Assembly (NCBI RefSeq): GCF_000264945.2 | Contig: NZ_CP013070.1 | Coordinates: forward strand, 124,001 to 188,000 | Direction: 5' to 3' | Source of the DNA: Sphingobium indicum B90A | Lineage (GTDB): Bacteria; Pseudomonadota; Alphaproteobacteria; Sphingomonadales; Sphingomonadaceae | Length of the DNA: 64,000 nucleotides | Part shown: positions 1 through 64,000 of the stretch, piece by piece | Numbering within the stretch: the first letter of the stretch is position 1 | Layout of the letters: each line of letters starts with the position of its first letter | Translations under genes and position numbers: made by a program | The notes under the pieces: model-generated | What the model saw: only the letters and a program-made list of their open reading frames with translations | Database searches by the model: none | Told to the model about the DNA's origin: nothing

Positions 1-743
1 CGCTGGCCGAACCTTCGGTCTTGGGGGTGTCCAATGCTGCGGCCCTCGGCGCCGTCTGCGCGCTGTATTTCGGGCTGGCGCAGGTGCATCCGCTGGCGCT
101 TCCGGCACTCGCCATCCTCACCAGCCTGATCGGCATCGGCGCGCTGTTCCTGCTGGCCGGCCCTGCCGAAAGCCCCCTTACCCTGATCCTCGCGGGGATC
201 GCCATCGCCACGCTGAGCGGGGCGGGGATCAGCCTGTCCCTGAATCTCTCGCCCAATCCCTTCGCGGCGATGGAGATCATGAGCTGGCTGATGGGCAGTC
301 TGGAAAACCGCGCCTACAGCCATGTCTGGATCGCGCTGCCCTGCGTTGCCGTCGGCGCGGCGCTGCTGATCGCGGACGGGCGGACGCTGGACGCGCTGAC
401 GCTGGGGGAGGATGGGGCGCAGGCGCTGGGCATCGACCTTCGCCGGGCGCGCATCCGCCTGATGCTGGGCGTCGCCATAGGCGTGGGCGGCGCGGTGGCG
501 GTGTCCGGGGCCATCGGCTTCGTCGGGCTGATCGTGCCGCATCTGGTGCGGCCGCTGACCGACCGTTCGCCCTCCGCTATCCTGCTGCCCTCCATGCTGG
601 GCGGGGCGGCGCTGCTGACGCTGGCGGACATCGGCGTCAGGCTGATCCCGACCAGCAGCGAACTCAAGCTGGGGGTGCTGACGGCCTTGCTGGGCGTGCC
701 CGTCTTCCTGATCCACCTGATGCGGGAGCGGCGGCTATGGTGA
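1..743 (+). CDS. FecCD-family ABC transporter permease (5' end outside window)
   Basis: Inner-membrane permease of a FecCD/BtuC-type importer for iron-siderophore, haem or cobalamin. The reading frame is open from base 3, and the residues before the first possible start (LAEPSVLGVS, then NAAALGAV) match the conserved N-terminal part of FecCD, so the gene begins upstream of the window. About 246 of the usual 320-350 residues are present. Hydrophobic helices alternate with short loops, and the GAIGFVGLIVPHLVR segment is the family signature that contacts the ATPase. It overlaps the next gene, the ATPase, by 7 nt. The substrate cannot be told from this fragment. Confidence 0.93.
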   Translation, partial: LAEPSVLGVSNAAALGAVCALYFGLAQVHPLALPALAILTSLIGIGALFLLAGPAESPLTLILAGIAIATLSGAGISLSLNLSPNPFAAMEIMSWLMGSLENRAYSHVWIALPCVAVGAALLIADGRTLDALTLGEDGAQALGIDLRRARIRLMLGVAIGVGGAVAVSGAIGFVGLIVPHLVRPLTDRSPSAILLPSMLGGAALLTLADIGVRLIPTSSELKLGVLTALLGVPVFLIHLMRERRLW

Positions 744-1516
744 CGATCCGCGCGCAGGCGCTTTCCATCAGGCTGGGCCGGCATCCGGCGGTGAACGGCG
801 TCGACCTGCTGCTGGAGCCGGGATGCCTGTTGGGCATTATCGGGCCGAACGGCGCCGGCAAGTCGACCCTGATCCGGGCGCTGCTGGGGCTGGTGCCGCG
901 GGCGGGCGGCACGGTCCTCATCGACGGCGTCGATAGCGGCCGGCTCAGCCGGCAGGAGATCGCCCGGCGCATCGCCTATCTGCCGCAGGGGCAGGCGCTG
1001 CACTGGCCGCTGGCGGTGGAGCGGCTGGTGGCGCTGGGCCGCCTGCCGCATCTGGGGCCGCTGTCCCGCCTTTCCGCGGAGGATGAGGCGCTGATCGACG
1101 CCGCCCTGATGCGCGCCGATGCGCTGCATCTGAAGGGGCGGGTCGCGACCGAACTGTCCGGCGGCGAGCGCGCCCGCGTGCTGCTGGCCCGGGCGCTGGC
1201 GGTCGGCGCCCCCGCGCTGATCGTGGACGAGCCTCTGGCCGCGCTCGATCCGGGGCATCAGATCGACGTCATGGACCTGCTGAAGGCGGAGGCGCGGGCG
1301 GGATCGCTGGTCGTCGCCGTGCTGCACGACCTGGGCATGGCGGCCCGCTATTGCGACCGGCTGGTGCTGATGGACCACGGCTCGCCGGTGGCCGACGGCG
1401 CGCCGCTGGAGGTGCTGACGGAGCGGAATCTCGCCCAAGTGTACGGCATTGCAGCGCGCATCGAGGCAGACGGAAAGTGGCCGCTGATCCTGCCCGTGGG
1501 GCGAGTCAAAAGCTGA
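737..1516 (+). CDS. FecE/FhuC-type ABC transporter ATP-binding protein
   Basis: Cytoplasmic ATPase that powers the importer whose permease lies just upstream. Walker A GPNGAGKS is at residues 36-43, the signature LSGGE at 140-144 and Walker B LIVDEP at 161-166, followed by the D-loop and a switch histidine in AVLHDLGMAARYCD. The 259-residue length is normal for this subfamily. The ATG lies inside the end of the permease gene, which indicates translational coupling. The C-terminus runs convergently into the lpoA-like gene with only 37 nt between stops; that gap holds a short inverted repeat around 1528-1545. Confidence 0.93.
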   Translation: MVTIRAQALSIRLGRHPAVNGVDLLLEPGCLLGIIGPNGAGKSTLIRALLGLVPRAGGTVLIDGVDSGRLSRQEIARRIAYLPQGQALHWPLAVERLVALGRLPHLGPLSRLSAEDEALIDAALMRADALHLKGRVATELSGGERARVLLARALAVGAPALIVDEPLAALDPGHQIDVMDLLKAEARAGSLVVAVLHDLGMAARYCDRLVLMDHGSPVADGAPLEVLTERNLAQVYGIAARIEADGKWPLILPVGRVKS

Positions 1517-1553
1517 ACTCCCTGTCGTTCCCGCGAGAAGCGGGGAGGCGCCC

Positions 1554-2753
1554 TTACTCCGCAAAAGACCGGGGCGCCGGAGCCACCACCGTGAACGCTC
1601 CCGCGCCGATCTCCGACACTTCCAGCGCCCGTTCCGCAATGCCGTCGCGGCCGAAGCGGAACGCCCCGTCGATCCCGGCAAAACCCCCCGCATCGCGCAG
1701 CCGCGCCGCCGGGAAGGTCGTGCCCGGCTTCCAGTCGCGGGCAATCCGCACCGTCAGCAGCACCGAATCATAACCCAAAGCCGACAGCCGGAACGGCGCA
1801 TTGCCGTAGCGCGCCCGATATTTGGTCGCGAGCTGGCTGTAGAGCCCATCCGAAACGCTGGCGAACCATGCGCCGCGCAGCACCCGGCTGGACGCCAGGC
1901 CGCTGTCCGTATTCCACAATTCGGTGCCCAGCAGCCGCGCCGTCGCGCCGCCATTCTTCCGCACGATCGGCGCGACCTGCATCGCCACGCGGCCGCTGTC
2001 CGCGATCAGCAGCGCGTCATAGCTGGAGGACGCCTGCAATTTCCTGACCGCCGCCGTGATGGAGGCGGCGCTGCGGTCGAATGTCTGCATCGACACCACG
2101 GTTGCGCCCGCGCCCTCGACCGCGCGCAGCAGGGCCGTGCCCGACCGCTCGCCATAGGTTCCCTTGGGCACCAGCGCGGCGAATTTGGACAGGCCCTTGC
2201 CCCTGGCGAATTCCACCACCCGCTCGATCGACTGGTTGGGGTTGTAGCCCATGATGTAGACGCCGTTTCCGGCGACGCTGGTGTCGTTGGAGAAGCTGAT
2301 CACCGGCACGTTCGCCCGCGCAGCGATGGGTCCGACGATCCGCGCATCCTCCGCCAGCAACGGCCCCAGGATCAGCTTGTTGCCGTCCGCCAGCGCCTTG
2401 TTCGCCGCCGCCGCCGCGCCGACGCCGGTGTCGTAGGTGGTGATGCGCACCTTGTCGGCCTTGGTGTCCAGCAGCGCCAGCGTGGTCGCATTGGCGATGG
2501 ACTGGCCGACGCCCGCATTGGGACCGCTCATCGGCACCAGCAGCGCGACGCGGTGGCGCAGCGTGTCGGTGGGCAGGCCCTCGGTCACTTCGGGGCCGGT
2601 CTGCGTCGGGCCGGTCTGGGCCGGGCCGGGGCCTTTGGGCACGATGGATTGACAGGCGGCGACCAGCAGCGCGGTGGCTGCGAACAAAATCCGCCCGGCG
2701 CGTTTCATGGCAGCGAACAAGTCCGCTTGCCGGGGGGCATCCGTCTCTGTCAT
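1554..2753 (-). CDS. penicillin-binding protein activator, LpoA-like lipoprotein
   Basis: Probable outer-membrane lipoprotein that stimulates a class A penicillin-binding protein, by analogy with E. coli LpoA. A hydrophobic segment (LFAATALLVAAC) ends in a lipobox-like cysteine, then a Pro/Gly/Thr-rich linker, then a type I periplasmic-binding fold beginning HRVALLVPMSGPNAGVGQ. The start at 2753 has AAGGA at good spacing; an internal ATG at 2708 (MKRAGRILF) would give a tidier signal peptide but lacks a visible ribosome site. It is divergent from rsmI and yraN, the same partners as E. coli yraM/lpoA, which supports the call. It lacks the N-terminal TPR domain of the enterobacterial protein. 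Confidence 0.83.
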   Translation of the reverse strand: MTETDAPRQADLFAAMKRAGRILFAATALLVAACQSIVPKGPGPAQTGPTQTGPEVTEGLPTDTLRHRVALLVPMSGPNAGVGQSIANATTLALLDTKADKVRITTYDTGVGAAAAANKALADGNKLILGPLLAEDARIVGPIAARANVPVISFSNDTSVAGNGVYIMGYNPNQSIERVVEFARGKGLSKFAALVPKGTYGERSGTALLRAVEGAGATVVSMQTFDRSAASITAAVRKLQASSSYDALLIADSGRVAMQVAPIVRKNGGATARLLGTELWNTDSGLASSRVLRGAWFASVSDGLYSQLATKYRARYGNAPFRLSALGYDSVLLTVRIARDWKPGTTFPAARLRDAGGFAGIDGAFRFGRDGIAERALEVSEIGAGAFTVVAPAPRSFAE

Positions 2754-2764
2754 CTGGCATCCTT

Positions 2765-3622
2765 ATGGAAACTGATATTGTTGATCTTGATGGTTCTGGG
2801 CTTGAGGCTGGGCTTTACATCGTTGCAGGGCCGATCGGCAACCTTGGAGACCTTACCCCCCGCGCGGCCGAAGTCCTGCGCCTTGCCGACGTGATCGCCG
2901 TGGAAGATACACGGGTCAGCGCACGCCTGCTGCGCCATGCCGGGTCGGACCGGCCGATGGTCCCCTATCACGACCATAGCGCCGAAGGGGTGCGCGCCCG
3001 CCTGATCGAGCGGATGGCGAGCGAATCGGTCGCGCTGCTGTCCGACGCGGGAACTCCGCTGATCTCCGATCCGGGGTACAAGCTGGTGCGCGACGCCCGC
3101 GCCGCCGGCCGCCGGATCACGACGCTGCCGGGGCCGAGCGCCGCCATCGCCGCGCTCACTTTGTCGGGCCTGCCGACCGACCGTTTCCTGTTCATGGGCT
3201 TCCTGCCGTCCAAGCGGAAGGCGCGCGGCGACGCGCTGGCTGAGGTCGCCGCGCTGCGCGCCACGCTGGTCTTCTACGAAAGCGGCCCGCGCCTGTCGGA
3301 AAGCCTGGCCGCCATGGCCGAGCATCTGGGCGACCGCGAAGCCGCCGTCTCCCGCGAGATCAGCAAGGCGTTCGAGGAAACCGCCACCGGGACCCTTACC
3401 CAACTGTCCGCCCGCTATGCCGACGCCCCGCCCAAGGGGGAGATCGTCGTCATCGTCGGCCAGCCCGGCGAAGCCCCGCCCGCCAGCGCGGAGGATGCCG
3501 ACGCCGCCCTGCTCGAAGCCATGGAACGCCTCCCCGTCTCCAAGGCGGCGGGGGAGGTGGCGAAGAAACTGGGCCTCGACCGCCGCGCCCTCTACGACCG
3601 GGCGCTGGAACTCAAGGCGTGA
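2765..3622 (+). CDS. rsmI: 16S rRNA (cytidine(1402)-2'-O)-methyltransferase
   Basis: SAM-dependent tetrapyrrole-methylase-fold enzyme that 2'-O-methylates C1402 in the ribosomal decoding centre. The family landmarks GLYIVAGPIGNLGDLTPRA, DVIAVEDTR, LLSDAGTPLISDPG and TTLPGPSA are all present, and 285 residues is the usual length. The ATG is only 11 nt from the divergent lpoA start, and no Shine-Dalgarno is visible, so a leaderless or very short leader is possible. The first 20 codons (METDIVDLDGSGLEAG) use many T-ending codons unlike the rest of the gene, probably because they also carry the promoter of the divergent gene. Confidence 0.95.
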   Translation: METDIVDLDGSGLEAGLYIVAGPIGNLGDLTPRAAEVLRLADVIAVEDTRVSARLLRHAGSDRPMVPYHDHSAEGVRARLIERMASESVALLSDAGTPLISDPGYKLVRDARAAGRRITTLPGPSAAIAALTLSGLPTDRFLFMGFLPSKRKARGDALAEVAALRATLVFYESGPRLSESLAAMAEHLGDREAAVSREISKAFEETATGTLTQLSARYADAPPKGEIVVIVGQPGEAPPASAEDADAALLEAMERLPVSKAAGEVAKKLGLDRRALYDRALELKA

Positions 3623-3972
3623 GGCGTCAGGCCGCCGAAAAACGCGGGCGGCAGGCGGAACGGATCGCCGGCTGGTGGCTGCGCCTGAAGGGCTGGCAGA
3701 TCGTCGGCCGCCGTATGCGCACGCCCGCCGGAGAGGTCGACCTGGTCGCCCGGCGCGGCGGGATGCTCGCCTTTGTCGAGGTGAAGGCCCGCGCCACCGG
3801 CGCCGATCTCGACCTCGCCATCGACGAACGCCGCCTTTCGCGGGTCGCCGCGGCGGCGGAAATCCTGTTCCACGACCTCGCGAAACCGGGCGACGACATG
3901 CGAATCGACGTGATGCTCCTTGCACCGGGCCGCCCGCCGCGCCATCTGGCGAATGTCTGGCATGGGGGCTGA
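3619..3972 (+). CDS. YraN/UPF0102 family protein
   Basis: Small predicted nuclease-like protein (Holliday-junction-resolvase-like fold) of unproven function. The conserved core is GEVDLVARRGGMLAFVEVKAR at about residues 38-58, with the acidic residues and lysine of the D...ExK nuclease pattern. The GTG start overlaps the rsmI stop (GTGA), so it is probably co-translated. The rsmI-yraN pairing is widely conserved. Length 117 residues, typical. Confidence 0.92.
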   Translation: MRRQAAEKRGRQAERIAGWWLRLKGWQIVGRRMRTPAGEVDLVARRGGMLAFVEVKARATGADLDLAIDERRLSRVAAAAEILFHDLAKPGDDMRIDVMLLAPGRPPRHLANVWHGG

Positions 3973-3980
3973 CTCGACCT

Positions 3981-4093
3981 CCGTTCGCCCTGAGTAGCCC
4001 CTGAGCTTGTCGAAGGGGCGTATCGAAGGGCGGGTGCGGGACGGTGCTTCGATACGGGACTTCGACAAGCTCAGCCCTACTCAGCACGAACGG
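3981..4093. repeat. palindromic repeat, family A copy 1
   Basis: Long imperfect inverted repeat filling the yraN-gshB gap. The left arm runs from CCGTTCGCCCTGAG through GAGCTTGTCGAAG and CGTATCGAAG; the right arm is its near-complement ending CTCAGCACGAACGG. Related copies occur at 28107-28184 and 51021-51118. It would form a strong RNA hairpin between co-directional genes. Confidence 0.85.
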
Positions 4094-4104
4094 AAGAAGA
4101 GGAA

Positions 4105-5088
4105 ATGATTGCAGTGACCCAGCTCAACCCGCTCACCGTCGCCGTGCAGATGGACCCGATGGAGGGGATCAGGATCGGCGGCGATTCGACCTTCCACATC
4201 ATGCTGGCGGGGCAGGCGCGGGGGCACCGGCTCTATCATTATCTCGCCCCCGACCTCACCTATCGCGACGGTCGCGTGCTGGCCAAGGCCCGCCCGGTGA
4301 AGGTGCAGAAGGTCGAAGGCGACCATTTCGTCTTCGGCGAGCCGGAGATGCTGGACCTCGGCCGCGACGTCGACGTGGTGCTGATGCGGCAGGATCCGCC
4401 CTTCGACCTCAGCTACATCACCGCCACCCATCTTCTGGAGCGGGTGCAGGAGGAGACGCTGGTGGTGAACGACCCCGCCTCCGTCCGCAACGCGCCGGAA
4501 AAGCTGTTCGTGCTGGATTATGCGCGCTTCATGCCGCCCACCATGATCACCCGCGACCTGGAGCAGGTGAAGTCCTTTCTCGCCCAGCATGGCGAGATCG
4601 TGGTGAAGCCGCTTTACGGCAATGCGGGCAACGCCGTCTTCCATGTCGGGCGGTCCGGCGCGAATCTGTCCGCGCTGGTGGAACTGTTCAACGCATCCTG
4701 GGTCGAACCCTTCATGGTCCAGGCCTTCATTCCCGGCGTCGCGGAGGGCGACAAGCGCATCGTGCTGGTCGACGGCGAAGTCGCGGGCGCGGTCAACCGC
4801 ATTCCCGGCGCGGGGGAAATCCGATCCAACCTCGCCGTCGGCGGATCGGCGGCCAAGACCGTCCTCACCGAACGCGAACTGGAAATCTGCGAAGCCCTTG
4901 GCCCGGAACTCAAGCGGCGCGGGCTTCTTTTCGTCGGGATCGACGTGATCGGCGGTGAATGGCTGACGGAAATCAACGTGACCTCGCCCACCGGCATCGT
5001 TTCCATCGACGCCTTCAACGGCACCGACACGGGCGGCATGATCTGGGACGCGATCGACGCCCGGCTGGCGGCGCGGGCGGCCGCCTGA
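4105..5088 (+). CDS. gshB: glutathione synthase
   Basis: ATP-grasp enzyme joining gamma-glutamylcysteine and glycine to make glutathione. The N-terminal domain begins LTVAVQMDPMEGI, followed by DVVLMRQDPPFD, the ATP-grasp segments EIVVKPLYGNAG and the C-terminal GIDVIGGEWLTEINVTSPTG that binds Mg2+ and substrate. Total 327 residues. The ATG at 4105 follows GAAGAGGA almost directly; the in-frame GTG at 4114 has better spacing from the same site and gives the shorter N-terminus common in the family, so the start is uncertain by three codons. The window also has a glutathione transferase and a CGFS glutaredoxin that depend on this product. Confidence 0.96.
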   Translation: MIAVTQLNPLTVAVQMDPMEGIRIGGDSTFHIMLAGQARGHRLYHYLAPDLTYRDGRVLAKARPVKVQKVEGDHFVFGEPEMLDLGRDVDVVLMRQDPPFDLSYITATHLLERVQEETLVVNDPASVRNAPEKLFVLDYARFMPPTMITRDLEQVKSFLAQHGEIVVKPLYGNAGNAVFHVGRSGANLSALVELFNASWVEPFMVQAFIPGVAEGDKRIVLVDGEVAGAVNRIPGAGEIRSNLAVGGSAAKTVLTERELEICEALGPELKRRGLLFVGIDVIGGEWLTEINVTSPTGIVSIDAFNGTDTGGMIWDAIDARLAARAAA

Positions 5089-5101
5089 GCCACGTCGCAT
5101 C

Positions 5102-5701
5102 ATGACCGACTGGGTTCTCCGCCTGATCGACGCGGGCGGCTATTGGGGCATTTTCGCCCTGATGGTGATCGAGAACATATTTCCGCCGATCCCGTCCGAG
5201 CTCATCATGGGCATCGGCGGCATCCGCGTCGGCCAGGGCCGGATGGAGATGGGATGGCTGCTGTTCGCGGGCACCGTCGGCACCACCGTCGGCAATTATT
5301 TCTGGTATCTGGTCGGCCATATATTGGGCTTCGGCCGGTTGAAGCCGCTCGTCGACCGCTATGGCCGCTGGGCGACGCTGGAGTGGAAGGATGTCGAGGC
5401 GCTCGACCATATCTTCGGCAAATATGGGCAGATCGTGGTGTTCGTCTTCCGCTTCATGCCCGCCTTCCGCACGATGATCTCGCTGCCCGCCGGGCTGTTC
5501 CGCATGGGGCATGTCCGCTTCCTGCTGTGGACCAGCGGCGGGGCGCTGGTGTGGAATATCATTCTCGCCTATGCGGGCTATATTTTGGGGCAGAATTTCC
5601 GCGACATCGACAAATATGTGGGGCCGGTGGCGACGGCCTGCGTGGTGGGGGCGGTCCTCTTCTACCTCTGGCGGCTGGCGACCTGGAAACCCAGGGGCTG
5701 A
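5102..5701 (+). CDS. DedA family membrane protein
   Basis: Polytopic inner-membrane protein of the DedA/SNARE-associated family, linked elsewhere to phospholipid flipping and membrane homeostasis. The N-terminal ENIFPPIPSELIM and the central RFMPAFRTMISLPAGLFRM carry the conserved Glu/Pro and Arg residues of the family. Length 199 residues, typical. It starts 13 nt after gshB, probably in the same transcript, and converges on xerC. Confidence 0.93.
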   Translation: MTDWVLRLIDAGGYWGIFALMVIENIFPPIPSELIMGIGGIRVGQGRMEMGWLLFAGTVGTTVGNYFWYLVGHILGFGRLKPLVDRYGRWATLEWKDVEALDHIFGKYGQIVVFVFRFMPAFRTMISLPAGLFRMGHVRFLLWTSGGALVWNIILAYAGYILGQNFRDIDKYVGPVATACVVGAVLFYLWRLATWKPRG

Positions 5702-5717
5702 TCCGGGGATATGCCGT

Positions 5718-5742
5718 GTTCCTGCGAAGGCAGGAACCCAGT
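5718..5742. repeat. single arm of palindromic repeat family C
   Basis: The 25-nt arm beginning GTTCCTGCGAAGGCAGGAAC, identical to the left arm of the complete element at 38241-38302, lies just after dedA. The second arm is missing. The arm itself contains a small hairpin and may end both convergent transcripts. Confidence 0.8.
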
Positions 5743-5761
5743 TCAGACGAGGGAATGGACT

Positions 5762-6655
5762 TCACGCCCGCGGATGCGCGTTCCGGTAAACATCAAGCAG
5801 ATGCGCCGCATCCACCTGCGTATAGATTTGCGTGGAGGACAGGCTGGCATGGCCCAGCAACTCCTGCAACGACCGCAAATCCGCCCCGCGCCCCAGCAGG
5901 TGCGTCGCGAAGCTGTGCCGCAAGGCATGGGGCGTCGTCCGGTCGGACAGCCCCAGCCGCCCTCGCGCGCCCTGCACGGCCCGGCGGATCAGCGCAGGCG
6001 ACAGCGGCCCGCCCCGGACCCCCCGGAACAGCGGCGCGTCCTTCTCCTGCCCGAAGGGGCAGAGCGCCACATAGGCCTCCATCGCTTTCCGCACCTGGGG
6101 CAGCAGCGGCACGATCCGCGTCTTGCCCCGCTTGCCGGTGACGCGCAAAGTCTCTCCCAGGGGCAGCACCGCGCCGGTCAGCGCCATCGCCTCCCCGATG
6201 CGCAGCCCTGCCCCGTAAAGCAGCAGCAGCACCGCCCAATCCCTGGCGCCGATCCATTCCTCCCGCGCCGTTTCGGCGATGTCCCCGGCCAGCGCCACCG
6301 CCTCGTCGGGCGAGACCGGGCGGGGCAGGCCGCGCTTCACGCGAGGCCCCTTCAGCATCGGCACCCGCGCATCCTCCCCGCCGACGAAGCGCAGGAAACC
6401 CCGCACCGCCGACAATTCCCGCGCCGCCGAGACATTGCCGATCCCGTCCATCCGCCGCACCGTCAGGAAGGCGCGCAGGTCGGCCTGTTCGATCCCCGCC
6501 AGCATCGCCGCCGTCGCCGCTTCGCCGCGATGCTCCTCCAGAAAGGCCAGCAATCGCTCGGCGGTCGCCACATAGGCGCGCACCGTATGCATCGAGCGCC
6601 GCCGGTCTAGCGCCAGATGCCGCCGCCACTGTTCGCAAAGATCGTCCGCCGCCAT
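5762..6655 (-). CDS. xerC: tyrosine recombinase XerC
   Basis: Site-specific recombinase that resolves chromosome dimers at dif together with XerD. The N-terminal SAM-like core-binding domain covers about residues 1-90. The catalytic domain carries Arg in YGAGLRIGEAMAL, Lys in TGKRGKTR, HxxR in HALRHSFATHLLGRG, His in LLGHASLSS and the nucleophile Tyr in STQIYTQVD. The frame is open to 6727, but MAADDLCEQWRRHLALDRR at 6655 fits the family start better. It may instead be a XerD paralogue, though gene context and the sequence favour XerC. Confidence 0.9.
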   Translation of the reverse strand: MAADDLCEQWRRHLALDRRRSMHTVRAYVATAERLLAFLEEHRGEAATAAMLAGIEQADLRAFLTVRRMDGIGNVSAARELSAVRGFLRFVGGEDARVPMLKGPRVKRGLPRPVSPDEAVALAGDIAETAREEWIGARDWAVLLLLYGAGLRIGEAMALTGAVLPLGETLRVTGKRGKTRIVPLLPQVRKAMEAYVALCPFGQEKDAPLFRGVRGGPLSPALIRRAVQGARGRLGLSDRTTPHALRHSFATHLLGRGADLRSLQELLGHASLSSTQIYTQVDAAHLLDVYRNAHPRA

Positions 6656-6720
6656 GGCGCCATGATAGGGCAGGGGATCGCCCTTGAAAACCGCCCGGAA
6701 ATGGGCACATGGGATGGGAC

Positions 6721-7599
6721 ATGGCAACTCCCTTCGACCTGGCCGACCTTCCGACCGGCGCGCTGATGCGGCTTTCCCCGCTGGTGGGGCGCGTGCTGGC
6801 GCCCAATCCGTCGCCCTTCACCTATACGGGCACGCAGACCTATCTGGTGGGCGCGGAGGATGTGGCGGTGATCGATCCCGGTCCGGACGATCCGGCGCAT
6901 CTGGCCGCGCTGATCGAGGCGATAGGGGGGCGTCCGGTGACGGCGATCCTCTGCACCCACACCCATCGCGACCACAGCCCCGCCGCCGCGCCGCTGGGCG
7001 AGCGGACCGGCGCGCCGGTCATCGGTTGCGCGCCGCTGACGCTGGAGGATGATGGCCCCCGCGCCGACGCCGCCTTCGACGCGGCCTATCGCCCGGACCG
7101 CGTGCTGGCGGACGGCGAACGGATCGGCGGCCGGGGCTGGACGCTCGCCGCCGTGGCCACGCCCGGCCACACCTCCAACCATCTCTGCTTCGCGCTGCTG
7201 GAGGAAAAGGCCCTGTTCACCGGCGATCATGTGATGGGCTGGTCCACCAGCATCGTTTCCCCACCCGACGGCGACATGGCGGCCTATATGGCCTCGATGC
7301 AGCGGCTGCTCGACCGGACCGACACCGTCTATTATCCGGCGCATGGCGACCCGGTCGACAATCCGCAGCGGCTGGTGCGCGGCATGATGGGCCATCGCAA
7401 GCAGCGGGAGGGCCAGATACTGCGCTTCCTGGAACGCAACGGCGCGTCGGAAATCCCCGACATGGTCGTGGAAATGTACAAGGGCGTCGACCCGCGCCTG
7501 CACAGCGCGGCGGGGCGTTCGGTGCTGGCGCATCTCATCGACCTCGACGGGCGCGGCATCGCCGCCGCGACGGGGGACGGGCGATGGCGGCTGCGCTGA
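6721..7599 (+). CDS. metallo-beta-lactamase-fold hydrolase, LACTB2-like
   Basis: Cytoplasmic metal-dependent hydrolase. The metal-binding HTHRDH motif is at residues 80-85, a further histidine lies in ATPGHTSNHLC and the Asp/His in FTGDHVMGW. A C-terminal winged-helix-like segment follows (EGQILRFLERNGASEIPDMV), typical of the LACTB2 group, whose human member is an RNA endonuclease; most bacterial members have no known substrate. An in-frame ATG at 6709 is an alternative start. It is divergent from xerC across about 65 nt. Confidence 0.88.
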   Translation: MATPFDLADLPTGALMRLSPLVGRVLAPNPSPFTYTGTQTYLVGAEDVAVIDPGPDDPAHLAALIEAIGGRPVTAILCTHTHRDHSPAAAPLGERTGAPVIGCAPLTLEDDGPRADAAFDAAYRPDRVLADGERIGGRGWTLAAVATPGHTSNHLCFALLEEKALFTGDHVMGWSTSIVSPPDGDMAAYMASMQRLLDRTDTVYYPAHGDPVDNPQRLVRGMMGHRKQREGQILRFLERNGASEIPDMVVEMYKGVDPRLHSAAGRSVLAHLIDLDGRGIAAATGDGRWRLR

Positions 7600-7717
7600 G
7601 GCGCTTCGCCGGGTCGATCGCAATAGGGATCGTCCCTGTCAACGAGGTACTGGTCAACAGGCGGAACGCCCGTTAGGGGGCGCTGGATGAAGGCCCTTCA
7701 AGGAGCAGGGTAGGGAC

Positions 7718-8704
7718 ATGAACGCCATCACCGGAATCCCGCAGGGGATCGACCTGCGCGCGGAGATCGACCGGCTGCGCAAGGAACGCAACGCCGTCAT
7801 CCTCGGCCATTATTACCAGAAGCCGGAAATCCAGGACCTGTCCGATTTCGTGGGCGATTCCCTGGAACTCTCGCGCAAGGCGGCGGAGACGGACGCGGAC
7901 GTCATCGCCTTTTGCGGCGTGCGCTTCATGGCGGAAACGGCGAAGATCCTCTCGCCGGAAAAGATCGTGGTGCTGCCCGACATGGACGCGGGATGCAGCC
8001 TGGAGGACAGTTGCCCGCCCGCCCAGTTCAAGGCCTTTCGCGAGGCGCATCCCGACCATATCGCGCTCAGCTACATCAACTGCTCGGCGGAGGTGAAGGC
8101 GCTTTCCGACATCATCGTCACCTCCTCCTCGGCGGAAAAGATCCTGGCGCAGATTCCCAAGGAGCAGAAGATCATCTTCGGCCCCGACAAGCATCTGGGC
8201 GGCTATCTGAAGCGCAAGCTCGGCCGCGACATGCTGCTCTGGCCGGGCGTCTGCATCGTGCATGAGGCGTTCAGCGAGACCGAACTGCTGAAGCTGAAGG
8301 CCCAGCACCCGCAAGCGCCCATCGCCGCGCATCCGGAATGCCCGCCGCACATCGTCGACCACGCGGACTATATCGGCTCGACCAGCGGCATATTGGAATT
8401 TTCCAAGACCATGCCCGGCGACACGCTGATCGTCGCGACTGAACCGCACATCATCCACCAGATGCAGAAGGCGGTGCCGGAAAAGACCTTCATCGGCGCC
8501 CCCGGCGCGGACGGCAACTGCAACTGCAACATCTGCCCGTACATGGCGCTCAACACGATGGAGAAGCTCTATCTGGCGCTGCGCGACCTCCAGCCGCGCA
8601 TCGAGATGGAGGAGGGGCTGCGCCTCGCCGCGAAGAAAAGCCTCGACCGCATGCTCGAAATGGCGAGCGGCACGGTCGGGCAGGGTGATCTGGGCGCGCG
8701 CTGA
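7718..8704 (+). CDS. nadA: quinolinate synthase
   Basis: [4Fe-4S] enzyme condensing iminoaspartate with dihydroxyacetone phosphate to quinolinate in de novo NAD synthesis. Likely cluster ligands are Cys93 (DAGCSLEDS), Cys208 (HPECPP) and Cys273 (CNICPYM); [18 protein letters not shown] is the N-terminal substrate region. Length 328 residues. A Shine-Dalgarno-like AAGGAG/AGGG stretch lies just upstream. It heads a three-gene unit with a 61-aa protein and nadC. No nadB or aspartate dehydrogenase gene is in the window, so iminoaspartate must be supplied by a gene elsewhere. Confidence 0.97.
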
Positions 8705-8889
8705 TGGAACGCATGGTCACGGCCGTGGAAATCGCGCGCCGCCACCACATATCGGACAAGCGGTTGCGCGGCATTCTGCGCCGCGACTGGCCATGGCCGC
8801 GGCGCAAGCACGACTTCTGGACCTTTCCGGCGGGCAGCGAGCAGGCGGCGATGATGGAGATGATCGCAAAAAGGCTGGCGGCAGCATGA
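8704..8889 (+). CDS. 61-aa HTH-like protein between nadA and nadC
   Basis: I do not recognise a named family. The ATG shares its A with the nadA stop (TGATG), and its stop overlaps the nadC start (ATGA), so it is locked into the operon by translational coupling. The N-terminal TAVEIARRHHISDKRLRGIL reads like the helix-turn-helix of small MerR/excisionase-type DNA-binding domains, followed by a basic/aromatic stretch (RRDWPWPRRKHDFWTFPAG) that could be a wing. A role in sensing or autoregulating NAD synthesis is only an inference from position. Codon usage matches the neighbours. Confidence 0.72.
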   Translation: MERMVTAVEIARRHHISDKRLRGILRRDWPWPRRKHDFWTFPAGSEQAAMMEMIAKRLAAA

Positions 8890-9734
8890 CCTTCGCTCTC
8901 CCCGGCTTCGATCTCGACGCCTTTGTCGCCTCCACCCTGGCGGAGGATCTTGGCCCGGACGGCCGCGACGTCACCAGCGAGGCGGTGATTCCCGCCGACG
9001 CGATGTTCGACGGCGTGATGGACAGCCGCGACGCCGTGACGCTGGCGGGCCTGCCCATCGCCGCCGCCTTCTTCCGCGCGCTCGACCCGGATGTGGAGAT
9101 CGAACTGCTCCGGCAGGATGGCGACCGCGTGGCGGCGGGCACCGACATCATGCGCATCCGGGGCAAGGCCCGCGCCATGCTGACGGCCGAGCGGTCCGCG
9201 CTCAACACCGTCCAGCACCTGACCGGCATCGCCACCATGGCCCGCGCCTATGTCGACGCGATCCTGGGCACCGGCGCGACGCTGCTGGACACGCGCAAGA
9301 CCATTCCGGGCCTTCGCGTGCTGGAAAAATATGCGACCCGCATGGGCGGCGCGACCAATCACCGCATGGGGCTTTGGGACGCGGCGATGATCAAGGACAA
9401 TCATGTCGCCGTCGCCGGATCGGTCGAGGAAGCCGTCCGCCGCGCCGCCGCCGCCGGGATCGCCAGCATCATCGTGGAGGTCGACCGCGTCGACCAGATC
9501 GAACCCGCGCTTGCCGCCGGGGCCACGCACCTCCTGCTCGACAATATGGACGCGCCCACCCTGCGCGGGGCGGTGACGCTGGTCGGCGGGCGCGTCCCCA
9601 CCGAAGCGTCGGGCGGCGTCACGCTGGACAGCATCCGCGCCAAGGCGGAAACCGGCGTCACCTATATCAGCGTCGGCCGCCTCACCCAGTCGGCCCCGGC
9701 CGCCGACATCGGCCTCGATTTCGCCTTTGCCTGA
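8886..9734 (+). CDS. nadC: nicotinate-nucleotide pyrophosphorylase (carboxylating)
   Basis: Quinolinate phosphoribosyltransferase, turning quinolinate and PRPP into nicotinate mononucleotide. Conserved pieces include AEDLGPDGRDVTSEAVIP, the phosphate-binding ERSALNTVQHLTGIAT, LDTRKTIPGLRVLEKYA and IEVEVD-like SIIVEVDRVDQIEPAL. The start at 8886 (MTFALPGFDLDAF) gives 282 residues, the family norm; the frame extends upstream without a better start. It ends convergently with the DUF4112 gene. Confidence 0.97.
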   Translation: MTFALPGFDLDAFVASTLAEDLGPDGRDVTSEAVIPADAMFDGVMDSRDAVTLAGLPIAAAFFRALDPDVEIELLRQDGDRVAAGTDIMRIRGKARAMLTAERSALNTVQHLTGIATMARAYVDAILGTGATLLDTRKTIPGLRVLEKYATRMGGATNHRMGLWDAAMIKDNHVAVAGSVEEAVRRAAAAGIASIIVEVDRVDQIEPALAAGATHLLLDNMDAPTLRGAVTLVGGRVPTEASGGVTLDSIRAKAETGVTYISVGRLTQSAPAADIGLDFAFA

Positions 9735-9809
9735 AGTCGCGCATGCGCCGCGGCCCTTGCCCGCCGCTAGGCGCATTTGCAGGCCGCCAGGGCTGAATGT
9801 CGATACAGC

Positions 9810-10235
9810 CTAACCCTCGACGATCACCGTCGAAGGATGATGCCGGTCCAGATGCCTGCGGATGATGCGCAGATTCTTGCTGTTGGACTTGTAGAAGAAA
9901 TCGAAAACGTCCCCGGCAAAGGGAATGGCGCCGATCAGCGTGTCGAAGCCGACATTGGCCGCCATGCGCGTGAGCTGCCATTTCGACATGCCCAGGTTCC
10001 GCGCTTCCCACACGATCCACGCCCCCATGGCGGCCGTGGCGAAATCGCCCACCACGGGGATCAGCCCCACCAGACTGTCCAGCCCGACCCGCCGGTTGGT
10101 GCCGGGAAGGACGAACAGCCCCTCCAGCATCGCCTCCATCATCTCGATCCGCCTGCGCACCGAAGCCGGATCGCGGCCGAATCCGGGCATGTCGCGCACG
10201 ATCCGGTCGAACTGGTCCTGCGAAATCGCCATCAT
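9810..10235 (-). CDS. DUF4112 domain-containing membrane protein
   Basis: Small membrane protein of unknown function. Two hydrophobic segments (VGLIPVVGDFATAAMGAWIVW and LIGAIPFAGDVFDFFY) carry the repeated G-x-I-P-x-x-G-D motif that defines DUF4112. The C-terminus is basic (NLRIIRRHLDRHH). The start at 10235 (MMAISQDQ) is preceded by GGAGG at good spacing, which makes it preferable to the ATG at 10250. Confidence 0.88.
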   Translation of the reverse strand: MMAISQDQFDRIVRDMPGFGRDPASVRRRIEMMEAMLEGLFVLPGTNRRVGLDSLVGLIPVVGDFATAAMGAWIVWEARNLGMSKWQLTRMAANVGFDTLIGAIPFAGDVFDFFYKSNSKNLRIIRRHLDRHHPSTVIVEG

Positions 10236-10264
10236 CCGTCCTCCAAGCATCGGCTTTCGTTGCT

Positions 10265-11779
10265 CTAGTTGGTGCTCCTGAACAGATGGTTCAATGGGTG
10301 CCGCGCCCGGGGCGAAGCCATGAAGCCGGTCAGCCGCCGCGCCACCAGCGACCAGCGCACCGGCGCGCCCAGCGCGATGAAGCCGTTATGCGCCTGCATC
10401 AGCGCCTCCGCCCGCGCCACGCGGGCCATGCGCTCGTCCAGGCTGGCGGAAAGGCTCGCCGCCTGCAATTGCGCCTCCGCCTCCGCCGAGCAATGCACCT
10501 TCCGCGCGCAGCCGATCCGCCCCAGATACCAGAGCGCGCTGTCATAGGCCGCAACCTCGTCGACCAGCCGCAGATCGGCATCGGCCGCCATGTCGACCCG
10601 CTCGACAGCCAGGCCGATCATGCCCAGGTCATGCCGCACCAGCCCGAACAGCAGGGTGGAGCCCGGCCCCCTGGGCAGCGCCACGCGCAACGCCGGCGGA
10701 TCGCCATGCTCGCTGCGCCAGCGTTTCATGACCGCCTGTCCCTGCGCCCAGCGTTCATCCTGCGACAGGCGGGACCAATCCGGCACGGCGGGCGGCGCGG
10801 GCAGGTCGAGCTGGCCCGGCACGATCTGCTCTGTCGTGGCCCAGCCGCCGACGGGGAACATCACCGGCAGGCGGCTGCGGTCGATCGCCATGTTGATCGC
10901 CCGCCGCACGCCGTCATCCTCCAGCAGCTTGCCGCTCGCCCCGCTCCGGCCCGTCACCGCCAGTCCCAGCAGCCCCTGCACCGGATCGATCCGCACATCG
11001 TCGCGGTCGACCCCCGCCGGCACCAGCAGCGGCAGGTCGGAAAAGCGCCCGCCCAGCACGAGCGCGGCCTTGCCCTGCTGGAAACGGGTGATGGCGAGCG
11101 CCGCCCGCTCCGCCCGGACGATCCGGGTCTGCCAGGCGGGCACCGGCAGTTCGTCGCCGGATTCGTTCGTGGCCCGCTCCACCGGCGTCAGCACCAGCGC
11201 CTTCCCCGGAACGCCGCCCCGCTTCTCCCGCCGATAGGGGCCGGTTCCCCCCTCCCGCGACAGGATCGCCATCTGCGGCTGGGCCAGCATCTGCAACACA
11301 TAGGGGCGCGGCGCCGCCAGCCTGATCTCGATCACCTCGCCCGTCATCGCCACCACGTCCTGCACCGCGTCCAGCGGCCCGGCGGGGTCCAGCCGGCGCA
11401 GCGCCTCTATCCGCGCGGTCAACAGCCGCCCGACATCCTTCGCCAGCACCTTGCTCCCATCGGGCCAGAAGGCGCGGCGCAGGCGGAAGATATAGCTGCG
11501 GCCATCGTCCTCCACGATCCAGCGCTGGGCGAGGGCGGGCAGGATCTCGCCGCCGGCATCGAACGCCACCAGCCCCTGCGCGGTGGTTTCCAGGAACAGC
11601 TTCGATCCGGGGTCCGGCAGATTCTCCAGGGGCGTGGCGAAATCGGCGGGGCTGCCGATCACGCTGACCGTCACCGGTCCGCTCCCCTCGTCAGAGCAGC
11701 CGCCCGTCATCGCCGCCATCAGGGCGGCTCCGCAAAGGGTCAGCCAGGCGGGAAAGGGACGGGAAGGGGCGGAAACCAT
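10265..11779 (-). CDS. ABC transporter solute-binding lipoprotein, family 5
   Basis: Predicted periplasmic or membrane-anchored substrate-binding protein of the peptide/nickel/oligopeptide class (SBP_bac_5). A signal segment (WLTLCGAALMAAMTGGC) ends in a plausible lipobox cysteine at residue 28. Family landmarks: LAQRWIVEDDGRSYIFRLRRAFWPDGSKVLAKDV near the N-terminus and GVRRAINMAIDRSRLP in the middle. About 504 residues. No permease or ATPase gene is adjacent, so it is an orphan here and may work with a distant transporter or have another role. Start chosen at 11779 to expose the signal peptide; the frame opens at 11818. Confidence 0.82.
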   Translation of the reverse strand: MVSAPSRPFPAWLTLCGAALMAAMTGGCSDEGSGPVTVSVIGSPADFATPLENLPDPGSKLFLETTAQGLVAFDAGGEILPALAQRWIVEDDGRSYIFRLRRAFWPDGSKVLAKDVGRLLTARIEALRRLDPAGPLDAVQDVVAMTGEVIEIRLAAPRPYVLQMLAQPQMAILSREGGTGPYRREKRGGVPGKALVLTPVERATNESGDELPVPAWQTRIVRAERAALAITRFQQGKAALVLGGRFSDLPLLVPAGVDRDDVRIDPVQGLLGLAVTGRSGASGKLLEDDGVRRAINMAIDRSRLPVMFPVGGWATTEQIVPGQLDLPAPPAVPDWSRLSQDERWAQGQAVMKRWRSEHGDPPALRVALPRGPGSTLLFGLVRHDLGMIGLAVERVDMAADADLRLVDEVAAYDSALWYLGRIGCARKVHCSAEAEAQLQAASLSASLDERMARVARAEALMQAHNGFIALGAPVRWSLVARRLTGFMASPRARHPLNHLFRSTN

Positions 11780-11980
11780 GTCCGGACAAGGCTTAACCCG
11801 CAACCGCGCCCGCGCCAACCGTCATGATGCGGCATGTGCGGGGACTGCTCAAAGTCGCGGAATCGCGGGAACCCAGCCGGGCGCAAGGGGGCCTTTCCCC
11901 GCTGTCCCATAGCGGAACAATATTTCATTAACCATGACTCCGCATTGGCCGCAGAAAGGCGCTCCTCTATATCCTTGGAT

Positions 11981-12919
11981 ATGCGCCTTTTTTCGACTCT
12001 CCTGCTTGTATCCGCCGCCGTGACGGCAACCGCGCTGGCGCAGGGGGTGACGTCGCCCTTCACCGTGGCGGAAAGCGGGCGAAGCTATGCGACGCTGGGG
12101 GACGCGATCAGGGCGATCGGCAATGGCCGCGGCACGGTGCTGGTGGCGCCGGGCAGCTATGCGCAATGCGCGGTGCAGCAGGGCGGCGATGTCACCATCC
12201 GCGCGCAGAAGCCGGGCACCGCCATCCTCGACGGCGTGGCCTGCGAGCAGAAGGCGGCGCTGGTGCTGCGCGGCCGGTCGAGCACCATAGACGGCCTCAT
12301 CTTCCAGAATCTGCGCGTGCCCGATGGCAATGGTGCGGGCATCCGGCTGGAAAGCGGCAACCTGACCGTCGCCAACAGCCTGTTCCGCAACAGCGAGGAA
12401 GGCATTCTGACGGGCGACGCGCCGGGCAACGCGATCAGCATCGACAGGTCGACCTTCCGCCATCTGGGGCGCTGCGACCGCGACCTCGCCTGCGCCCACG
12501 GCATCTATGCGGGCCGCTATGGCAGCCTGTCGGTCACGCGCTCGCGCTTCGACCAGGGCGATGGCGGCCATTATCTGAAAACCCGCACGCCCCGCGTCAC
12601 CATCACCGACAACAGCTTCGACGACAGCGGGGGGCGGCTCACCAACTATATGATCGACCTGTCCAACGGGGCGAGCGGCACGATCAGCGGCAACGAGATG
12701 GTGCAGGGGCGCGACAAGGACAATTACAGCGCCTTCATCACCGTGGCGCCGGAGGGGCGGGAACAGGACAGCACGAACCTTTCCATCGCGAACAACAGCG
12801 CCTCCTTCGTGCCGGGACTGCAGCGCAACAGCAGCTTCGTCGCCAATTTCACCGACGATGCGGTGAAGATCGGCCCGAACCGCCTGGCGAGCGGGATCAA
12901 GGTGACGGACCGGCGCTGA
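11981..12919 (+). CDS. exported right-handed beta-helix repeat protein
   Basis: Likely secreted or periplasmic protein. A clear signal peptide (MRLFSTLLLVSAAVTATALAQG) is followed by a domain rich in short hydrophobic/asparagine rungs (ADVTIRAQKPG-like, GNLTVANSLFRNSEEGIL, SLSVTRSRFDQGDGGHYL, PRVTITDNSFDDSG), the pattern of parallel beta-helix proteins related to pectate lyases. Substrate unknown; catalytic residues of pectate lyases are not evident. The frame extends upstream to 11834 but ATG 11981 is where the signal peptide begins. The roughly 200-nt gap to the divergent solute-binding protein presumably holds both promoters. Confidence 0.8.
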   Translation: MRLFSTLLLVSAAVTATALAQGVTSPFTVAESGRSYATLGDAIRAIGNGRGTVLVAPGSYAQCAVQQGGDVTIRAQKPGTAILDGVACEQKAALVLRGRSSTIDGLIFQNLRVPDGNGAGIRLESGNLTVANSLFRNSEEGILTGDAPGNAISIDRSTFRHLGRCDRDLACAHGIYAGRYGSLSVTRSRFDQGDGGHYLKTRTPRVTITDNSFDDSGGRLTNYMIDLSNGASGTISGNEMVQGRDKDNYSAFITVAPEGREQDSTNLSIANNSASFVPGLQRNSSFVANFTDDAVKIGPNRLASGIKVTDRR

Positions 12920-13018
12920 CGGTTCCTGGATCGATTTCCAGGCGATCGGGAAGGCATGTCCGCCCCGGCCCGACGCATCCCGCTTGCATGCCCGCGCCGC
13001 GGCGCCGATAATCGTCCC

Positions 13019-13222
13019 ATGCGCACCACCTATGGCTCAGCCACCGTCCGCCTCTACCACCTCAGCGACGCCGATGGCGGCGGCGGTGCGACGACGCTGT
13101 TCTACGGTCCCCTGAGCGAAGCCTTGCGCATCGCGGAGCGGCAGCCGCAGGACATGCAGGACGGCCTGTTCCTTGCCACCGACAATGATGTCGTCGCCTA
13201 TCTCGACCTGATCGAGGGATAG
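13019..13222 (+). CDS. 67-aa hypothetical protein
   Basis: Not recognised by name. Predicted soluble acidic protein (MRTTYGSATVRLYHLSDADG at the N-terminus, DNDVVAYLDLIEG at the C-terminus) with no signal peptide or membrane segment. Codon use is like the neighbours. Start chosen at ATG 13019; the frame is open to 12956 but the upstream part looks non-coding. It is flanked downstream by a palindromic repeat. Confidence 0.65.
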   Translation: MRTTYGSATVRLYHLSDADGGGGATTLFYGPLSEALRIAERQPQDMQDGLFLATDNDVVAYLDLIEG

Positions 13223-13262
13223 GCGGCGTGGAAGACTCAGGATCCGCCGGACCGGGCGATTT

Positions 13263-13415
13263 GGGTGGGAGCGGACGTTCCCCTATTCGTCACCCCTCCC
13301 CCCTATTCGTCACCCCGGACTTGATCCGGGGTCCCGCTGCCTTGGGCTGGGCGCGGTGTAGAGGCAAAAGCGGGACCCCGGATCAAGTCCGGGGTGACGA
13401 AAAACTGATGACCGC
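13263..13415. repeat. palindromic repeat, family B copy 1
   Basis: A 30-bp perfect inverted repeat (left arm 13309-13338 beginning GTCACCCCGGACTTGATCC, right arm 13369-13398) around a 30-nt loop. The outer flanks (GGGTGGGAGCGGACGTTCCC to the left, ACTGATGACCGC to the right) also match the second copy at 30702-30834, which is in the opposite orientation. A 16-nt direct duplication, CCCTATTCGTCACCCC, occurs at 13281 and 13301. The 247-nt gap 13223-13469 contains nothing else recognisable. Confidence 0.9.
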
Positions 13416-13469
13416 TCATGACCATTCCCGACATCTCCAAATTTGTCCGCATTGCCTGGCCCCGCCGCT

Positions 13470-14867
13470 TCAACCGTCCGCAAACCCGAACGGCGCGTGG
13501 GTCCGCCGGAAATCCTCCGGCAGCATATCCCGCCCGATCGGCGGCGCGGATCGCGCCATGCACTGGCTGCGATGGCACAGGCGGCACGTCACCCCGATCG
13601 GCGTAGGCTCCGGCGGCGCTTCCCCCGCCGCATAGATCAGCCGATGCGCATGCTCCGCCGCGCAGCACAGCGCAATCGCCCGCTCGATCTTCGGCGCGCC
13701 CCAACCGCCGCCGCCCGCCGTCACCGTCCGCGCGATGGAGAAGAATCGCTGCCCGTCCGGCAGTTCCAGCCATTGCGTCAGCACCTCGCGGGGCCGCTCG
13801 AACGCATGATGCACCGACCAGAGCGGACAGGAACCGCCATGACGCGCAAAGGGAAAGCCCGCGCCGTCCAGCCGCTTGCTGACATTGCCCGCATGGTCGA
13901 CCCGCAGGAAGAAGAAGGGGATGCGTTCCTGCCCCGGCTTCTGCAGCGTGGTCAGCCGATGCGCGGTCTGCTCGAAACTCGCGCCGAACTGCCGGGCCAG
14001 CGCCTCCACATCGTAACGCCGCGCCTCCACCGCCCTGGCGAAGACAGTATAGGGCATCACTATCGCCGCCGCGCCATAGCTGGCCAGCGCCCGCCGCGTC
14101 AGCCGCCGCCCGCTCTCGCTGGCGAACTGGCCGTCCTTCAGCAGCGCGTCGAAATCGCGCCGCATCTCCAGATAGGCGATCTGCAAGGCTAGCTGGAACT
14201 GGGTGCTCGCCCCATCCAGCGCGTCGTCCAGCAGCACCGCGTCGCGATGCCGGTCCAGCCGCCGCATCGACCCCGCCATCACGTCGGACGGCAGGCGCCG
14301 TACCCGCAGGTTATGCTTCGCCTTCAGCCATCCGGCCAGGCCGCCCGCCGCCTCCACTTCCTGCGCCAGCTTCTCCCCGGCGTCGTCCAGCAGCGGAAAG
14401 CTGTTGCGCCGCGCCCCCAGGAAGCGCCGCGATTCAGCGACCGGATCGGGCGCTTCGGCGGCGTCATCCCGCTCCACCCCCCGGTCCGCCAGCGCCAGTT
14501 GCTCCTCGCGATAGGCTGTGTGCAGCCGCAGCAAGGCCTCGGTGATTCCGGGGTAATTGACCGCCACGTCCCCGGTCGCCAGCGCGGGCAGGTCGATGTC
14601 CGCGAACATCGGGTCTTTCAGCACCGCCTGCAACCGCGCCGTCTGCTCCGCGCCGCCGTCGCCCGCCAGCTCGCTCATGTCCATCTTGTAGGTGCGCGCC
14701 AGCCGCAACAGCATGTCGGCGGTCAGCGGCCGCTGGTTGCGCTCCAGCAGCGCCACATAGCTGGCGGAAATCTCCAGGTCCGCCGCCATGTCCGCCTGGG
14801 TCAGCCCCAGTTCCCGCCGCAGCCTGCGCAGGCGCGGCCCCATGTAAACCGGACGATCCTTGGCCAT
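13470..14867 (-). CDS. ScfR/RamB-type XRE regulator (short-chain fatty acyl-CoA regulator family)
   Basis: Predicted DNA-binding repressor or activator of acetate/fatty-acyl metabolism. N-terminal XRE helix-turn-helix at about residues 9-65 (LRRLRRELGLTQADMAADLE, SASYVALLERNQRPL), an ImmA/IrrE-like middle part, and a C-terminal DUF2083-type domain ending with the cysteine cluster CRLCHRSQC that may bind metal. Length 465 residues, typical. It is divergent from aceA, the gene controlled by RamB in Corynebacterium, which suggests direct control of the glyoxylate shunt. Repeated TTTACAA-type sites lie between the two genes. Confidence 0.87.
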   Translation of the reverse strand: MAKDRPVYMGPRLRRLRRELGLTQADMAADLEISASYVALLERNQRPLTADMLLRLARTYKMDMSELAGDGGAEQTARLQAVLKDPMFADIDLPALATGDVAVNYPGITEALLRLHTAYREEQLALADRGVERDDAAEAPDPVAESRRFLGARRNSFPLLDDAGEKLAQEVEAAGGLAGWLKAKHNLRVRRLPSDVMAGSMRRLDRHRDAVLLDDALDGASTQFQLALQIAYLEMRRDFDALLKDGQFASESGRRLTRRALASYGAAAIVMPYTVFARAVEARRYDVEALARQFGASFEQTAHRLTTLQKPGQERIPFFFLRVDHAGNVSKRLDGAGFPFARHGGSCPLWSVHHAFERPREVLTQWLELPDGQRFFSIARTVTAGGGGWGAPKIERAIALCCAAEHAHRLIYAAGEAPPEPTPIGVTCRLCHRSQCMARSAPPIGRDMLPEDFRRTHAPFGFADG

Positions 14868-14891
14868 GTCGTAAAGCGCTCCTGTGCAGGC

Positions 14892-14930
14892 TTTACAACT
14901 TTACACGCAAATCTTGTAAACTTCTACAAC
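14892..14930. promoter_or_regulatory. candidate ScfR/RamB operator region
   Basis: TTTACAA at 14892-14898 and its exact inverted copy TTGTAAA at 14914-14920 are two helical turns apart centre to centre (22 bp), with a related CTACAA at 14925. The A/T-rich stretch stands out in GC-rich DNA and lies immediately upstream of the regulator, between it and aceA. Sites are inferred from symmetry and context; binding is untested. Confidence 0.55.
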
Positions 14931-15017
14931 TGAACTTCGCAGCCCCTGCCGCACCCGCGAAACCCCCTTTAGAAAACCGTCATCACTTCTCCACTTCGTT
15001 CATGGAATCGAGCCATC

Positions 15018-16610
15018 ATGACCTACAGCCAGGAAATCACGAAAGCGGGCGCCACCATCGGCGGGCAAGGCCATTGGGATGGCATCGCCGCCGAATCGGT
15101 CGCCCGCATGCGCCTCCAGAACCGTTTTCACACCGGGCTTGACATCGCCCGCTACACCGCCGGCATCATGCGCCGCGACATGGCCGCCTATGATGCCGAC
15201 CCGGCCAACTACACCCAGTCGCTGGGCTGCTGGCACGGCTTCATCGGCCAGCAGAAGATGATCAGCATCAAAAAGCATTTCGGCACGACCAAGGGCCGTT
15301 ATCTCTACCTGTCCGGCTGGATGGTCGCCGCCCTGCGCAGCGAATTCGGCCCGCTGCCCGACCAGTCGATGCATGAAAAGACCAGCGTCCCCGCGCTGAT
15401 CGAGGAACTCTACACCTTCCTGAAGCAGGCCGACGCCCGCGAACTGGGCATGATGTTCCGCGACCTCGACGCCGCCCGCGAAGCCGGCGACGAAGTCAAG
15501 GCGCAGAAGATCCAGCACGACATCGACACCTATGAAACCCATGTCGTCCCCATCGTCGCGGACATCGACGCGGGCTTCGGCAATGCCGAGGCGACCTACC
15601 TGCTCGCCAAGAAGTTCATCGAAGCGGGCGCCTGCTGCATCCAGATCGAAAACCAGGTCTCGGACGAAAAGCAGTGCGGCCACCAGGACGGCAAGGTCAC
15701 CGTCCCGCATGAGGACTTCCTCGCGAAGATCCGCGCCGTCCGCTACGCCTTCCTGGAACTGGGCGTCGACGACGGCATCATCGTCGCCCGCACCGACTCG
15801 CTGGGCGCTGGCCTCACCAAGCAGATCGCCTACAGCAAGGAAGAGGGCGACCTGGGCGACCAGTATAACAGCTTCCTCGACGTCGAGGAGGTCACCGACA
15901 TCACCACCCTGCGCGGCGATGTCGTTCTGGCCCGCGACGGCAAGCTGTTTCGTCCCAAGCGCCTGCCGTCCAACCTGTTCCAGTTCCGCGCTGGAACCGG
16001 CGAAGACCGTGTCGTCCTCGACTGCATCACCTCGCTCCAGAACGGCGCGGACCTGCTGTGGATCGAGACGGAAAAGCCGCATGTCGAGCAGATCGCGGGC
16101 ATGGTCGACCGCATCCGCGAAGTCGTTCCCAATGCGAAGCTGGTCTACAACAACTCGCCCAGCTTCAACTGGACGCTGAACTTCCGCCAGCAGGTGTTCG
16201 ACCGCTGGACCGCCGAGGGCAAGGATGTCAGCGCCTATGACCGGGCGAAGCTGATGAGCGCCGATTACGACGCGACCGAACTGGGCCTTGAGGCCGATGA
16301 GAAGATCCGCACCTTCCAGAAGGATGCGGCGGCGCGGGCCGGCATCTTCCATCACCTCATCACCCTGCCGACCTACCACACGGCCGCCCTGTCGACCGAC
16401 AACCTCGCCAAGGAATATTTCGGCGAGGCGGGCATGCTCGGCTATGTCGCGGGCGTCCAGCGCAAGGAAATCCGCCAGGGCATCGCCTGCGTCAAGCACC
16501 AGAACATGTCCGGTTCGGACATTGGCGATGATCACAAGGAATATTTCGCGGGTGAAGCGGCGCTGAAGGCGGGCGGCATCCACAACACGATGAATCAGTT
16601 TGCGGCCTGA
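15018..16610 (+). CDS. aceA: isocitrate lyase
   Basis: Cleaves isocitrate to glyoxylate and succinate, the first step of the glyoxylate shunt for growth on acetate and fatty acids. The catalytic KQCGH motif appears in VSDEKQCGHQDGK, with VADIDAGFGNAEATYLL binding Mg2+. The 530-residue length belongs to the longer bacterial isocitrate lyase class, above the 430-residue E. coli form. Regulated probably by the divergent ScfR-type gene. No malate synthase gene is adjacent. A strong terminator follows at 16701. Confidence 0.97.
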   Translation: MTYSQEITKAGATIGGQGHWDGIAAESVARMRLQNRFHTGLDIARYTAGIMRRDMAAYDADPANYTQSLGCWHGFIGQQKMISIKKHFGTTKGRYLYLSGWMVAALRSEFGPLPDQSMHEKTSVPALIEELYTFLKQADARELGMMFRDLDAAREAGDEVKAQKIQHDIDTYETHVVPIVADIDAGFGNAEATYLLAKKFIEAGACCIQIENQVSDEKQCGHQDGKVTVPHEDFLAKIRAVRYAFLELGVDDGIIVARTDSLGAGLTKQIAYSKEEGDLGDQYNSFLDVEEVTDITTLRGDVVLARDGKLFRPKRLPSNLFQFRAGTGEDRVVLDCITSLQNGADLLWIETEKPHVEQIAGMVDRIREVVPNAKLVYNNSPSFNWTLNFRQQVFDRWTAEGKDVSAYDRAKLMSADYDATELGLEADEKIRTFQKDAAARAGIFHHLITLPTYHTAALSTDNLAKEYFGEAGMLGYVAGVQRKEIRQGIACVKHQNMSGSDIGDDHKEYFAGEAALKAGGIHNTMNQFAA

Positions 16611-16644
16611 CAGCCGCAGAGGAATCAGTTTGCGGCCTGAAGCC
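16592..16644. repeat. tandem duplication of the aceA 3' end
   Basis: GAATCAGTTTGCGGCCTGA, the last codons and stop of aceA, recurs 30 nt downstream at 16622-16640, with the following AGCCG also shared. It looks like a recent local duplication outside the reading frame. A small hairpin (ATTGCGGGG...CCCCGCAAT, 16658-16683) lies between it and the terminator. Confidence 0.85.
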
Positions 16645-16700
16645 GCTAAACGGTCCGGATTGCGGGGGTGCAAGCCCCGCAATCAGGGTGGAAGGACTTG

Positions 16701-16736
16701 ACGGCCCGGAGCTTCGCGCTCCGGGCCGTTTTTTTC
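16701..16736 (+). terminator. rho-independent terminator of aceA
   Basis: A perfect 12-bp stem ACGGCCCGGAGC / GCTCCGGGCCGT with a 5-nt loop TTCGC, followed by a run of seven T. It is one of the strongest intrinsic terminators in the window. Confidence 0.93.
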
Positions 16737-16830
16737 ATAAGCGCAGCTTGTGAACGCTCCGCCCGTTCCAGCTTTTGCCGGGAAGCGAAGGCGATTATCC
16801 TTTGCGCCGTCCAGCAAAGGGGAAAAGCCG

Positions 16831-17517
16831 ATGTCCTACACCCTCATCACCGCTAACCGGAATTATTCTAGCTGGTCGCTGCGCCCCTGGGTGCTGATGA
16901 AGGCGCTGGGCATCGCTTTCACCGACCGGATGGAGCCGTTCGCCACCGCCGAGAATTACGCCGCCTTCCGCGCCTTTTCGCCCACCGGCCAGGTGCCTGT
17001 GCTGATCGACGGCGAGAGGACGGTCTGGGATTCGCTGGGCATCGCGCTTTATCTGGCGGACCGCCATCCGGGCGTCTGGCCGCAGGAAGAGGCGGCGCGG
17101 GCGTGGGCGCAATCGGCCGTGGCGGAAATGCACAGCGGTTTCGCCGCCCTGCGCAACGATTGCCCGATGAATGTCGGCGTGCGGGTGGAGCCGCATCTGC
17201 CTTCGCCCGCGCTCAACCGGAATATCGCCCGGCTCGCGGAACTGTGGGGGGAGGGGCTTTCCCGCTTCGGCGGGCCGTTCCTGGCCGGGGCTGCCTTCAC
17301 CGCCGTCGACGCCTTTTACGCGCCGGTCGCTTTCCGGGTGCGCACCTATGGGCTGAATGTCGGGCCGGCGGCGCAGGCCTGGGTCGATCATATGCTGGCG
17401 ATCCCCGCGATGCGCGAATGGGAAAGCGCCGCCCTTGCCGAAACATGGCGGGAGGAAAGCCATGAAGCGGAAGTCGGCGCGGCCGGGCGCATCGTGGAGG
17501 ACCATCGCGCCGCCTGA
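16831..17517 (+). CDS. glutathione S-transferase family protein
   Basis: Cytosolic thioredoxin-fold transferase. The N-terminal domain starts YTLITANRNYSSWSLRPWVL, with the serine pair typical of the YfcF/zeta-like bacterial GSTs, and contains the cis-proline loop TGQVPVLIDG and substrate-binding DSLGIALYLADR; an all-helical C-terminal domain follows. Length 228 residues. ATG 16831 has a GGGGA stretch upstream and is the right family start, while the frame is open from 16750. Substrate unknown. Confidence 0.92.
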   Translation: MSYTLITANRNYSSWSLRPWVLMKALGIAFTDRMEPFATAENYAAFRAFSPTGQVPVLIDGERTVWDSLGIALYLADRHPGVWPQEEAARAWAQSAVAEMHSGFAALRNDCPMNVGVRVEPHLPSPALNRNIARLAELWGEGLSRFGGPFLAGAAFTAVDAFYAPVAFRVRTYGLNVGPAAQAWVDHMLAIPAMREWESAALAETWREESHEAEVGAAGRIVEDHRAA

Positions 17518-17552
17518 CCGCCTGACCTTGCCCCCACGCCGGGGCCATCCGC

Positions 17553-17588
17553 GAAAAGCGGAAATTTGGCCGCTTTTCCCCTTTTCCC
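17553..17588 (+). terminator. probable terminator after the GST gene
   Basis: A 9-bp stem GAAAAGCGG / CCGCTTTTC (17553-17561 with 17570-17578) followed by a mixed C/T tract. Weaker than a canonical terminator because the tail is CCCCTTTT rather than a pure T run. Confidence 0.5.
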
Positions 17589-17619
17589 CTGTCCTGTCTG
17601 GGTCTAGGGGGAAATCATT

Positions 17620-19074
17620 ATGGTCAAGCCTCGCACGCTCTATGAAAAGATTTGGGACGCGCATGTCGTCGAACGCCGTCCCGATGGCACCTGCCTGATC
17701 TATATCGATCGCCATCTCGTGCATGAGGTGACGAGTCCCCAGGCGTTCGAAGGACTGCGCCTTGCGGGCCGCAAGGTGCGTCGCCCCGATCTGACGCTGG
17801 CGGTGCCCGATCATAACCTGCCGACCACGGCGCGCCGCGATGCGGCGGGCAAGCGCATTCCCATCGCCGATCCGGAAAGCGCGCAGCAGCTTGCGGCGCT
17901 GGAACGGAACGCGCCGGAATTCGGCGTCCGCCTGATCGGGGACGCGGACCCGGAACAGGGCATCGTCCATGTCGTGGGGCCGGAACAGGGCTTCACCCTG
18001 CCGGGCACGACTTTGGTCTGCGGCGACAGCCATACCAGCTCGCACGGCGCGCTGGGCGCGCTGGCCTTCGGCATCGGCACGTCGGAGGTGGAACATGTGC
18101 TGGCCACCCAGACGCTGCTCCTGAAACAGTCGAAGACGATGGAGGTCGTGGTCGAGGGCGAGCTGGGTTTCGGCGTCACGCCCAAGGATGTCGCGCTGGC
18201 GATCTGCGGCCGCATCGGCACGGCGGGCGGCACCGGCTATGTTATGGAATATCGCGGTTCCGTCTTCCGCGACATGTCGATCGAGGGTCGACTGACCGTC
18301 GCCAACATGTCGATCGAGGCGGGCGCGCGATCCGGCCTGTTCGCGCCCGACGAAAAGACCTTCGCCTATCTGGAAGGCCGCCCCATGGCCCCCAAGGGCG
18401 CGGAATGGGAGGCGGCCGTCGCCTATTGGAAGACGCTTGCGACGGACGAAGGCGCGGTGTTCGACAAGAGCGTCGTCATCGACGCCGCCGACATCGTCCC
18501 GAACGTCACATGGGGCACCAGCCCGGAGGATGTCGTGCCGGTGACGGGTGCGGTGCCCGATCCAGAGAGCTTCGCCGACGCCTCCAAGCGGGCGGCCGCG
18601 CAGAAATCGCTCGACTATATGGGGCTTTCCGCCGGGCAGCGGATGGAGGATGTGGTCATCGAACATGTCTTCATCGGCAGTTGCACCAACAGCCGGATAG
18701 AGGATCTGCGCGCCGCCGCCGCCCTGCTCAAGGGCCGCCATATCGCCAGCGGCATCAAGCATGCCATGGTCGTGCCCGGTTCCGGGCTGGTCAAGCGCCA
18801 GGCGGAAGCCGAAGGGCTGGACCGCATCTTCGTGGAGGCCGGTTTCGAATGGCGCGAGCCGGGCTGTTCCGCCTGCCTGGGCATGAATCCGGACAAGGTG
18901 CCTGCGGGCGAGCGCTGCGCCTCCACCAGCAACCGCAATTTCATGGGTCGGCAGGGGCCGGGGTCGCGGACGCATCTTGTCTCGCCCGTCATGGCGGCGG
19001 CGGCCGCCATCACCGGACATCTGACCGACGTGCGCGAATTGATGGGTGAAAAAAGGGGAGAGGCGGTCGCATGA
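17620..19074 (+). CDS. leuC: 3-isopropylmalate dehydratase large subunit
   Basis: Aconitase-family subunit that, with LeuD, isomerises 2- to 3-isopropylmalate in leucine synthesis. The [4Fe-4S] ligands are Cys355 (GSCTNSR), Cys416 and Cys419 (CSACLGMN). The N-terminus [11 protein letters not shown] and [16 protein letters not shown] are family landmarks. Length 484 residues, slightly above the usual 465-470. The 3' end overlaps a 37-aa gene that in turn overlaps leuD. Confidence 0.97.
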
Positions 19075-19184
19075 AAAAGGTATTCTGGCTGCTGGCGCTG
19101 GGCGCGCTGGCAAGTGCCGCCATGGCGGCGACCCTGGGGCGCGCGGAAGACACGCCGCGCCCGGAGAGCAAGCAGGCGCATTGA
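19071..19184 (+). CDS. 37-aa membrane or exported peptide between leuC and leuD
   Basis: Small gene linked to both neighbours: its ATG overlaps the leuC stop (ATGA) and its stop shares one base with the leuD start (TGATG). The product begins [20 protein letters not shown], a signal-peptide or single-membrane-helix sequence with an AxA-type site, then a short charged tail ([14 protein letters not shown]). No family is recognised. It may be a real micropeptide or mainly a translational coupler that carries ribosomes from leuC to leuD. Codon use is normal for this genome. Confidence 0.6.
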
Positions 19185-19777
19185 TGGACAAGCTGAATAT
19201 CGTCGAAGGCCGCGCCTATCCGTTCGGGATGAAGAATGTCGACACCGACATCGTCATCCCGGCGCATTGGCTGAAGACCATCAGCCGCGCCGGTCTGGGC
19301 CGGGGCGCCTTCGAAGTGCTGCGCAAGGAGCCGGGCAATGTCTTTGACGATCCGGAATATGCGGGCAGCCCGATCCTGATCGCGGGCGACAATTTCGGCT
19401 GCGGGTCCAGCCGCGAGCATGCCGCCTGGGCGCTGGCCGACCTGGGCATCAAGGTGGTGATCGCGCCCAGCTTTTCCGACATATTCTCCGGCAACGCGTT
19501 CAAGAACGGCATATTGACGGTGGTCCTGCCGCAGGAGGCCATCGACCGGCTGATGGAGGTCGCCCGGACGGACCCGATCCATGTCGATCTGGAGCATCAG
19601 ACGGTCACGACCCGGTTCCAGGACCGCTTCCAGTTCGAGATCGATCCCTTCCGCAAGCATTGCCTGCTCGGCGGTCTGGACGAGATCGGACTGACGCTGG
19701 GGCAGGCGGACGCGATCGGTGCGTTCGAGGCGAAGGACGCCGGCGCGCGTCCCTGGCTGGCGCCCGCCGTTGCGTAA
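19184..19777 (+). CDS. leuD: 3-isopropylmalate dehydratase small subunit
   Basis: Swivelling-domain partner of LeuC. Landmarks: [39 protein letters not shown] and [17 protein letters not shown]. Start at 19184 gives 197 residues, the normal size; the frame is open upstream to 19046 but that part overlaps the 37-aa gene and leuC. Together with leuC this supplies the complete isomerase; leuA and leuB are not in the window. Confidence 0.96.
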
Positions 19778-19837
19778 GCGTCGCGATCTTCCTATTTCGG
19801 ATCGGACGATCCGTTTCACCTTTTACGGGGCACAGGC

Positions 19838-20161
19838 ATGACCACTTTCGACGACCGCGAAAAGGCCTTTGAAAACATGTTCGCGCACGACCAGGAGATG
19901 CAGTTCCGCATCCAGGCGCGGCGCAACCGGCTGCTCGGCGAATGGGCTGCGGCGAAGATGGGCCTGACGCCCGAAGAAACGGACGCCTACGCCAAGGCGG
20001 TCGTGCAGGCCGATTTCGAGGAAGCAGGCGACGAGGATGTCATCCGCAAGCTGATGGGCGACATGACCCAGGCCGGAATCGACATCGACGAAGCAGGCGT
20101 CCGCGCCGCGCTGGACGAGCAGCAGGTCATCGCCCGCCGCATGTTCATCGAAGCCCAATAA
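19838..20161 (+). CDS. DUF1476 protein, F1-ATPase inhibitor zeta-type
   Basis: 107-residue, highly charged alpha-helical protein. The start FDDREKAFENMFAHDQEMQF is the DUF1476 signature. The Paracoccus member is the zeta subunit that blocks ATP hydrolysis by the F1Fo-ATP synthase; sphingomonad members are presumed equivalents but inhibition varies between species. It is followed by bolA and grxD in the same direction. Confidence 0.9.
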   Translation: MTTFDDREKAFENMFAHDQEMQFRIQARRNRLLGEWAAAKMGLTPEETDAYAKAVVQADFEEAGDEDVIRKLMGDMTQAGIDIDEAGVRAALDEQQVIARRMFIEAQ

Positions 20162-20180
20162 GCGTCAGGACCGTTCCGCC

Positions 20181-20414
20181 ATGCCGATGGCTGCCGAAGA
20201 AATAGCGGACATGATCCGCGCCGCGATCCCCGATGCGCAGGTCGAGATCACCGACCTTGCCGGCGACGGCGACCATTATGCGGCGCGCGTCGTGGCGGAG
20301 AGTTTCCGGGGCATGAGCCGCATCGCGCAGCAGCGGGCGGTCTATGCCGCGCTGGACGGGCGCATGGGCGGGGTGCTCCACGCCTTGCAACTGACAACCG
20401 CCGTCCCCAATTAA
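20181..20414 (+). CDS. BolA family protein
   Basis: 77-residue BolA/IbaG-type protein that probably handles [2Fe-2S] clusters with a CGFS glutaredoxin. The core AQVEITDLAGDGDHYAARVV and SFRGMSRIAQQRAVYAAL matches the class with the conserved histidine of the cluster-binding loop. The gene encoding the natural partner, a CGFS glutaredoxin, follows 43 nt downstream, which is a common genomic pairing. An alternative start is ATG 20187. Confidence 0.93.
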   Translation: MPMAAEEIADMIRAAIPDAQVEITDLAGDGDHYAARVVAESFRGMSRIAQQRAVYAALDGRMGGVLHALQLTTAVPN

Positions 20415-20457
20415 CCGCCATTGGACAAAGCCCGCGCCGTTTTGGCGCCTGACAGGA

Positions 20458-20802
20458 ATGGACCAGATAATGACCGACGCCGTGCAGCAGCGGATCGCCG
20501 ACATCGTGAACGGCAATGATGTCGTGCTTTTCATGAAGGGCACGCCGCTCTTTCCGCAATGCGGCTTTTCCAGCCGCGCCATCGCGATCCTGGAGCATCT
20601 GGGCGTCGCCTATGACAGCGTGGACGTCTTGCAGGATCAGGCGATCCGTCAGGGGATCAAGGCCTTTTCCGACTGGCCGACCATTCCCCAGCTTTATGTG
20701 AAGGGCGAATTCGTCGGCGGCAGCGACATCATGATGGAGATGTACGAGGCCGGCGAATTGCAGCAGTTGATGGCCGACCAGGGCGTCGCCGCAGCCAACT
20801 GA
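20458..20802 (+). CDS. grxD: Grx4-type monothiol glutaredoxin
   Basis: Monothiol glutaredoxin that binds and delivers [2Fe-2S] clusters, using glutathione as a ligand. The CGFS active site occurs in LFPQCGFSSRA; KGTP and WPTIPQLYVKGEFVGG complete the glutathione-binding surface. Length 114 residues. An in-frame ATG at 20470 (MTDAVQQR) is an equally credible start. Adjacent to bolA, its expected partner. Confidence 0.95.
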   Translation: MDQIMTDAVQQRIADIVNGNDVVLFMKGTPLFPQCGFSSRAIAILEHLGVAYDSVDVLQDQAIRQGIKAFSDWPTIPQLYVKGEFVGGSDIMMEMYEAGELQQLMADQGVAAAN

Positions 20803-20827
20803 ACGGCTGAACGAAACGAATGTGGCA

Positions 20828-20857
20828 GGCGGTCCGGGTCATCCGGGCCGCCTTTTT
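20828..20857 (+). terminator. rho-independent terminator of grxD
   Basis: Stem GGCGGTCCGG / CCGGGCCGCC (one G-T pair) with loop GTCAT, followed by TTTTT. It ends the DUF1476-bolA-grxD unit. Confidence 0.88.
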
Positions 20858-20936
20858 CATGTCCTCCTGTCATTGAGGGCGCCCTTTTGCGTCGCCGGTC
20901 TGGTTTGGCGCTCGCTCGACCTAAGGAAGACCGGGT

Positions 20937-20972
20937 GGGAGGATGCGGCGGAGACTGGCGCCGCATCCTCCC
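20937..20972. repeat. isolated 13-bp inverted repeat
   Basis: GGGAGGATGCGGC and its perfect complement around a 10-nt loop, with no T run, in the 362-nt gap between grxD and the blaI-like gene. It is not related to repeat families A-E. Apart from this, the grxD terminator and the BlaI operators, nothing else is recognisable in the gap. Confidence 0.7.
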
Positions 20973-21118
20973 GGGCAGTCAAACGATGGGTATGGCAAAG
21001 GCAACGCAAAGCCCGTGCCAGCCGTCGGGAATCAGCCCTATCGGCGTCGCGGAAAGGTTAACGCCGCCGGAGCCGGTCGCCAGGCTGTAAACCCCGCCGA
21101 CGGTCCGTGACCGCACGC

Positions 21119-21157
21119 TTGACTACAGATGTAATCAATGCGATTACGTGTGTAGTC
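21119..21157 (+). promoter_or_regulatory. promoter with two BlaI/MecI-type operators
   Basis: Two 16-bp dyads, GACTACAGATGTAATC (21121-21136) and GATTACGTGTGTAGTC (21142-21157), each contain the TACA-NN-TGTA core (second copy with one change) recognised by BlaI/MecI repressors. They coincide with a candidate promoter, TTGACT (21119) and GATTAC (21142) with 17 nt between. Transcription from it would start about 10-15 nt before the blaI-like gene, so the message has almost no leader. Confidence 0.75.
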
Positions 21158-21164
21158 GATTCTG

Positions 21165-21548
21165 GTGCGGATGATGGTCGTGGGCGAGAAGATCAGCGAG
21201 GCGGAACTGGTGGTGATGGAGGCGCTGTGGGAGCGCGCGCCGCAGACCGCCGCCGATGTGGCGGACCGGGTCGCCGCCGGGCGCGACTGGAGCGTCCAGA
21301 CCGTCAAGACGCTGCTGTCCCGGCTGATGGCCAAGGATGTCATCGCCGCCGACCAGGACGGCCGCCGCTTTTTATATCGCCCGCTCGTCGCGCGGGAGGA
21401 GTATGTTGCCAGCGAGTCGGGGCGCCTGGTGAACCGGCTGTTCGGCGGGCGGGTGTCGCCTCTGGTGGCCCAGCTCGCCAGCCAGGACCAGTTGACGGCG
21501 GAGGACATCGCCGAACTTGAGGAAATCCTGAAGGGGTTGAGATCATGA
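21165..21548 (+). CDS. BlaI/MecI/CopY family repressor
   Basis: Winged-helix repressor of the penicillinase-repressor family. The recognition region is ISEAELVVMEALWERAPQTAADVADRVAA followed by WSVQTVKTLLSRLMAKDVI, and the C-terminal half is the dimerisation and cleavage region. Length 127 residues from the GTG; ATG 21171 is an alternative. It overlaps the following metallopeptidase gene by 4 nt. Autoregulation through the two upstream operators is likely. No beta-lactamase gene is nearby, so the wider regulon is unknown. Confidence 0.92.
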   Translation: MRMMVVGEKISEAELVVMEALWERAPQTAADVADRVAAGRDWSVQTVKTLLSRLMAKDVIAADQDGRRFLYRPLVAREEYVASESGRLVNRLFGGRVSPLVAQLASQDQLTAEDIAELEEILKGLRS

Positions 21549-23050
21549 GCGTGTGGATCGCCGAAACACTGATCGCGACGACCCTGCTGATGGCGCTGGT
21601 CATGCTGCTGCGGCGTCCGGTGGCGCGCTGGTTGGGGGCGGGGGCGGCCTATTGGCTGTGGCTGCTGCCGCTCGCCCGCATGGCGTTGCCCGCCCTGCCG
21701 CGGGATGTCGCCAGCCCCTCGCCCCTGCAGCGGGCGGTCGACCAGGCGGGCCTGCCCCGCTTGCTGGATGCGGCGCCGGCGGGGCTCCCGGTCCGGTCGG
21801 AATGGAGCATTCCCTGGCTGGAGATCGCGGCCTCGCTCTGGCTTCTGGGTGTCGTCCTTTTCCTGGCGGTGCAGGCGATCGGCTATGTCCGCTTCCGCCG
21901 CTTCATCCTGAAGGGCGCGACGCCGATCGGGGAAGAGGGCCGGATACGCATCGTCAGCAGCCCGCAGGCGGGCGGACCGCTCGCCTGCGGGGTGTTCCGC
22001 CCCGTCATCGTCCTGCCCGTCGACTTCGCGCTGCGCTTCGACCCGCAGGAACAAGCCATGGCGATCGCCCATGAGCGCGCCCATCATCAGGGCGGCGACC
22101 TGGCCGCCAATATGGTCGCGCTGCTGCTGCTGGGCCTGCACTGGTGCAATCCGGTCGCCTGGATCGCCTATCGCGCCTACCGGGCGGATCAGGAGCAGGC
22201 CTGCGATGCGCGGGTCTTGTCGCTCCACGGCCGGGATCAGGCGCATGTCTATGGCCGGGCCATCCTGAAGGCCGCCGGTGGCCGCCAGTTTGCCGGCGCC
22301 TGTCATCTCAATCGCATAACCGCGCTCAAAGGGAGGCTGAAAATGCTGTCTGCCCATGAAATGTCGCTGCGCCGCATCAGTTGGGGCATGGCGGCCGTCG
22401 CCCTGGTGACGGCATCCGGCCTGGCGCTGACCGCGTCCGGCAGCCGGGCGGCGCAGCAGGTCGCCGCGATCACCGACAAGGTGGATTCGATGAACTTCGG
22501 CAGGCTGGCCGATCTGGTCGCGCAGCCCGCCTCCGCCAGCGAGATCGCGCTGCCCGAAGCGCCGGAAGTCGCCGTTCCGACGCCCTCCCCGTCCGATCCG
22601 AAGGACGCCGGGGAGATGGCCGCCCTACCGCCTGCTCCTCCCGCGCCGCCTGCTCCTCCGGCGCCCGTGGCCGACATGGTCCCGCCTGTCCCGCCGGTTC
22701 CCCCGGCGCCGCCCGCAGGCCTGCGCGACCGGGGCGACCGCGCCCTATCCCACGCCGTGCCGAACGAAGCGGAAATCCGCCGCATGGTGCCGCATGTCGA
22801 CGTCGCCAATGGCTGCGAGAACGGCAAGGGCGTGAGCCAGCGGGAGACGGTGGACGCCGATGGCCGCCGCCATATCCGCGCCCGCATCTGCCAGGAGGAG
22901 ATCGAGGCGCAGGCCCATCGCGCCGCCCGCGCCGGATTGATCGCGGCCCGCGCCCAGATCGCCGCGGCCGCCCGGATGTCGGACAAGGTCCGGGCCGAGG
23001 TGTTGCGCGATCTGGACCGGGAGATCGCGCATATGGACGGAGAGGATTGA
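21545..23050 (+). CDS. BlaR1-like M56 family metallopeptidase
   Basis: Integral-membrane zinc protease expected to inactivate the BlaI-like repressor on receiving a signal. N-terminal helices (ETLIATTLLMALVMLL, ASLWLLGVVLFLAVQAIGYV) flank a loop; the zinc motif HERAH is at residues 176-180. After a further helix the C-terminal half is unusual: a proline/alanine-rich stretch (PPAPPAPPAPPAPVADMVPP) and an Arg/Glu-rich tail replace the penicillin-binding sensor domain of classical BlaR1. It therefore probably senses something other than beta-lactam directly. Confidence 0.88.
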   Translation: MSVWIAETLIATTLLMALVMLLRRPVARWLGAGAAYWLWLLPLARMALPALPRDVASPSPLQRAVDQAGLPRLLDAAPAGLPVRSEWSIPWLEIAASLWLLGVVLFLAVQAIGYVRFRRFILKGATPIGEEGRIRIVSSPQAGGPLACGVFRPVIVLPVDFALRFDPQEQAMAIAHERAHHQGGDLAANMVALLLLGLHWCNPVAWIAYRAYRADQEQACDARVLSLHGRDQAHVYGRAILKAAGGRQFAGACHLNRITALKGRLKMLSAHEMSLRRISWGMAAVALVTASGLALTASGSRAAQQVAAITDKVDSMNFGRLADLVAQPASASEIALPEAPEVAVPTPSPSDPKDAGEMAALPPAPPAPPAPPAPVADMVPPVPPVPPAPPAGLRDRGDRALSHAVPNEAEIRRMVPHVDVANGCENGKGVSQRETVDADGRRHIRARICQEEIEAQAHRAARAGLIAARAQIAAAARMSDKVRAEVLRDLDREIAHMDGED

Positions 23051-23118
23051 CGGCCCAGGCCCAAGGCGCGCCGCCACCTGCCCCATGACGGCTTTGGCGC
23101 GGCTGCCGCGCCCATGGT

Positions 23119-24294
23119 TCAGACCGCCACGATCTCCGGCAGGATGGCGTCGAGCAGCAGCATCCCGGCAGGCTCGACGCAAAGCCGCCGACCTTCCTGC
23201 CGCACCAGGCCATGGCCGGCCAGCCGCGCTACCGCCTCCGCATCGACCAAATCCTCCACCGGCAGGCTCGACAGCCGCGCGATCCTCTCCAACTCCACGC
23301 CTTCGGCAAGCCGCAGCCCCATCAACAGCGCTTCCCTGGCCCGGTCGCGCCCGTCGAGCGGCTCCTCGCCTTGCAGGCCATGGCCATTGCGCGCCACGGC
23401 GTTCATCCAGTTTTCCGGCTTCCTGTGGCGCAGCGTCGCCAGCCCATCGCGGCGGCCATGCGCGCCGGGGCCTACGCCGACATAGTCGCCATAGCGCCAG
23501 TAGGTGAGGTTATGCCGGCTTTCCTGCCCCGGCCGGGCGTGGTTGCTGATCTCATAGGCGGGCAGGCCGGCGGCCGCGGTCATCGCCTGCGTGGCTTCAT
23601 AGAGATCGGCGGCATGGTCCGGATCGGCCGGCTTCAGCCCGCCCTGCGCCGCCAGCGTCGCGAAGCGGGTGCCCGGTTCGATGGTGAGCTGGTAGAGGGA
23701 GAGATGGCCGGTGCCGAAGGACAGCCCCCGCGCCAGTTCGCTCTCCCAATCCGCCAGGCTCTGGCCGGGGCGGGCATAGATCAGGTCGAAATTCACCCGG
23801 CCGAACGCTGATTGCGCCACGTCCAGCGCCGCCAACCCCTCCCGCACGTCATGGGCGCGGCCGAGGAAATGCAGCGCCTCATCCTCCAGCGCCTGAAGGC
23901 CCAGCGATACCCGGTTCACCCCGGCCGCCGCCAGGTCCGCGAAGCGGGCGGCCTCCACCGAACTGGGATTGGCCTCCAGCGTGATCTCGATGTCGCGTGT
24001 CGGCCGCCAGTGGCGCGTGGCCGCGTCGATCAGCGCCTCCACGATGTCGGGCGGCATCAGCGACGGCGTGCCCCCGCCGAAGAAGATCGAGGAGAGCGGC
24101 CGGCCGCCGCTCAGCGTCGCTTCATGGGCAAGGTCGCTCAGCAGCGCCGCGCGCCAGGCGGCGTTGTCGATCTCCGCCCGGACATGGCTGTTAAAATCGC
24201 AATAAGGACATTTGGAAACGCAAAATGGCCAATGCACATATAAGGCCAGGGGTTCATCGGGCGCGGCAGCGGAGATAAAGGGGTCGGGCGACAT
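23119..24294 (-). CDS. hemW: radical SAM coproporphyrinogen III oxidase-like protein HemW
   Basis: Radical SAM protein of the HemN/HemW family. The cluster motif CxxxCxxC (Cys25, Cys29, Cys32) is in YVHWPFCVSKCPYCDFNSH; HVRAEID follows, then GGGTPSLM, and the C-terminal HemN domain. HemW lacks the extra N-terminal cysteine seen in true HemN enzymes and is thought to insert or carry haem. Start at 24294 is chosen because MSPDPFISAAAPDEPLALYVHW aligns with the family; the frame is open to 24417. Its start codon overlaps that of the divergent CAP gene by 2 nt. Confidence 0.92.
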   Translation of the reverse strand: MSPDPFISAAAPDEPLALYVHWPFCVSKCPYCDFNSHVRAEIDNAAWRAALLSDLAHEATLSGGRPLSSIFFGGGTPSLMPPDIVEALIDAATRHWRPTRDIEITLEANPSSVEAARFADLAAAGVNRVSLGLQALEDEALHFLGRAHDVREGLAALDVAQSAFGRVNFDLIYARPGQSLADWESELARGLSFGTGHLSLYQLTIEPGTRFATLAAQGGLKPADPDHAADLYEATQAMTAAAGLPAYEISNHARPGQESRHNLTYWRYGDYVGVGPGAHGRRDGLATLRHRKPENWMNAVARNGHGLQGEEPLDGRDRAREALLMGLRLAEGVELERIARLSSLPVEDLVDAEAVARLAGHGLVRQEGRRLCVEPAGMLLLDAILPEIVAV

Positions 24295-24928
24295 GAGTGG
24301 GGGCGTTCTTAAACGGCTTTGGCCTGCGCGGCTAGCGCTGCTGGGGATATTGGCGGCAGCGGCAGGGCAGGGCGGCGCGGAGCCGTCGCCTGGGGCGAGG
24401 CCGTTGCCGCCCGCCATGCCCGCTTCCTATTACGGCCTTGAGGAAGCGGACCGGGACGAGGGGCTGATGCGCGACGTCGTGCTGGGCATGCACAATGAGG
24501 AGCGCGAATCGCTGGGGCTTTCGCCATTGGCCTGGGACAGCGCCCTGGCCGCCGATGCGGCCCGCTATGCGCGGCAGATGGCGCAGACCAACATCTTCCG
24601 CCATTCCGCCCGCGCCAGCCGCGCCGTTCCCAGCGGCGAGAATCTGTGGATGGGATCGCGTGGCCTGTACGATTATGAGGTGATGGTCGGCTCCTTCCTC
24701 GATGAGAAGCGGCTGTTCCGGCGGAGCGGCAAGCTGCCCGACCTCAGCGTCACCGGCCGATGGGAGGATGTCGGCCATTACACCCAGATCATCTGGCGCG
24801 GCACCCGCAAGGTCGGCTGCGCCCTGGCGGAAGGACAGAGCTACGATTATCTCGTCTGCCGATATTATCCGGCGGGCAATGTCTTCGGCCGCAATCCGCT
24901 GGATGGGGAGGATGGCGCCCAATCCTGA
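24293..24928 (+). CDS. exported CAP (SCP/PR1) domain protein
   Basis: Predicted secreted or periplasmic protein. An N-terminal hydrophobic signal (LARLALLGILAAAAGQGGA-type) is followed by a CAP domain: MHNEERESLGLSPLAWDSAL, then FRHSARA, SGENLW and the signature GHYTQIIWRGTRKVGCA. Two cysteines near the end (GCA, VCRYYPAG) may form a disulphide. Function in bacteria is mostly unknown. The start codon at 24293 shares CATG with the hemW start on the opposite strand. Confidence 0.88.
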   Translation: MSGGVLKRLWPARLALLGILAAAAGQGGAEPSPGARPLPPAMPASYYGLEEADRDEGLMRDVVLGMHNEERESLGLSPLAWDSALAADAARYARQMAQTNIFRHSARASRAVPSGENLWMGSRGLYDYEVMVGSFLDEKRLFRRSGKLPDLSVTGRWEDVGHYTQIIWRGTRKVGCALAEGQSYDYLVCRYYPAGNVFGRNPLDGEDGAQS

Positions 24929-24940
24929 CGGGACGGCGGC

Positions 24941-25387
24941 CTATTTCCGAAATTGCTCCGCCGCCGCGCAGGCGAGTTGGTCGGCCCGCTCATTTTCGGG
25001 GTGGCCGGCATGGCCCTTCACCCACTGCCACGTCACCTTGTGGCGCGCCGCGGCCCTGACCAGTTCCTGCCAGAGCTCCGCATTCTTCACCGGCTTCCTG
25101 TCGGCGGTCTTCCAGCCATTCTTCTGCCAGCCGAAGACCCATTTCGTGATGCCGTCCATCACATATTTGCTGTCGGTATGGAGCGTCACCCGGCAGGGGC
25201 GCTTCAACGTCTCCAGCGCCTGCACGGCCGCCATCATCTCCATGCGGTTGTTGGTCGTCTGCGCTTCCCCGCCGGAGATTTCCTTCTCCTTCTCTCCGAA
25301 GCGCAGCACCGCGCCCCAGCCGCCGGGGCCGGGATTGCCCTTGCACGCGCCGTCGGTGAAGATTTCGACCTGCGGAAGGTCGCTCAT
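24941..25387 (-). CDS. rnhA: ribonuclease HI
   Basis: Removes RNA from RNA-DNA hybrids. The catalytic acidic residues are Asp12 ([16 protein letters not shown]), Glu50 (NNRMEMMA), Asp72 (HTDSKYV) and Asp about 136 (ERADQLA), with the basic handle region [17 protein letters not shown]. Length 148 residues. Its start overlaps the thrB stop by 4 nt; ispH-thrB-rnhA is a conserved alphaproteobacterial order. Confidence 0.97.
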
Positions 25388-26376
25388 GCGCCGAGCAGCA
25401 CGGCCGGATCGGCGCTGGCGTAGAATTCCAGGCGGCGCAGATAGGCGAGCGGATCCTTGCGCGTCACCAGCGCGTCGGCGGGCGTGTTGATCCAGTCATA
25501 GGCGCGGGTCAACAGGAAGCGGAGCGCCGCGCCCCGGCAGAGGACGGGAAAGGCGGCGCGTTCCGCTTCGGTCAGCCCATGCGTTTCCCGATAGCCGGCG
25601 CAGAGCGCCGCCGCCCGATCCCCATGGCAGGTCGCGCCGTCATGGCTGAACGACCAGGCGCTGTGCGTGACGGCCAGGTCGTAGGCGCGGATGTCGGTGC
25701 AACTGAAATAGAAGTCGATGAGGCCCGTCACTTCATCGCCCAGCATCAGCACATTGTCGGGGAAGAGATCGGCATGGATCACCGACCGGGGCAGGTCGGC
25801 GGGCCAATGCGCGTCGAGGAAGGCCAGTTCGTCCGCCACCCGCGCACCCAGGCCGGGGGCGATCCGGTCGAAATCCTCGCCGCATTTCGCCGCCAGTTCA
25901 TGCCAGCCGGGCAGGTCGAGGGCATTGCGTCGCTCGCCGGTGAAGCCCTCCGCCGCGCGATGCATCTCGCCCAGCGCGGCGCCCGCTGCGCGGGCCTGGC
26001 CCACGGTCGGCTCGGTCACGGAGATGCCGGTCAGGAATTCGATCAGGCAGGCGGGGCGGCCGGCGAGCTGCTGAAGCCGCTTCCCCTCCCGATCCGCGAT
26101 GAAGCGCGGGACCAGGCAGCCGCGCGCGCCCAGATGGTCGAGCAGGTCCATGAAGAAGGGCAGGTCCGCCTCGTCCACCCGCTTTTCATAGAGGGTCAGG
26201 ATATAGCGGTGGCCTCCCCCGGAACCCAAGGCGCCGTCATGGCCGGTGGTTTCGAGCAGGTAGTTGCTGTTCTCCACCCCCTCCGCGATGCCCTTGGCGG
26301 AAACGAGGCGTCCGGCGTCGTAGCGAGTGAGGAAAGCGTCGATCTCTTCGGCGGGAACCTGGGTATAGACGGCCAT
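25384..26376 (-). CDS. thrB: homoserine kinase
   Basis: Aminoglycoside-phosphotransferase-fold homoserine kinase (ThrB of the alphaproteobacterial/Pseudomonas class, not the GHMP kinase), phosphorylating homoserine in threonine synthesis. The N-terminus [22 protein letters not shown], the segment GVENSNYLL, and the catalytic loop [13 protein letters not shown] with the following GLIDFYFSC are characteristic. Start 26376 gives 330 residues. It starts 4 nt after the ispH stop and is probably in one transcript. Confidence 0.94.
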
Positions 26377-26380
26377 GGAG

Positions 26381-27328
26381 CTACGCCGCCTCCAGTCCGC
26401 GGGGGAGCTTGAAGGCAATGCTTTCGCGGGCGGTTTCGACCTGTTCCTCGGCCACGCGGAATCGCTCGCCGATCCGGCCCACCACCTCGCGCACCAGCAC
26501 TTCGGGTGCGGATGCCCCGGCTGTGAGGCCCAGCGTGCCGACGCCCTCCAGCCAGGCGAAGTCGATCTCGTCAGCCCGCTGGATCAGGCGGGCCGGCGTG
26601 CCTTCGCGCTCCGCCACCTCGACCAGCCGCAGCGAATTGGAGCTGTTGGGCGCGCCGATCACATAGACGGCGTCGCATCGGGCGGCGATGGCCTTCACCG
26701 CCGCCTGCCGGTTGGAGGTGGCGTAGCAGATGTCCTCCCCCTTGGGCGCTTGGATGGCCGGGAAGCGGCGCTGGAGCGCGGCGACGATGGCGGCGGTGTC
26801 GTCGACCGACAGCGTCGTCTGCGTCAGGAAGGCGAGATTGTCGGGATCGGCAGGGGTGAAGGCCTCCGCATCCTCCACCGTTTCGATAAGGGTCATATGC
26901 CCCGGCTCGACCTGACCGAAGGTGCCGATCACCTCCGGATGGCCCCGGTGCCCGATGAAAAGGATATGGCGTCCCGCCTCCACCTGCCGTTCGGCCTGGC
27001 GGTGAACCTTGCTGACCAGCGGGCAGGTGGCGTCCAGATAGTCGAGCCCGCGCTGCTCCGCCTGGGCCGGCACCGTCTTGGGCACGCCATGGGCGGAAAA
27101 GACCACGGGCACGCCGTCGGGAACCTGGTCCAGTTCCTCCACGAAGATCGCGCCCTTCGCCTTCAGCCCGTCGACCACATATTTGTTGTGGACGATCTCA
27201 TGCCGGACATAGACCGGCGCGCCATATTTCTCGATCGCCCTTTCGACGATCACGATGGCGCGGTCGACACCGGCGCAAAAGCCGCGCGGGGCGGCGATCA
27301 GCAGCTTCATGGGCGGAAGGGCGGTCAT
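26381..27328 (-). CDS. ispH: 4-hydroxy-3-methylbut-2-enyl diphosphate reductase
   Basis: Iron-sulfur enzyme of the last step of the MEP pathway, giving IPP and DMAPP for isoprenoids, including the undecaprenyl lipid used by MraY and MurG later in this window. The cluster ligands are in [22 protein letters not shown] and [18 protein letters not shown] and HRGHPEV are further landmarks. Length 315 residues; [10 protein letters not shown] at 27310 is an alternative start. First gene of the ispH-thrB-rnhA set. Confidence 0.97.
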
Positions 27329-27452
27329 CCCTGCCGCTTAGGCCAATGTGGCCCTGGAGGAAAGCCGCTTCCTTGCGGCCCTGTGCAGTTTGAGTTGCGT
27401 GGTGGACGGGCTATGGATAAGAAGCCCAACGCCTGTTCCCAAGGGATTGCCT

Positions 27453-28091
27453 GTGACCTTTTCTCGATTTGCGTTGACCGGAATGATCGCCATGGCCCTT
27501 GCGGGCTGTTCCCAGCGGGGCGAAATCGATCCTACGGGCGGCATCGTGGCCGTGCGATCGGCCTGTCCCGTCGCGGCGATCCCGGCGCAGACCGGCGACA
27601 TCACCCTGTTCAATCCGGCGGGCAGCACGGATGCCCGCGCGATCGACGTGGTGGCGGAGATCACCAACCTGCGTTCCACCTGTTCGGAAGGGGACCAGCT
27701 TTACACGGAGGCGACCTTCACCGTGAACGCCCGCCGCAGCGACGCGGGCGCGGCGCGGCAGGTGACGCTGCCTTATTATTCCGCCGTGGTGCGGGGCGGC
27801 AACGCCGTCGTCGCCAAGCGCGTGGGCCAGGTGGTTCTCGACTTCCCGGCCGGGCAATATCGCGCCACCACGACCGCCAAGGCGGGTTCCTATGTGAACC
27901 GGGCCGCCGCGACGCTGCCAGCCGACATCCAGCGCAAGATCACCGAGAAGCGCAAGGCGGGGGATGCCGATGCGGCGATCGACCCCTTCGCGCAGCCGGA
28001 CGTCAAGGCGGCCTTGCAGCGAACCAGCTTCGAGCTGCTTGTGGGTTTCAACCTGACCCAGGATCAGTTCCGTTACAACGCGACCCGCTAA
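27453..28091 (+). CDS. predicted lipoprotein of unknown function
   Basis: About 212 residues from a GTG start with AAGGGA at the right spacing. The signal peptide ends with the lipobox LAGC (GMIAMALAGCSQRG), so it is probably anchored in a membrane. The remainder (DITLFNPAGSTDARAIDVVAEITNLR) is a beta-rich domain resembling extracytoplasmic immunoglobulin-like folds; no family name is certain. A further in-frame ATG is at 27483. It is divergent from ispH and followed by a family A repeat. Confidence 0.75.
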   Translation: MTFSRFALTGMIAMALAGCSQRGEIDPTGGIVAVRSACPVAAIPAQTGDITLFNPAGSTDARAIDVVAEITNLRSTCSEGDQLYTEATFTVNARRSDAGAARQVTLPYYSAVVRGGNAVVAKRVGQVVLDFPAGQYRATTTAKAGSYVNRAAATLPADIQRKITEKRKAGDADAAIDPFAQPDVKAALQRTSFELLVGFNLTQDQFRYNATR

Positions 28092-28106
28092 GCTCAGTTC
28101 ATTCCC

Positions 28107-28184
28107 CCGTTCGGGCCGAGCTTGTCGAAGCCCTTGTTTCTTGAAGAAAAAGGGCGGCCCTTCGACAGGCTCAGGGTGAACGGG
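28107..28184. repeat. palindromic repeat, family A copy 2
   Basis: Inverted repeat from CCGTTCGGGCCGAGCTTGTC to its near-complement ending TCAGGGTGAACGGG, in the gap before argS. It matches the copy at 51021-51118 most closely. Confidence 0.85.
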
Positions 28185-28206
28185 TCCTGTTAGAAAGTTC
28201 GCCCCA

Positions 28207-29934
28207 GTGTCTCTTTACAACCGCTTCACCGCCCATCTCGACGCCGTGCTCGACGCGCTGGAGGCCGACGGCACGCTGCCCGCCGGCCTCAACCGCAAGC
28301 CGGTGACGGTCGAGCCGCCGCGCGATGCCAGCCATGGCGACCTGGCCACCAACGCCGCCATGGTGCTGGCCAAGCCCGCCGGCAGCAATCCGCGCGCGCT
28401 GGCGGAGAAGATCGCCGCGGGCCTGGAGAGGCTGGACGAGGTGGAGGGCGCGTCCATCGCCGGACCCGGCTTCATCAACCTCAGGCTGACCGACGCCACC
28501 TGGCGCGCCGAACTGGCCGCCATCCATGCCGAGGCGGAGGATTATGGCCGCTCCTCGACAGGCGCGGGCGTGACGGTGAACGTCGAATATGTCTCCGCCA
28601 ACCCGACCGGACCCATGCATATGGGTCATTGCCGGGGCGCGGTGGTGGGCGACGCGCTCGCCACGCTGCTGGAGCATGTCGGGCACAAGGTGATCCGCGA
28701 ATATTATATCAACGACGCGGGCGGGCAGGTGGACGTGCTCGCCCGGTCTGCGCATGTCCGCTATCGCGAGGCATTGGGCGAGACCGTGGGAGAGATTCCC
28801 GAAGGCCTCTATCCCGGCGATTATCTGGTGCCGGTGGGGCAGGCGCTGGCCGCCGAATATGGCGACAGATATGTGGGCGCGCCGGAGAGCGAATGGCTGG
28901 TCCTCTTCCGCACAAAGGCGGTCGCCGCGATGATGGAGATGATCCGCAGCGACCTAGCGCTGCTGGGCATCCATCACGACATCTTCTCCTCCGAGGCGGA
29001 ATTGCAGGCGGCGGGAAAGCCGGAGGCGGCCGAAAAATGGCTGCGCGAGCATGACCTGGTCTATGACGGCGTGCTGGAAGCGCCCAAGGGCGAAACGCCG
29101 GAGGATTGGGAGCCGGTCGAGCTGCCGCTGTTCCGCTCGACCAGGTTCGGCGACGATCAGGACCGCCCGATCAGGAAGTCCAACGGAAGCTGGACCTATT
29201 TCGGCGCCGACATGGCCTATCATTACCAGAAGGCGCAGACGGCCGACCAGTTGATCGACATCTGGGGCGCGGACCATGGCGGCACGGTGAAGCGCATCCA
29301 GGCCGCCGTCGCCGCGCTGACGGAAGGAAAGGCGCGGTTCGACGTCAAGCTGATCCAGATGGTCCGCCTGCTGCGCGACGGCGAGCCGGTGAAGATGTCC
29401 AAGCGCGCGGGCAATTTCGTGACTTTGGCCGATGTGGTGCGCGAAGTGGGCAAGGATGTGGTCCGCTTCACCATGCTGACGCGCAAGGCCGACGCGCAGA
29501 TGGACTTCGACTTCGCCAAGGTGGTGGAGGCGTCGAAGGACAATCCCGTCTTCTATGTGCAATATGCCCATGCGCGGATTAGCTCGCTCGGACGGCGGGC
29601 GGAGGAGGCGGGGATCGCCCTGCCGGCGCCCGACCTGTCCCGCCTTGGGACGGAGGAATTGGGGCTGGTGAAGCTGGCCGCGCAGTTCCCCCGCGTGGTG
29701 GAGGGGGCTGCCCTGGCCCGCGAACCGCATCGTATTGCCTTTTATCTCAACGACTTGGCTTCGGCCTTCCATGGCTGGTGGAATCTGGGCAATGACAACC
29801 CGCGGGCGCGGGTCATACTGACGGACGATCCGGCCACCACCTCTGCGCGGCTTTTCTTGAGCCGTGGAATCGGGCAGATCATCCGCAACGGGTTGGCGCT
29901 GATGGGCGTTGCGGCCCTGACAGAGATGCAATGA
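28207..29934 (+). CDS. argS: arginyl-tRNA synthetase
   Basis: Class I synthetase charging tRNA-Arg. The HIGH-type motif HMGH is at residues 138-141 and KMSKR at 396-400; an N-terminal Arg-tRNA-binding domain and a C-terminal DALR anticodon-binding domain flank the Rossmann core. Length 575 residues, normal. GTG start. It leads the argS-SPOR-nagZ-scpA-scpB-tatABC run, a conserved order in alphaproteobacteria. Confidence 0.97.
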   Translation: MSLYNRFTAHLDAVLDALEADGTLPAGLNRKPVTVEPPRDASHGDLATNAAMVLAKPAGSNPRALAEKIAAGLERLDEVEGASIAGPGFINLRLTDATWRAELAAIHAEAEDYGRSSTGAGVTVNVEYVSANPTGPMHMGHCRGAVVGDALATLLEHVGHKVIREYYINDAGGQVDVLARSAHVRYREALGETVGEIPEGLYPGDYLVPVGQALAAEYGDRYVGAPESEWLVLFRTKAVAAMMEMIRSDLALLGIHHDIFSSEAELQAAGKPEAAEKWLREHDLVYDGVLEAPKGETPEDWEPVELPLFRSTRFGDDQDRPIRKSNGSWTYFGADMAYHYQKAQTADQLIDIWGADHGGTVKRIQAAVAALTEGKARFDVKLIQMVRLLRDGEPVKMSKRAGNFVTLADVVREVGKDVVRFTMLTRKADAQMDFDFAKVVEASKDNPVFYVQYAHARISSLGRRAEEAGIALPAPDLSRLGTEELGLVKLAAQFPRVVEGAALAREPHRIAFYLNDLASAFHGWWNLGNDNPRARVILTDDPATTSARLFLSRGIGQIIRNGLALMGVAALTEMQ

Positions 29935-29953
29935 CCGGCGGAGTTTGATCGAG

Positions 29954-30670
29954 ATGGGCGATTATGCGCGGGGAAGGCTGGACCTGGACGACGAGGAACG
30001 TCTGCCCTGGCTGGAACCCGCCATCGAGGATGAGGAGGAGCCGGGGTTGTCGCCGTTGCGGCTGCTGGGCTTCATCCTCTTTGGCCTGGTGCTGATCGGG
30101 GCGGTTGTCGCCGGGGTCTGGCTGATCCAGAACCGGACGGGCGGCGCCGGGGGCGAGGGCAAGCTGATCGCCGCGCCTGCCGGCGACTATAAGATTCCGG
30201 CCCAGGAAGCCGACGCCAGGAAGTTCGATGGCGAGGGCGACGCCAGCTATGCCGCGAGCGAGGGCGTGGCGCGCGACGGGCGAATCGATCCGACCCGCGT
30301 ACCGGAGGCGCCGATCACGCCGACCGGGACGGCGGACAATGCGCGCCCCGCCGTAAAGGGCAAGCCGTCGCAGAGCGTCACGGCGCGAGTGGCGGACGAG
30401 ACCAGCGCCAGGCCGGCGACGGCGGCTGCGCGGCCTGCGGGCGGCGGCATGATCCAGCTCGGCGCCTATGGCAACCAGGCTTTCGCCAAGGATGCGTGGA
30501 AGCGGCTGTCCAAGCGCTTCACCTATCTGGAGCCTTTGCCGATGTCGATCGAGCAGGCCGAGGTGGGCGGCAGCACCGTCTATCGCCTGCGCGCCGCGGC
30601 CGGCGGGCAGGCCAGCACGCTATGCGGCAAGCTCAAGGTCGCGGGCGAAAGCTGCATGGTGGTGAATTAG
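29954..30670 (+). CDS. SPOR domain-containing membrane protein
   Basis: Bitopic inner-membrane protein: cytoplasmic N-terminal acidic region (LDLDDEERLPWLEPAIEDEEE-like), one membrane helix (LLGFILFGLVLIGAVVAGVWLI), a long low-complexity periplasmic linker and a C-terminal SPOR domain (GMIQLGAYGNQAFAKDAWKRL...TVYRLRAAA) that binds denuded peptidoglycan at the septum. The frame opens with TTG at 29945; ATG 29954 is preferred. Its place between argS and nagZ is conserved in alphaproteobacteria. Confidence 0.9.
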   Translation: MGDYARGRLDLDDEERLPWLEPAIEDEEEPGLSPLRLLGFILFGLVLIGAVVAGVWLIQNRTGGAGGEGKLIAAPAGDYKIPAQEADARKFDGEGDASYAASEGVARDGRIDPTRVPEAPITPTGTADNARPAVKGKPSQSVTARVADETSARPATAAARPAGGGMIQLGAYGNQAFAKDAWKRLSKRFTYLEPLPMSIEQAEVGGSTVYRLRAAAGGQASTLCGKLKVAGESCMVVN

Positions 30671-30701
30671 GGGGAAGGGATTTGGCCTGAGATGGCCAAT
30701 T

Positions 30702-30834
30702 GCGGTCATTAGTTTCCCGTCACCCCGGACTTGATCCGGGGTCCCGCTGCCTTGGGCTGGGCGCGGACCTAGAAGGAAAGCGGGACCCCGGGTCAAGCCC
30801 GGGGTGACGAAATGGGGAACGTCCGCTCTCCACC
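30702..30834. repeat. palindromic repeat, family B copy 2
   Basis: Opposite-orientation copy of the 13263-13415 element. Arms 30719-30748 and 30779-30808 pair over 30 bp, two of which are no longer complementary (one G-T pair, one A-C mismatch). The outer flanks also match copy 1. It fills most of the 257-nt gap before nagZ; nothing else is seen there. Confidence 0.9.
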
Positions 30835-30927
30835 CCTTTGCGTCCCTTGGCCAAAATCCCGCAAATCCCGTCAATGCCGGAATAACCCCTTCGACAGGGC
30901 CTCTTTCAGCCGCTACCATCGCCCCGC

Positions 30928-31941
30928 ATGAAACCCGTTATCTTCGGCCTTTCCGGCGAGACCCTGACTTCCGACGAACGCGCCTTCTTCGCGGACGCCG
31001 ATCCGGCGGGTTACATCCTCTTCCGGCGCAATATCGTGGATCGGGCGCAGCTTCGCGCCCTGACCGACGATCTGCGCGCCTTGCATGGCCGCGACGATCT
31101 GCTCATCATGATCGACCAGGAAGGCGGCCGGGTGGCGCGGATGCAGGCGCCGGTCTGGCCCAGCTTTCCCCCCGGCGCGGCGTTCGACCGGCTCTATGGA
31201 ATCGCCCCGTCCAGCGCCATCGCGGCCGCCCGCGCCAATGCGCGGGCCATTGCCGCGACATTGGCGGAAGTCGGCATCACCGTGGACGCGCTTCCGCTGC
31301 TGGACGTGCGGCAGGAAGGGGCGAGCGACATCATGGGAGACCGGACGCTGGGCGCGGAGCCGATGCGGGTCGCGGCCTTGGGGCGTGCCGTGATCGAAGG
31401 GCTGGCCGACGGCGGCGTGGTCGGCATCGTCAAGCATATGCCGGGCCATGGCCGGGCGATGGTCGACAGCCATCATGAACTGCCCATCGTCACCGCCGAC
31501 GAGGATGCGCTGGCGATCGACCTCGCGCCGTTCCAGGCGTTGAAGGACGCGCCCATGGGGATGACCGCGCATGTCGTCTATACCGCCTGGGATCCCGACC
31601 TGCCGGCCAGCCTATCCCCTTCCGTGATCGAGACGATCATTCGCGGGCGGATCGGTTTCGACGGGCTGCTGATGTCCGACGACCTCGACATGAAGGCGCT
31701 CAAGGGCAGCATCCCCGAACTGGCGGCGGCGACGGTCGCGGCGGGTTGCGACCTGGCGCTCAACTGCTGGGGACGGATGGATGACATGGCCGGCATTGCC
31801 GGCCTTCTGCCGGACATCGGGGCGGCGGCGAAGGCACGGCTGGACCGGGCGATGGCGTCGAGACGCGCCCTGCCGGACGGCCCACCGCTGGAGGAACTGA
31901 TCGCCACCCGCGACGCCCTGCTGGCGATGGCGCCGGCATGA
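30928..31941 (+). CDS. nagZ: beta-N-acetylhexosaminidase
   Basis: Cytoplasmic GH3 glycosidase that removes GlcNAc from anhydromuropeptides during peptidoglycan recycling. GH3 landmarks: LIMIDQEGGRVARMQ, IVKHMPGHGRAMVDSHHELP (the flexible His/Asp dyad loop) and GLLMSDDLDMKAL with the catalytic Asp. Length 337 residues. The product influences AmpR-type beta-lactam sensing in other bacteria. Confidence 0.96.
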   Translation: MKPVIFGLSGETLTSDERAFFADADPAGYILFRRNIVDRAQLRALTDDLRALHGRDDLLIMIDQEGGRVARMQAPVWPSFPPGAAFDRLYGIAPSSAIAAARANARAIAATLAEVGITVDALPLLDVRQEGASDIMGDRTLGAEPMRVAALGRAVIEGLADGGVVGIVKHMPGHGRAMVDSHHELPIVTADEDALAIDLAPFQALKDAPMGMTAHVVYTAWDPDLPASLSPSVIETIIRGRIGFDGLLMSDDLDMKALKGSIPELAAATVAAGCDLALNCWGRMDDMAGIAGLLPDIGAAAKARLDRAMASRRALPDGPPLEELIATRDALLAMAPA

Positions 31942-31978
31942 GGGGGCGCGCCGATTGCCGGAAGGCGCCGCTTTAGCG

Positions 31979-32761
31979 ATGGAGGACTTCTTCACTCCTC
32001 CCGCGGCATCCCGGCCCGACATGCTGACCGTCAGCTTCGAAAGCTGGGAGGGGCCGCTCGACCTGTTGCTGGCGCTGGCGCGGACGCAGAAGGTCGACCT
32101 GCGCGAAATCTCCATCCTTGCGCTGGTCGAACAATATCTCGCCTATATCGAGGGCGCGCGGAAGCTGAAGCTGGAACTGGCGGCCGACTATCTGGTGATG
32201 GCGGCGTGGCTGGCCTATCTCAAATCCTCGCTGCTGCTGCCCAGGGAGGCGCAGCCCGAACCCAGCCCGGAGGAACTGGCGCTGCGGCTGCAATTGCGGC
32301 TCCAGCGGCTTCAGGCGATGCGGGAGGCGGGCGCCCGGCTGATGGCGCGCGACCGCATCGGCCGCGACGTGTTCGTCCGCGAAAAGCCCGAGGGGTTGCG
32401 GCTCGTCCGCAAGGCGAAATGGGCGGCCGGCCTGTTCGACCTCATCCAGTCCTATGGCCAGGTCCGCGCGCGGACTCAGCCGGTGGTGCACATGGTCGCG
32501 GTGCGGCCGGTCATGACCCTGGACGAGGCGATCCAGCGCGTCGGCGCGCTGGTGGGGGCGGCGATCGATTGGACCGCGCTTGAAGCCTTCCTGCCGAGCG
32601 GGCAGGATGGGCCGATGGCACGGTCGGCGCTGGCCAGCAGTTTCGTCGCCGCGCTGGAACTGGCGCGGCAGGGACGGCTGGAAATCCAGCAGGACGGGAT
32701 TTTCGAACCCATATTCCTGCGCGCCGCCGTGCCCGAAACGACTGCGGGGCGCCTATTGTGA
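31979..32761 (+). CDS. scpA: segregation and condensation protein A
   Basis: Kleisin subunit of the SMC condensin complex. The N-terminal FESWEGPLDLLLALARTQKVDLREISI that contacts the SMC neck, the middle helical part YLVMAAWLAYLKSSLLLP and a C-terminal winged helix are recognisable. Start chosen as ATG 31979; TTG 31955 and a later ATG (MLTVSFESWEG) are alternatives. Overlaps scpB by 4 nt. Confidence 0.94.
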   Translation: MEDFFTPPAASRPDMLTVSFESWEGPLDLLLALARTQKVDLREISILALVEQYLAYIEGARKLKLELAADYLVMAAWLAYLKSSLLLPREAQPEPSPEELALRLQLRLQRLQAMREAGARLMARDRIGRDVFVREKPEGLRLVRKAKWAAGLFDLIQSYGQVRARTQPVVHMVAVRPVMTLDEAIQRVGALVGAAIDWTALEAFLPSGQDGPMARSALASSFVAALELARQGRLEIQQDGIFEPIFLRAAVPETTAGRLL

Positions 32762-33351
32762 TCGAGGAACAGGATGATTTCCTTCGCGCGGTGGAGGCGG
32801 TGCTGTTCGTGTCGGAACAGCCGCTGACGCCGGGCGAATTGAAGCTCCACGTGGGGGAGGCGGGCGACCTGGCTGCCGCGCTTGCGGCATTGAGCGCCCA
32901 TTATGCGGGGCGCGGCGTCAATCTGGTCGAGCGGGGCGGGCGCTGGCATTTCCAGACGGCGGGCGACCTTTCCCATATCCTTCGCCGGGAAAAGGACGAG
33001 ACGCGCAAGCTGTCCCGCGCCGCCATGGAGACGCTGGCGATCATTGCCTATCACGAACCCGTCAGCCGCGCGGAGATAGAGGCCATTCGCGGCGTCCAGG
33101 TGGCGAAAGGCACGCTGGACGTGCTGATGGAGGCGGGCTGGATCAGGCCCGCCGGGCGCCGGGAGGTGCCGGGAAGGCCGCTGATCTACGCCACCACGGT
33201 GGAATTTCTGTCCCATTTCGGCCTTGGCAGCCGCCGCGACCTGCCGGGTATCGACGATCTGCGGGCTGCCGGCCTGCTCGATCCGGTCGATTTGGCGCTT
33301 GAGGGTCTGGGAGCCCAATCCGTTGTGGAAAATGACGAGGAAGACGCCTAG
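32758..33351 (+). CDS. scpB: segregation and condensation protein B
   Basis: Winged-helix (kite) subunit that binds ScpA and assists chromosome compaction. Motifs [39 protein letters not shown] and [20 protein letters not shown] are standard. GTG start overlapping the scpA stop (GTGA). 197 residues. tatA starts 29 nt downstream. Confidence 0.95.
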
Positions 33352-33380
33352 ATAAGGCTGAGTTTCAGGAGAAAGTTAAA

Positions 33381-33611
33381 ATGGGTTCCTTTTCGCTGAT
33401 GCACTGGGTCATCGTTCTCCTGGTGGTCATGCTGCTGTTCGGCGGCGGCCGCATTTCCGGGCTGATGGGTGACGTAGCCAAGGGCATCAAGAGCTTCAAG
33501 AAGGGCATGGAGGACGACGACGTTCCCACCAAGCCCGCCACGCGCATAGAGGGCCATCGCGTGCCCGAACAGGACGCGCCCACCGCGACGGAAGAAAAGA
33601 CCAAGGCCTGA
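33381..33611 (+). CDS. tatA: twin-arginine translocase subunit TatA
   Basis: 76-residue Tat pore subunit: one membrane helix ([15 protein letters not shown]), the conserved hinge with Phe-Gly, an amphipathic helix ([21 protein letters not shown]) and an acidic tail. It pairs with tatB and tatC downstream to export folded proteins. Confidence 0.96.
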
Positions 33612-33640
33612 TTTTCCTTCGGCCGGGGCGGTAGGCACGC

Positions 33641-34075
33641 ATGTTTGGCATCGATTCGTCTGAACTTCTGGTGATCGTCATCATCGCGGTGATCGTCATC
33701 GGCCCGAAGGATTTGCCCCGCGCGCTCTACAAGATCGGGCAGATCGTGGGCAAGGCGCAGGGCATGGCGCGCCATTTCCGCACCGGCATCGACGCGATGG
33801 TGCGCGAGGTCGAGCTGGAGGAGCTGGAGAAGAAATGGGCCGCGCAGAACAAGCGGATCATGGAGGAGCATCCCCCGGAAACCGCCGCGGCTGAAAGCGT
33901 CGGCGAAGCCGTCGCATTGCCTGCCCCCGCCGCCGGGTCGGCAGCCGGGGAGGCGCCCTTCCTCGCGGAACCGGAGCCGGCAGGCGAGGAGCCGCCCCCT
34001 ATCGCTCGGCCCGCCGCGGAAGGGCCGCCCTATGTCGCGCAGGAACCCGCGCGGAAGGGCGGCGCTGCGGCATGA
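33641..34075 (+). CDS. tatB: twin-arginine translocase subunit TatB
   Basis: Receptor-complex subunit. Landmarks are [27 protein letters not shown] with Glu8 and the GPKDLP motif, then an amphipathic helix and a long Pro/Ala/Glu-rich tail. 144 residues. Overlaps tatC by 4 nt (ATGA). Confidence 0.95.
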
Positions 34076-34857
34076 AGGACATCGACGACAGCAAGGCGCC
34101 TTTGCTCGACCATCTGATCGAGTTGCGCGGACGGCTGCTCAAATGCGTCTATGCGCTGTTCATCACGGGCGCGATCTGCTTCTATTTTTCCGAACAGTTG
34201 TTCGCGATCCTGGTCCATCCGCTCAAGGAAGCCTTTGGCGATGCCGGCGGGCGGCTGGTCTACACCAAGCTCTATGAAGCCTTTTTCGTTCAGGTGAAGA
34301 TTGCGGTCTTCGGCGCTTTCTGCCTGTCCTTCCCGATCATCGCGAACCAGCTATGGGCCTTTGTCGCGCCGGGGCTTTACGCGAAGGAAAAGAAGGCGCT
34401 GCTGCCCTTCCTGATCGCCACGCCCTTCCTCTTCGCCATGGGCGCGTCGCTCGCCTATTTCGTGGTGATGCCGACGGCCTTCCACTTCTTCCTGGAATTC
34501 CAGGGGAACAGCAGCGGATTGCAGGTGGAGGCGCTGCCGAGCGCGGACAGCTATCTGGGGCTGGTGATGCAGTTCATCCTGGCCTTCGGCATCAGTTTCC
34601 TGATGCCGGTGCTGCTGATGCTGCTCAATCGCGCGGGTTTCGTGAGCCGGGCGCAGCTGATCGGCCTGCGCCGCTACATGATCGTGGCCGCCTTCGTGCT
34701 GGCGGCGGTGCTGACGCCGCCGGATGTTGTGTCGCAGCTCATGCTCGCGATCCCGCTGCTCGCGCTTTATGAAATCACCATCGTCGCCATCTGGTTCACC
34801 GACCGGAAGCAGTCGAAGGATCTGGCCACCAGCGAAGCGGCGGACGCCGCGGGGTGA
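34072..34857 (+). CDS. tatC: twin-arginine translocase subunit TatC
   Basis: Six-helix membrane protein that recognises the twin-arginine signal peptide. The N-terminal [14 protein letters not shown] and the segments [20 protein letters not shown] and [14 protein letters not shown] match the family. 261 residues. Last gene of the argS-to-tatC run, followed at once by a hairpin terminator. Confidence 0.97.
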
Positions 34858-34860
34858 AGA

Positions 34861-34888
34861 AAAAGGCTCGCCGGGAAGCGAGCCTTTT
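34861..34888. terminator. bidirectional terminator between tatC and the entericidin gene
   Basis: AAAGGCTCGC / GCGAGCCTTT with loop CGGGAA, flanked by an A tract on one side and a T tract on the other, so it can end tatC (plus strand) and the entericidin gene (minus strand). Confidence 0.9.
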
Positions 34889-34897
34889 CCATTGGGA

Positions 34898-35026
34898 TCA
34901 GTCGGCGGCGTTCTCGACCGCCTGGCCGGCGCTCTGCACGTCCTTGCCCGCGCCCTCGACCGTGTTGCAGGCCGCGACCATCAGCGAACCTGTCAGCAGA
35001 AGGGCGGCTAATATCTTCCTGGTCAT
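34898..35026 (-). CDS. entericidin A/B family lipoprotein
   Basis: 42-residue lipoprotein, too short for most gene-finding cut-offs. The signal peptide MTRKILAALLLTGSLMVAAC carries the lipobox VAAC at Cys20, and the mature part is the EcnAB signature NTVEGAGKDVQSAGQAVENAAD. AAGGAG lies 6 nt before ATG 35026 (a second ATG sits at 35029). Enterobacterial entericidins act as a toxin/antidote pair; alphaproteobacterial single copies have no settled role. It is a monocistronic gene between two terminators. Confidence 0.88.
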   Translation of the reverse strand: MTRKILAALLLTGSLMVAACNTVEGAGKDVQSAGQAVENAAD

Positions 35027-35180
35027 CATCGTCTCCTTTTTTCAGAGCCTGTGTCCCGCATCCCTTGGCGGGATGCCTCAACCGAACCTCATGCCGGCGA
35101 CCAGGGAACAACCCGCCGCCTGGAAAAGCGTTCCTAGAGCGAAAATATCCTGGATTTCCGTGGGATAGCCCAAAAAATTC

Positions 35181-35234
35181 TGAGCCCGGAACGCGTCGGG
35201 GGGGGGGAGATGCGTTCCGGGCTCATGTTTTTTT
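35181..35234. terminator. strong bidirectional terminator with a G10 loop
   Basis: A perfect 14-bp stem TGAGCCCGGAACGC / GCGTTCCGGGCTCA, bounded by AAAAAA on the left and eight T on the right. The 17-nt loop contains ten consecutive G (35198-35207). On the minus strand it would end transcripts from the SleB-like gene. Confidence 0.85.
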
Positions 35235-35270
35235 GGATAGCAAGAGCGGGGGGCAAAAGATTTGCTATCC
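35235..35270. repeat. second hairpin with a G-rich loop
   Basis: GGATAGCAA (35235-35243) and TTGCTATCC (35262-35270) pair around a loop containing six G, immediately next to the G10 hairpin. The rest of the 391-nt gap 35027-35417 is unusually A/T-rich and has no open frame I can support. Confidence 0.65.
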
Positions 35271-35417
35271 GCAGTGCAGAACTGCCGAAGGAAGGATTAG
35301 GTTCCCCATGCCCGAAAAAATGATCAGAAATATATTTTGTTCATTTTCAATGGGTTGAATGATTTACGAGGCGGAAACCGTAAAATATTCGGCATTTTCC
35401 CGAAAAAAAACGGCTCG

Positions 35418-36386
35418 TCAGATCAGCGGGCGACCGCTGTTGCGATATTCGGGGCGGACCGCCGACTGGGGAAGGCCCGGCGCGTCGGCGGGCGGAGCGC
35501 CGGCGGTTCCGGCAAGGGGCAGAGCCGCGGAGGGCGGCGCGATAATGGGCGTCGCCACGGCCGGATCGAACATGGGGGGCTTCGCGGGCCATGCCGACCG
35601 GGCAGGCCCCGACTGCGTTTCCCGCCCCGAATAGGCAATGCGGAAAGCGGCGGCCGTGCCGCCTGCCCCGGCTGGACGGTAGAAGATATGCGCACCGATC
35701 ACCGCCACCGGCCGCATCGCCCCGGCCCATTCCGGCCGCACCGCCAGCGTATGGTAATAGGTGGCGAGGCCCACGGGCCGGTAGACCAAGCCGGACAGCG
35801 CCTGGGCGGCGATGCGGCGGGCGCGCGCCCATCCTTCCGCGCTCGCCATGCGCGCCATGGCGCCGTCGCAACTGAAGGTGAACTGGCAGCGATAGTCGGT
35901 GCGTTCAGACCCCTGATAGATGACGCCGCAGACGCTCCTGGGCCAGGCGGGGTTGCGGACGCGGTTCAGCACCACCTGCGCGACGGCGCGCTGGCCGTCC
36001 TCCGGCTCGTTCCCCGCCTCATAATAGATGGCGGACGTCAGGCAGTTGAGCGCCCGATAGCTGTCCAGCGCGGTCAGGCCGCGGAAGGCCATGGCGGGGG
36101 CGGCCTCCACGGCGTCGAGTCCCAGCACATGCTTGCTTTGCAGCGTCGCGGCGCCGGGCGCTGGATCGAAGGCGCCCTGCGCGAAGAAAAAGGCCGATCC
36201 GGGGAAATTCTCGCCCGGCTTCTCGGCGGGGTCATCCTGCGCCTGGGCGGCGGCCAGCATGTCGAGCGGCGCCGCCGTGATCAGGCGCGGCGCGGCGAGC
36301 GCGATCAGCGCCAACGCCGCGACGGCGCCGTGCCTCGCTCCCGCCCGCTGGCCCTTAAAAGCCCCATTTGCGCCGAAAATCCGCAT
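35418..36386 (-). CDS. SleB/CwlJ-type cell wall hydrolase
   Basis: Predicted peptidoglycan hydrolase (Hydrolase_2 family). A signal or membrane anchor (GAVAALALIALAAPRLITAA) is followed by a spacer and the hydrolase domain with NCLTSAIYYEAGNEPEDGQ, whose Glu is catalytic in the family, then AVAQVVLNRVRNPAWPRSVCGVIYQGS and CQFTFSCDG. The C-terminal third is Pro/Ala-rich and unordered. ATG 36386 has GAGGAG upstream, which decides the start over 36401. Divergent from cysK. Non-spore-forming bacteria use such enzymes in wall remodelling. Confidence 0.9.
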   Translation of the reverse strand: MRIFGANGAFKGQRAGARHGAVAALALIALAAPRLITAAPLDMLAAAQAQDDPAEKPGENFPGSAFFFAQGAFDPAPGAATLQSKHVLGLDAVEAAPAMAFRGLTALDSYRALNCLTSAIYYEAGNEPEDGQRAVAQVVLNRVRNPAWPRSVCGVIYQGSERTDYRCQFTFSCDGAMARMASAEGWARARRIAAQALSGLVYRPVGLATYYHTLAVRPEWAGAMRPVAVIGAHIFYRPAGAGGTAAAFRIAYSGRETQSGPARSAWPAKPPMFDPAVATPIIAPPSAALPLAGTAGAPPADAPGLPQSAVRPEYRNSGRPLI

Positions 36387-36560
36387 GTTGCCGCTCCTCA
36401 TAGGGGAAAAGCCTTGCCGGTTCCCCTGCGGAATCCGGCCTGTCCCGCTTTGAGACGGTGGGCAAGGCAATGCTTAACGAGCCTGACGACAATCCCGGCT
36501 TTCGCGCGCCCATCAATCCGTTGCTTGGCAAGCGCGTATCTGGTCCGCTATGCGGTGGCC

Positions 36561-37556
36561 ATGCTGGTTCAGAAAGATAGCCTCGCCCTGATTGGCAACA
36601 CGCCGTTGGTGCGCCTTGCCGGCCCTTCGGCGGAATCGGGTTGCGACATTTACGCCAAGTGCGAATTCGCCAATCCCGGCGCTTCGGTGAAGGATCGCGC
36701 GGCGCTGTTCATCGTCAACGATGCCGAGGAAAAGGGGCTGTTGAAGCCCGGCGGCACCATTGTCGAGGGGACGGCGGGCAATACCGGCATCGGCTTGGCG
36801 CTGGTGGCCAATGCCAAGGGGTACCGGACGATCATCGTCATGCCCGAGACGCAGAGCCGGGAGAAGATGGACACGCTGCGCGCCCTGGGGGCGGAACTGG
36901 TGACGGTGCCGGCGGCGCCCTATTCCAACCCCGGCCATTTCGTGCACACGTCCCGCCGCCTGGCCGAGGAGACGGAGGGCGCGATCTGGGCCAACCAGTT
37001 CGACAATATCGCCAACCGCAAGGCGCATATCATCGGCACGGCCGAAGAGATCTGGACCCAGATGGACGGGCAGATCGACGGCTTCACCTGCGCGGCGGGG
37101 ACCGGCGGGACGATTGCGGGCGTCGGCCTGGGGCTGAAGGCGCATGATGAGAATATCACCATCGCCTTGAGCGATCCGCATGGCGCGGCGCTCTATAATT
37201 ATTATGCCCATGGCGAGTTGAAGGCGGAAGGGTCTTCGGTGGCCGAGGGCATCGGGCAGGGGCGCGTCACCGCCAATCTGGAGGGCGCGCCGATCGATAC
37301 CCAGTTCCGCATTTCCGATGAGGAGGGGCTGCTCTGGGTGCGGCGTCTGCTGGCGGAGGAAGGGCTGTGCCTGGGCCTGTCGTCGGGCATCAATGTCGCG
37401 GGCGCGGTGGCGCTGGCGAAGCAGCTTGGGCCGGGCAAGCGGATCGCCACGATCTTGTGCGATACCGGATTCCGTTATCTTTCAACGCTCTACAATCGCG
37501 AATGGCTGGAATCGAAGGGCTTGACTGTCTTCCCCTGGCTCGCGCACACTCGTTGA
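36561..37556 (+). CDS. cysK: cysteine synthase
   Basis: PLP enzyme making cysteine from O-acetylserine and sulfide. The PLP lysine is Lys44 in GASVKDRAAL; VEGTAGNTGIGLA and the phosphate-binding loop CAAGTGGTIAGVG follow. 331 residues from ATG 36561. The frame remains open for about 1.2 kb upstream through the opposite strand of the SleB-like gene, an artefact of high GC. Confidence 0.94.
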   Translation: MLVQKDSLALIGNTPLVRLAGPSAESGCDIYAKCEFANPGASVKDRAALFIVNDAEEKGLLKPGGTIVEGTAGNTGIGLALVANAKGYRTIIVMPETQSREKMDTLRALGAELVTVPAAPYSNPGHFVHTSRRLAEETEGAIWANQFDNIANRKAHIIGTAEEIWTQMDGQIDGFTCAAGTGGTIAGVGLGLKAHDENITIALSDPHGAALYNYYAHGELKAEGSSVAEGIGQGRVTANLEGAPIDTQFRISDEEGLLWVRRLLAEEGLCLGLSSGINVAGAVALAKQLGPGKRIATILCDTGFRYLSTLYNREWLESKGLTVFPWLAHTR

Positions 37557-37598
37557 CTGCCGATACGGGTCTCGGCGGTAAAAGAAAAAGAGCGCTTC

Positions 37599-37904
37599 AT
37601 GGCTGAAACACCCCGCCAACAGGAAGGGTTGCAGCGTGTCCAGATCGGCCTCACCGGGCTGGCGGGCGTGGTGCTGCTCGTGGGTCTGGCGAATATCGTG
37701 ATCGACAAGGCGCGGATCGACGATCCGGCGGTCCCGCCGCCGACAGTGCCGACGCTGGACGTCAATGCCGTGTCGCCCAAGGAGCCGCTGGCGGAACTGG
37801 GCGTGCAGCCCGCGCCGGAACAGGCGCCGATCGTGCCGGACCTGCAACCGGACCCTAATCTCAAGAAACCCATGGACCGCGAGATTCCGCCGGCTTCGCG
37901 CTGA
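37599..37904 (+). CDS. 101-aa single-pass membrane protein
   Basis: No named family recognised. Short cytoplasmic N-terminus, one helix (QIGLTGLAGVVLLVGLANIV), then a Pro-rich extracytoplasmic tail (VPPPTVPTLDVN, PAPEQAPIVPDLQPDPNLKKP). The stop directly abuts the TTG of the next gene, so the two are probably translated together. Position just upstream of the dcw cluster hints at an envelope role, but that is inference. Confidence 0.75.
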   Translation: MAETPRQQEGLQRVQIGLTGLAGVVLLVGLANIVIDKARIDDPAVPPPTVPTLDVNAVSPKEPLAELGVQPAPEQAPIVPDLQPDPNLKKPMDREIPPASR

Positions 37905-39206
37905 TTGGCGGCGGCTTTGGCCTTGAGGGCTGCGTTTCGGACATTTTTGCTTCTGTTGGCGCCGATCCTGCTGGTGCTGTTCGGCGGGTTGCCCGCGCTG
38001 TTGCGCACGGGACAGGTGGATCCGCGTGGGTGGATGGTTCCGGCGTTGCTGCTGGTGCCGGCGACGGCTCTGCTGCGGGCGCGGCGGGGTGAGGGGGCGG
38101 CCTGGTGGGTAGGGGTGGGAACGGTCGGGACAGTGCTGTCCTGTGCATTTCTGGCAACGTGGCGAGTGCCGGGATTGGTATCGGTGGCTTGGCTGCTCGC
38201 TGGGGTTCTGGCGGCGACAGTTGCGGGATTGATGTTCCGTGTTCCTGCGAAGGCAGGAACCCAGTTCAAATGGTCGGACTGGGTTCCTGCCTTCGCAGGA
38301 ACACGGCAGATGGCGGGACTGGGGTTCGCGCTTCTCGCCTTGGCGATTAGCTGGTTTGCGCGAGAGCATCGCATTGAACCCTCGCCGGGGAAGCGAGCAG
38401 AGCTGGAGGTCATCAGCGGCCTGCCGTTATTCTGGCGGGAAAATGGCGTAAAAGCTGACGCGCCGATCATCACGGTCCTGCGCCAGCGCTTCGATGTGCG
38501 GCCTGTCGACAGTCCGCTGGCTCTCGAAAAGGGCGGCGCCGGAATGCTGCTGCTTGCCCAGCCACGCGCTTTTTCCCTGGACGAGCAGGTTGCTCTCGAC
38601 GCCTGGATCGGCAAGGGCGGCAAGGCGCTGATCCTGGCCGACCCGCAATTGCGTTGGCCGATGGACTGGCCGTTGGGGGACCGGCGCAGGCCGCCGGCGG
38701 TGACCCTGCTCGCCGCGATGATCGAATATTGGGGCGTGCGGATGACGCCGCCTTCTTCCGGCGAACAGCGCCATTTCCTGGGCGATGGGCGGGTGCTGAC
38801 CATTTATTCCGCCGCCGTTTTCGAGAATGCGGGGCCGGATTGCCGCATCGTCGGGCGCGGGCTGGCGGCGCGGTGCATGGTGGGGAAGGGCAGCGTGACC
38901 ATCGTCGCGGATGCCGACCTGATCGATGACCGGCTCTGGCTGGCGGATCCCGCCGCGCCGCTGGAGCCGGCGCAATGGACCGCCGATACGCCGCAATTCG
39001 TGGCGGAAGCGCTGGGCGCGCTGCTTCCGGCAGGACGGCGCTGGGTGCGGTCGGGCGAGGCGCTGGTCAACGCCCTCCGCTGGGCGGTGGTCGTCGGGAT
39101 TTTCTGGGCAGCCTTGGGAACGGTGCTTTTCCGGCGGCGCGCGGCGGCTCCTTCCGGCCTTTCTCCGCCACGGCCCGACCGGCCAGAGCCTGTTAAAGAA
39201 GGTTAA
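37905..39206 (+). CDS. GldG-like membrane protein with an in-frame palindromic insert
   Basis: 433 residues: N-terminal hydrophobic helices, an extracytoplasmic domain with GMLLLAQPRAFSLDEQVAL and DAWIGKGGKALILADPQL, which resembles the GldG/ABC_transp_aux fold, and a final helix (WAVVVGIFWAALGTVLFRRR). No ABC ATPase partner is adjacent. No ATG occurs near the start, so TTG 37905 or 37923 is used. Residues about 112-133 (FRVPAKAGTQ then WVPAFAGT) are encoded by a complete palindromic repeat lying in a loop between two membrane helices, and the frame is kept. Confidence 0.75.
   Translation: MAAALALRAAFRTFLLLLAPILLVLFGGLPALLRTGQVDPRGWMVPALLLVPATALLRARRGEGAAWWVGVGTVGTVLSCAFLATWRVPGLVSVAWLLAGVLAATVAGLMFRVPAKAGTQFKWSDWVPAFAGTRQMAGLGFALLALAISWFAREHRIEPSPGKRAELEVISGLPLFWRENGVKADAPIITVLRQRFDVRPVDSPLALEKGGAGMLLLAQPRAFSLDEQVALDAWIGKGGKALILADPQLRWPMDWPLGDRRRPPAVTLLAAMIEYWGVRMTPPSSGEQRHFLGDGRVLTIYSAAVFENAGPDCRIVGRGLAARCMVGKGSVTIVADADLIDDRLWLADPAAPLEPAQWTADTPQFVAEALGALLPAGRRWVRSGEALVNALRWAVVVGIFWAALGTVLFRRRAAAPSGLSPPRPDRPEPVKEG
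38241..38302. repeat. palindromic repeat, family C, inside a coding gene
   Basis: A perfect 25-bp inverted repeat (38241-38265 with 38278-38302, arm beginning GTTCCTGCGAAGGCAGGAAC) around a 12-nt loop. It is translated in frame within the GldG-like gene. A lone arm is at 5718-5742. Confidence 0.93.
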
Positions 39207-39225
39207 TTACCAGAACAAAACAGGA

Positions 39226-39251
39226 TTTCCCGGCTTTTCCCAAAATATCCC
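39226..39251 (-). promoter_or_regulatory. MraZ-type operator: three boxes at 10-bp spacing
   Basis: TTTCCC at 39226, TTTCCC at 39236 and TATCCC at 39246 read GGGAAA, GGGAAA and GGGATA on the minus strand, exactly one helical turn apart. MraZ is known to bind TGGGA-type direct repeats with a 5-nt spacer (10-bp period) upstream of its own gene. The boxes lie about 140 nt before mraZ. A TTAA-N6-TTAA sequence lies just upstream at 39193-39206. Confidence 0.72.
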
Positions 39252-39391
39252 TTTTCTTGAACCCCGCGGCTTGGTATTTGAAAGCCATAGGGGTTTGTCA
39301 GGCTTTGCTAGTCCTGTGAGCCGGTTCGCCTCTGCGCGAATCCGGCTGGCGACGGCCTGCGCCCTGGGAACAGAGGGGCAGCAGTCGAAAA

Positions 39392-39889
39392 GTGTCGGAC
39401 GTCATTCTCTACACGGGCAACGCGTTCAGCGTCGCGGACGGCAAGGGCCGTTTCGTGCTGCCCCTGGAGATGCGCCGGCAGGTCAAGCTGTCCAGCGGCA
39501 ATGAAACGCGGCTTTTCCTTTCGGTCCATGGCGGCAACCCCTGCGCCACGGCCTTTGGCGAATCGCACCGCCGCCACCTGTTCACCGAGGTCGAGGAACT
39601 GGCCCGCGAAGCGCGCGCCGCTGGCCGCGATTACGATGCCGATCTGGAACTGGAACGGCGGCTCGGCACTATCGAGGAAGTGAATTTCGACGAAGGCGGC
39701 CGTTTCGCCATGCACCCCGACATCAAGGATGAGTATGGCATCGCCGACGCCGTCTTCTTCTATGGCGTGGGTCGCTACATCCAGATCTGGAAGCCCGAAA
39801 CGCTGGTCGACAGCAAGGACCGGCCGGAACTGATCCGCAACAAGGTCCGCCGCTGGCTGGACCAGCGGGCGGCGGGAGAGGGCAAATGA
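39392..39889 (+). CDS. mraZ: transcriptional regulator MraZ
   Basis: First gene of the dcw cluster; a DNA-binding protein with two SpoVT/AbrB-like swapped hairpins, seen here as [19 protein letters not shown] and [17 protein letters not shown]. It represses its own operon in E. coli. 165 residues, divergent in sequence but typical of sphingomonads. GTG start. Overlaps rsmH by 4 nt. Its probable operator is at 39226-39251. Confidence 0.9.
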
Positions 39890-40866
39890 GCGCTTCCCCC
39901 GACCATGCCCAAAGCCCTGAGCGCCACATTCCGGTGCTCATCGACGAAGTGCTCGACGCCCTCGCCATCAACCCCGGCGAGGTCCATGTCGACGGCACGT
40001 TCGGCGCGGGCGGCTATTCGGGCGCGATGGCGGACAGGGGGGCGAGGGTCTTCGCCTTCGACCGCGATCCCGATGCGATTCGCGAAGGACAGGCGCTGGC
40101 CGAGGAAAAGGGCGTCACGCTGATCGCTGGCGAATTTTCGCGGATGGAGCAATTGCTGGCGGAACGGGGCGTGACATCGGTTTCCGGCGTCACGCTGGAC
40201 ATCGGCGTGTCGTCCATGCAGCTCGACCGGCCGGAGCGGGGCTTTTCCTTCCAGGGCGACGGGCCGCTCGACATGACGATGAGCCGGAGCGGGATGAGCG
40301 CCGCCGATTTCCTGAACAATGCCCCTGAGCAGGAGATTGCCGACATCCTCTATCGCTATGGCGAGGAACCGCGCTCGCGCCGCGTGGCGAAGGCGATTGT
40401 CGAAGCGCGCCCGCTGGAACGTACCGGACAGTTGGCGAACGTCGTGCGCAAGGCGCTGGGCCACAAGCCGCATGACAAGAAGGATCCGGCCACCCGCACC
40501 TTCCAGGCGATCCGCATCCATGTGAATCGCGAACTGGAGGAACTGGAGCGCGGGCTGGAGGCGGCCGAGGCGATTCTGGAGGAGGGAGGCCGGTTGGCGG
40601 TCGTCACCTTCCACAGCCTGGAGGACCGCATCGTCAAGCAGTTCCTGCGCAACCGCAGCGGCAGCGAGGCGAGCGGTTCGCGTCACCTGCCCCAGCGCCA
40701 GTCCGGTCCCGCGCCGACCTTCGAAAGGCCCGCCAAGGCGGTGCGGCCCGGCATGGTGGAACTGGCGCGCAACCCCCGCTCCCGATCCGCCACGCTGCGC
40801 AGCGCCGTTCGCACGTCCGCCCCTGTTTCGTCCCTCCCGATCTCAACCAGGAATCTCCGCTCATGA
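39886..40866 (+). CDS. rsmH: 16S rRNA (cytosine(1402)-N4)-methyltransferase
   Basis: SAM-dependent enzyme adding the N4-methyl group to C1402, the same nucleotide methylated by RsmI earlier in this window. [36 protein letters not shown] and [19 protein letters not shown] are the family landmarks. 326 residues. Overlaps both neighbours by 4 nt. Confidence 0.96.
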
Positions 40867-41516
40867 TCGCGGTCAAGAGATTGCAGAGCCTGATCTGGAT
40901 CCTGCTCGTCGCGCTGGGCGCGCTCGGCGCCTATATGGTGTCGCTGAAGGTCGCGACCGAGCGCAACGAATTGATGAAGGTGCGGGCGCAGATCGCGCGG
41001 GCGAAGGCCGACATCCGCTATCTGGAGACGGAGTTCGGCGCCAGGGCGAACATGCGGCAGCTTGAGCGCTGGAACCAGGACGATTTCCTGTATGCGACGC
41101 CCACCGCCCAGCAATATCTGGCGGGCGAGCGGGCGCTCGCGCATCTGGACGGGGTGCAGCCCAACGGGCCGGACTATGTCGCGCCGCCGGTGATGGTGGC
41201 GATGGTGCAGACCCCCGCCGACCTGCCGTCCGCGCCGCAGGCCGCCCCCGCCAGCCCGGCGCCGACGCAGATTCGCAGCGACATCGCCGTCATCAGGGAA
41301 GCGCATGCGGCGGACAATGTCGACAAGATCACCAAGGCCGCGCCGGTCAAGACGGCCAAGGAAAAGGCGAAGGACGACGCCGACACGACGAAGCCCAACC
41401 CCGTCGCCCGCCGCGCGGAGCGGATGGCGATGCTGGACGCGAAGCTGCTGGACGACAGCACGCTGGGCGACATCAGCGCCAAGGCGAAGCGCGAGCGCGC
41501 CAGGGGGGAGCGCTAG
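40863..41516 (+). CDS. ftsL: cell division protein FtsL (extended)
   Basis: Identified by position between rsmH and ftsI, one N-terminal membrane helix ([21 protein letters not shown]) and a following coiled coil ([26 protein letters not shown]). FtsL bridges FtsB/FtsQ to FtsWI. At 217 residues it is about twice the usual length: the extra C-terminal half is rich in Ala/Pro, Lys and charged residues ([16 protein letters not shown]) and should lie in the periplasm. Confidence 0.82.
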
Positions 41517-43217
41517 ATGGCGACGATCATCGTTCAGCCGGGCGGCGCGAGGGCGGGCAAGCAGCGCGTCGACCTGACGGCGATCGCGCATAACCGCCTG
41601 ATGCTGCTGCTGATCCTGTTCATGGCGATCACGGCGGTGTTGATCCTGCGCCTGACCTGGGTAGGGGTCTTCGCCGGCAACGGGCGCGGCGGCGACGCGA
41701 TGGGCGGCCTTCCAGCGCGGGCGGACATCGTCGACCGCAACGGCGTGCCGCTGGCGCGCACCATGGACGCCTATTCGATTGCGGTGCGGCCGTCCAAGCT
41801 GATCGGTGATCCGTCCGAGCTGGCGCGCAAGCTGCACGAGATATTCCCCGACGAACCGGCGGCAACCTTCTACAAGAAGCTGACCGGGCGCGGCTGGGCC
41901 TATCTGCGCCGTCGCGCGCTGCCGGAAGAGGTGGCGGCCGTGAACGCCCTGGGCGAGATCGGCATCGAATTCCCGCGGGAGAAGGAACGGCTCTACCCGC
42001 AGCGCACCCTGGCGGCCCATGTCATGGGCTTTGCGCCCAATGCGGACGGCAAGGGCGGCATGGGCGTGGAAGCGGCGTTCAACGACCGGCTGACCGACGC
42101 GGCGATGCGCGGTCAGCCCTTCGCCATGTCCATCGACAGCCGGGTGCAGGGCGCGCTGGAGAGCGAATTATACGCGCAGCTCGTCCAGACCCGCGCCAAG
42201 GGCGCGGGCGGCGTGATATTGGACGCCAATAGCGGCGAAGTGATCGCCATGGCGTCGATTCCCGTCTTCGATCCCAACAAGCTGCAAAATTATGCGGGCA
42301 AGTCGTGCAGCGAATCGCCGCTCTGCAACCATATGGTGCAGGCGCGCTATGAACTGGGATCGGCGTTCAAGCCGCTGTCGATTGCCGCGGCGATGGATCG
42401 CGGCGTCGTCACCTCCATGTCGAAAACCTATGACGCGACGGCGCCGCTGGGCATTGCGGGTTTCCGGATCAAGGACGACCATCCGCTCGGCCGCTGGATC
42501 AACGTGCCGGAGATACTGGTGCACAGTTCCAACATCGGCACGGCGCGGATCGCCGACCAGATGGGCGCGGAGCCGTTGCAGCATCTTTTCCGGGAGTTGC
42601 ACTTCGACCAGCGCGCGCCGATCGAACTCAACGAACGGGCGGGCACGCTGTGGCCGGCCAATTGGGGGCGCATCACGACGCTCACTGTTTCCTACGGCCA
42701 TGGCATCGCCGTGACGCCTTTGCATCTCGCTTCGGCTTATGCGGCGCTGGTGAACGGCGGGCTGTGGCGGCCTGCCACGCTGCGCAAATTGAAGGCGGAA
42801 GAGGTGCCGGAGGGCCGCCGCGTCTTTTCCGCCGCGACCAGCGCGCGCATGCGCCAACTGTTGCGCATGATCGTGGCGGCGGGTACAGGTCGCAGCGCCG
42901 ACGCCAAGGGATACCGGGTGGGCGGCAAGACGGGTTCCGCCGAAAAGCCCCAAGAGGGCCGGTACAACAAGACTTCGCTGGTGACGACTTTCGCTTCTGC
43001 CTTCCCGATGGACAATCCGCGCTATGTGGTCCTCGTCACCATGGACGAGGCGACGGGCCAATATGGCCTGCGCACGGCCGCCTGGACAGCGGCGCCGGTG
43101 GTGAAGCGGGTGGTAGAGCGCACCGGGCCGATGCTGGGCGTGCTGCCCGACGAGCGGCGCGACGTCGACATTTCCGACCTCATGCCGCTGCTGCACGGCG
43201 ACAAGGAGAAAGAATAA
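41517..43217 (+). CDS. ftsI: septal peptidoglycan transpeptidase FtsI (PBP3)
   Basis: Class B penicillin-binding protein cross-linking septal murein. N-terminal membrane helix (MLLLILFMAITAVLILRL), dimerisation domain, and transpeptidase motifs SAFK (Ser282-Lys285), SSN (337-339) and KTG (471-473). 566 residues. Abuts ftsL and overlaps murE by one base (TAATG). Confidence 0.97.
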   Translation: MATIIVQPGGARAGKQRVDLTAIAHNRLMLLLILFMAITAVLILRLTWVGVFAGNGRGGDAMGGLPARADIVDRNGVPLARTMDAYSIAVRPSKLIGDPSELARKLHEIFPDEPAATFYKKLTGRGWAYLRRRALPEEVAAVNALGEIGIEFPREKERLYPQRTLAAHVMGFAPNADGKGGMGVEAAFNDRLTDAAMRGQPFAMSIDSRVQGALESELYAQLVQTRAKGAGGVILDANSGEVIAMASIPVFDPNKLQNYAGKSCSESPLCNHMVQARYELGSAFKPLSIAAAMDRGVVTSMSKTYDATAPLGIAGFRIKDDHPLGRWINVPEILVHSSNIGTARIADQMGAEPLQHLFRELHFDQRAPIELNERAGTLWPANWGRITTLTVSYGHGIAVTPLHLASAYAALVNGGLWRPATLRKLKAEEVPEGRRVFSAATSARMRQLLRMIVAAGTGRSADAKGYRVGGKTGSAEKPQEGRYNKTSLVTTFASAFPMDNPRYVVLVTMDEATGQYGLRTAAWTAAPVVKRVVERTGPMLGVLPDERRDVDISDLMPLLHGDKEKE

Positions 43218-44659
43218 TGCGCCTCGGGTCGCTGATCGAGGGGCTGGATGCAAAGCCCGATGCCGGGGCGTCGCTGGACGTTCCGGTGTCGGGCTTTGCG
43301 ATCGATAACCGGAAGGTGGCGCCGGGCACGGTGTTCGGCGCCTTCCAGGGAGCGCGGGTGAATGGCGAGGATTTCATCCCCGCCGCCGTGCAGGCCGGGG
43401 CGACGGCGGTTGTCGCCCGGCCGGAAGCCAGGGTCGAGGGCGCGATCCATATCGCGTCGGACAATCCGCGCCGCCTGTTCGCGCAGCTTGCCGCCCGCTA
43501 TTTCGTCCCATTTCCGGAGGTGACCGTTGCCGTCACCGGCACCAACGGCAAGACCTCCACGGTCGAACTGACCCGGCAGATCTGGCGGATGCTGGGGCAT
43601 AAATCCGCCTCCATCGGCACCTTGGGCGTCACCACGTCAGTCGACCAGGTATCGACGGGCCTCACCACGCCGGACATCGTGACCTTCCTCGCCAACATGT
43701 CGGGCCTGAAGCGCGAGGGCATCACCCATGCCGCGTTCGAGGCTTCGAGCCATGGCCTTGCCCAATATCGCACCGAAGGGCTGCCGGTTTCGGCGGCGGC
43801 CTTCACCAACCTGTCGCGCGATCATCTCGACTATCATGGCGACATGGACAGCTATTTCGAGGCCAAGATGCGCCTGTTCGACGAAGTGGTCGCTCCGCAG
43901 GGCGCCGCAGTCGTCTGGGCCGATGACGAGTGGTCGGACAAGGTCATCCAGCGGGCTACGAAGCGGGGGCTTCGTGTGCTGAGCGTCGGGGTGCAGGGGC
44001 AGGCATTGCGTCTTGCCAACCGCACCCCGACCCAGTTGGGCCAGACGCTGGACATCGAGGTCGAGGGCAAGAACTACAAGGTCAACCTGCCGCTGATCGG
44101 CGCTTATCAGGCGGCCAATGCGCTGACCGCCGCGGGTCTGGCGATCGCGGGCGGCGAGGATGCGGGCAAGGTTCTGGAACTGCTGGGCCGGGTGCAGCCC
44201 GTGCGCGGGCGGCTGGAGCGTGCCGTCATCACCAAGGCGGGGGCGCCGGTCTATGTCGACTATGCCCATACGCCCGATGGGTTGCGCGCCGCCATAGAGG
44301 CGCTGCGACCGCATACGCGGGGCCGGCTGATCGCGCTGTTCGGCGCTGGCGGGGATCGCGATGCGGGCAAGCGGCCGCAAATGGGCAAGGTGGCGGCTGA
44401 CCTCGCCGACCATGTGATCGTCACCGACGACAATCCCCGTTCGGAGGAGCCATCCGCCATCCGCGCCGCCGTGATGGCCGGCGCGCCGGGCGCGGAGGAG
44501 ATCGGCGGTCGCCGCGCCGCCATTGCCGCCGCCATCGCGCAGGCGGGCGCGGACGACATCGTCCTGCTCGCGGGCAAGGGGCATGAGCAGGGCCAGATCA
44601 TCGGGGACCGGGTGCTGCCCTTCGACGACGTGACGGTGGCGCGGGAATGCGCCGGATGA
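43217..44659 (+). CDS. murE: UDP-MurNAc-tripeptide synthetase (meso-diaminopimelate ligase)
   Basis: Mur ligase adding the third residue of the stem peptide. ATP-binding GTNGKTS is at residues 108-114, and the DNPR motif in TDDNPRSEEPS marks meso-diaminopimelate, rather than lysine, as substrate. 480 residues from ATG 43217; the same frame is open upstream inside ftsI but that is not coding. Confidence 0.97.
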   Translation: MRLGSLIEGLDAKPDAGASLDVPVSGFAIDNRKVAPGTVFGAFQGARVNGEDFIPAAVQAGATAVVARPEARVEGAIHIASDNPRRLFAQLAARYFVPFPEVTVAVTGTNGKTSTVELTRQIWRMLGHKSASIGTLGVTTSVDQVSTGLTTPDIVTFLANMSGLKREGITHAAFEASSHGLAQYRTEGLPVSAAAFTNLSRDHLDYHGDMDSYFEAKMRLFDEVVAPQGAAVVWADDEWSDKVIQRATKRGLRVLSVGVQGQALRLANRTPTQLGQTLDIEVEGKNYKVNLPLIGAYQAANALTAAGLAIAGGEDAGKVLELLGRVQPVRGRLERAVITKAGAPVYVDYAHTPDGLRAAIEALRPHTRGRLIALFGAGGDRDAGKRPQMGKVAADLADHVIVTDDNPRSEEPSAIRAAVMAGAPGAEEIGGRRAAIAAAIAQAGADDIVLLAGKGHEQGQIIGDRVLPFDDVTVARECAG

Positions 44660-44693
44660 TGCATTTTCCCGCCAGCCTTTCGCGTCTAGCCTT

Positions 44694-44753
44694 TCGACTA
44701 CCTGCCAAGGTCGAAGCGGTTATGCGCAGCGGTTCTCGACTTCGCTCGAACCG
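44694..44753. repeat. degenerate family A-like palindrome
   Basis: The 109-nt murE-murF gap contains TTCGACTACC, GGTCGAAGCGG and CGGTTCTCGACTTCGCTCG followed by AACCG, which share TTCGAC/GTCGAA pieces with family A but without a full-length match. Confidence 0.45.
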
Positions 44754-44768
44754 AATGGAGGGCGGTGA

Positions 44769-46145
44769 ATGACTGACCTCTGGACCTCCGAAGAGATTGC
44801 TCAGGCCACGGGGGGCGTCGCTTCGGCGCCCTTCGCCGTTTCTGGCGTGGCGTTCGACAGCCGCGAAGTGACGGGCGGCGACCTGTTCGTCGCGATGAAG
44901 GGCGAGGCGACCGATGGCCATCGCTTCGTCGACAAGGCGTTCGGCCAGGGCGCGGCGGGCGCGATCGTCAGCCAGCCCATCGCCCAGCCCCATGTGCTGG
45001 TGCCTGACAGCGCGGCGGCGCTGGAGGCGCTTGGCCGGGCCTCTCGCGCGCGGATGCAGGGCAAGGTGGTCGGCGTCACCGGATCGGTGGGCAAGACCGG
45101 CACCAAGGAGGCGCTGTTCCATGCGCTCGACCGCGTCTGTCCCGGGGAGGTGCACCGCTCGGTCAAGAGCTACAACAACCATGTCGGCGTGCCGCTGAGC
45201 CTGTCGCGCATGCCGAGGGAATCGGCCTTTGGCGTGTTCGAAATGGGCATGAACCATGCGGGCGAACTGGCCGCGCTGACCCGGCAGGTGCGGCCCCATG
45301 TCGCCATCGTCACCGCTATCGCGCCCGCTCATATCGAATTTTTCGGCACGGAAGAGAAGATCGCAGAGGCCAAGGCCGAGATTTTCGAAGGGCTGGAGCC
45401 GGGCGGCACGGCGGTCATCCCCTATGACAGCCCGCATGTCGCGACCCTCTATGCCAAGGCGGAGAAGCATGCGGCGCGCATCCTGACCTTCGGCTTCGAT
45501 CCGCAGGCCGACGTTCGCGCCCGCGAAACCGTGCCGGCGGCGGGCGGCGGCACGCTGGTCACGGCGGCGCTGCCGGGCGTGGAACTGTGCTTCACCGTGG
45601 GCGCGCCGGGCGAACATTGGGTTTCCAACGCGCTGGCGGTGCTGGCGACGGTCGAGGCGCTGGGCGGCGATCTGGCGGCGGCGGGGCTGGCGCTGGCGGA
45701 AATGCCCGGCCTGCCGGGCCGGGGTCAGCGGAGCGTCCTGCCGGTCGAGGGCGGCGAGGCGTTGCTGATCGACGAAAGCTATAACGCCAATCCGCTGAGC
45801 ATGGCCGCCACGCTCAAGCAGTTGGGCCGCGAGCAGGCGGAGCGCCGCATTGCCGTGCTGGGCGGGATGCGCGAGTTGGGTGACCGCAGCCGCGAACTGC
45901 ACGCCGGGCTGGTCGAGCCGCTGACGGCGGGACAGGTGGATTATGCGGTCCTGGTGGGGGACGAGATGGACCCGCTGGCCCAGGCGCTGGGCGGCATCAT
46001 GGCCTTCGACCATGTGCCTGACGCCGCCAGGGCCACCGATCTCATTCGAAATGAAATGCGCGCTGGCGATGCGATCCTGGTGAAGGGGTCGAACGGCATC
46101 GGTTTGTCGCGCCTGGTCGCCGCGCTACAGGAAGCGAAGAACTGA
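44769..46145 (+). CDS. murF: UDP-MurNAc-tripeptide--D-Ala-D-Ala ligase
   Basis: Mur ligase attaching the D-Ala-D-Ala made by Ddl. The ATP loop is [12 protein letters not shown] (residues about 102-113); [12 protein letters not shown] and [15 protein letters not shown] are the other landmarks. 458 residues. A GGAGGG ribosome site precedes the ATG. Overlaps mraY by one base. Confidence 0.97.
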
Positions 46146-47218
46146 TGCTCTACTGGCTTGCCCAGACCATGGATTTCGCGGGTGTTTTCAACCTCATCCG
46201 CTATTTGAGCTTCCGGGCCGGGGCGGCCATCGCTACCGCGCTGGTCATCGGGTTGCTGATCGGCCCGCGCTTCATCGGATGGCTGCGCGTGCGGCAGGGC
46301 AAGGGGCAGCCGATCCGCGACGACGGCCCGCAGACGCACCTCGCCAAGCGCGGCACGCCGACCATGGGCGGCCTCATGATCCTGACTTCCATGGTGTCGT
46401 CGGTGCTGCTGTGGATGGACCTGTCCTCCATCTATGTCTGGGCCTGCCTGTTCGTGACGCTGGGTTTCGGCGCCATCGGTTTCCTCGACGATTATGACAA
46501 GGTGACAAAGGCCAGCCACAAGGGGCTTTCGGGCAAGATGCGCCTCGCCTTCGAGTTCCTGATCGCCGGTTTCGCGGCGTGGCTGATCGTCAGCCAGCAT
46601 GGCAATACCGCGCTTTACGTGCCCTTCTACAATGGTCCGGCCATCGAATTGGGGCCCTTCTATTTCCTGTTCGCCGCCTTCGTGATCGTGGCGTTCGGCA
46701 ATGCGGTGAACCTGACCGACGGGCTGGACGGGCTGGCCACCATGCCGGTCATCATCGCCTGCATGGCGTTCATGGCCATCGTCTATCTGGTGGGGCGCGC
46801 CGACTTTGCGGGCTATCTTGGCATTCCGCATGTGCCGGGGGCGGGCAACCTCACCATATTGTGCGGGGCGATCATCGGCGCGGGGCTGGCCTTCCTCTGG
46901 TTCAACGCGCCGCCCGCGGCCGTCTTCATGGGCGATACGGGCAGCCTGGCGCTGGGCGGCACCATCGGCGTGATCGCCGTCACCGCGCATCATGAGATCG
47001 TGCTGGGCGTGATCGGCGGGCTGTTCGTGGTGGAGGCGATGTCCGTCATCATCCAGGTCTTCTTCTACAAGCGCACCGGCAAGCGCGTGTTCAAGATGGC
47101 GCCGATCCACCATCATTTCGAACAATTGGGCTGGGCCGAACCCACGGTCGTGATCCGCTTCTGGATCATCTCCTTCGTGCTGGCGCTGGCGGGACTCGCC
47201 ACGTTGAAGCTGCGGTGA
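46145..47218 (+). CDS. mraY: phospho-N-acetylmuramoyl-pentapeptide transferase
   Basis: Integral membrane enzyme forming lipid I from UDP-MurNAc-pentapeptide and undecaprenyl phosphate. The catalytic and Mg2+ motifs [20 protein letters not shown] and [15 protein letters not shown], plus [15 protein letters not shown], are all present among about ten membrane helices. 357 residues. Confidence 0.98.
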
Positions 47219-48612
47219 GCGCCATGGGGATCGTCTCCGACGTCTTTGCGGGCAGGAAATATGCGGTGCTGGGCCTGGCGCGGTCCGGCCTCGCCACGGT
47301 GGAATGCCTGGCGGGGAGCGGAGCGCAGGTCGTGGCATGGGACAGCCGCGAGGAAGCGCGTGAGGCGGTCGCGGACAAGGCGGAACTGGCCGATCCCACC
47401 GAAATCGACCTCAAGGGCTTTGACGGCGTGGTGGTGTCGCCCGGCGTGCCGCTCAACAAGCATCCCATCGCCATGCATGCGAAGCTGGCGGGCGTGCCGG
47501 TCATTGGCGACATAGAATTGTTCGCGCTCGCCCGGCCAAGCCTGCCGAAGCATCGGGTGGTCGGGATCACCGGAACCAACGGCAAGTCGACCACGACCGC
47601 GCTGGTCCATCATATCATCGAGACGGCGGGCATCCCGACGCGCATGGGCGGCAATATCGGGCTTCCGATCCTCGGCCAGACCCCGTTGCCGGAGGGCGGC
47701 GTCTATGTGCTGGAACTGTCGAGCTACCAGATCGACCTGACGCAGAGCCTCGACTGCGACGTGGCGGTGCTGCTCAACATCACGCCGGACCATCTGGATC
47801 GCTATAATGGCTTTGAGGGCTATGTGGCGTCCAAGGCGCGGCTGTTTGCGATGCAGTCGGCCGGCCATGTCGCGGTAATCGCGACGGAAGATGAACCGAG
47901 CCGGGGGATATTCCATTCCATCCGTCATTCCCGCGGAGGCGGGAATCCATCTCCGGACCTTGCATCTGGACGCGACGATGGGGAGATGGATCCCCCCCCT
48001 CGCGGGAATGACGGGGTTGTGGAGGTGCAATCGGGCGACATCGATCCGTCCGCTCAGGCCGGCTGGCCCGCATTGCAAGGCCCGCACAACGCCCAGAACG
48101 CCGCCGTCGCCATCGCCGTCGCCCGCGCGCTGGGCATCGACGAAGCGACCATCGAACAGGGCCTGCAAAGCTATGCCTCTCTCCCGCACCGGATGCAGCG
48201 GGTGCGGGAGTTGAACGGCGTCCTCTACGTCAACGACAGCAAGGCGACCAACGCCGCCTCGACCGCGCCCGCCCTCGCCGCCTATCCCCCGGTCGACGGG
48301 CGCAAGCGGCTGCACTGGATCGTCGGCGGCCTTGCCAAGACGGACAATCTGGACGAGTGCGCGCCCTGGTTCGGCCATGTCGCGCAGGCCTATACCATCG
48401 GCGAGGCTGGCCCCATGTTCGCGGAACTGCTGCGCCCGCATATGGCGGTGGACGATTCTGAGATGCTGTCCGCCGGCGTCCGCCGCGCGGCGCGGGTGGC
48501 CCAGCCGGGGGACGTGGTGCTGTTGTCGCCCGCCTGCGCGAGTTTCGACCAGTTCCGCGATTTCGAGGCGAGGGGCGATGCCTTCGCCGCTGCCGTCGCC
48601 GCGTTGGAATAG
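47215..48612 (+). CDS. murD: UDP-MurNAc-L-alanine--D-glutamate ligase with a palindromic insert
   Basis: Mur ligase adding D-Glu. [12 protein letters not shown] (about 117-128), NIGLPIL and the C-terminal [12 protein letters not shown] are conserved. GTG 47215 overlaps mraY; ATG 47224 is an alternative start. At 465 residues it is about 25-30 longer than usual because residues about 236-267 ([14 protein letters not shown]... PPRGNDG) are encoded by a family D palindromic repeat. The reading frame is intact on both sides, so the enzyme is presumably functional with a surface loop insertion. Confidence 0.95.
47922..48014. repeat. palindromic repeat, family D, inside murD
   Basis: Outer perfect 14-bp arms CCGTCATTCCCGCG (47922-47935) and CGCGGGAATGACGG (48001-48014); inner arms GGGAATCCATCTCC (47941) and GGAGATGGATCCC (47982) pair as well. 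The 93-nt length is a multiple of three, so the insertion keeps the murD frame. Confidence 0.93.
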
Positions 48613-48637
48613 AGGGAAGCGGAGGAGCTTGGGAGGC

Positions 48638-49840
48638 ATGTCGAGGGCAGGCGACCTTGTAAAGGAGTTCAGGAACCGCACCGTCCCGCGCGAGCGCACG
48701 GCGCTGGCCATCTGGTTCTGGGAAATCGACCGCGTGCTGTTGTCGCTGATCGTCGCGCTGATGGCGATCGGGCTGGTCGCCGTTGCGGCGGCTTCCCCCG
48801 TGGCGGCGATCGATCGGTCGACCAGCACGGTTTCGGTGACGCCGCTCATCTATTTCTACCGCCAGTTGATGTGGGTGTTCATCGGCCTGCCGATCATGCT
48901 GGTGATCTCCATGCTCCCCCGGACGCAGGCGCGCAGGCTGGCCTTCATCCTGTGCATCGTCTTTGCCGTGGCGCTGCTGCTGGTGCCGGTGCTTGGGTCC
49001 GTGGTGAACGGGGCGAAGCGCTGGATCGACCTGCCGGGCTTCCGCTTCCAGCCGTCGGAGTTCCTGAAGCCCGTCTATGTCGTCACCATGGCCTGGCTGC
49101 TGTCGCTGCGCGGCAAGGACATGACGCTGCCCGTGATCCCGCTGACCGGCGTGCTGACATTGCTGATCGCGGCGATCCTGATGAAGCAGCCCGACTTCGG
49201 CCAGACGGTGATTTTCCTCGCCTGCTGGGGCGGCCTGCTGCTGCTGTCGGGCGTGTCGATGCGCTTCATCGGCGCGATGGCGGGCGCGGGACTTGGCGGG
49301 CTGGTGCTGATGTACATGTTCTATGAAAATGGCCGTCAGCGCATCAACGACTTCCTGGGCATCGGCGTGGCGCAGGATGTCGGACCAGACCAGACCGAGC
49401 TTGCCTTCCGCACGATCACCCACGGCGGCTTCCTGGGCGTGGGGCCGGGCGGCGGGCAAAACAAGTTCCGCCTGCCCGAAGCGCATACCGACTATATCTT
49501 CTCCGTCATCGGGGAGGAGTTCGGCCTGCTCGCCTGCATCGGCATTGCCTGCGTCTATCTGGCGATCGTCGTGCGGGTGTTCCTGCGCATGCTGGACGAG
49601 GACGATAATTTCACCATCCTGGCGGCGGCGGGCCTGACCACCCAGTTCGGGCTCCAGGCGATCATCAACATGGGCGTCAATGCCCAGATATTTCCGTCCA
49701 AGGGCATGACGCTGCCCTTTATCAGCTATGGCGGCTCCTCTATGCTGGCGCTTTGTATCGGCGTCGGCCTGTTGCTCGCGTTCACGCGGCGCAATCCCTT
49801 CATGGGTCGGCACACGGTCGTCAAATGGAGTGGTCGATGA
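48638..49840 (+). CDS. ftsW: septal peptidoglycan polymerase FtsW
   Basis: SEDS-family glycosyltransferase working with FtsI. About ten membrane helices; landmarks MKQPDFGQTVIF and FPSKGMTLPFISYGGSSM. 400 residues from ATG 48638, which has GGGAGG 4 nt upstream; the frame is open well before it. Overlaps murG by 4 nt. Confidence 0.96.
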   Translation: MSRAGDLVKEFRNRTVPRERTALAIWFWEIDRVLLSLIVALMAIGLVAVAAASPVAAIDRSTSTVSVTPLIYFYRQLMWVFIGLPIMLVISMLPRTQARRLAFILCIVFAVALLLVPVLGSVVNGAKRWIDLPGFRFQPSEFLKPVYVVTMAWLLSLRGKDMTLPVIPLTGVLTLLIAAILMKQPDFGQTVIFLACWGGLLLLSGVSMRFIGAMAGAGLGGLVLMYMFYENGRQRINDFLGIGVAQDVGPDQTELAFRTITHGGFLGVGPGGGQNKFRLPEAHTDYIFSVIGEEFGLLACIGIACVYLAIVVRVFLRMLDEDDNFTILAAAGLTTQFGLQAIINMGVNAQIFPSKGMTLPFISYGGSSMLALCIGVGLLLAFTRRNPFMGRHTVVKWSGR

Positions 49841-51003
49841 GCATTTCTCGACACTTCGTCCTCGCCGCGGGCGGGACGGGTGGTCATATGATTCCGGCGC
49901 ATGCCGTCGCTGAGGAGTTGATGCTGCGCGGGCATCATGTCGCGCTGGTCACGGATGAGCGCGGCGCGAAGATTCCCGGCATTTTCGATAAGGCTCAGGT
50001 CCATGTCATGCCCGCCGGCCGGATGACCAGCAATCCGAAAAGCTGGCCGGGCGCGTTGAAGGCGATCCTGGCAGGCCGGGCTATGGCGCGGCGGCTGAAC
50101 GAGACCTTCCGCCCCACCGCCGTGGTCGGTTTCGGCGGCTATCCGGCGATGCCCGCCTTGCTGGGAGCGCTGGCCGACGGGATTCCGACCGCGATCCATG
50201 AGCAGAATGCGGTGCTGGGCCGGGTGAACCGCTATCTGGCGGGCCGGGTGGACGCCATCGCCACCGCCTATCCGGATGTCGAGCGCCTGAAGGACAAATA
50301 TGCCGGGAAGGTCCATCTGATCGGCAATCCGGTGCGCGAGGAGGTGAAGCAGCTTCGCGAGGAGGAATTCCCCGCCCTCACCGACGAAAGCGTGTTCCGC
50401 GTGCTGGTGATCGGCGGCAGCCAGGGCGCGACGATCCTTTCCAGCGTCGTGCCCGATGGCCTCGGCATGTTGCCGCTCAGCCTGCGCCGCCGCCTGCAGG
50501 TGACGCAGCAATGCCGGGCGGAGGATATTGAGCGGGTGCGCCGGCTCTACGCCGACCTGGAAATTCCGGCCGACCTTGCGACCTATTTCAACGACGTGCC
50601 GGAAAAGCTGGGCTGGTCGCATCTGGTGATCGCGCGGGCGGGGGCATCGACGCTGGCGGAACTGACCTGCGCGGGGCGACCGGCGATCCTGATCCCGCTG
50701 CCGAGCGCGATGGACGACCACCAGACCGCCAATGCCCGTGAGATGACGGAGGCGGGCGGGGCGCGCACCATCCCGCAGGCGCGCTTTACCGCGGTGGAGC
50801 TTGCCAAGCAGATGCAGAAAATGGCGCTGGAACCCGGCGCCCTCCAGAATGCGGCGAAGCGCGCCCGCGCCTGCGGCCGTCCCGATGCGGCCCGCGACAT
50901 GGCGGACCTGCTGGAAAGCATCGGTCCCGCGCCGATCATGAACGATCCGCTGAAAGTCGGCCCGACGCCGACCAGCCTGAATTTGCAGGGCGTCCCTGCG
51001 TGA
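49837..51003 (+). CDS. murG: UDP-GlcNAc:lipid I N-acetylglucosaminyltransferase
   Basis: GT28 enzyme turning lipid I into lipid II at the cytoplasmic face. N-terminal [19 protein letters not shown], then [21 protein letters not shown] and the UDP-binding [18 protein letters not shown]. 388 residues from ATG 49837. The 139-nt gap to murC is the largest between genes in the mur part and contains a family A repeat. Confidence 0.97.
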
Positions 51004-51020
51004 AGAGTTTCAACCTCTCC

Positions 51021-51118
51021 CCGTTCGGGCTGAGCCTGTCGAAGCCCTTTGCCGAGAGGAGCGAGGCGACTTCACCTGCGGCTCAGCGTGGCCCTTCGAC
51101 TTCGCTCAGGGCGAACGG
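51021..51118. repeat. palindromic repeat, family A copy 3
   Basis: CCGTTCGGGCTGAGCCTGTC at the left and its near-complement ending CGCTCAGGGCGAACGG at the right, between murG and murC. A hairpin in this position could modulate read-through or RNA processing inside the dcw operon. Confidence 0.85.
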
Positions 51119-51142
51119 ACATTGGAACAAGGAATATCAGGC

Positions 51143-52564
51143 ATGAAGGGTGTCGGCACCGACATCGGCACGATCCATTTCATCGGCATTGGCGGCATCG
51201 GCATGTCCGGCATTGCCGAGGTGATGCACAATCTGGGCTACAAGGTTCAGGGGTCCGACGTCGCCGAAGGCTATGTCGTGGAAGGGCTGCGCAAGAAGGG
51301 CATCCCCGTGATGATCGGCCACAAGGCCGAAAATCTGGGCGATGCGGCCGTGGTCGTGACCTCCACCGCGATCAAGAAGGGCAATCCCGAAGTCGATCTG
51401 GCGCTGGAGAAGCGCATACCCGTCATCCGTCGCGCCGAAATGCTGGCGGAACTGATGCGCCTCAAATCCACCGTCGCGGTCGCGGGCACCCATGGCAAGA
51501 CCACGACCACCTCCATGGTCGCGGCGTTGCTGGACGCGGGCGGTGTGGACCCGACCGTCATCAACGGCGGCATCATCAACAGCTATGGTTCCAACGCCCG
51601 CCTCGGCAACAGCGAGTGGATGGTGGTGGAGGCCGATGAGAGCGACGGCAGCTTCCTGCGCCTGGACGGCACGCTGGCGGTCGTGACCAATATCGATCCG
51701 GAGCATCTCGACCATTATGGCAGCTTCGACAAGGTGAAGGACGCCTTCGTCGAATTCGTCGAGAATGTGCCCTTCTACGGCGCGGCGATGCTGTGCCTTG
51801 ATCATCCGGAGGTGCAGGCGATCCTGCCCCGCGTTCAGGACCGGCGGATCGTGACCTATGGCTTCTCGGCGCAGGCCGATATACGCGGCGAGAATGTCCA
51901 GCCGATCCCCGGCGGCAACCGCTTCGACGTGCAGATTCGCGAGCGGGACGGTTCGCTCCGCCGGATCGAGGGCATCGAAATGCCGATGCCGGGCCGCCAC
52001 AATGTACTGAACGCCATGGCGGCGATCGGCGTGGCGTTGCAGATGGGCATCGATGACGCGACGATCCAGACCGGCTTCGCCAAGTTCGGGGGCGTGAAGC
52101 GGCGCTTCACCAAGGTCGGGGAAATCGCCGCCGGCGGCGGGATCGCGACCGTGATCGACGATTACGGCCACCATCCGGTCGAGATCAAGGCGGTGCTGGC
52201 CGCCGCCCGCGAAGGGGCGAAAGGCCGGGTCATCGCCGTGGTCCAGCCGCACCGCTTCACCCGCCTGCGCGATCTGATGGATGATTTCCAGCAGGCCTTC
52301 AACGACGCCGACATCGTCTACGCCGCCCCGGTCTATCCGGCGGGCGAGCAGCCGATCGAGGGCGTGGACAGCGCGGAACTGGTCGCGGGCCTCAAGCGCC
52401 GGGGCCATCGCAACGCCGCGACGGTCGAGGGCGCGGACGACCTTGCCCGCCTGATCGCCGCCGATGTGCAGGCGGACGACATGATCATCTGCCTGGGCGC
52501 GGGAGACATCACCAAATGGGCGGCGGGGCTTGCCTCCGCCGTTGCGGAGAAGGAAGCCGCCTGA
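51143..52564 (+). CDS. murC: UDP-MurNAc--L-alanine ligase
   Basis: First Mur ligase of the cytoplasmic pathway. [21 protein letters not shown], the ATP loop GTHGKTTT (115-122), EADESDGSF and [12 protein letters not shown] are present. 473 residues from ATG 51143; TTG 51122 in frame is less likely. It shares one base with the next small gene (TGATG). Confidence 0.97.
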
Positions 52565-52761
52565 TGTTCGAACTCCTTAATGTCGGCCTCGAAATGCAGA
52601 AGCGGATGATCGACATCCAGATGCAGGGCGTCGAAGCCGCGCGGCAGATGGTTGACGCGGCCCAGCGCAATGCGGAGGCGGGTCTCGCCGCGACCAGGGC
52701 CGGCGAGGCGGGGATGAAGGCGATGAAGGGCTGGATGCGGCTCTGGGGGATGCGCGATTGA
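52564..52761 (+). CDS. 65-aa helical protein between murC and murB
   Basis: No family recognised. The start overlaps the murC stop (TGATG) and its own stop overlaps the murB start (TTGA), so it is tightly embedded. The sequence ([20 protein letters not shown], then QGVEAARQMVDAAQRNAEAG) is strongly alpha-helical, Met/Gln/Ala-rich with regular hydrophobic spacing, and ends in a basic-aromatic stretch (KGWMRLWGMRD). It recalls short phasin-like or coiled-coil adaptors. murC and murB are normally directly adjacent in this cluster type. Confidence 0.7.
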   Translation: MFELLNVGLEMQKRMIDIQMQGVEAARQMVDAAQRNAEAGLAATRAGEAGMKAMKGWMRLWGMRD

Positions 52762-53705
52762 CGCTGGCGACCACGTCCCTTCCTGCGGTTCGCGGCTCGC
52801 TCAAGGCCGATGCGCCGCTTGGCCCCCTCGTCTGGTTCAAGGCGGGCGGTGTCGCGCAATGGCTGTTCGAGCCGAAGGATGCGGACGATCTTTCCGATTT
52901 TCTGGCGCGGCTTGACCCGGCGATTCCGGTGATGGCGCTGGGGCTTGGCTCCAACCTGATCGTGCGGGACGGCGGCGTTCCGGGCGTGGTGGTCCGCCTT
53001 GGCAAGCCATTCGCCAGGGTGGAGCAGGTCGATGCGACCAGCCTGCGCTGCGGGGGAGGAGCATCGGGCATCCTCGTTTCCTCGACCGCGCGGGATGCGG
53101 GCATAGCGGGGCTTGAATTCCTGCGCTCCATTCCAGGAACGGTGGGTGGCTTCGTGCGGATGAACGGGGGCGCCTATGGGCGCGAGACTTGCGATATTCT
53201 GGTCGAGTGCGAGGTCGTGCTGCGTTCGGGCGAACGGGTGACGATGCCGCTCGATGCGCTGGGCTATACTTACCGCCACAGCATTCTGCCTGAAGGCGCG
53301 GTGGTGGTGAGCGCGGTCTTCCGGGGCGTTCCGGGCGAACCGGCCGCGATCCAGGCAGAGATGGACCGCATCGCCGCCGCCCGCGAGGAAAGCCAGCCGT
53401 TGCGGAGCAAGACCGGGGGTTCGACCTTCAAGAATCCCGATGGCCACAAGGCCTGGCAGTTGGTGGACGAGGCCGGTTGCCGCGGCCTGCGACTGGGCGG
53501 CGCGCAGGTTTCGGAAAAGCATACCAATTTCCTCCTCAACCTGGGCGATGCGACCAGCGCGGACATCGAGGCCCTGGGCGAGGAGGTCCGCCGCCGCGTG
53601 AAGGCAAAGAGCGGCATCGACCTTGAATGGGAAATTCAGCGGGTGGGCGTCCAGTCCCCCTCCCGCAAGTGGGAGGGGGACTATTTGAAGGAACAGAAAT
53701 CATGA
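52758..53705 (+). CDS. murB: UDP-N-acetylenolpyruvoylglucosamine reductase
   Basis: FAD enzyme that makes UDP-MurNAc, the substrate of MurC. FKAGGVAQWLFEP, LGLGSNLIVRDGG, IPGTVGGFVRMNGGAYG and GSTFKNPDGHKAWQLVDEAG are diagnostic. TTG start inside the end of the previous gene; no ATG is near. The last 18 residues (VQSPSRKWEGDYLKEQKS) extend beyond the usual end and are encoded by a small palindrome at 53653. Overlaps ddl (ATGA). Confidence 0.95.
   Translation: MTLATTSLPAVRGSLKADAPLGPLVWFKAGGVAQWLFEPKDADDLSDFLARLDPAIPVMALGLGSNLIVRDGGVPGVVVRLGKPFARVEQVDATSLRCGGGASGILVSSTARDAGIAGLEFLRSIPGTVGGFVRMNGGAYGRETCDILVECEVVLRSGERVTMPLDALGYTYRHSILPEGAVVVSAVFRGVPGEPAAIQAEMDRIAAAREESQPLRSKTGGSTFKNPDGHKAWQLVDEAGCRGLRLGGAQVSEKHTNFLLNLGDATSADIEALGEEVRRRVKAKSGIDLEWEIQRVGVQSPSRKWEGDYLKEQKS
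53653..53682. repeat. short palindrome forming the murB 3' end
   Basis: A perfect 12-bp inverted repeat, AGTCCCCCTCCC / GGGAGGGGGACT with loop GCAAGT, inside the C-terminal codons of murB. The CTCCC/GGGAG core resembles family E at 63612. Confidence 0.85.
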
Positions 53706-54667
53706 CCCGTGGCCCCTGGCATGTAGCCGTCCTGATGGGCGGCTGGTCCGCCGAGCGGCCGGTTTCGCTCTCGTCGGGCGAGGGCGTCGCCAAGGCGCTG
53801 GAATCGCGCGGCCACAGGGTCACGCGCATCGACATGGACCGCGACGTCGCGCTGCGGCTCTCCGAAACCCGACCCGATGTCGTGTTCAACGCCCTCCACG
53901 GCGTTCCGGGCGAGGATGGCACGGTACAGGGCATGATGGACCTGATGGGCCTCACCTACACCCATTCGGGCCTCGCCACCTCGGTCATCGCCATCGACAA
54001 GCAGCTTACCAAGCAGGCGCTGGTGCCCCACGGCATCCCCATGCCCGGCGGTCATATCGTCCCCAGCGAAAGCCTGTTCGAGGGTGATCCGCTGCCGCGT
54101 CCCTATGTGGTGAAGCCGGTCAATGAGGGCAGTTCGGTCGGCGTCGCCATCGTGACGGAGGGGGGCAATTACGGTTCGCCCATCGGCCGCGATGTCGAGG
54201 GCCCCTGGTTGCATTTCGATGAGTTGCTGGCCGAACCCTATATTCGCGGGAGGGAACTGACCACCGCCGTGCTCGGCGACGAAGCGCTGCTGGTGACGGA
54301 ATTGCGTCCCAAAAGCGGCTTCTACGATTTCGACGCCAAATATACCGACGGCATGACCGAGCATGTCTGCCCCGCCGATATTCCGCCGGAGATCGGCGAA
54401 GCCTGCAAGGCCATCGCGCTGCGCGCGCACCAGTTGCTGGGGTGCAAGGGCGCTTCGCGCTCCGATTTCCGTTGGGATGACGAGCAGGGCATCGAGGGGC
54501 TGTTCCTGCTGGAAGTGAACACCCAGCCGGGCATGACGCCGCTCAGCCTGGTCCCCGAACAGGCGGCCAGGCTGGGCATTGACTATGCCGAACTGGTGGA
54601 GCGTATAGTCGAGGACGCGCTGAACGGCGCCCGAACTGCAGCCAATGGGGGAGCGAAGCATGGCTGA
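53702..54667 (+). CDS. ddl: D-alanine--D-alanine ligase
   Basis: ATP-grasp enzyme producing the D-Ala-D-Ala used by MurF. VAVLMGGWSAERPVSLSSG, HGVPGEDGTVQGM, VVKPVNEGSSVGVAIV and LLEVNTQPGMTPLSLVPEQA are all present. 321 residues. Overlaps ftsQ by 8 nt. Confidence 0.97.
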   Translation: MTRGPWHVAVLMGGWSAERPVSLSSGEGVAKALESRGHRVTRIDMDRDVALRLSETRPDVVFNALHGVPGEDGTVQGMMDLMGLTYTHSGLATSVIAIDKQLTKQALVPHGIPMPGGHIVPSESLFEGDPLPRPYVVKPVNEGSSVGVAIVTEGGNYGSPIGRDVEGPWLHFDELLAEPYIRGRELTTAVLGDEALLVTELRPKSGFYDFDAKYTDGMTEHVCPADIPPEIGEACKAIALRAHQLLGCKGASRSDFRWDDEQGIEGLFLLEVNTQPGMTPLSLVPEQAARLGIDYAELVERIVEDALNGARTAANGGAKHG

Positions 54668-55607
54668 AGCACGCATTCGGCGTGGCGGAACGGCGCGGCT
54701 GACGCGCACGACCGGCGCGCGCGGCCGCAGCGGGGGACGAGGGCGTTCGGCCAGGCAGCGAAGCTGGATCGACGGCCTGATCGACCTGCTGCCGGTCAGC
54801 GAGGAGACGCTCCAGCGCATGGCGAGCTGGACCATCGTCGGCATCGTGCTGGCGGCTCTGGTCGGCATCGCCATGCTGATGGGCGTTCCCGCCATGGCGG
54901 GGCAGAAGGCGTCCGAACTTGCCGCCCAGGCCGGTTTCGAAGTCGAGAAGGTCGAGGTGCGCGGCGTCGAGCGGATGGATGAACTGCCCATCTACAATAT
55001 CGCCCTGGGCCAGGTGAGCCGGTCCATGCTCTCGCTCGACCTGCCCAAGGTGCGCGCCGACATGCTGAAGCTGGGCTGGGTCAAGGATGCGCGCATTTCC
55101 CGCCGCCTGCCCGATACGCTGGTGGTCGACATCGTCGAGCGCGATCCGGTCGCGGTGTGGCAGCATGACGGCCAGCTTCACCTGATCGACGTGACTGGCG
55201 TTGTGCTGCAATCCGTGTCCGCCGGGGCGATGCCGGACTTGCCTTTGGTGGTCGGTCCCAACGCCAATCTCCAGACCGCCGGCCTCAACAAGCTGATGGA
55301 AAATGCGCCCGCGCTCAAACCCATGCTGGCGGGCGCCACCTGGGTCGGGAACCGGCGCTGGGACTTGCGCTTTCAGTCGGGCGAGACGCTTTCCCTGCCC
55401 GAAGGCGACAGGCCGTCCGCCACCGCGCTGGTCAATTTCGCGCGGATGGACGGGGTGAACCGCCTGCTGGGCCGGGGCATCGTCAAGTTCGACATGCGCG
55501 ATCCCGACCGTTTCGTGCTGCGCCTGCCGCAGGGCCAGGGAAGCGGGTCGTCCGGCGACGAGCCGGCCGCGAGCGCCGAAGCGCCTGCCAAGGGCGAGGA
55601 AGGCTGA
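54660..55607 (+). CDS. ftsQ: cell division protein FtsQ
   Basis: Bitopic divisome protein: a long basic cytoplasmic N-terminus (RTTGARGRSGGRGRSARQRS), one membrane helix (IVGIVLAALVGIAMLMG), a POTRA domain (GFEVEKVEVRGVERMDELPIY) and the beta domain. 315 residues. The C-terminal tail is low complexity (GSGSSGDEPAASAEAPAKGEEG-type). Confidence 0.94.
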   Translation: MAEARIRRGGTARLTRTTGARGRSGGRGRSARQRSWIDGLIDLLPVSEETLQRMASWTIVGIVLAALVGIAMLMGVPAMAGQKASELAAQAGFEVEKVEVRGVERMDELPIYNIALGQVSRSMLSLDLPKVRADMLKLGWVKDARISRRLPDTLVVDIVERDPVAVWQHDGQLHLIDVTGVVLQSVSAGAMPDLPLVVGPNANLQTAGLNKLMENAPALKPMLAGATWVGNRRWDLRFQSGETLSLPEGDRPSATALVNFARMDGVNRLLGRGIVKFDMRDPDRFVLRLPQGQGSGSSGDEPAASAEAPAKGEEG

Positions 55608-55613
55608 ACCCCC

Positions 55614-56900
55614 ATGGCCCAGCCCAAGGTCGATAAGTTCGTCACCGCGATCGACATCGGATCGTGGAAGGTGTCCGCGCTGATCGCGGGTCGCACCGAA
55701 AATGGCGAACTGGCGATCCTGGGCACGGGCCAGCGCGAAAGCCGGGGCGTGCGGCGCGGCTTCATCGCGGACATGGAGCGGACCGAACTCGCCGTCCGGG
55801 AAACCGTGGAGCAGGCGGAACGCGTCGCGGGCACCAATATAGAGGATGTGTGGGTCAGCTTCTCCGGCGGCTCGCTGGTCAGCGACGTCGTCACGGTCGA
55901 GCGCGACATGGGCGGCTATCGCGTCGAACAGGCGGACATCGACGACCTGCTGACCACCGGCCAGCAGGGGATCGATCCGGACGGTCGCGTGGTTCTGCAC
56001 GCTCAGCCGACCTGCTTCACCATCAACGGCCGGGTGCCGGTGAAGAAGCCGCTCGGCATGCATGCGGACCTGCTGGGCGTCGACATCCATGTCGTGCTGG
56101 CCGACGGGGCGCCGCTCGCCAATCTCGACCTCTGCGTGCGCGGGGCCTATCTCAACGTCAACTCCATCGTGGCGTCTCCCATCGCCACCGGCCTCGCCTG
56201 CCTGTCGGAGGAGGAGCGCGACCTGGGTGTCGCGCTGGTTGAACTGGGCGCTGGCGTCACCAATGTCTCGCTCTATGCGGGCGGCATGCTGGTCGGGCTG
56301 CACAGCATTCCCATCGGCGCGTCCGACATCACGGACGACATCGCCTCCGCCTTCGGCATCCGCCGAAGCCAGGCGGAGCGGATCAAATGCTTCTATGGGT
56401 CCGCCATGCAGAACCGTCGCGATTTCCGCGACATGATAGAGATCGCCGCCCCCCATGGCGACGTCGCCATTCCGGGACAGAGCGCCGGTCCCAATGCCGA
56501 CGGCGGCAAGATCACCCGCGCTGCTTTGGTGGCGGTGATCTGCGAGCGGCTCAACCAGATCATGGTGGAGGTGAACGCCGCGCTGGCCGGCATGGGCTTC
56601 AACACCCCCACCGGGCGGCAGGTCGTGCTGACCGGCGGCGGCGCGGAAATGAAGGGCATTGCCGACTATGCGCAGGGCGCGCTGGGCCGCGCGGTGCGGA
56701 TCGGGCGGCCGAGAGGCCTTGCCGCCATGCCGGAGGCGCATAGCGGCCCGGCCTTCGCGACGCTGGCCGGACTTGCGCTTTACGGCGCTTCGAACCCGGT
56801 TGACCTTAGAACGATAGCGCCCGCTCCCCAGACCGTTCATCGTATCGGCGCGCCAGCATGGTGGCAGAGAATGGTGAAGGCGATGAAGACGAACTATTGA
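55614..56900 (+). CDS. ftsA: cell division protein FtsA
   Basis: Actin-like protein anchoring FtsZ to the membrane. FVTAIDIGSWKVSALIAG (phosphate 1), ELGAGVTNVSLYAGGML (phosphate 2) and VVLTGGGAEMKGI; the C-terminal amphipathic tail WWQRMVKAMKTNY is the membrane-binding helix. 428 residues. Starts 6 nt after ftsQ. Confidence 0.96.
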   Translation: MAQPKVDKFVTAIDIGSWKVSALIAGRTENGELAILGTGQRESRGVRRGFIADMERTELAVRETVEQAERVAGTNIEDVWVSFSGGSLVSDVVTVERDMGGYRVEQADIDDLLTTGQQGIDPDGRVVLHAQPTCFTINGRVPVKKPLGMHADLLGVDIHVVLADGAPLANLDLCVRGAYLNVNSIVASPIATGLACLSEEERDLGVALVELGAGVTNVSLYAGGMLVGLHSIPIGASDITDDIASAFGIRRSQAERIKCFYGSAMQNRRDFRDMIEIAAPHGDVAIPGQSAGPNADGGKITRAALVAVICERLNQIMVEVNAALAGMGFNTPTGRQVVLTGGGAEMKGIADYAQGALGRAVRIGRPRGLAAMPEAHSGPAFATLAGLALYGASNPVDLRTIAPAPQTVHRIGAPAWWQRMVKAMKTNY

Positions 56901-57011
56901 AATAAAACACAGGTCAGACGAATTTTACTGGTGAAATACGCCATTATCTGTTGCATTAACCTTCGATGACAGTTTCGCTCACGTCACCGAAGCTGGAGGG
57001 AGCTAAAGTTT

Positions 57012-58481
57012 ATGAGCATTGAAATCAGCCCGCCGCATGTGGACGAGTTGAAGCCACGCATCGCGGTGATCGGCGTCGGCGGCGCGGGCGGCAACGCCAT
57101 CGCGAACATGATCGCCGCCTCCGTCGAGGGCGTGGATTTCATCGTCGCCAACACCGACGCGCAGGCGCTGAACGCGTCGCCCGCCGAACGGCGCATCCAG
57201 CTTGGTCCGCAGATCACCGAAGGGCTGGGCGCCGGCTCCCGCCCCGAAATCGGCAAGGCGGCGGCGGAAGAGACCATCGCCTCGGTCGAGCAGGCGCTGG
57301 ACGGCGCGCATATGTGCTTCATCGCCGCCGGCATGGGCGGCGGCACCGGCACCGGCGCCGCGCCCGTCATCGCCAAGGCGGCGCGCGATCGCGGCATCCT
57401 GACGGTCGGCGTGGTGACCAAGCCCTTCACCTTCGAGGGCAATCGCCGCATGAAGTCGGCGGAGGCGGGCATCGAGGAACTGCAGAAGCATGTCGACACC
57501 CTGATCGTCATCCCGAACCAGAACCTTTTTCTGATCGCCAACCCCAACACCACCTTCAAGGAAGCCTTCCAGATGGCGGACGAGGTGTTGCAGCAGGGCG
57601 TGCGCGGCATCACCGACCTGATGGTCATGCCGGGCCTCATCAACCTGGACTTCGCGGACGTTCGTTCGGTGATGGGCGAGATGGGCAAGGCGATGATGGG
57701 CACCGGCGAAGCCGAGGGCGACGGCCGCGCGCTGCAGGCCGCTGAAAAGGCGATCGCCAATCCGCTGCTGGACGGCGTGTCGATGCGCGGCGCGAAGGGC
57801 GTGATCGTCTCCATCGTCGGCGGCGACGACATGCGCCTGATGGAAGTGGACGAGGCCGCCAACCATATCCGCGAACTGGTCGATCCCGACGCGAACATCA
57901 TCTGGGGTTCGGCGTTCAACGACAATCTGAACGGCAAGATCCGCGTCTCCGTGGTCGCCACCGGCATCGACAGCGATGCCGCCGCCAATGCCGCGCCGCT
58001 GACCCAGCCGTTCAGCTTCGCCAGCCGTCCGGCCGTCGCCGTGCCGACCGCCGCCGCGACCAAGCCCGCGCCGCAGGCCGCTCCGGCTCCGGTGGCGGCT
58101 CCCGATCCCGCGCCCGAAGCCGAGCCTGAAACGCTGGAACTCGACGTGCCCGCCGCGCCTGCCCCGGCGCCGCTGACTCCGCCTGCCGCCGCGCCGGCGG
58201 CGGCGAAGCCCGCGCCCTTCAGTCCGCCGCGTCCCGCCGCTGTCTTTTCGGACGAAGACCCGGCGCAGGACGAATTGCTGCTGGGTGAGGACGCGGCCGA
58301 GGCAGCGCCGGCCCAGCCCGCTCCGGCGCCGCAGGCCGCGCCCCGCGTCGCCACCGGGGGCACGCTGTTCGAGCGCATGGCGGGCCTGACCCGCGGCGCC
58401 GAAAAGGGCGCTGTCGCCAGCGACGAAGGAACGCCCGCTCCGGACATTCCGCGCTTCCTGAACCGCCAGAGCAACCAGTAA
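57012..58481 (+). CDS. ftsZ: cell division protein FtsZ
   Basis: Tubulin-like GTPase forming the Z-ring. The GTP-binding GGGTGTG is at residues 109-115, and [11 protein letters not shown] and the T7-like loop are intact. After the core, about 150 residues of Pro/Ala/Glu linker lead to the conserved C-terminal peptide DIPRFLNRQ that binds FtsA. 489 residues, within the alphaproteobacterial range. The 111-nt gap after ftsA is A/T-rich and probably holds a dedicated ftsZ promoter. GGAGGG is 11 nt before the ATG. Confidence 0.98.
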
Positions 58482-58513
58482 GCGGCCACGGGGTTCGCCC
58501 CACACGCCCTATG

Positions 58514-58558
58514 AAAGCGCGCCATCGGCTGCCATGGGCAACCGGGCGCGCTTTTTCT
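58514..58558 (+). terminator. rho-independent terminator of ftsZ / dcw cluster
   Basis: Outer stem AAAGCGCGCC / GGGCGCGCTTT with a partly paired inner loop (GGCTGCC...GGCAACC) and a T5-C-T3 tail. It marks the end of the dcw transcript. Confidence 0.87.
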
Positions 58559-58604
58559 TTCGACATATTCCCTTGTCCCGCCTCCATCCGCTAAAGGGCT
58601 GTCT

Positions 58605-60383
58605 GTGAGACGTTATGACATTTGGATTCTCCGCGGACTGCTTCTAGCGGGCACCGCGATGGCGCAACCGGCTCTGGCGCAGCCCGCCCAGGTGCAGGCG
58701 ATGCGTCCCTCCAGCGCGGAAAACCTCAACAATCATCTGGCGCGCCTGGCGTCCAATCCGCGCGACGTGACGGCGCTGATCGGCGCGGGCGAGGCGGCGC
58801 TGGACATGGACGATGCGCGCGCGGCGGCGGGCTTCTTCGCCCGGGCCGATACGCTGGCGCCGAACAACGGCAAGGTGAAGGCGGGCCTTGGCCGCGTCAT
58901 GCTGAAGAACCAGAACCCCGCCGAAGCGCTGCGCCTGTTCGACCAGGCGACGCGGCTGGGCTTTCCCGAAGCGACGCTGCTGGCCGACCGGGGGCTTGCA
59001 AGGGACATGACCGGCGATCAGGCGGGGGCGCAGCGCGACTATCAGGCGGCGCTCCAGCGGACGCCGGACGATGTCGAACTCACCCATCGCTATGCCGCCT
59101 CGCTGGGCATTTCCGGCCAGGTGGACGCGGCGGAGCGGGTGCTGAAACCGCTGCTCTACAAGAGCGACCGGGCCGCCTGGCGCTACCGCGCGTTCATCCT
59201 GGCGATGAACAACCGACAGGCGGACGCCAGGAAGATCGCGGAGCAGACCATGCCGTCGCAGCTTGCCGCGGCGATCCTGCCCTATATGCAGAAAATGCCT
59301 TATCTGACCGCCGCGCAGAAGGCGGCGGCGGTGCATTTCGGGCATTTCCCGGCCAATGTCGGTTCGACCATGGCCGCGATCACGCCGACCCCGCCCGCTT
59401 TCGCCTCCGCCACCCCTGCCGCACCGCAGGCCAGCCAACCTGCCGCCCAGACGCCGCCGGCTCGATCCGCGCAGCAGGATCGTCGTTCGCGCCGCGCTGA
59501 AACCGCCACGAGGCTCGCGCAGGCCGAAGCGCCGCCCCTTAGCGCGCCGGCGCCAAGCCAGCCCGTTCCCGCCGCCTCCGCTCCACAGACGCAGGCGCCG
59601 CCGCGGGCTGCCGCTCCCGCCGCCTCCAATGTGCAGGGTCCGCCAGCGCCCGGCTTCGAATCCGTCCCGGCGCAAAGCCCGGCACCCGCCAGTCCGCCGC
59701 CGAGCCAGCTCAACGCGATCACGCTCGCCCAGGCGTCGGCGCCGCGCACATCCACCCCGCCGCAGGGCGAGACGGCGCCCCCCGCCCCACTGGCCGCCGC
59801 GACGCCGGCCCCAGCGCCCCCGCCGCAGCAGCAGATCGACCCGGCCGTCACCCGTTCGCTGGCGGACATCATCCACGCCATCGACGTGCCCGAATCCGAG
59901 CGCCGGTCGAGCGTCGTCGCGGTCGACCTGTCGGAGATCGCCCAGATCCAGGCCGCCCGCCGCGCCGAGCGGGAGGCGGCCGCCGCCGCCGCCGCGGACA
60001 AGGCGAAGAAGGCCGCCGCCGCCAAGGCGAAGGCCGAAGCGGACGCCAAGGCCAAGCAACTGGCCGAGGAAAAGAAGAAGGCGGCCGAGGAAAAGGCGCG
60101 CCTTGCCGCCAATCCCTCGCGTAGCTGGCTCCAGGTGGGTACGGGTGCGAACAAGGGCGCGCTGGCCTTCACCATGAAGGGCTTGCGCAAGAAATATGCG
60201 TCGCTCGAACCGCAGGACGCCTGGGTGGCGAGCTGGGGCCGCACCAATCGCCTGCTTGTCGGGCCGTTCAGCAGCTTCACGCGGGCCAGGACGCTGGAGG
60301 ACAAGCTGAAGGCGGCGGGCGCGGACGTGTTCGCCTGGAAAAGCGATGCCGGGGAAGTGGTCGAGCGGCTCCCGGCCAAATAA
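58605..60383 (+). CDS. exported TPR/SPOR-domain protein
   Basis: 592 residues, GTG start, with a signal peptide (LRGLLLAGTAMAQPALAQP). Tetratricopeptide-like repeats follow (about 35-210: LASNPRDVTALIGAGEAALDM, NNGKVKAGLGRVMLKNQNPAEAL), then a long Pro/Ala/Gln linker, an Ala/Lys coiled coil (AADKAKKAAAAKAKAEADAK) and a C-terminal SPOR domain (SRSWLQVGTGANKG... LLVGPFSSFTRARTLEDKL). Such proteins bind septal peptidoglycan, fitting its location just after ftsZ. It is behind the dcw terminator, so it is likely transcribed separately. Confidence 0.86.
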   Translation: MRRYDIWILRGLLLAGTAMAQPALAQPAQVQAMRPSSAENLNNHLARLASNPRDVTALIGAGEAALDMDDARAAAGFFARADTLAPNNGKVKAGLGRVMLKNQNPAEALRLFDQATRLGFPEATLLADRGLARDMTGDQAGAQRDYQAALQRTPDDVELTHRYAASLGISGQVDAAERVLKPLLYKSDRAAWRYRAFILAMNNRQADARKIAEQTMPSQLAAAILPYMQKMPYLTAAQKAAAVHFGHFPANVGSTMAAITPTPPAFASATPAAPQASQPAAQTPPARSAQQDRRSRRAETATRLAQAEAPPLSAPAPSQPVPAASAPQTQAPPRAAAPAASNVQGPPAPGFESVPAQSPAPASPPPSQLNAITLAQASAPRTSTPPQGETAPPAPLAAATPAPAPPPQQQIDPAVTRSLADIIHAIDVPESERRSSVVAVDLSEIAQIQAARRAEREAAAAAAADKAKKAAAAKAKAEADAKAKQLAEEKKKAAEEKARLAANPSRSWLQVGTGANKGALAFTMKGLRKKYASLEPQDAWVASWGRTNRLLVGPFSSFTRARTLEDKLKAAGADVFAWKSDAGEVVERLPAK

Positions 60384-60421
60384 GGCGATTTACCACGGCG
60401 GGCACATCGAACGACTCGGCA

Positions 60422-61609
60422 ATGGCCGAAAAGGACTTTAAAGGGCGCGGCATGACGCTGCTTGCACCCTATGCCTCGCATCCCGGCCGCAGCCGGGGCC
60501 GCCTCCACGCCGAACCCGGCGGGGAGGTGCGGGGGCCACGCGACATGTTCCAGCGGGACCGCGACCGCATCATCCACAGCATCGCCTTCCGCCGCCTGCG
60601 CCACAAGACGCAGGTGTTCGTGTCGCCCGACGGCGATCATTTCCGCGTCCGCCTGACCCACAGCCTGGAGGTGGCGCAGATCGGCCGCACGACGGCGCGG
60701 ACGCTGGGCCTCAACGAAGACCTGACCGAAGCGCTGTGCCTGGCGCATGACATCGGCCATCCGCCCTTCGGCCATGCGGGGGAGGACGCGCTGGAGGCGG
60801 CGCTCGACGCGCATGGCGGCTTCGACCATAATGCCCATACGCTGCGCACGCTGATGCTGCTGGAAAGTCCCTATCCTCTATTCCGCGGCCTCAATCTGAG
60901 CTGGGAGATGCTGGAGGGGCTGGCAAAGCATAACGGCCCGGTCACGCGGCCCGGCTGGGCAATGCGGGAGGTGGACGCGCTGTTCCCGCTCGACCTTGCC
61001 AGCCATGCGTCGCTGGAGGCGCAGTTGGCGGCGATTGCGGACGACATCGCCTATGACAATCACGACATCGATGACGGGCTGCGCGCCGGCCTGCTGACGC
61101 TGGACCAGCTTTTGAGCGTGCCGCTGGTGAAGGGCTGCTGGGACCGGGTTCGCGCGCGCTATCCCGATGTGGCGCAGGATCGCTTGCTGCGCGAACTGGT
61201 GCGGGAGCAGATCGGCGTGATGGCGAACGACCTGATCGCCGCCACCCGCGCCAATATCGCGGCGGCGGGCGTGGAGAGCGTCGACGACGTCCGCCGGGCC
61301 GGGCGCGCGCTGGTGGGCTTTTCGCCCGAACTCGCCGCGCAGGAGCGCGACCTTAAGCGCTTCATGTATGCGACGCTCTACCACCACCCTTCACAACTGG
61401 CGGCGGCCGACCGGGCGCGCGTGATCGTGACCGACCTGTTCCGCGCCTATCAGGCGGACCCGACGCTGATGCCGCAGGAGTGGCGCGACGATTGCGCGAC
61501 TTTCGAACCCCGGCGCAGCCGCCATATAGCGGACTTCATCGCCGGCATGACCGACCGCTACGCCGAAAAGCGTCATGCCGAGATTTTCGGCGAAGCGGCA
61601 TTGGCCTGA
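60422..61609 (+). CDS. dgt: dGTP triphosphohydrolase-like protein
   Basis: HD-domain dNTP triphosphohydrolase; controls deoxynucleotide levels. Metal ligands: His80 (VRLTHSLEVAQIGRT), His109-Asp110 (LAHDIGHPPFGHAGE) and a distal Asp in IADDIAYDNHDIDDG. 395 residues, matching the shorter bacterial class. In many alphaproteobacteria this gene is directly upstream of argS; here argS is some 32 kb away. Confidence 0.95.
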   Translation: MAEKDFKGRGMTLLAPYASHPGRSRGRLHAEPGGEVRGPRDMFQRDRDRIIHSIAFRRLRHKTQVFVSPDGDHFRVRLTHSLEVAQIGRTTARTLGLNEDLTEALCLAHDIGHPPFGHAGEDALEAALDAHGGFDHNAHTLRTLMLLESPYPLFRGLNLSWEMLEGLAKHNGPVTRPGWAMREVDALFPLDLASHASLEAQLAAIADDIAYDNHDIDDGLRAGLLTLDQLLSVPLVKGCWDRVRARYPDVAQDRLLRELVREQIGVMANDLIAATRANIAAAGVESVDDVRRAGRALVGFSPELAAQERDLKRFMYATLYHHPSQLAAADRARVIVTDLFRAYQADPTLMPQEWRDDCATFEPRRSRHIADFIAGMTDRYAEKRHAEIFGEAALA

Positions 61610-61744
61610 GGCGGACGGCGGCAGGCCGGGCGCATAGGGCCGAACGGCCGGCAAAAGAGGAGCGCGCCGATTGAGCGATTGACGGCGCGGCGCGTTTCAC
61701 GCAATGCGGAACTGTCGCCGGTGCCGTGGATTCGGTTATCGGAC

Positions 61745-61941
61745 TTGATGCGGGAGAGCATGGGAGGCCTTTCAGGCCAGCCCGTCGCCGAAGGAGCAAC
61801 CGCCCCGGAATCTCTCAGGCCAATGGACCGCATCATGGGCAGGCACTCTGGAAAGCGGACGGTTCATGCTGTCCCACCGAAGGGGTAAGCCATCCGGTCG
61901 CCTGGCCGGTGGTCAAAGCTCTCAGGTTCCGTGACAGAGGG
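61745..61941 (+). ncRNA. tandem glycine riboswitch
   Basis: Two consecutive glycine aptamers in the 409-nt gap before gcvT. The first starts CGGGAGAGCATGGGAGGCC, contains GCCGAAGGAGCAACCGCCCC and ends AATCTCTCAGGCCAATGGACCG (to about 61830). The second has CACTCTGGAAAGCGGACGG, the core CCACCGAAGGGGTAAGCC and ends CAAAGCTCTCAGGTTCCGTGACAGAG. Both GNAAGGNGCAA-type cores and CTCTCAGG elements are diagnostic. It should switch on the glycine cleavage genes when glycine is plentiful. Confidence 0.95.
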
Positions 61942-62018
61942 GGTGGCAAACGCGATGAGTCCGACTCCGGACGGGCGCGTCTGTCGCCAATGACCCTCGC
62001 ATGGAAAGGCCGCCCCTC

Positions 62019-63170
62019 ATGTCCGGCAATGACGACATCGCCCATATCGAAGAAGAATTGCCGTTGCAGAACCTGCCGCTTGATGGTTGGCACCGCGCCA
62101 GGGGCGCGCGCATGGTCGGCTTTGCGGGCTATCACATGCCGATCCAATATGAAGGCATCATGGCCGAACATGTCTGGACTCGCGAACATGCCGGGCTGTT
62201 CGACGTCAGCCATATGGGCCAGCTCGGCTTCTCCGGCGAGGGCGTGGACGACGCGCTGGAAATCCTGTTGCCGAGCGACATCAAGGGGCTGAAGCCCTTT
62301 CGCCAGCGTTATTCCATGCTGCTCGACGAAGAAGGCGGCATATTGGACGACCTGATGGTCTCCCGCTTGGGGGACGGCGCTTTCGGCGGCGCGGACATCT
62401 ATATGGTGGTCAACGGCGCGACCAAATATGACGACATGGGCTGGATGATCGAGCATCTGCCCGACGAAGTGGTGATGAACCACATGGACGAGCAGGCCCT
62501 GCTCGCCTTGCAGGGTCCGGAGGCGGGGGAGGCGCTGGCCACGCTGATCCCCGAAACCGCCGATCTGATCTTCATGCAATCCGGTCTCTTCACCTGGCGC
62601 GGCGTTCCGCTGTGGATCAGCCGGTCGGGCTATACCGGCGAGGACGGCTTCGAGATCAGCGTTCCCGCCGCCGATGCCGCTCTGCTCGCCGATGCGCTCT
62701 GCGCGTTGCCGCAGGTGAAGCCGATCGGGCTTGGCGCACGCGATTCGCTGCGCCTGGAGGCGGGATTGCCGCTCTACGGCCATGACCTGACGCCTGCCGT
62801 CAGCACCATCGGCGCCGATCTGGGCTTCGCCATCCAGAAGCGCAGGCGCGAAGAAGGCGGCTTCATCGGCCATGCGCGGGTGATGAAGGAATTGGCGGAC
62901 GGGCCGGGTTCGAAGCGCGTGGGCCTGAGGATTCAGGGTCGCCTGCCCGCGCGCGAGGGCGCGCCTATCTTTGCCGGCGGCGCGCGGGTGGGCGAGGTCA
63001 CGTCCGGCGGCTTCGCGCCGACCGTGGGCGCGCCGATCGCCATGGGCTGGGTCAGCCTGCCGCACAGCGCGATCGGCGCCGCGCTGGAGATCGAGGTGCG
63101 CGGCAAGCGCATCGCGGCGGAGGTTGCGCAGATGCCGTTCGTTCCGCACCGTTATCGCCGCAAAGCCTGA
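62019..63170 (+). CDS. gcvT: glycine cleavage system aminomethyltransferase (T protein)
   Basis: Transfers the methylene unit from the lipoyl-bound aminomethyl group on GcvH to tetrahydrofolate. HARGARMVGFAGYHMPIQYEG, DVSHMGQLGFSGEG, SRSGYTGEDGFEISVP and RDSLRLEAGLPLYGHDL are standard. ATG 62001 in frame is an alternative start. Preceded by the glycine riboswitch and followed by gcvH. Confidence 0.96.
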   Translation: MSGNDDIAHIEEELPLQNLPLDGWHRARGARMVGFAGYHMPIQYEGIMAEHVWTREHAGLFDVSHMGQLGFSGEGVDDALEILLPSDIKGLKPFRQRYSMLLDEEGGILDDLMVSRLGDGAFGGADIYMVVNGATKYDDMGWMIEHLPDEVVMNHMDEQALLALQGPEAGEALATLIPETADLIFMQSGLFTWRGVPLWISRSGYTGEDGFEISVPAADAALLADALCALPQVKPIGLGARDSLRLEAGLPLYGHDLTPAVSTIGADLGFAIQKRRREEGGFIGHARVMKELADGPGSKRVGLRIQGRLPAREGAPIFAGGARVGEVTSGGFAPTVGAPIAMGWVSLPHSAIGAALEIEVRGKRIAAEVAQMPFVPHRYRRKA

Positions 63171-63231
63171 GTCCTTTCTGGTTTCTGATTGGTCGTGATT
63201 TTCAAGCAAATCACTCGGAGGGAAGTAAATT

Positions 63232-63603
63232 ATGAGCCGTTATTTCACCGACGAACATGAATGGATCGATGTCGAGGGCGAAATCGCTACCGTCGGCATC
63301 ACCGACTATGCGCAGGAGCAGTTGGGCGACATCGTGTTCGTCGAACTGCCCGCCGAGGGTACGGCCTTCGAAAAGGGCGACGACGCCGCCGTGGTGGAGT
63401 CGGTCAAGGCCGCGTCGGACGTCTATGCGCCTATTTCGGGCGAAGTGGTCGAAACCAACAGCGCGCTGGAGGACGAACCCGCGCTGGTGAACAGCGATGC
63501 CGAAGAGGATGGCTGGTTCTTCAAGCTGCGCGTCATTGATGCGAGCGAACTGGAAGGCCTGATGAACGAAGCCGCCTACAAGAAGTTCGTGGCGAGCCTT
63601 TGA
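63232..63603 (+). CDS. gcvH: glycine cleavage system H protein
   Basis: Lipoyl carrier protein of the complex. The lipoylated lysine is Lys59 in [19 protein letters not shown]. 123 residues. A strong GGAGGGAAG site precedes the ATG. Confidence 0.97.
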
Positions 63604-63611
63604 GGACAAAT

Positions 63612-63714
63612 AGCCCCTCCCCTTCAGGGGAGGGGTTGGGGTGGGGGATCGCCCTGAGCGCCGCGCCTGTGGATAGCCCCCACCCCGGGCCCCTCCCCTG
63701 AAGGGGAGGGGAGA
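63612..63714. repeat. palindromic repeat, family E
   Basis: Two hairpins, CCCCTCCCCTTCAGGGGAGG and CCCCTCCCCTGAAGGGGAGG, plus an outer GGGGTGGGGG / CCCCCACCCC pairing, fill the gcvH-gcvPA gap. It resembles widespread bacterial intergenic repeats and lies inside the glycine cleavage operon. Confidence 0.9.
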
Positions 63715-63727
63715 GGAGATATGTGAA

Positions 63728-64000
63728 ATGCGCTACCTACCCCTTACCGACACTGACCGGCAGGACATGCTGACCGTCATCGGCGCATCGTCGGTCGACG
63801 ACCTGTTCGTGGACGTTCCCGCCGAAGCCCGGCTTCCCGGCAAGATCGCGGGCCTGCCCGACCATGCCAGCGAACTGGCGGTCGAGCGGCACATGGCGGC
63901 CCTTGCGCGGAAGAATCTGTCGGCGGGGGAAGCGCCCTTCTTCCTGGGCGCGGGCGCCTATCGCCATCATGTCCCCGCCAGCGTCGATCATCTGATTCAG
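63728..64000 (+). CDS. gcvPA: glycine dehydrogenase (decarboxylating) subunit 1, partial
   Basis: The first 91 residues of the N-terminal subunit of the two-subunit P protein: [19 protein letters not shown] then [12 protein letters not shown], and [22 protein letters not shown], which is the conserved segment of GcvPA. The gene continues past the window. The split gcvPA/gcvPB form is expected, gcvPB lying downstream. Confidence 0.93.

Follow-up and report, generated by a model that had tools for sequence, protein, structure and literature searches.

An in-frame CGTC REP dimer in murD of Sphingobium indicum B90A, in a loop that repeats appear to have occupied more than once

The window analysed here is a 64,000-nucleotide stretch of the Sphingobium indicum B90A genome that contains a murD gene with an embedded 93-bp repeat element (Table 1). 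The murD reading frame is open across the whole gene, insert included, and gives a product of 465 aa from the GTG at 47215 or 462 aa from the ATG at 47224, with matches to the Pfam families MurD-like_N, Mur_ligase_M and Mur_ligase_C, all above their cut-offs. A pseudogene or second murD is ruled out, as the other match in the same genome is only 27% identical. The element is an imperfect palindrome with two arms of 33 nt each (47922-47954 and 47982-48014) that are 88% complementary and enclose 27 nt. In the murD frame it reads as 30 residues, RHSR...RGND, flanked by (I) and (G). Its inverted-repeat score of 21, the best in murD, lies above all values from 200 codon shuffles of the gene (maximum 14), which rules out a chance palindrome, and a known structured RNA is ruled out by the lack of any Rfam match at gathering score in 47000-49000. 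An earlier note on this DNA had placed a palindrome inside murD at exactly these coordinates and had held that its 93 nt leave the frame unbroken; both statements stand. Its estimate of about 31 added residues holds for the number of codons that the element covers, but not for the net gain, which is 84 nt, or 28 residues (an anchor-to-anchor loop of 138 nt here vs 54 nt in the commonest empty loop), because part of the loop codons vary or have been substituted. When the product is aligned to the best three PDB chains, each of them named MurD, the alignment is interrupted between query residues 223 and 287, which belong to the central domain, and the insert would occupy a variable loop of that domain.

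Table 1. Coordinates of murD and of the parts of its repeat insert in the window
Feature	Position	Strand	Basis
murD, UDP-N-acetylmuramoyl-L-alanine:D-glutamate ligase	47215..48612	+	ORF; Pfam; PDB MurD chains
93-bp CGTC REP head-head dimer, in frame with murD	47922..48014	+	palindrome, genome matches, copy comparison and unit layout
Left REP unit: CGTC tag, stem ATTCCCGC/GCGGGAAT with 8/8 pairs, loop GGAG, tail CCA	47922..47949	+	
Spacer between REP units; middle diverges freely among species	47950..47986	+	copy comparison
Right REP unit, inverted: CGTC tag, stem with 6/8 pairs, loop GAGG, tail CCA	47987..48014	-	
GCGGGAAT, direct repeat copy 1; 63-nt spacing, in-frame collapse possible	47939..47946	+	
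GCGGGAAT, direct repeat copy 2; 63 nt from copy 1	48002..48009	+	

CGTC-1 REPs have a stem of 8 bp with a loop of 4 nt, CGTC as the tag and CCA as the tail, and head-head (HH) dimers are two CGTC REPs with their tags outside (Di Nocera et al. 2013, PMC3733652). Both units of the murD insert have an unpaired, outward-facing CGTC tag and a CCA tail. The stem of 8 bp, with A-T as its first two pairs, and the 4-nt loop are also present, with a complete left stem and a right stem that has decayed by two pairs. CGTC-1 REPs recur within a genome, mainly in the form of HH dimers, and the murD element likewise has further full-length and partial matches in its genome. The murD insert thus belongs to the CGTC REP superfamily, as an HH dimer with the CGTC-1 layout.

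The murD gene was extracted from all 94 Sphingobium genomes returned by a genus search, as one long ORF per genome (the gene of G092, which has no insert, is split over two frames). Inserts were labelled by eye, from alignments and folds, as types A-E or as remnants. On this labelling, a full dimer lies at the same murD codon in 20 of the 94 genomes (10 of type A, five of C, two of B, two of E and one of D), a short in-frame remnant in six, and no recognised insert in 68. Types differ in their stems (CCCGC, CCAGC or CCGGC, CCTGC) or in the tag (CGTC vs GTGC-like). Insert lengths vary, yet all 26 full or shortened inserts lie within one open murD frame. A scan blind to the labels found a hairpin score of at least 14 at the loop in 14 of the 94 genes, all of them among the 20 full carriers, and missed the other six (G083, G084, G114, G025, G085 and G111). 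It found a strong hairpin elsewhere in murD in only two genomes, one of which, G026, has a REP-like dimer in the N-terminal loop. Ten loops are 72 nt long. One is a labelled remnant (G089), and two others, perhaps three, look like decayed single units, with as much similarity at 0 of 365 (G008), 0 of 372 (G031) and 5 of 369 (G080) background positions; five (G026, G033, G036, G091 and G107) have no likeness to a decayed unit. The murD loops of named relatives span a range similar to that of the 94-genome set. Alignment of related MurD proteins, the check that the earlier note had proposed, finds the segment absent, differently palindromic or collapsed, and it is therefore a real repeat insertion. 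Some related species carry hairpin repeats of other kinds, or what is left of them, at this position, so that the murD loop seems to be used by repeats again and again.

Outside Sphingobium, strong REP-like palindromes were found in two of 31 murD entries (29 loci scanned). A Sphingomonas MAG (L117) has one in the same murD loop, with 30-nt arms and at most two mismatches, and Sphingomonas segetis (L113) has one in the N-terminal MurD loop. The latter loop also looks filled in L112 and L114, and the G026 hairpin lies there as well; REP-like inserts in this second, N-terminal-domain loop occur mostly in Sphingomonas (L112, L113 and L114, with L117 also listed).

Elsewhere in the B90A genome there are 11 other full-length matches to the 93-bp element, at 71-82% identity, and further partial ones. 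Among 20 places around copies, one further full copy is clearly intragenic and in frame, in cobN; many of the remaining sampled copies look intergenic by frame and composition, on incomplete gene calling. The cobN copy (C1:2475100-2478600; L199:345-3500, - strand) is a CGTC dimer spanned by one CobN domain. Matches to the cobN query occur in 69 of the 94 genomes, and in the 30 that were aligned the dimer looks like a single insertion, because one spacer is common to G000, G027 and G063, shorter REP-like remnants occur in G012, G065 and G066, and none is seen in the other 24. According to PMC3733652, CGTC REPs have no transposase of their own; in agreement with this, a Y1_Tnp profile search of the B90A genome returned no match; the control search, for the Y1 class only, was positive in five of 14 genomes. 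Y1_Tnp is present in 23 of the 94 Sphingobium genomes. A RAYT-driven REPIN is ruled out, as no Y1/RAYT was found in the B90A genome and only six of the 20 full carriers have Y1_Tnp.

Another REP dimer of the window, at 38238-38305, is of the CCTGC type and lies in frame in an ORF at 37905-39206 (+), where it reads VPAKAGTQFKWSDWVPAFAGT. The encoded protein matches ABC_transp_aux (DUF4350 is below its cut-off), and the dimer separates two of its hydrophobic stretches. Among 30 aligned homologues, related inserts occur in G027, G063 and G012 and are absent, for example, from G003, G011 and G070. Five homologues from other species (L283, L284, L286, L287 and L289) carry a different, mutually similar stretch, ASS.VEK...SRL.SKR, in the same loop, a hint that such loops may also be open to other repeat families. 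A single REP core, CCTGCGAAGGCAGG, lies at 5721-5734 of the window. The pattern CCNGCGNARGCNGG has 258 matches in the B90A genome vs 55 for the reversed control, mostly in the CCTGCGAAGGCAGG form among the matches listed.

Frame is kept strictly in murD. Tag-to-tag length is 91 nt in all eight A-type copies with both tags recognised; the right tag is changed in G083 and G084, which have a loop length of 135 nt, as do five of the eight. Other dimers were sampled from 40 stretches, 27 of which had both tags by a strict pattern, with cobN then dropped. The lengths of these 26, most of them picked for exact tags, are split 9/9/8 modulo 3, and 87 of their 156 frames contain a stop. In-phase murD copies against such an even split elsewhere are the pattern that loss of every frame-breaking copy from murD would produce. 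The same observations bear on the idea that the hairpin is skipped by the ribosome, as in mitochondrial byp elements or T4 gene 60, or is removed as RNA. The predicted hairpin is very stable, as that idea would have it, but an open frame in all 20 full and six shortened inserts, set against the phase variation of the other dimers, leaves it with next to no credence.

Constraint was compared among nine A-type murD copies (36 non-independent pairs, with G083 hand-cut to 91 nt and G084 left out). The fraction of third codon positions that differ is 0.131 (left arm), 0.136 (right arm), 0.524 (spacer) and 0.349 (flanking murD); at first and second positions the fractions are 0.045, 0.141, 0.342 and 0.095, respectively. 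Conservation of third positions in the arms beside a drifting spacer makes the arms look held at the DNA level. It is the DNA palindrome, not the peptide, that appears to stay conserved, and the encoded spacer peptide seems to drift. A dimer that G000, G027 and G063 share at one matching place, in no long shared ORF, has 0/33 differences per pair in the left arm, 1-3/33 in the right arm and 3-9/24 in the spacer; in the comparison between this dimer and murD, coding context is without effect on repeat evolution. Domestication of the inserted peptide as an aid to MurD would agree with its retention in an essential gene in several species and with the low first- and second-position value of the left arm, but is very improbable: the spacer is more divergent than flanking murD whatever the codon position, first and second positions of the right arm vary as much as third ones, most of the genus has no recognised insert, and two S. 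chlorophenolicum proteins differ by 21 residues at the loop.

That difference is a single gap between the MurD proteins of S. chlorophenolicum L-1 and P0003 (inferred to be NBRC 16172), and P0001 and P0005 likewise differ by a 21-residue gap at the loop. An 8-bp repeat (GCGGGAAT or GCGGGAAC) occurs twice, 63 nt apart, in the dimers of G000 and G027 only, two of the eight A copies. A 21-residue collapse would fit 63-nt direct repeats of this kind.

The history of the site was examined on a tree of murD without the loop (a quick method and a single locus), with groups for clade tests named by element type but after the tree had been seen. Membership of a single clade is rejected for the full set of 20 dimer carriers (AU p 2.6e-4), for the 10 A carriers (AU p 1.5e-6) and for six A copies (AU p 1e-57, in a group picked after both tree and spacers had been seen). 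On the flank tree, no fewer than 16 changes are required for insert presence and 22 for the complete set of labels, and starred branches force eight for the empty group; the counts fit gain or loss equally. The first 215 residues of P0009 and P0087 are identical, but the former has a dimer and the latter a short loop, and exchange at the loop therefore happens. Interspecies spread of filled loop alleles by homologous recombination could, on the strength of this mosaic and of the scattering of the six post hoc A copies over different branches, explain most of the patchiness. We hold this to be possible but lean slightly away from it, as carrier-carrier divergence beside the insert is not clearly reduced vs that of other pairs. 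Close to the insertion point the flanks have diverged strongly whether or not the loop is filled, and thus give no trace of recent exchange. Flank mutation induced by the element is ruled out, as empty loops diverge as fast nearby.

Spacers carry a record of descent. Those of five A copies (G000, G063, G021, G015 and G090) are each closest to another sampled murD copy, which points to one old shared origin rather than repeated arrival; the G027 spacer has a paralogue as its best match, and nothing matches the G013 and G093 spacers well. Some A copies are thus probably old, inherited or exchanged, with related spacers that diverge roughly like the flanks. An origin of this sort could be extended to the whole site, as a single ancient insertion in early Sphingobium followed by vertical descent and many losses, with the other types made by in-place conversion from other REP dimers. 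Such a history would account for related spacers in five A copies from distant branches, for a spacer difference between G000 and G021 about as large as their flank difference, for P0113, which looks chimeric (A-like on the left, C-like on the right), and for the few 72-nt loops that resemble decayed single units. It agrees less well with the empty loops of G024, G066 and G101, which resemble the empties of the sister group and so look primitive rather than deleted, or with the five 72-nt loops that are unlike a decayed unit. Five types would still require several replacement events. In addition, the two B dimers have unlike spacers and perfect 26-27-bp arms and sit in the B-richest genomes, so that some occupation of the site looks recent. 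On balance, we think it rather doubtful that a single ancient insertion explains the site.

Resident repeat families offer a further view of these events. G108 and G009, the two B carriers, rank first and second of the 94 genomes in B-family matches (47 and 40; the next has 25). G117, the third B-richest with 25 matches, holds an A-type remnant, and G020, the carrier of a B-like remnant, has seven B matches. A B-type dimer was present in one of 10 stretches taken from B-carrier genomes, which were chosen from weak protein matches. Genomes with an A dimer or A-type remnant (n=15) have a median of 16 A matches vs six in the 68 empties (one-sided p 4.5e-4, kinship ignored); the two A-richest genomes, G034 (59) and G075 (55), have empty murD loops. 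A rule by which the murD type would in every case match the family resident in the genome breaks down for E, whose carriers are not E-rich (G102 has 23 matches and is 14th of 94; G111 has two). Type C says nothing on this rule because the C pattern is too rare everywhere, with at most seven matches in any genome.

On the sequence-based reading that we prefer, the murD insert is very probably a translated, dispensable passenger in a tolerant loop of MurD that has been repeatedly replaced, collapsed or exchanged. A CGTC-type REP dimer (a REPIN-like inverted pair) would have entered the variable loop of the MurD central domain and would be translated with MurD as a loop that leaves the active site undisturbed, as open frames and conservation suggest. 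Selection would keep only frame-preserving copies. Slippage at a 63-nt direct repeat could reduce a dimer to roughly a single REP unit without loss of the frame, and the loop could be refilled or changed by new copies from the REP family resident in that genome or, alternatively, by homologous recombination that swaps murD loop alleles among species. Direct landing, conversion in place and exchange of alleles are each a possible route, and more than one of them seems to have been at work.

The murD loop shows repeats adding and removing protein loops at little visible cost. Di Nocera et al. (PMC3733652) leave open whether CGTC REPs are dying out or still mobile, and what would move them. At one codon of an essential gene, compared over 94 species, types change between close relatives, some arms are near-perfect and collapse products occur, which makes this mobility question testable by strain comparison and a trap assay. 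It is rather unlikely, though possible, that the loop in sphingomonad MurD is a preferred landing or conversion site for CGTC dimers that are still copied without a RAYT, with the genome-active family tending to win. If so, the murD locus could serve as a natural trap for the machinery that moves CGTC REPs.

Several known repeat systems resemble the murD element. REPINs of Pseudomonas, which are mobilised by RAYTs, consist of two inverted REPs with a spacer and have a GTAG tag and a RAYT partner. The murD element shares the inverted REP pair with spacer but has a CGTC tag instead of a GTAG-type one. Rickettsia palindromic elements (RPE-1, -4 and -6) are in-frame palindromes in conserved protein genes, and the murD insertion is likewise in frame, in a conserved gene and absent from orthologues. 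RPEs are longer, at 105-146 bp compared with 93 bp, and an RPE-bearing guanylate kinase is translated and active, with changed substrate affinity (Delihas 2007, PMC2229807). RPE-4 and RPE-6 have been assigned to the CGTC superfamily (PMC3733652), which makes the Rickettsia comparison drawn in the earlier note apt, even literal. Neisseria dRS3 repeats have been equated with CGTC-1; these differ from the murD element in lying mostly in large clusters (PMC3733652). CGTC-1 HH dimers are like the murD element in their tag, in the lengths of stem and loop, in the CCA tail and in forming a dimer with a spacer and tags that face outward, and also in their alphaproteobacterial hosts, the lack of a known transposase and their occasional presence in genes, where they encode 20-30 residues (PMC3733652). 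S. chlorophenolicum is named there as a host of CGTC families. The in-frame repeat in an essential gene is real, as the earlier note had it, but is less novel than it proposed because intragenic CGTC-superfamily REPs, many of them dimers encoding 20-30 residues, have been published (PMC3733652). The terms 'murD', 'muramoyl' and 'cobN' are absent from the main text of that paper, whose supplementary list of intragenic REPs may include murD, and a REP in murD is not mentioned in titles or abstract openings among the matches listed, which is weak evidence of absence. The repeat kind is already known, and murD is a new host gene for it. In Xanthomonas recB, different REPs lie 'about at the same site' (PMC3733652), compared with five types at one codon across a genus, plus shortened remnants, in murD. 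The unusual part is that one codon of an essential gene is repeatedly occupied by several repeat types.
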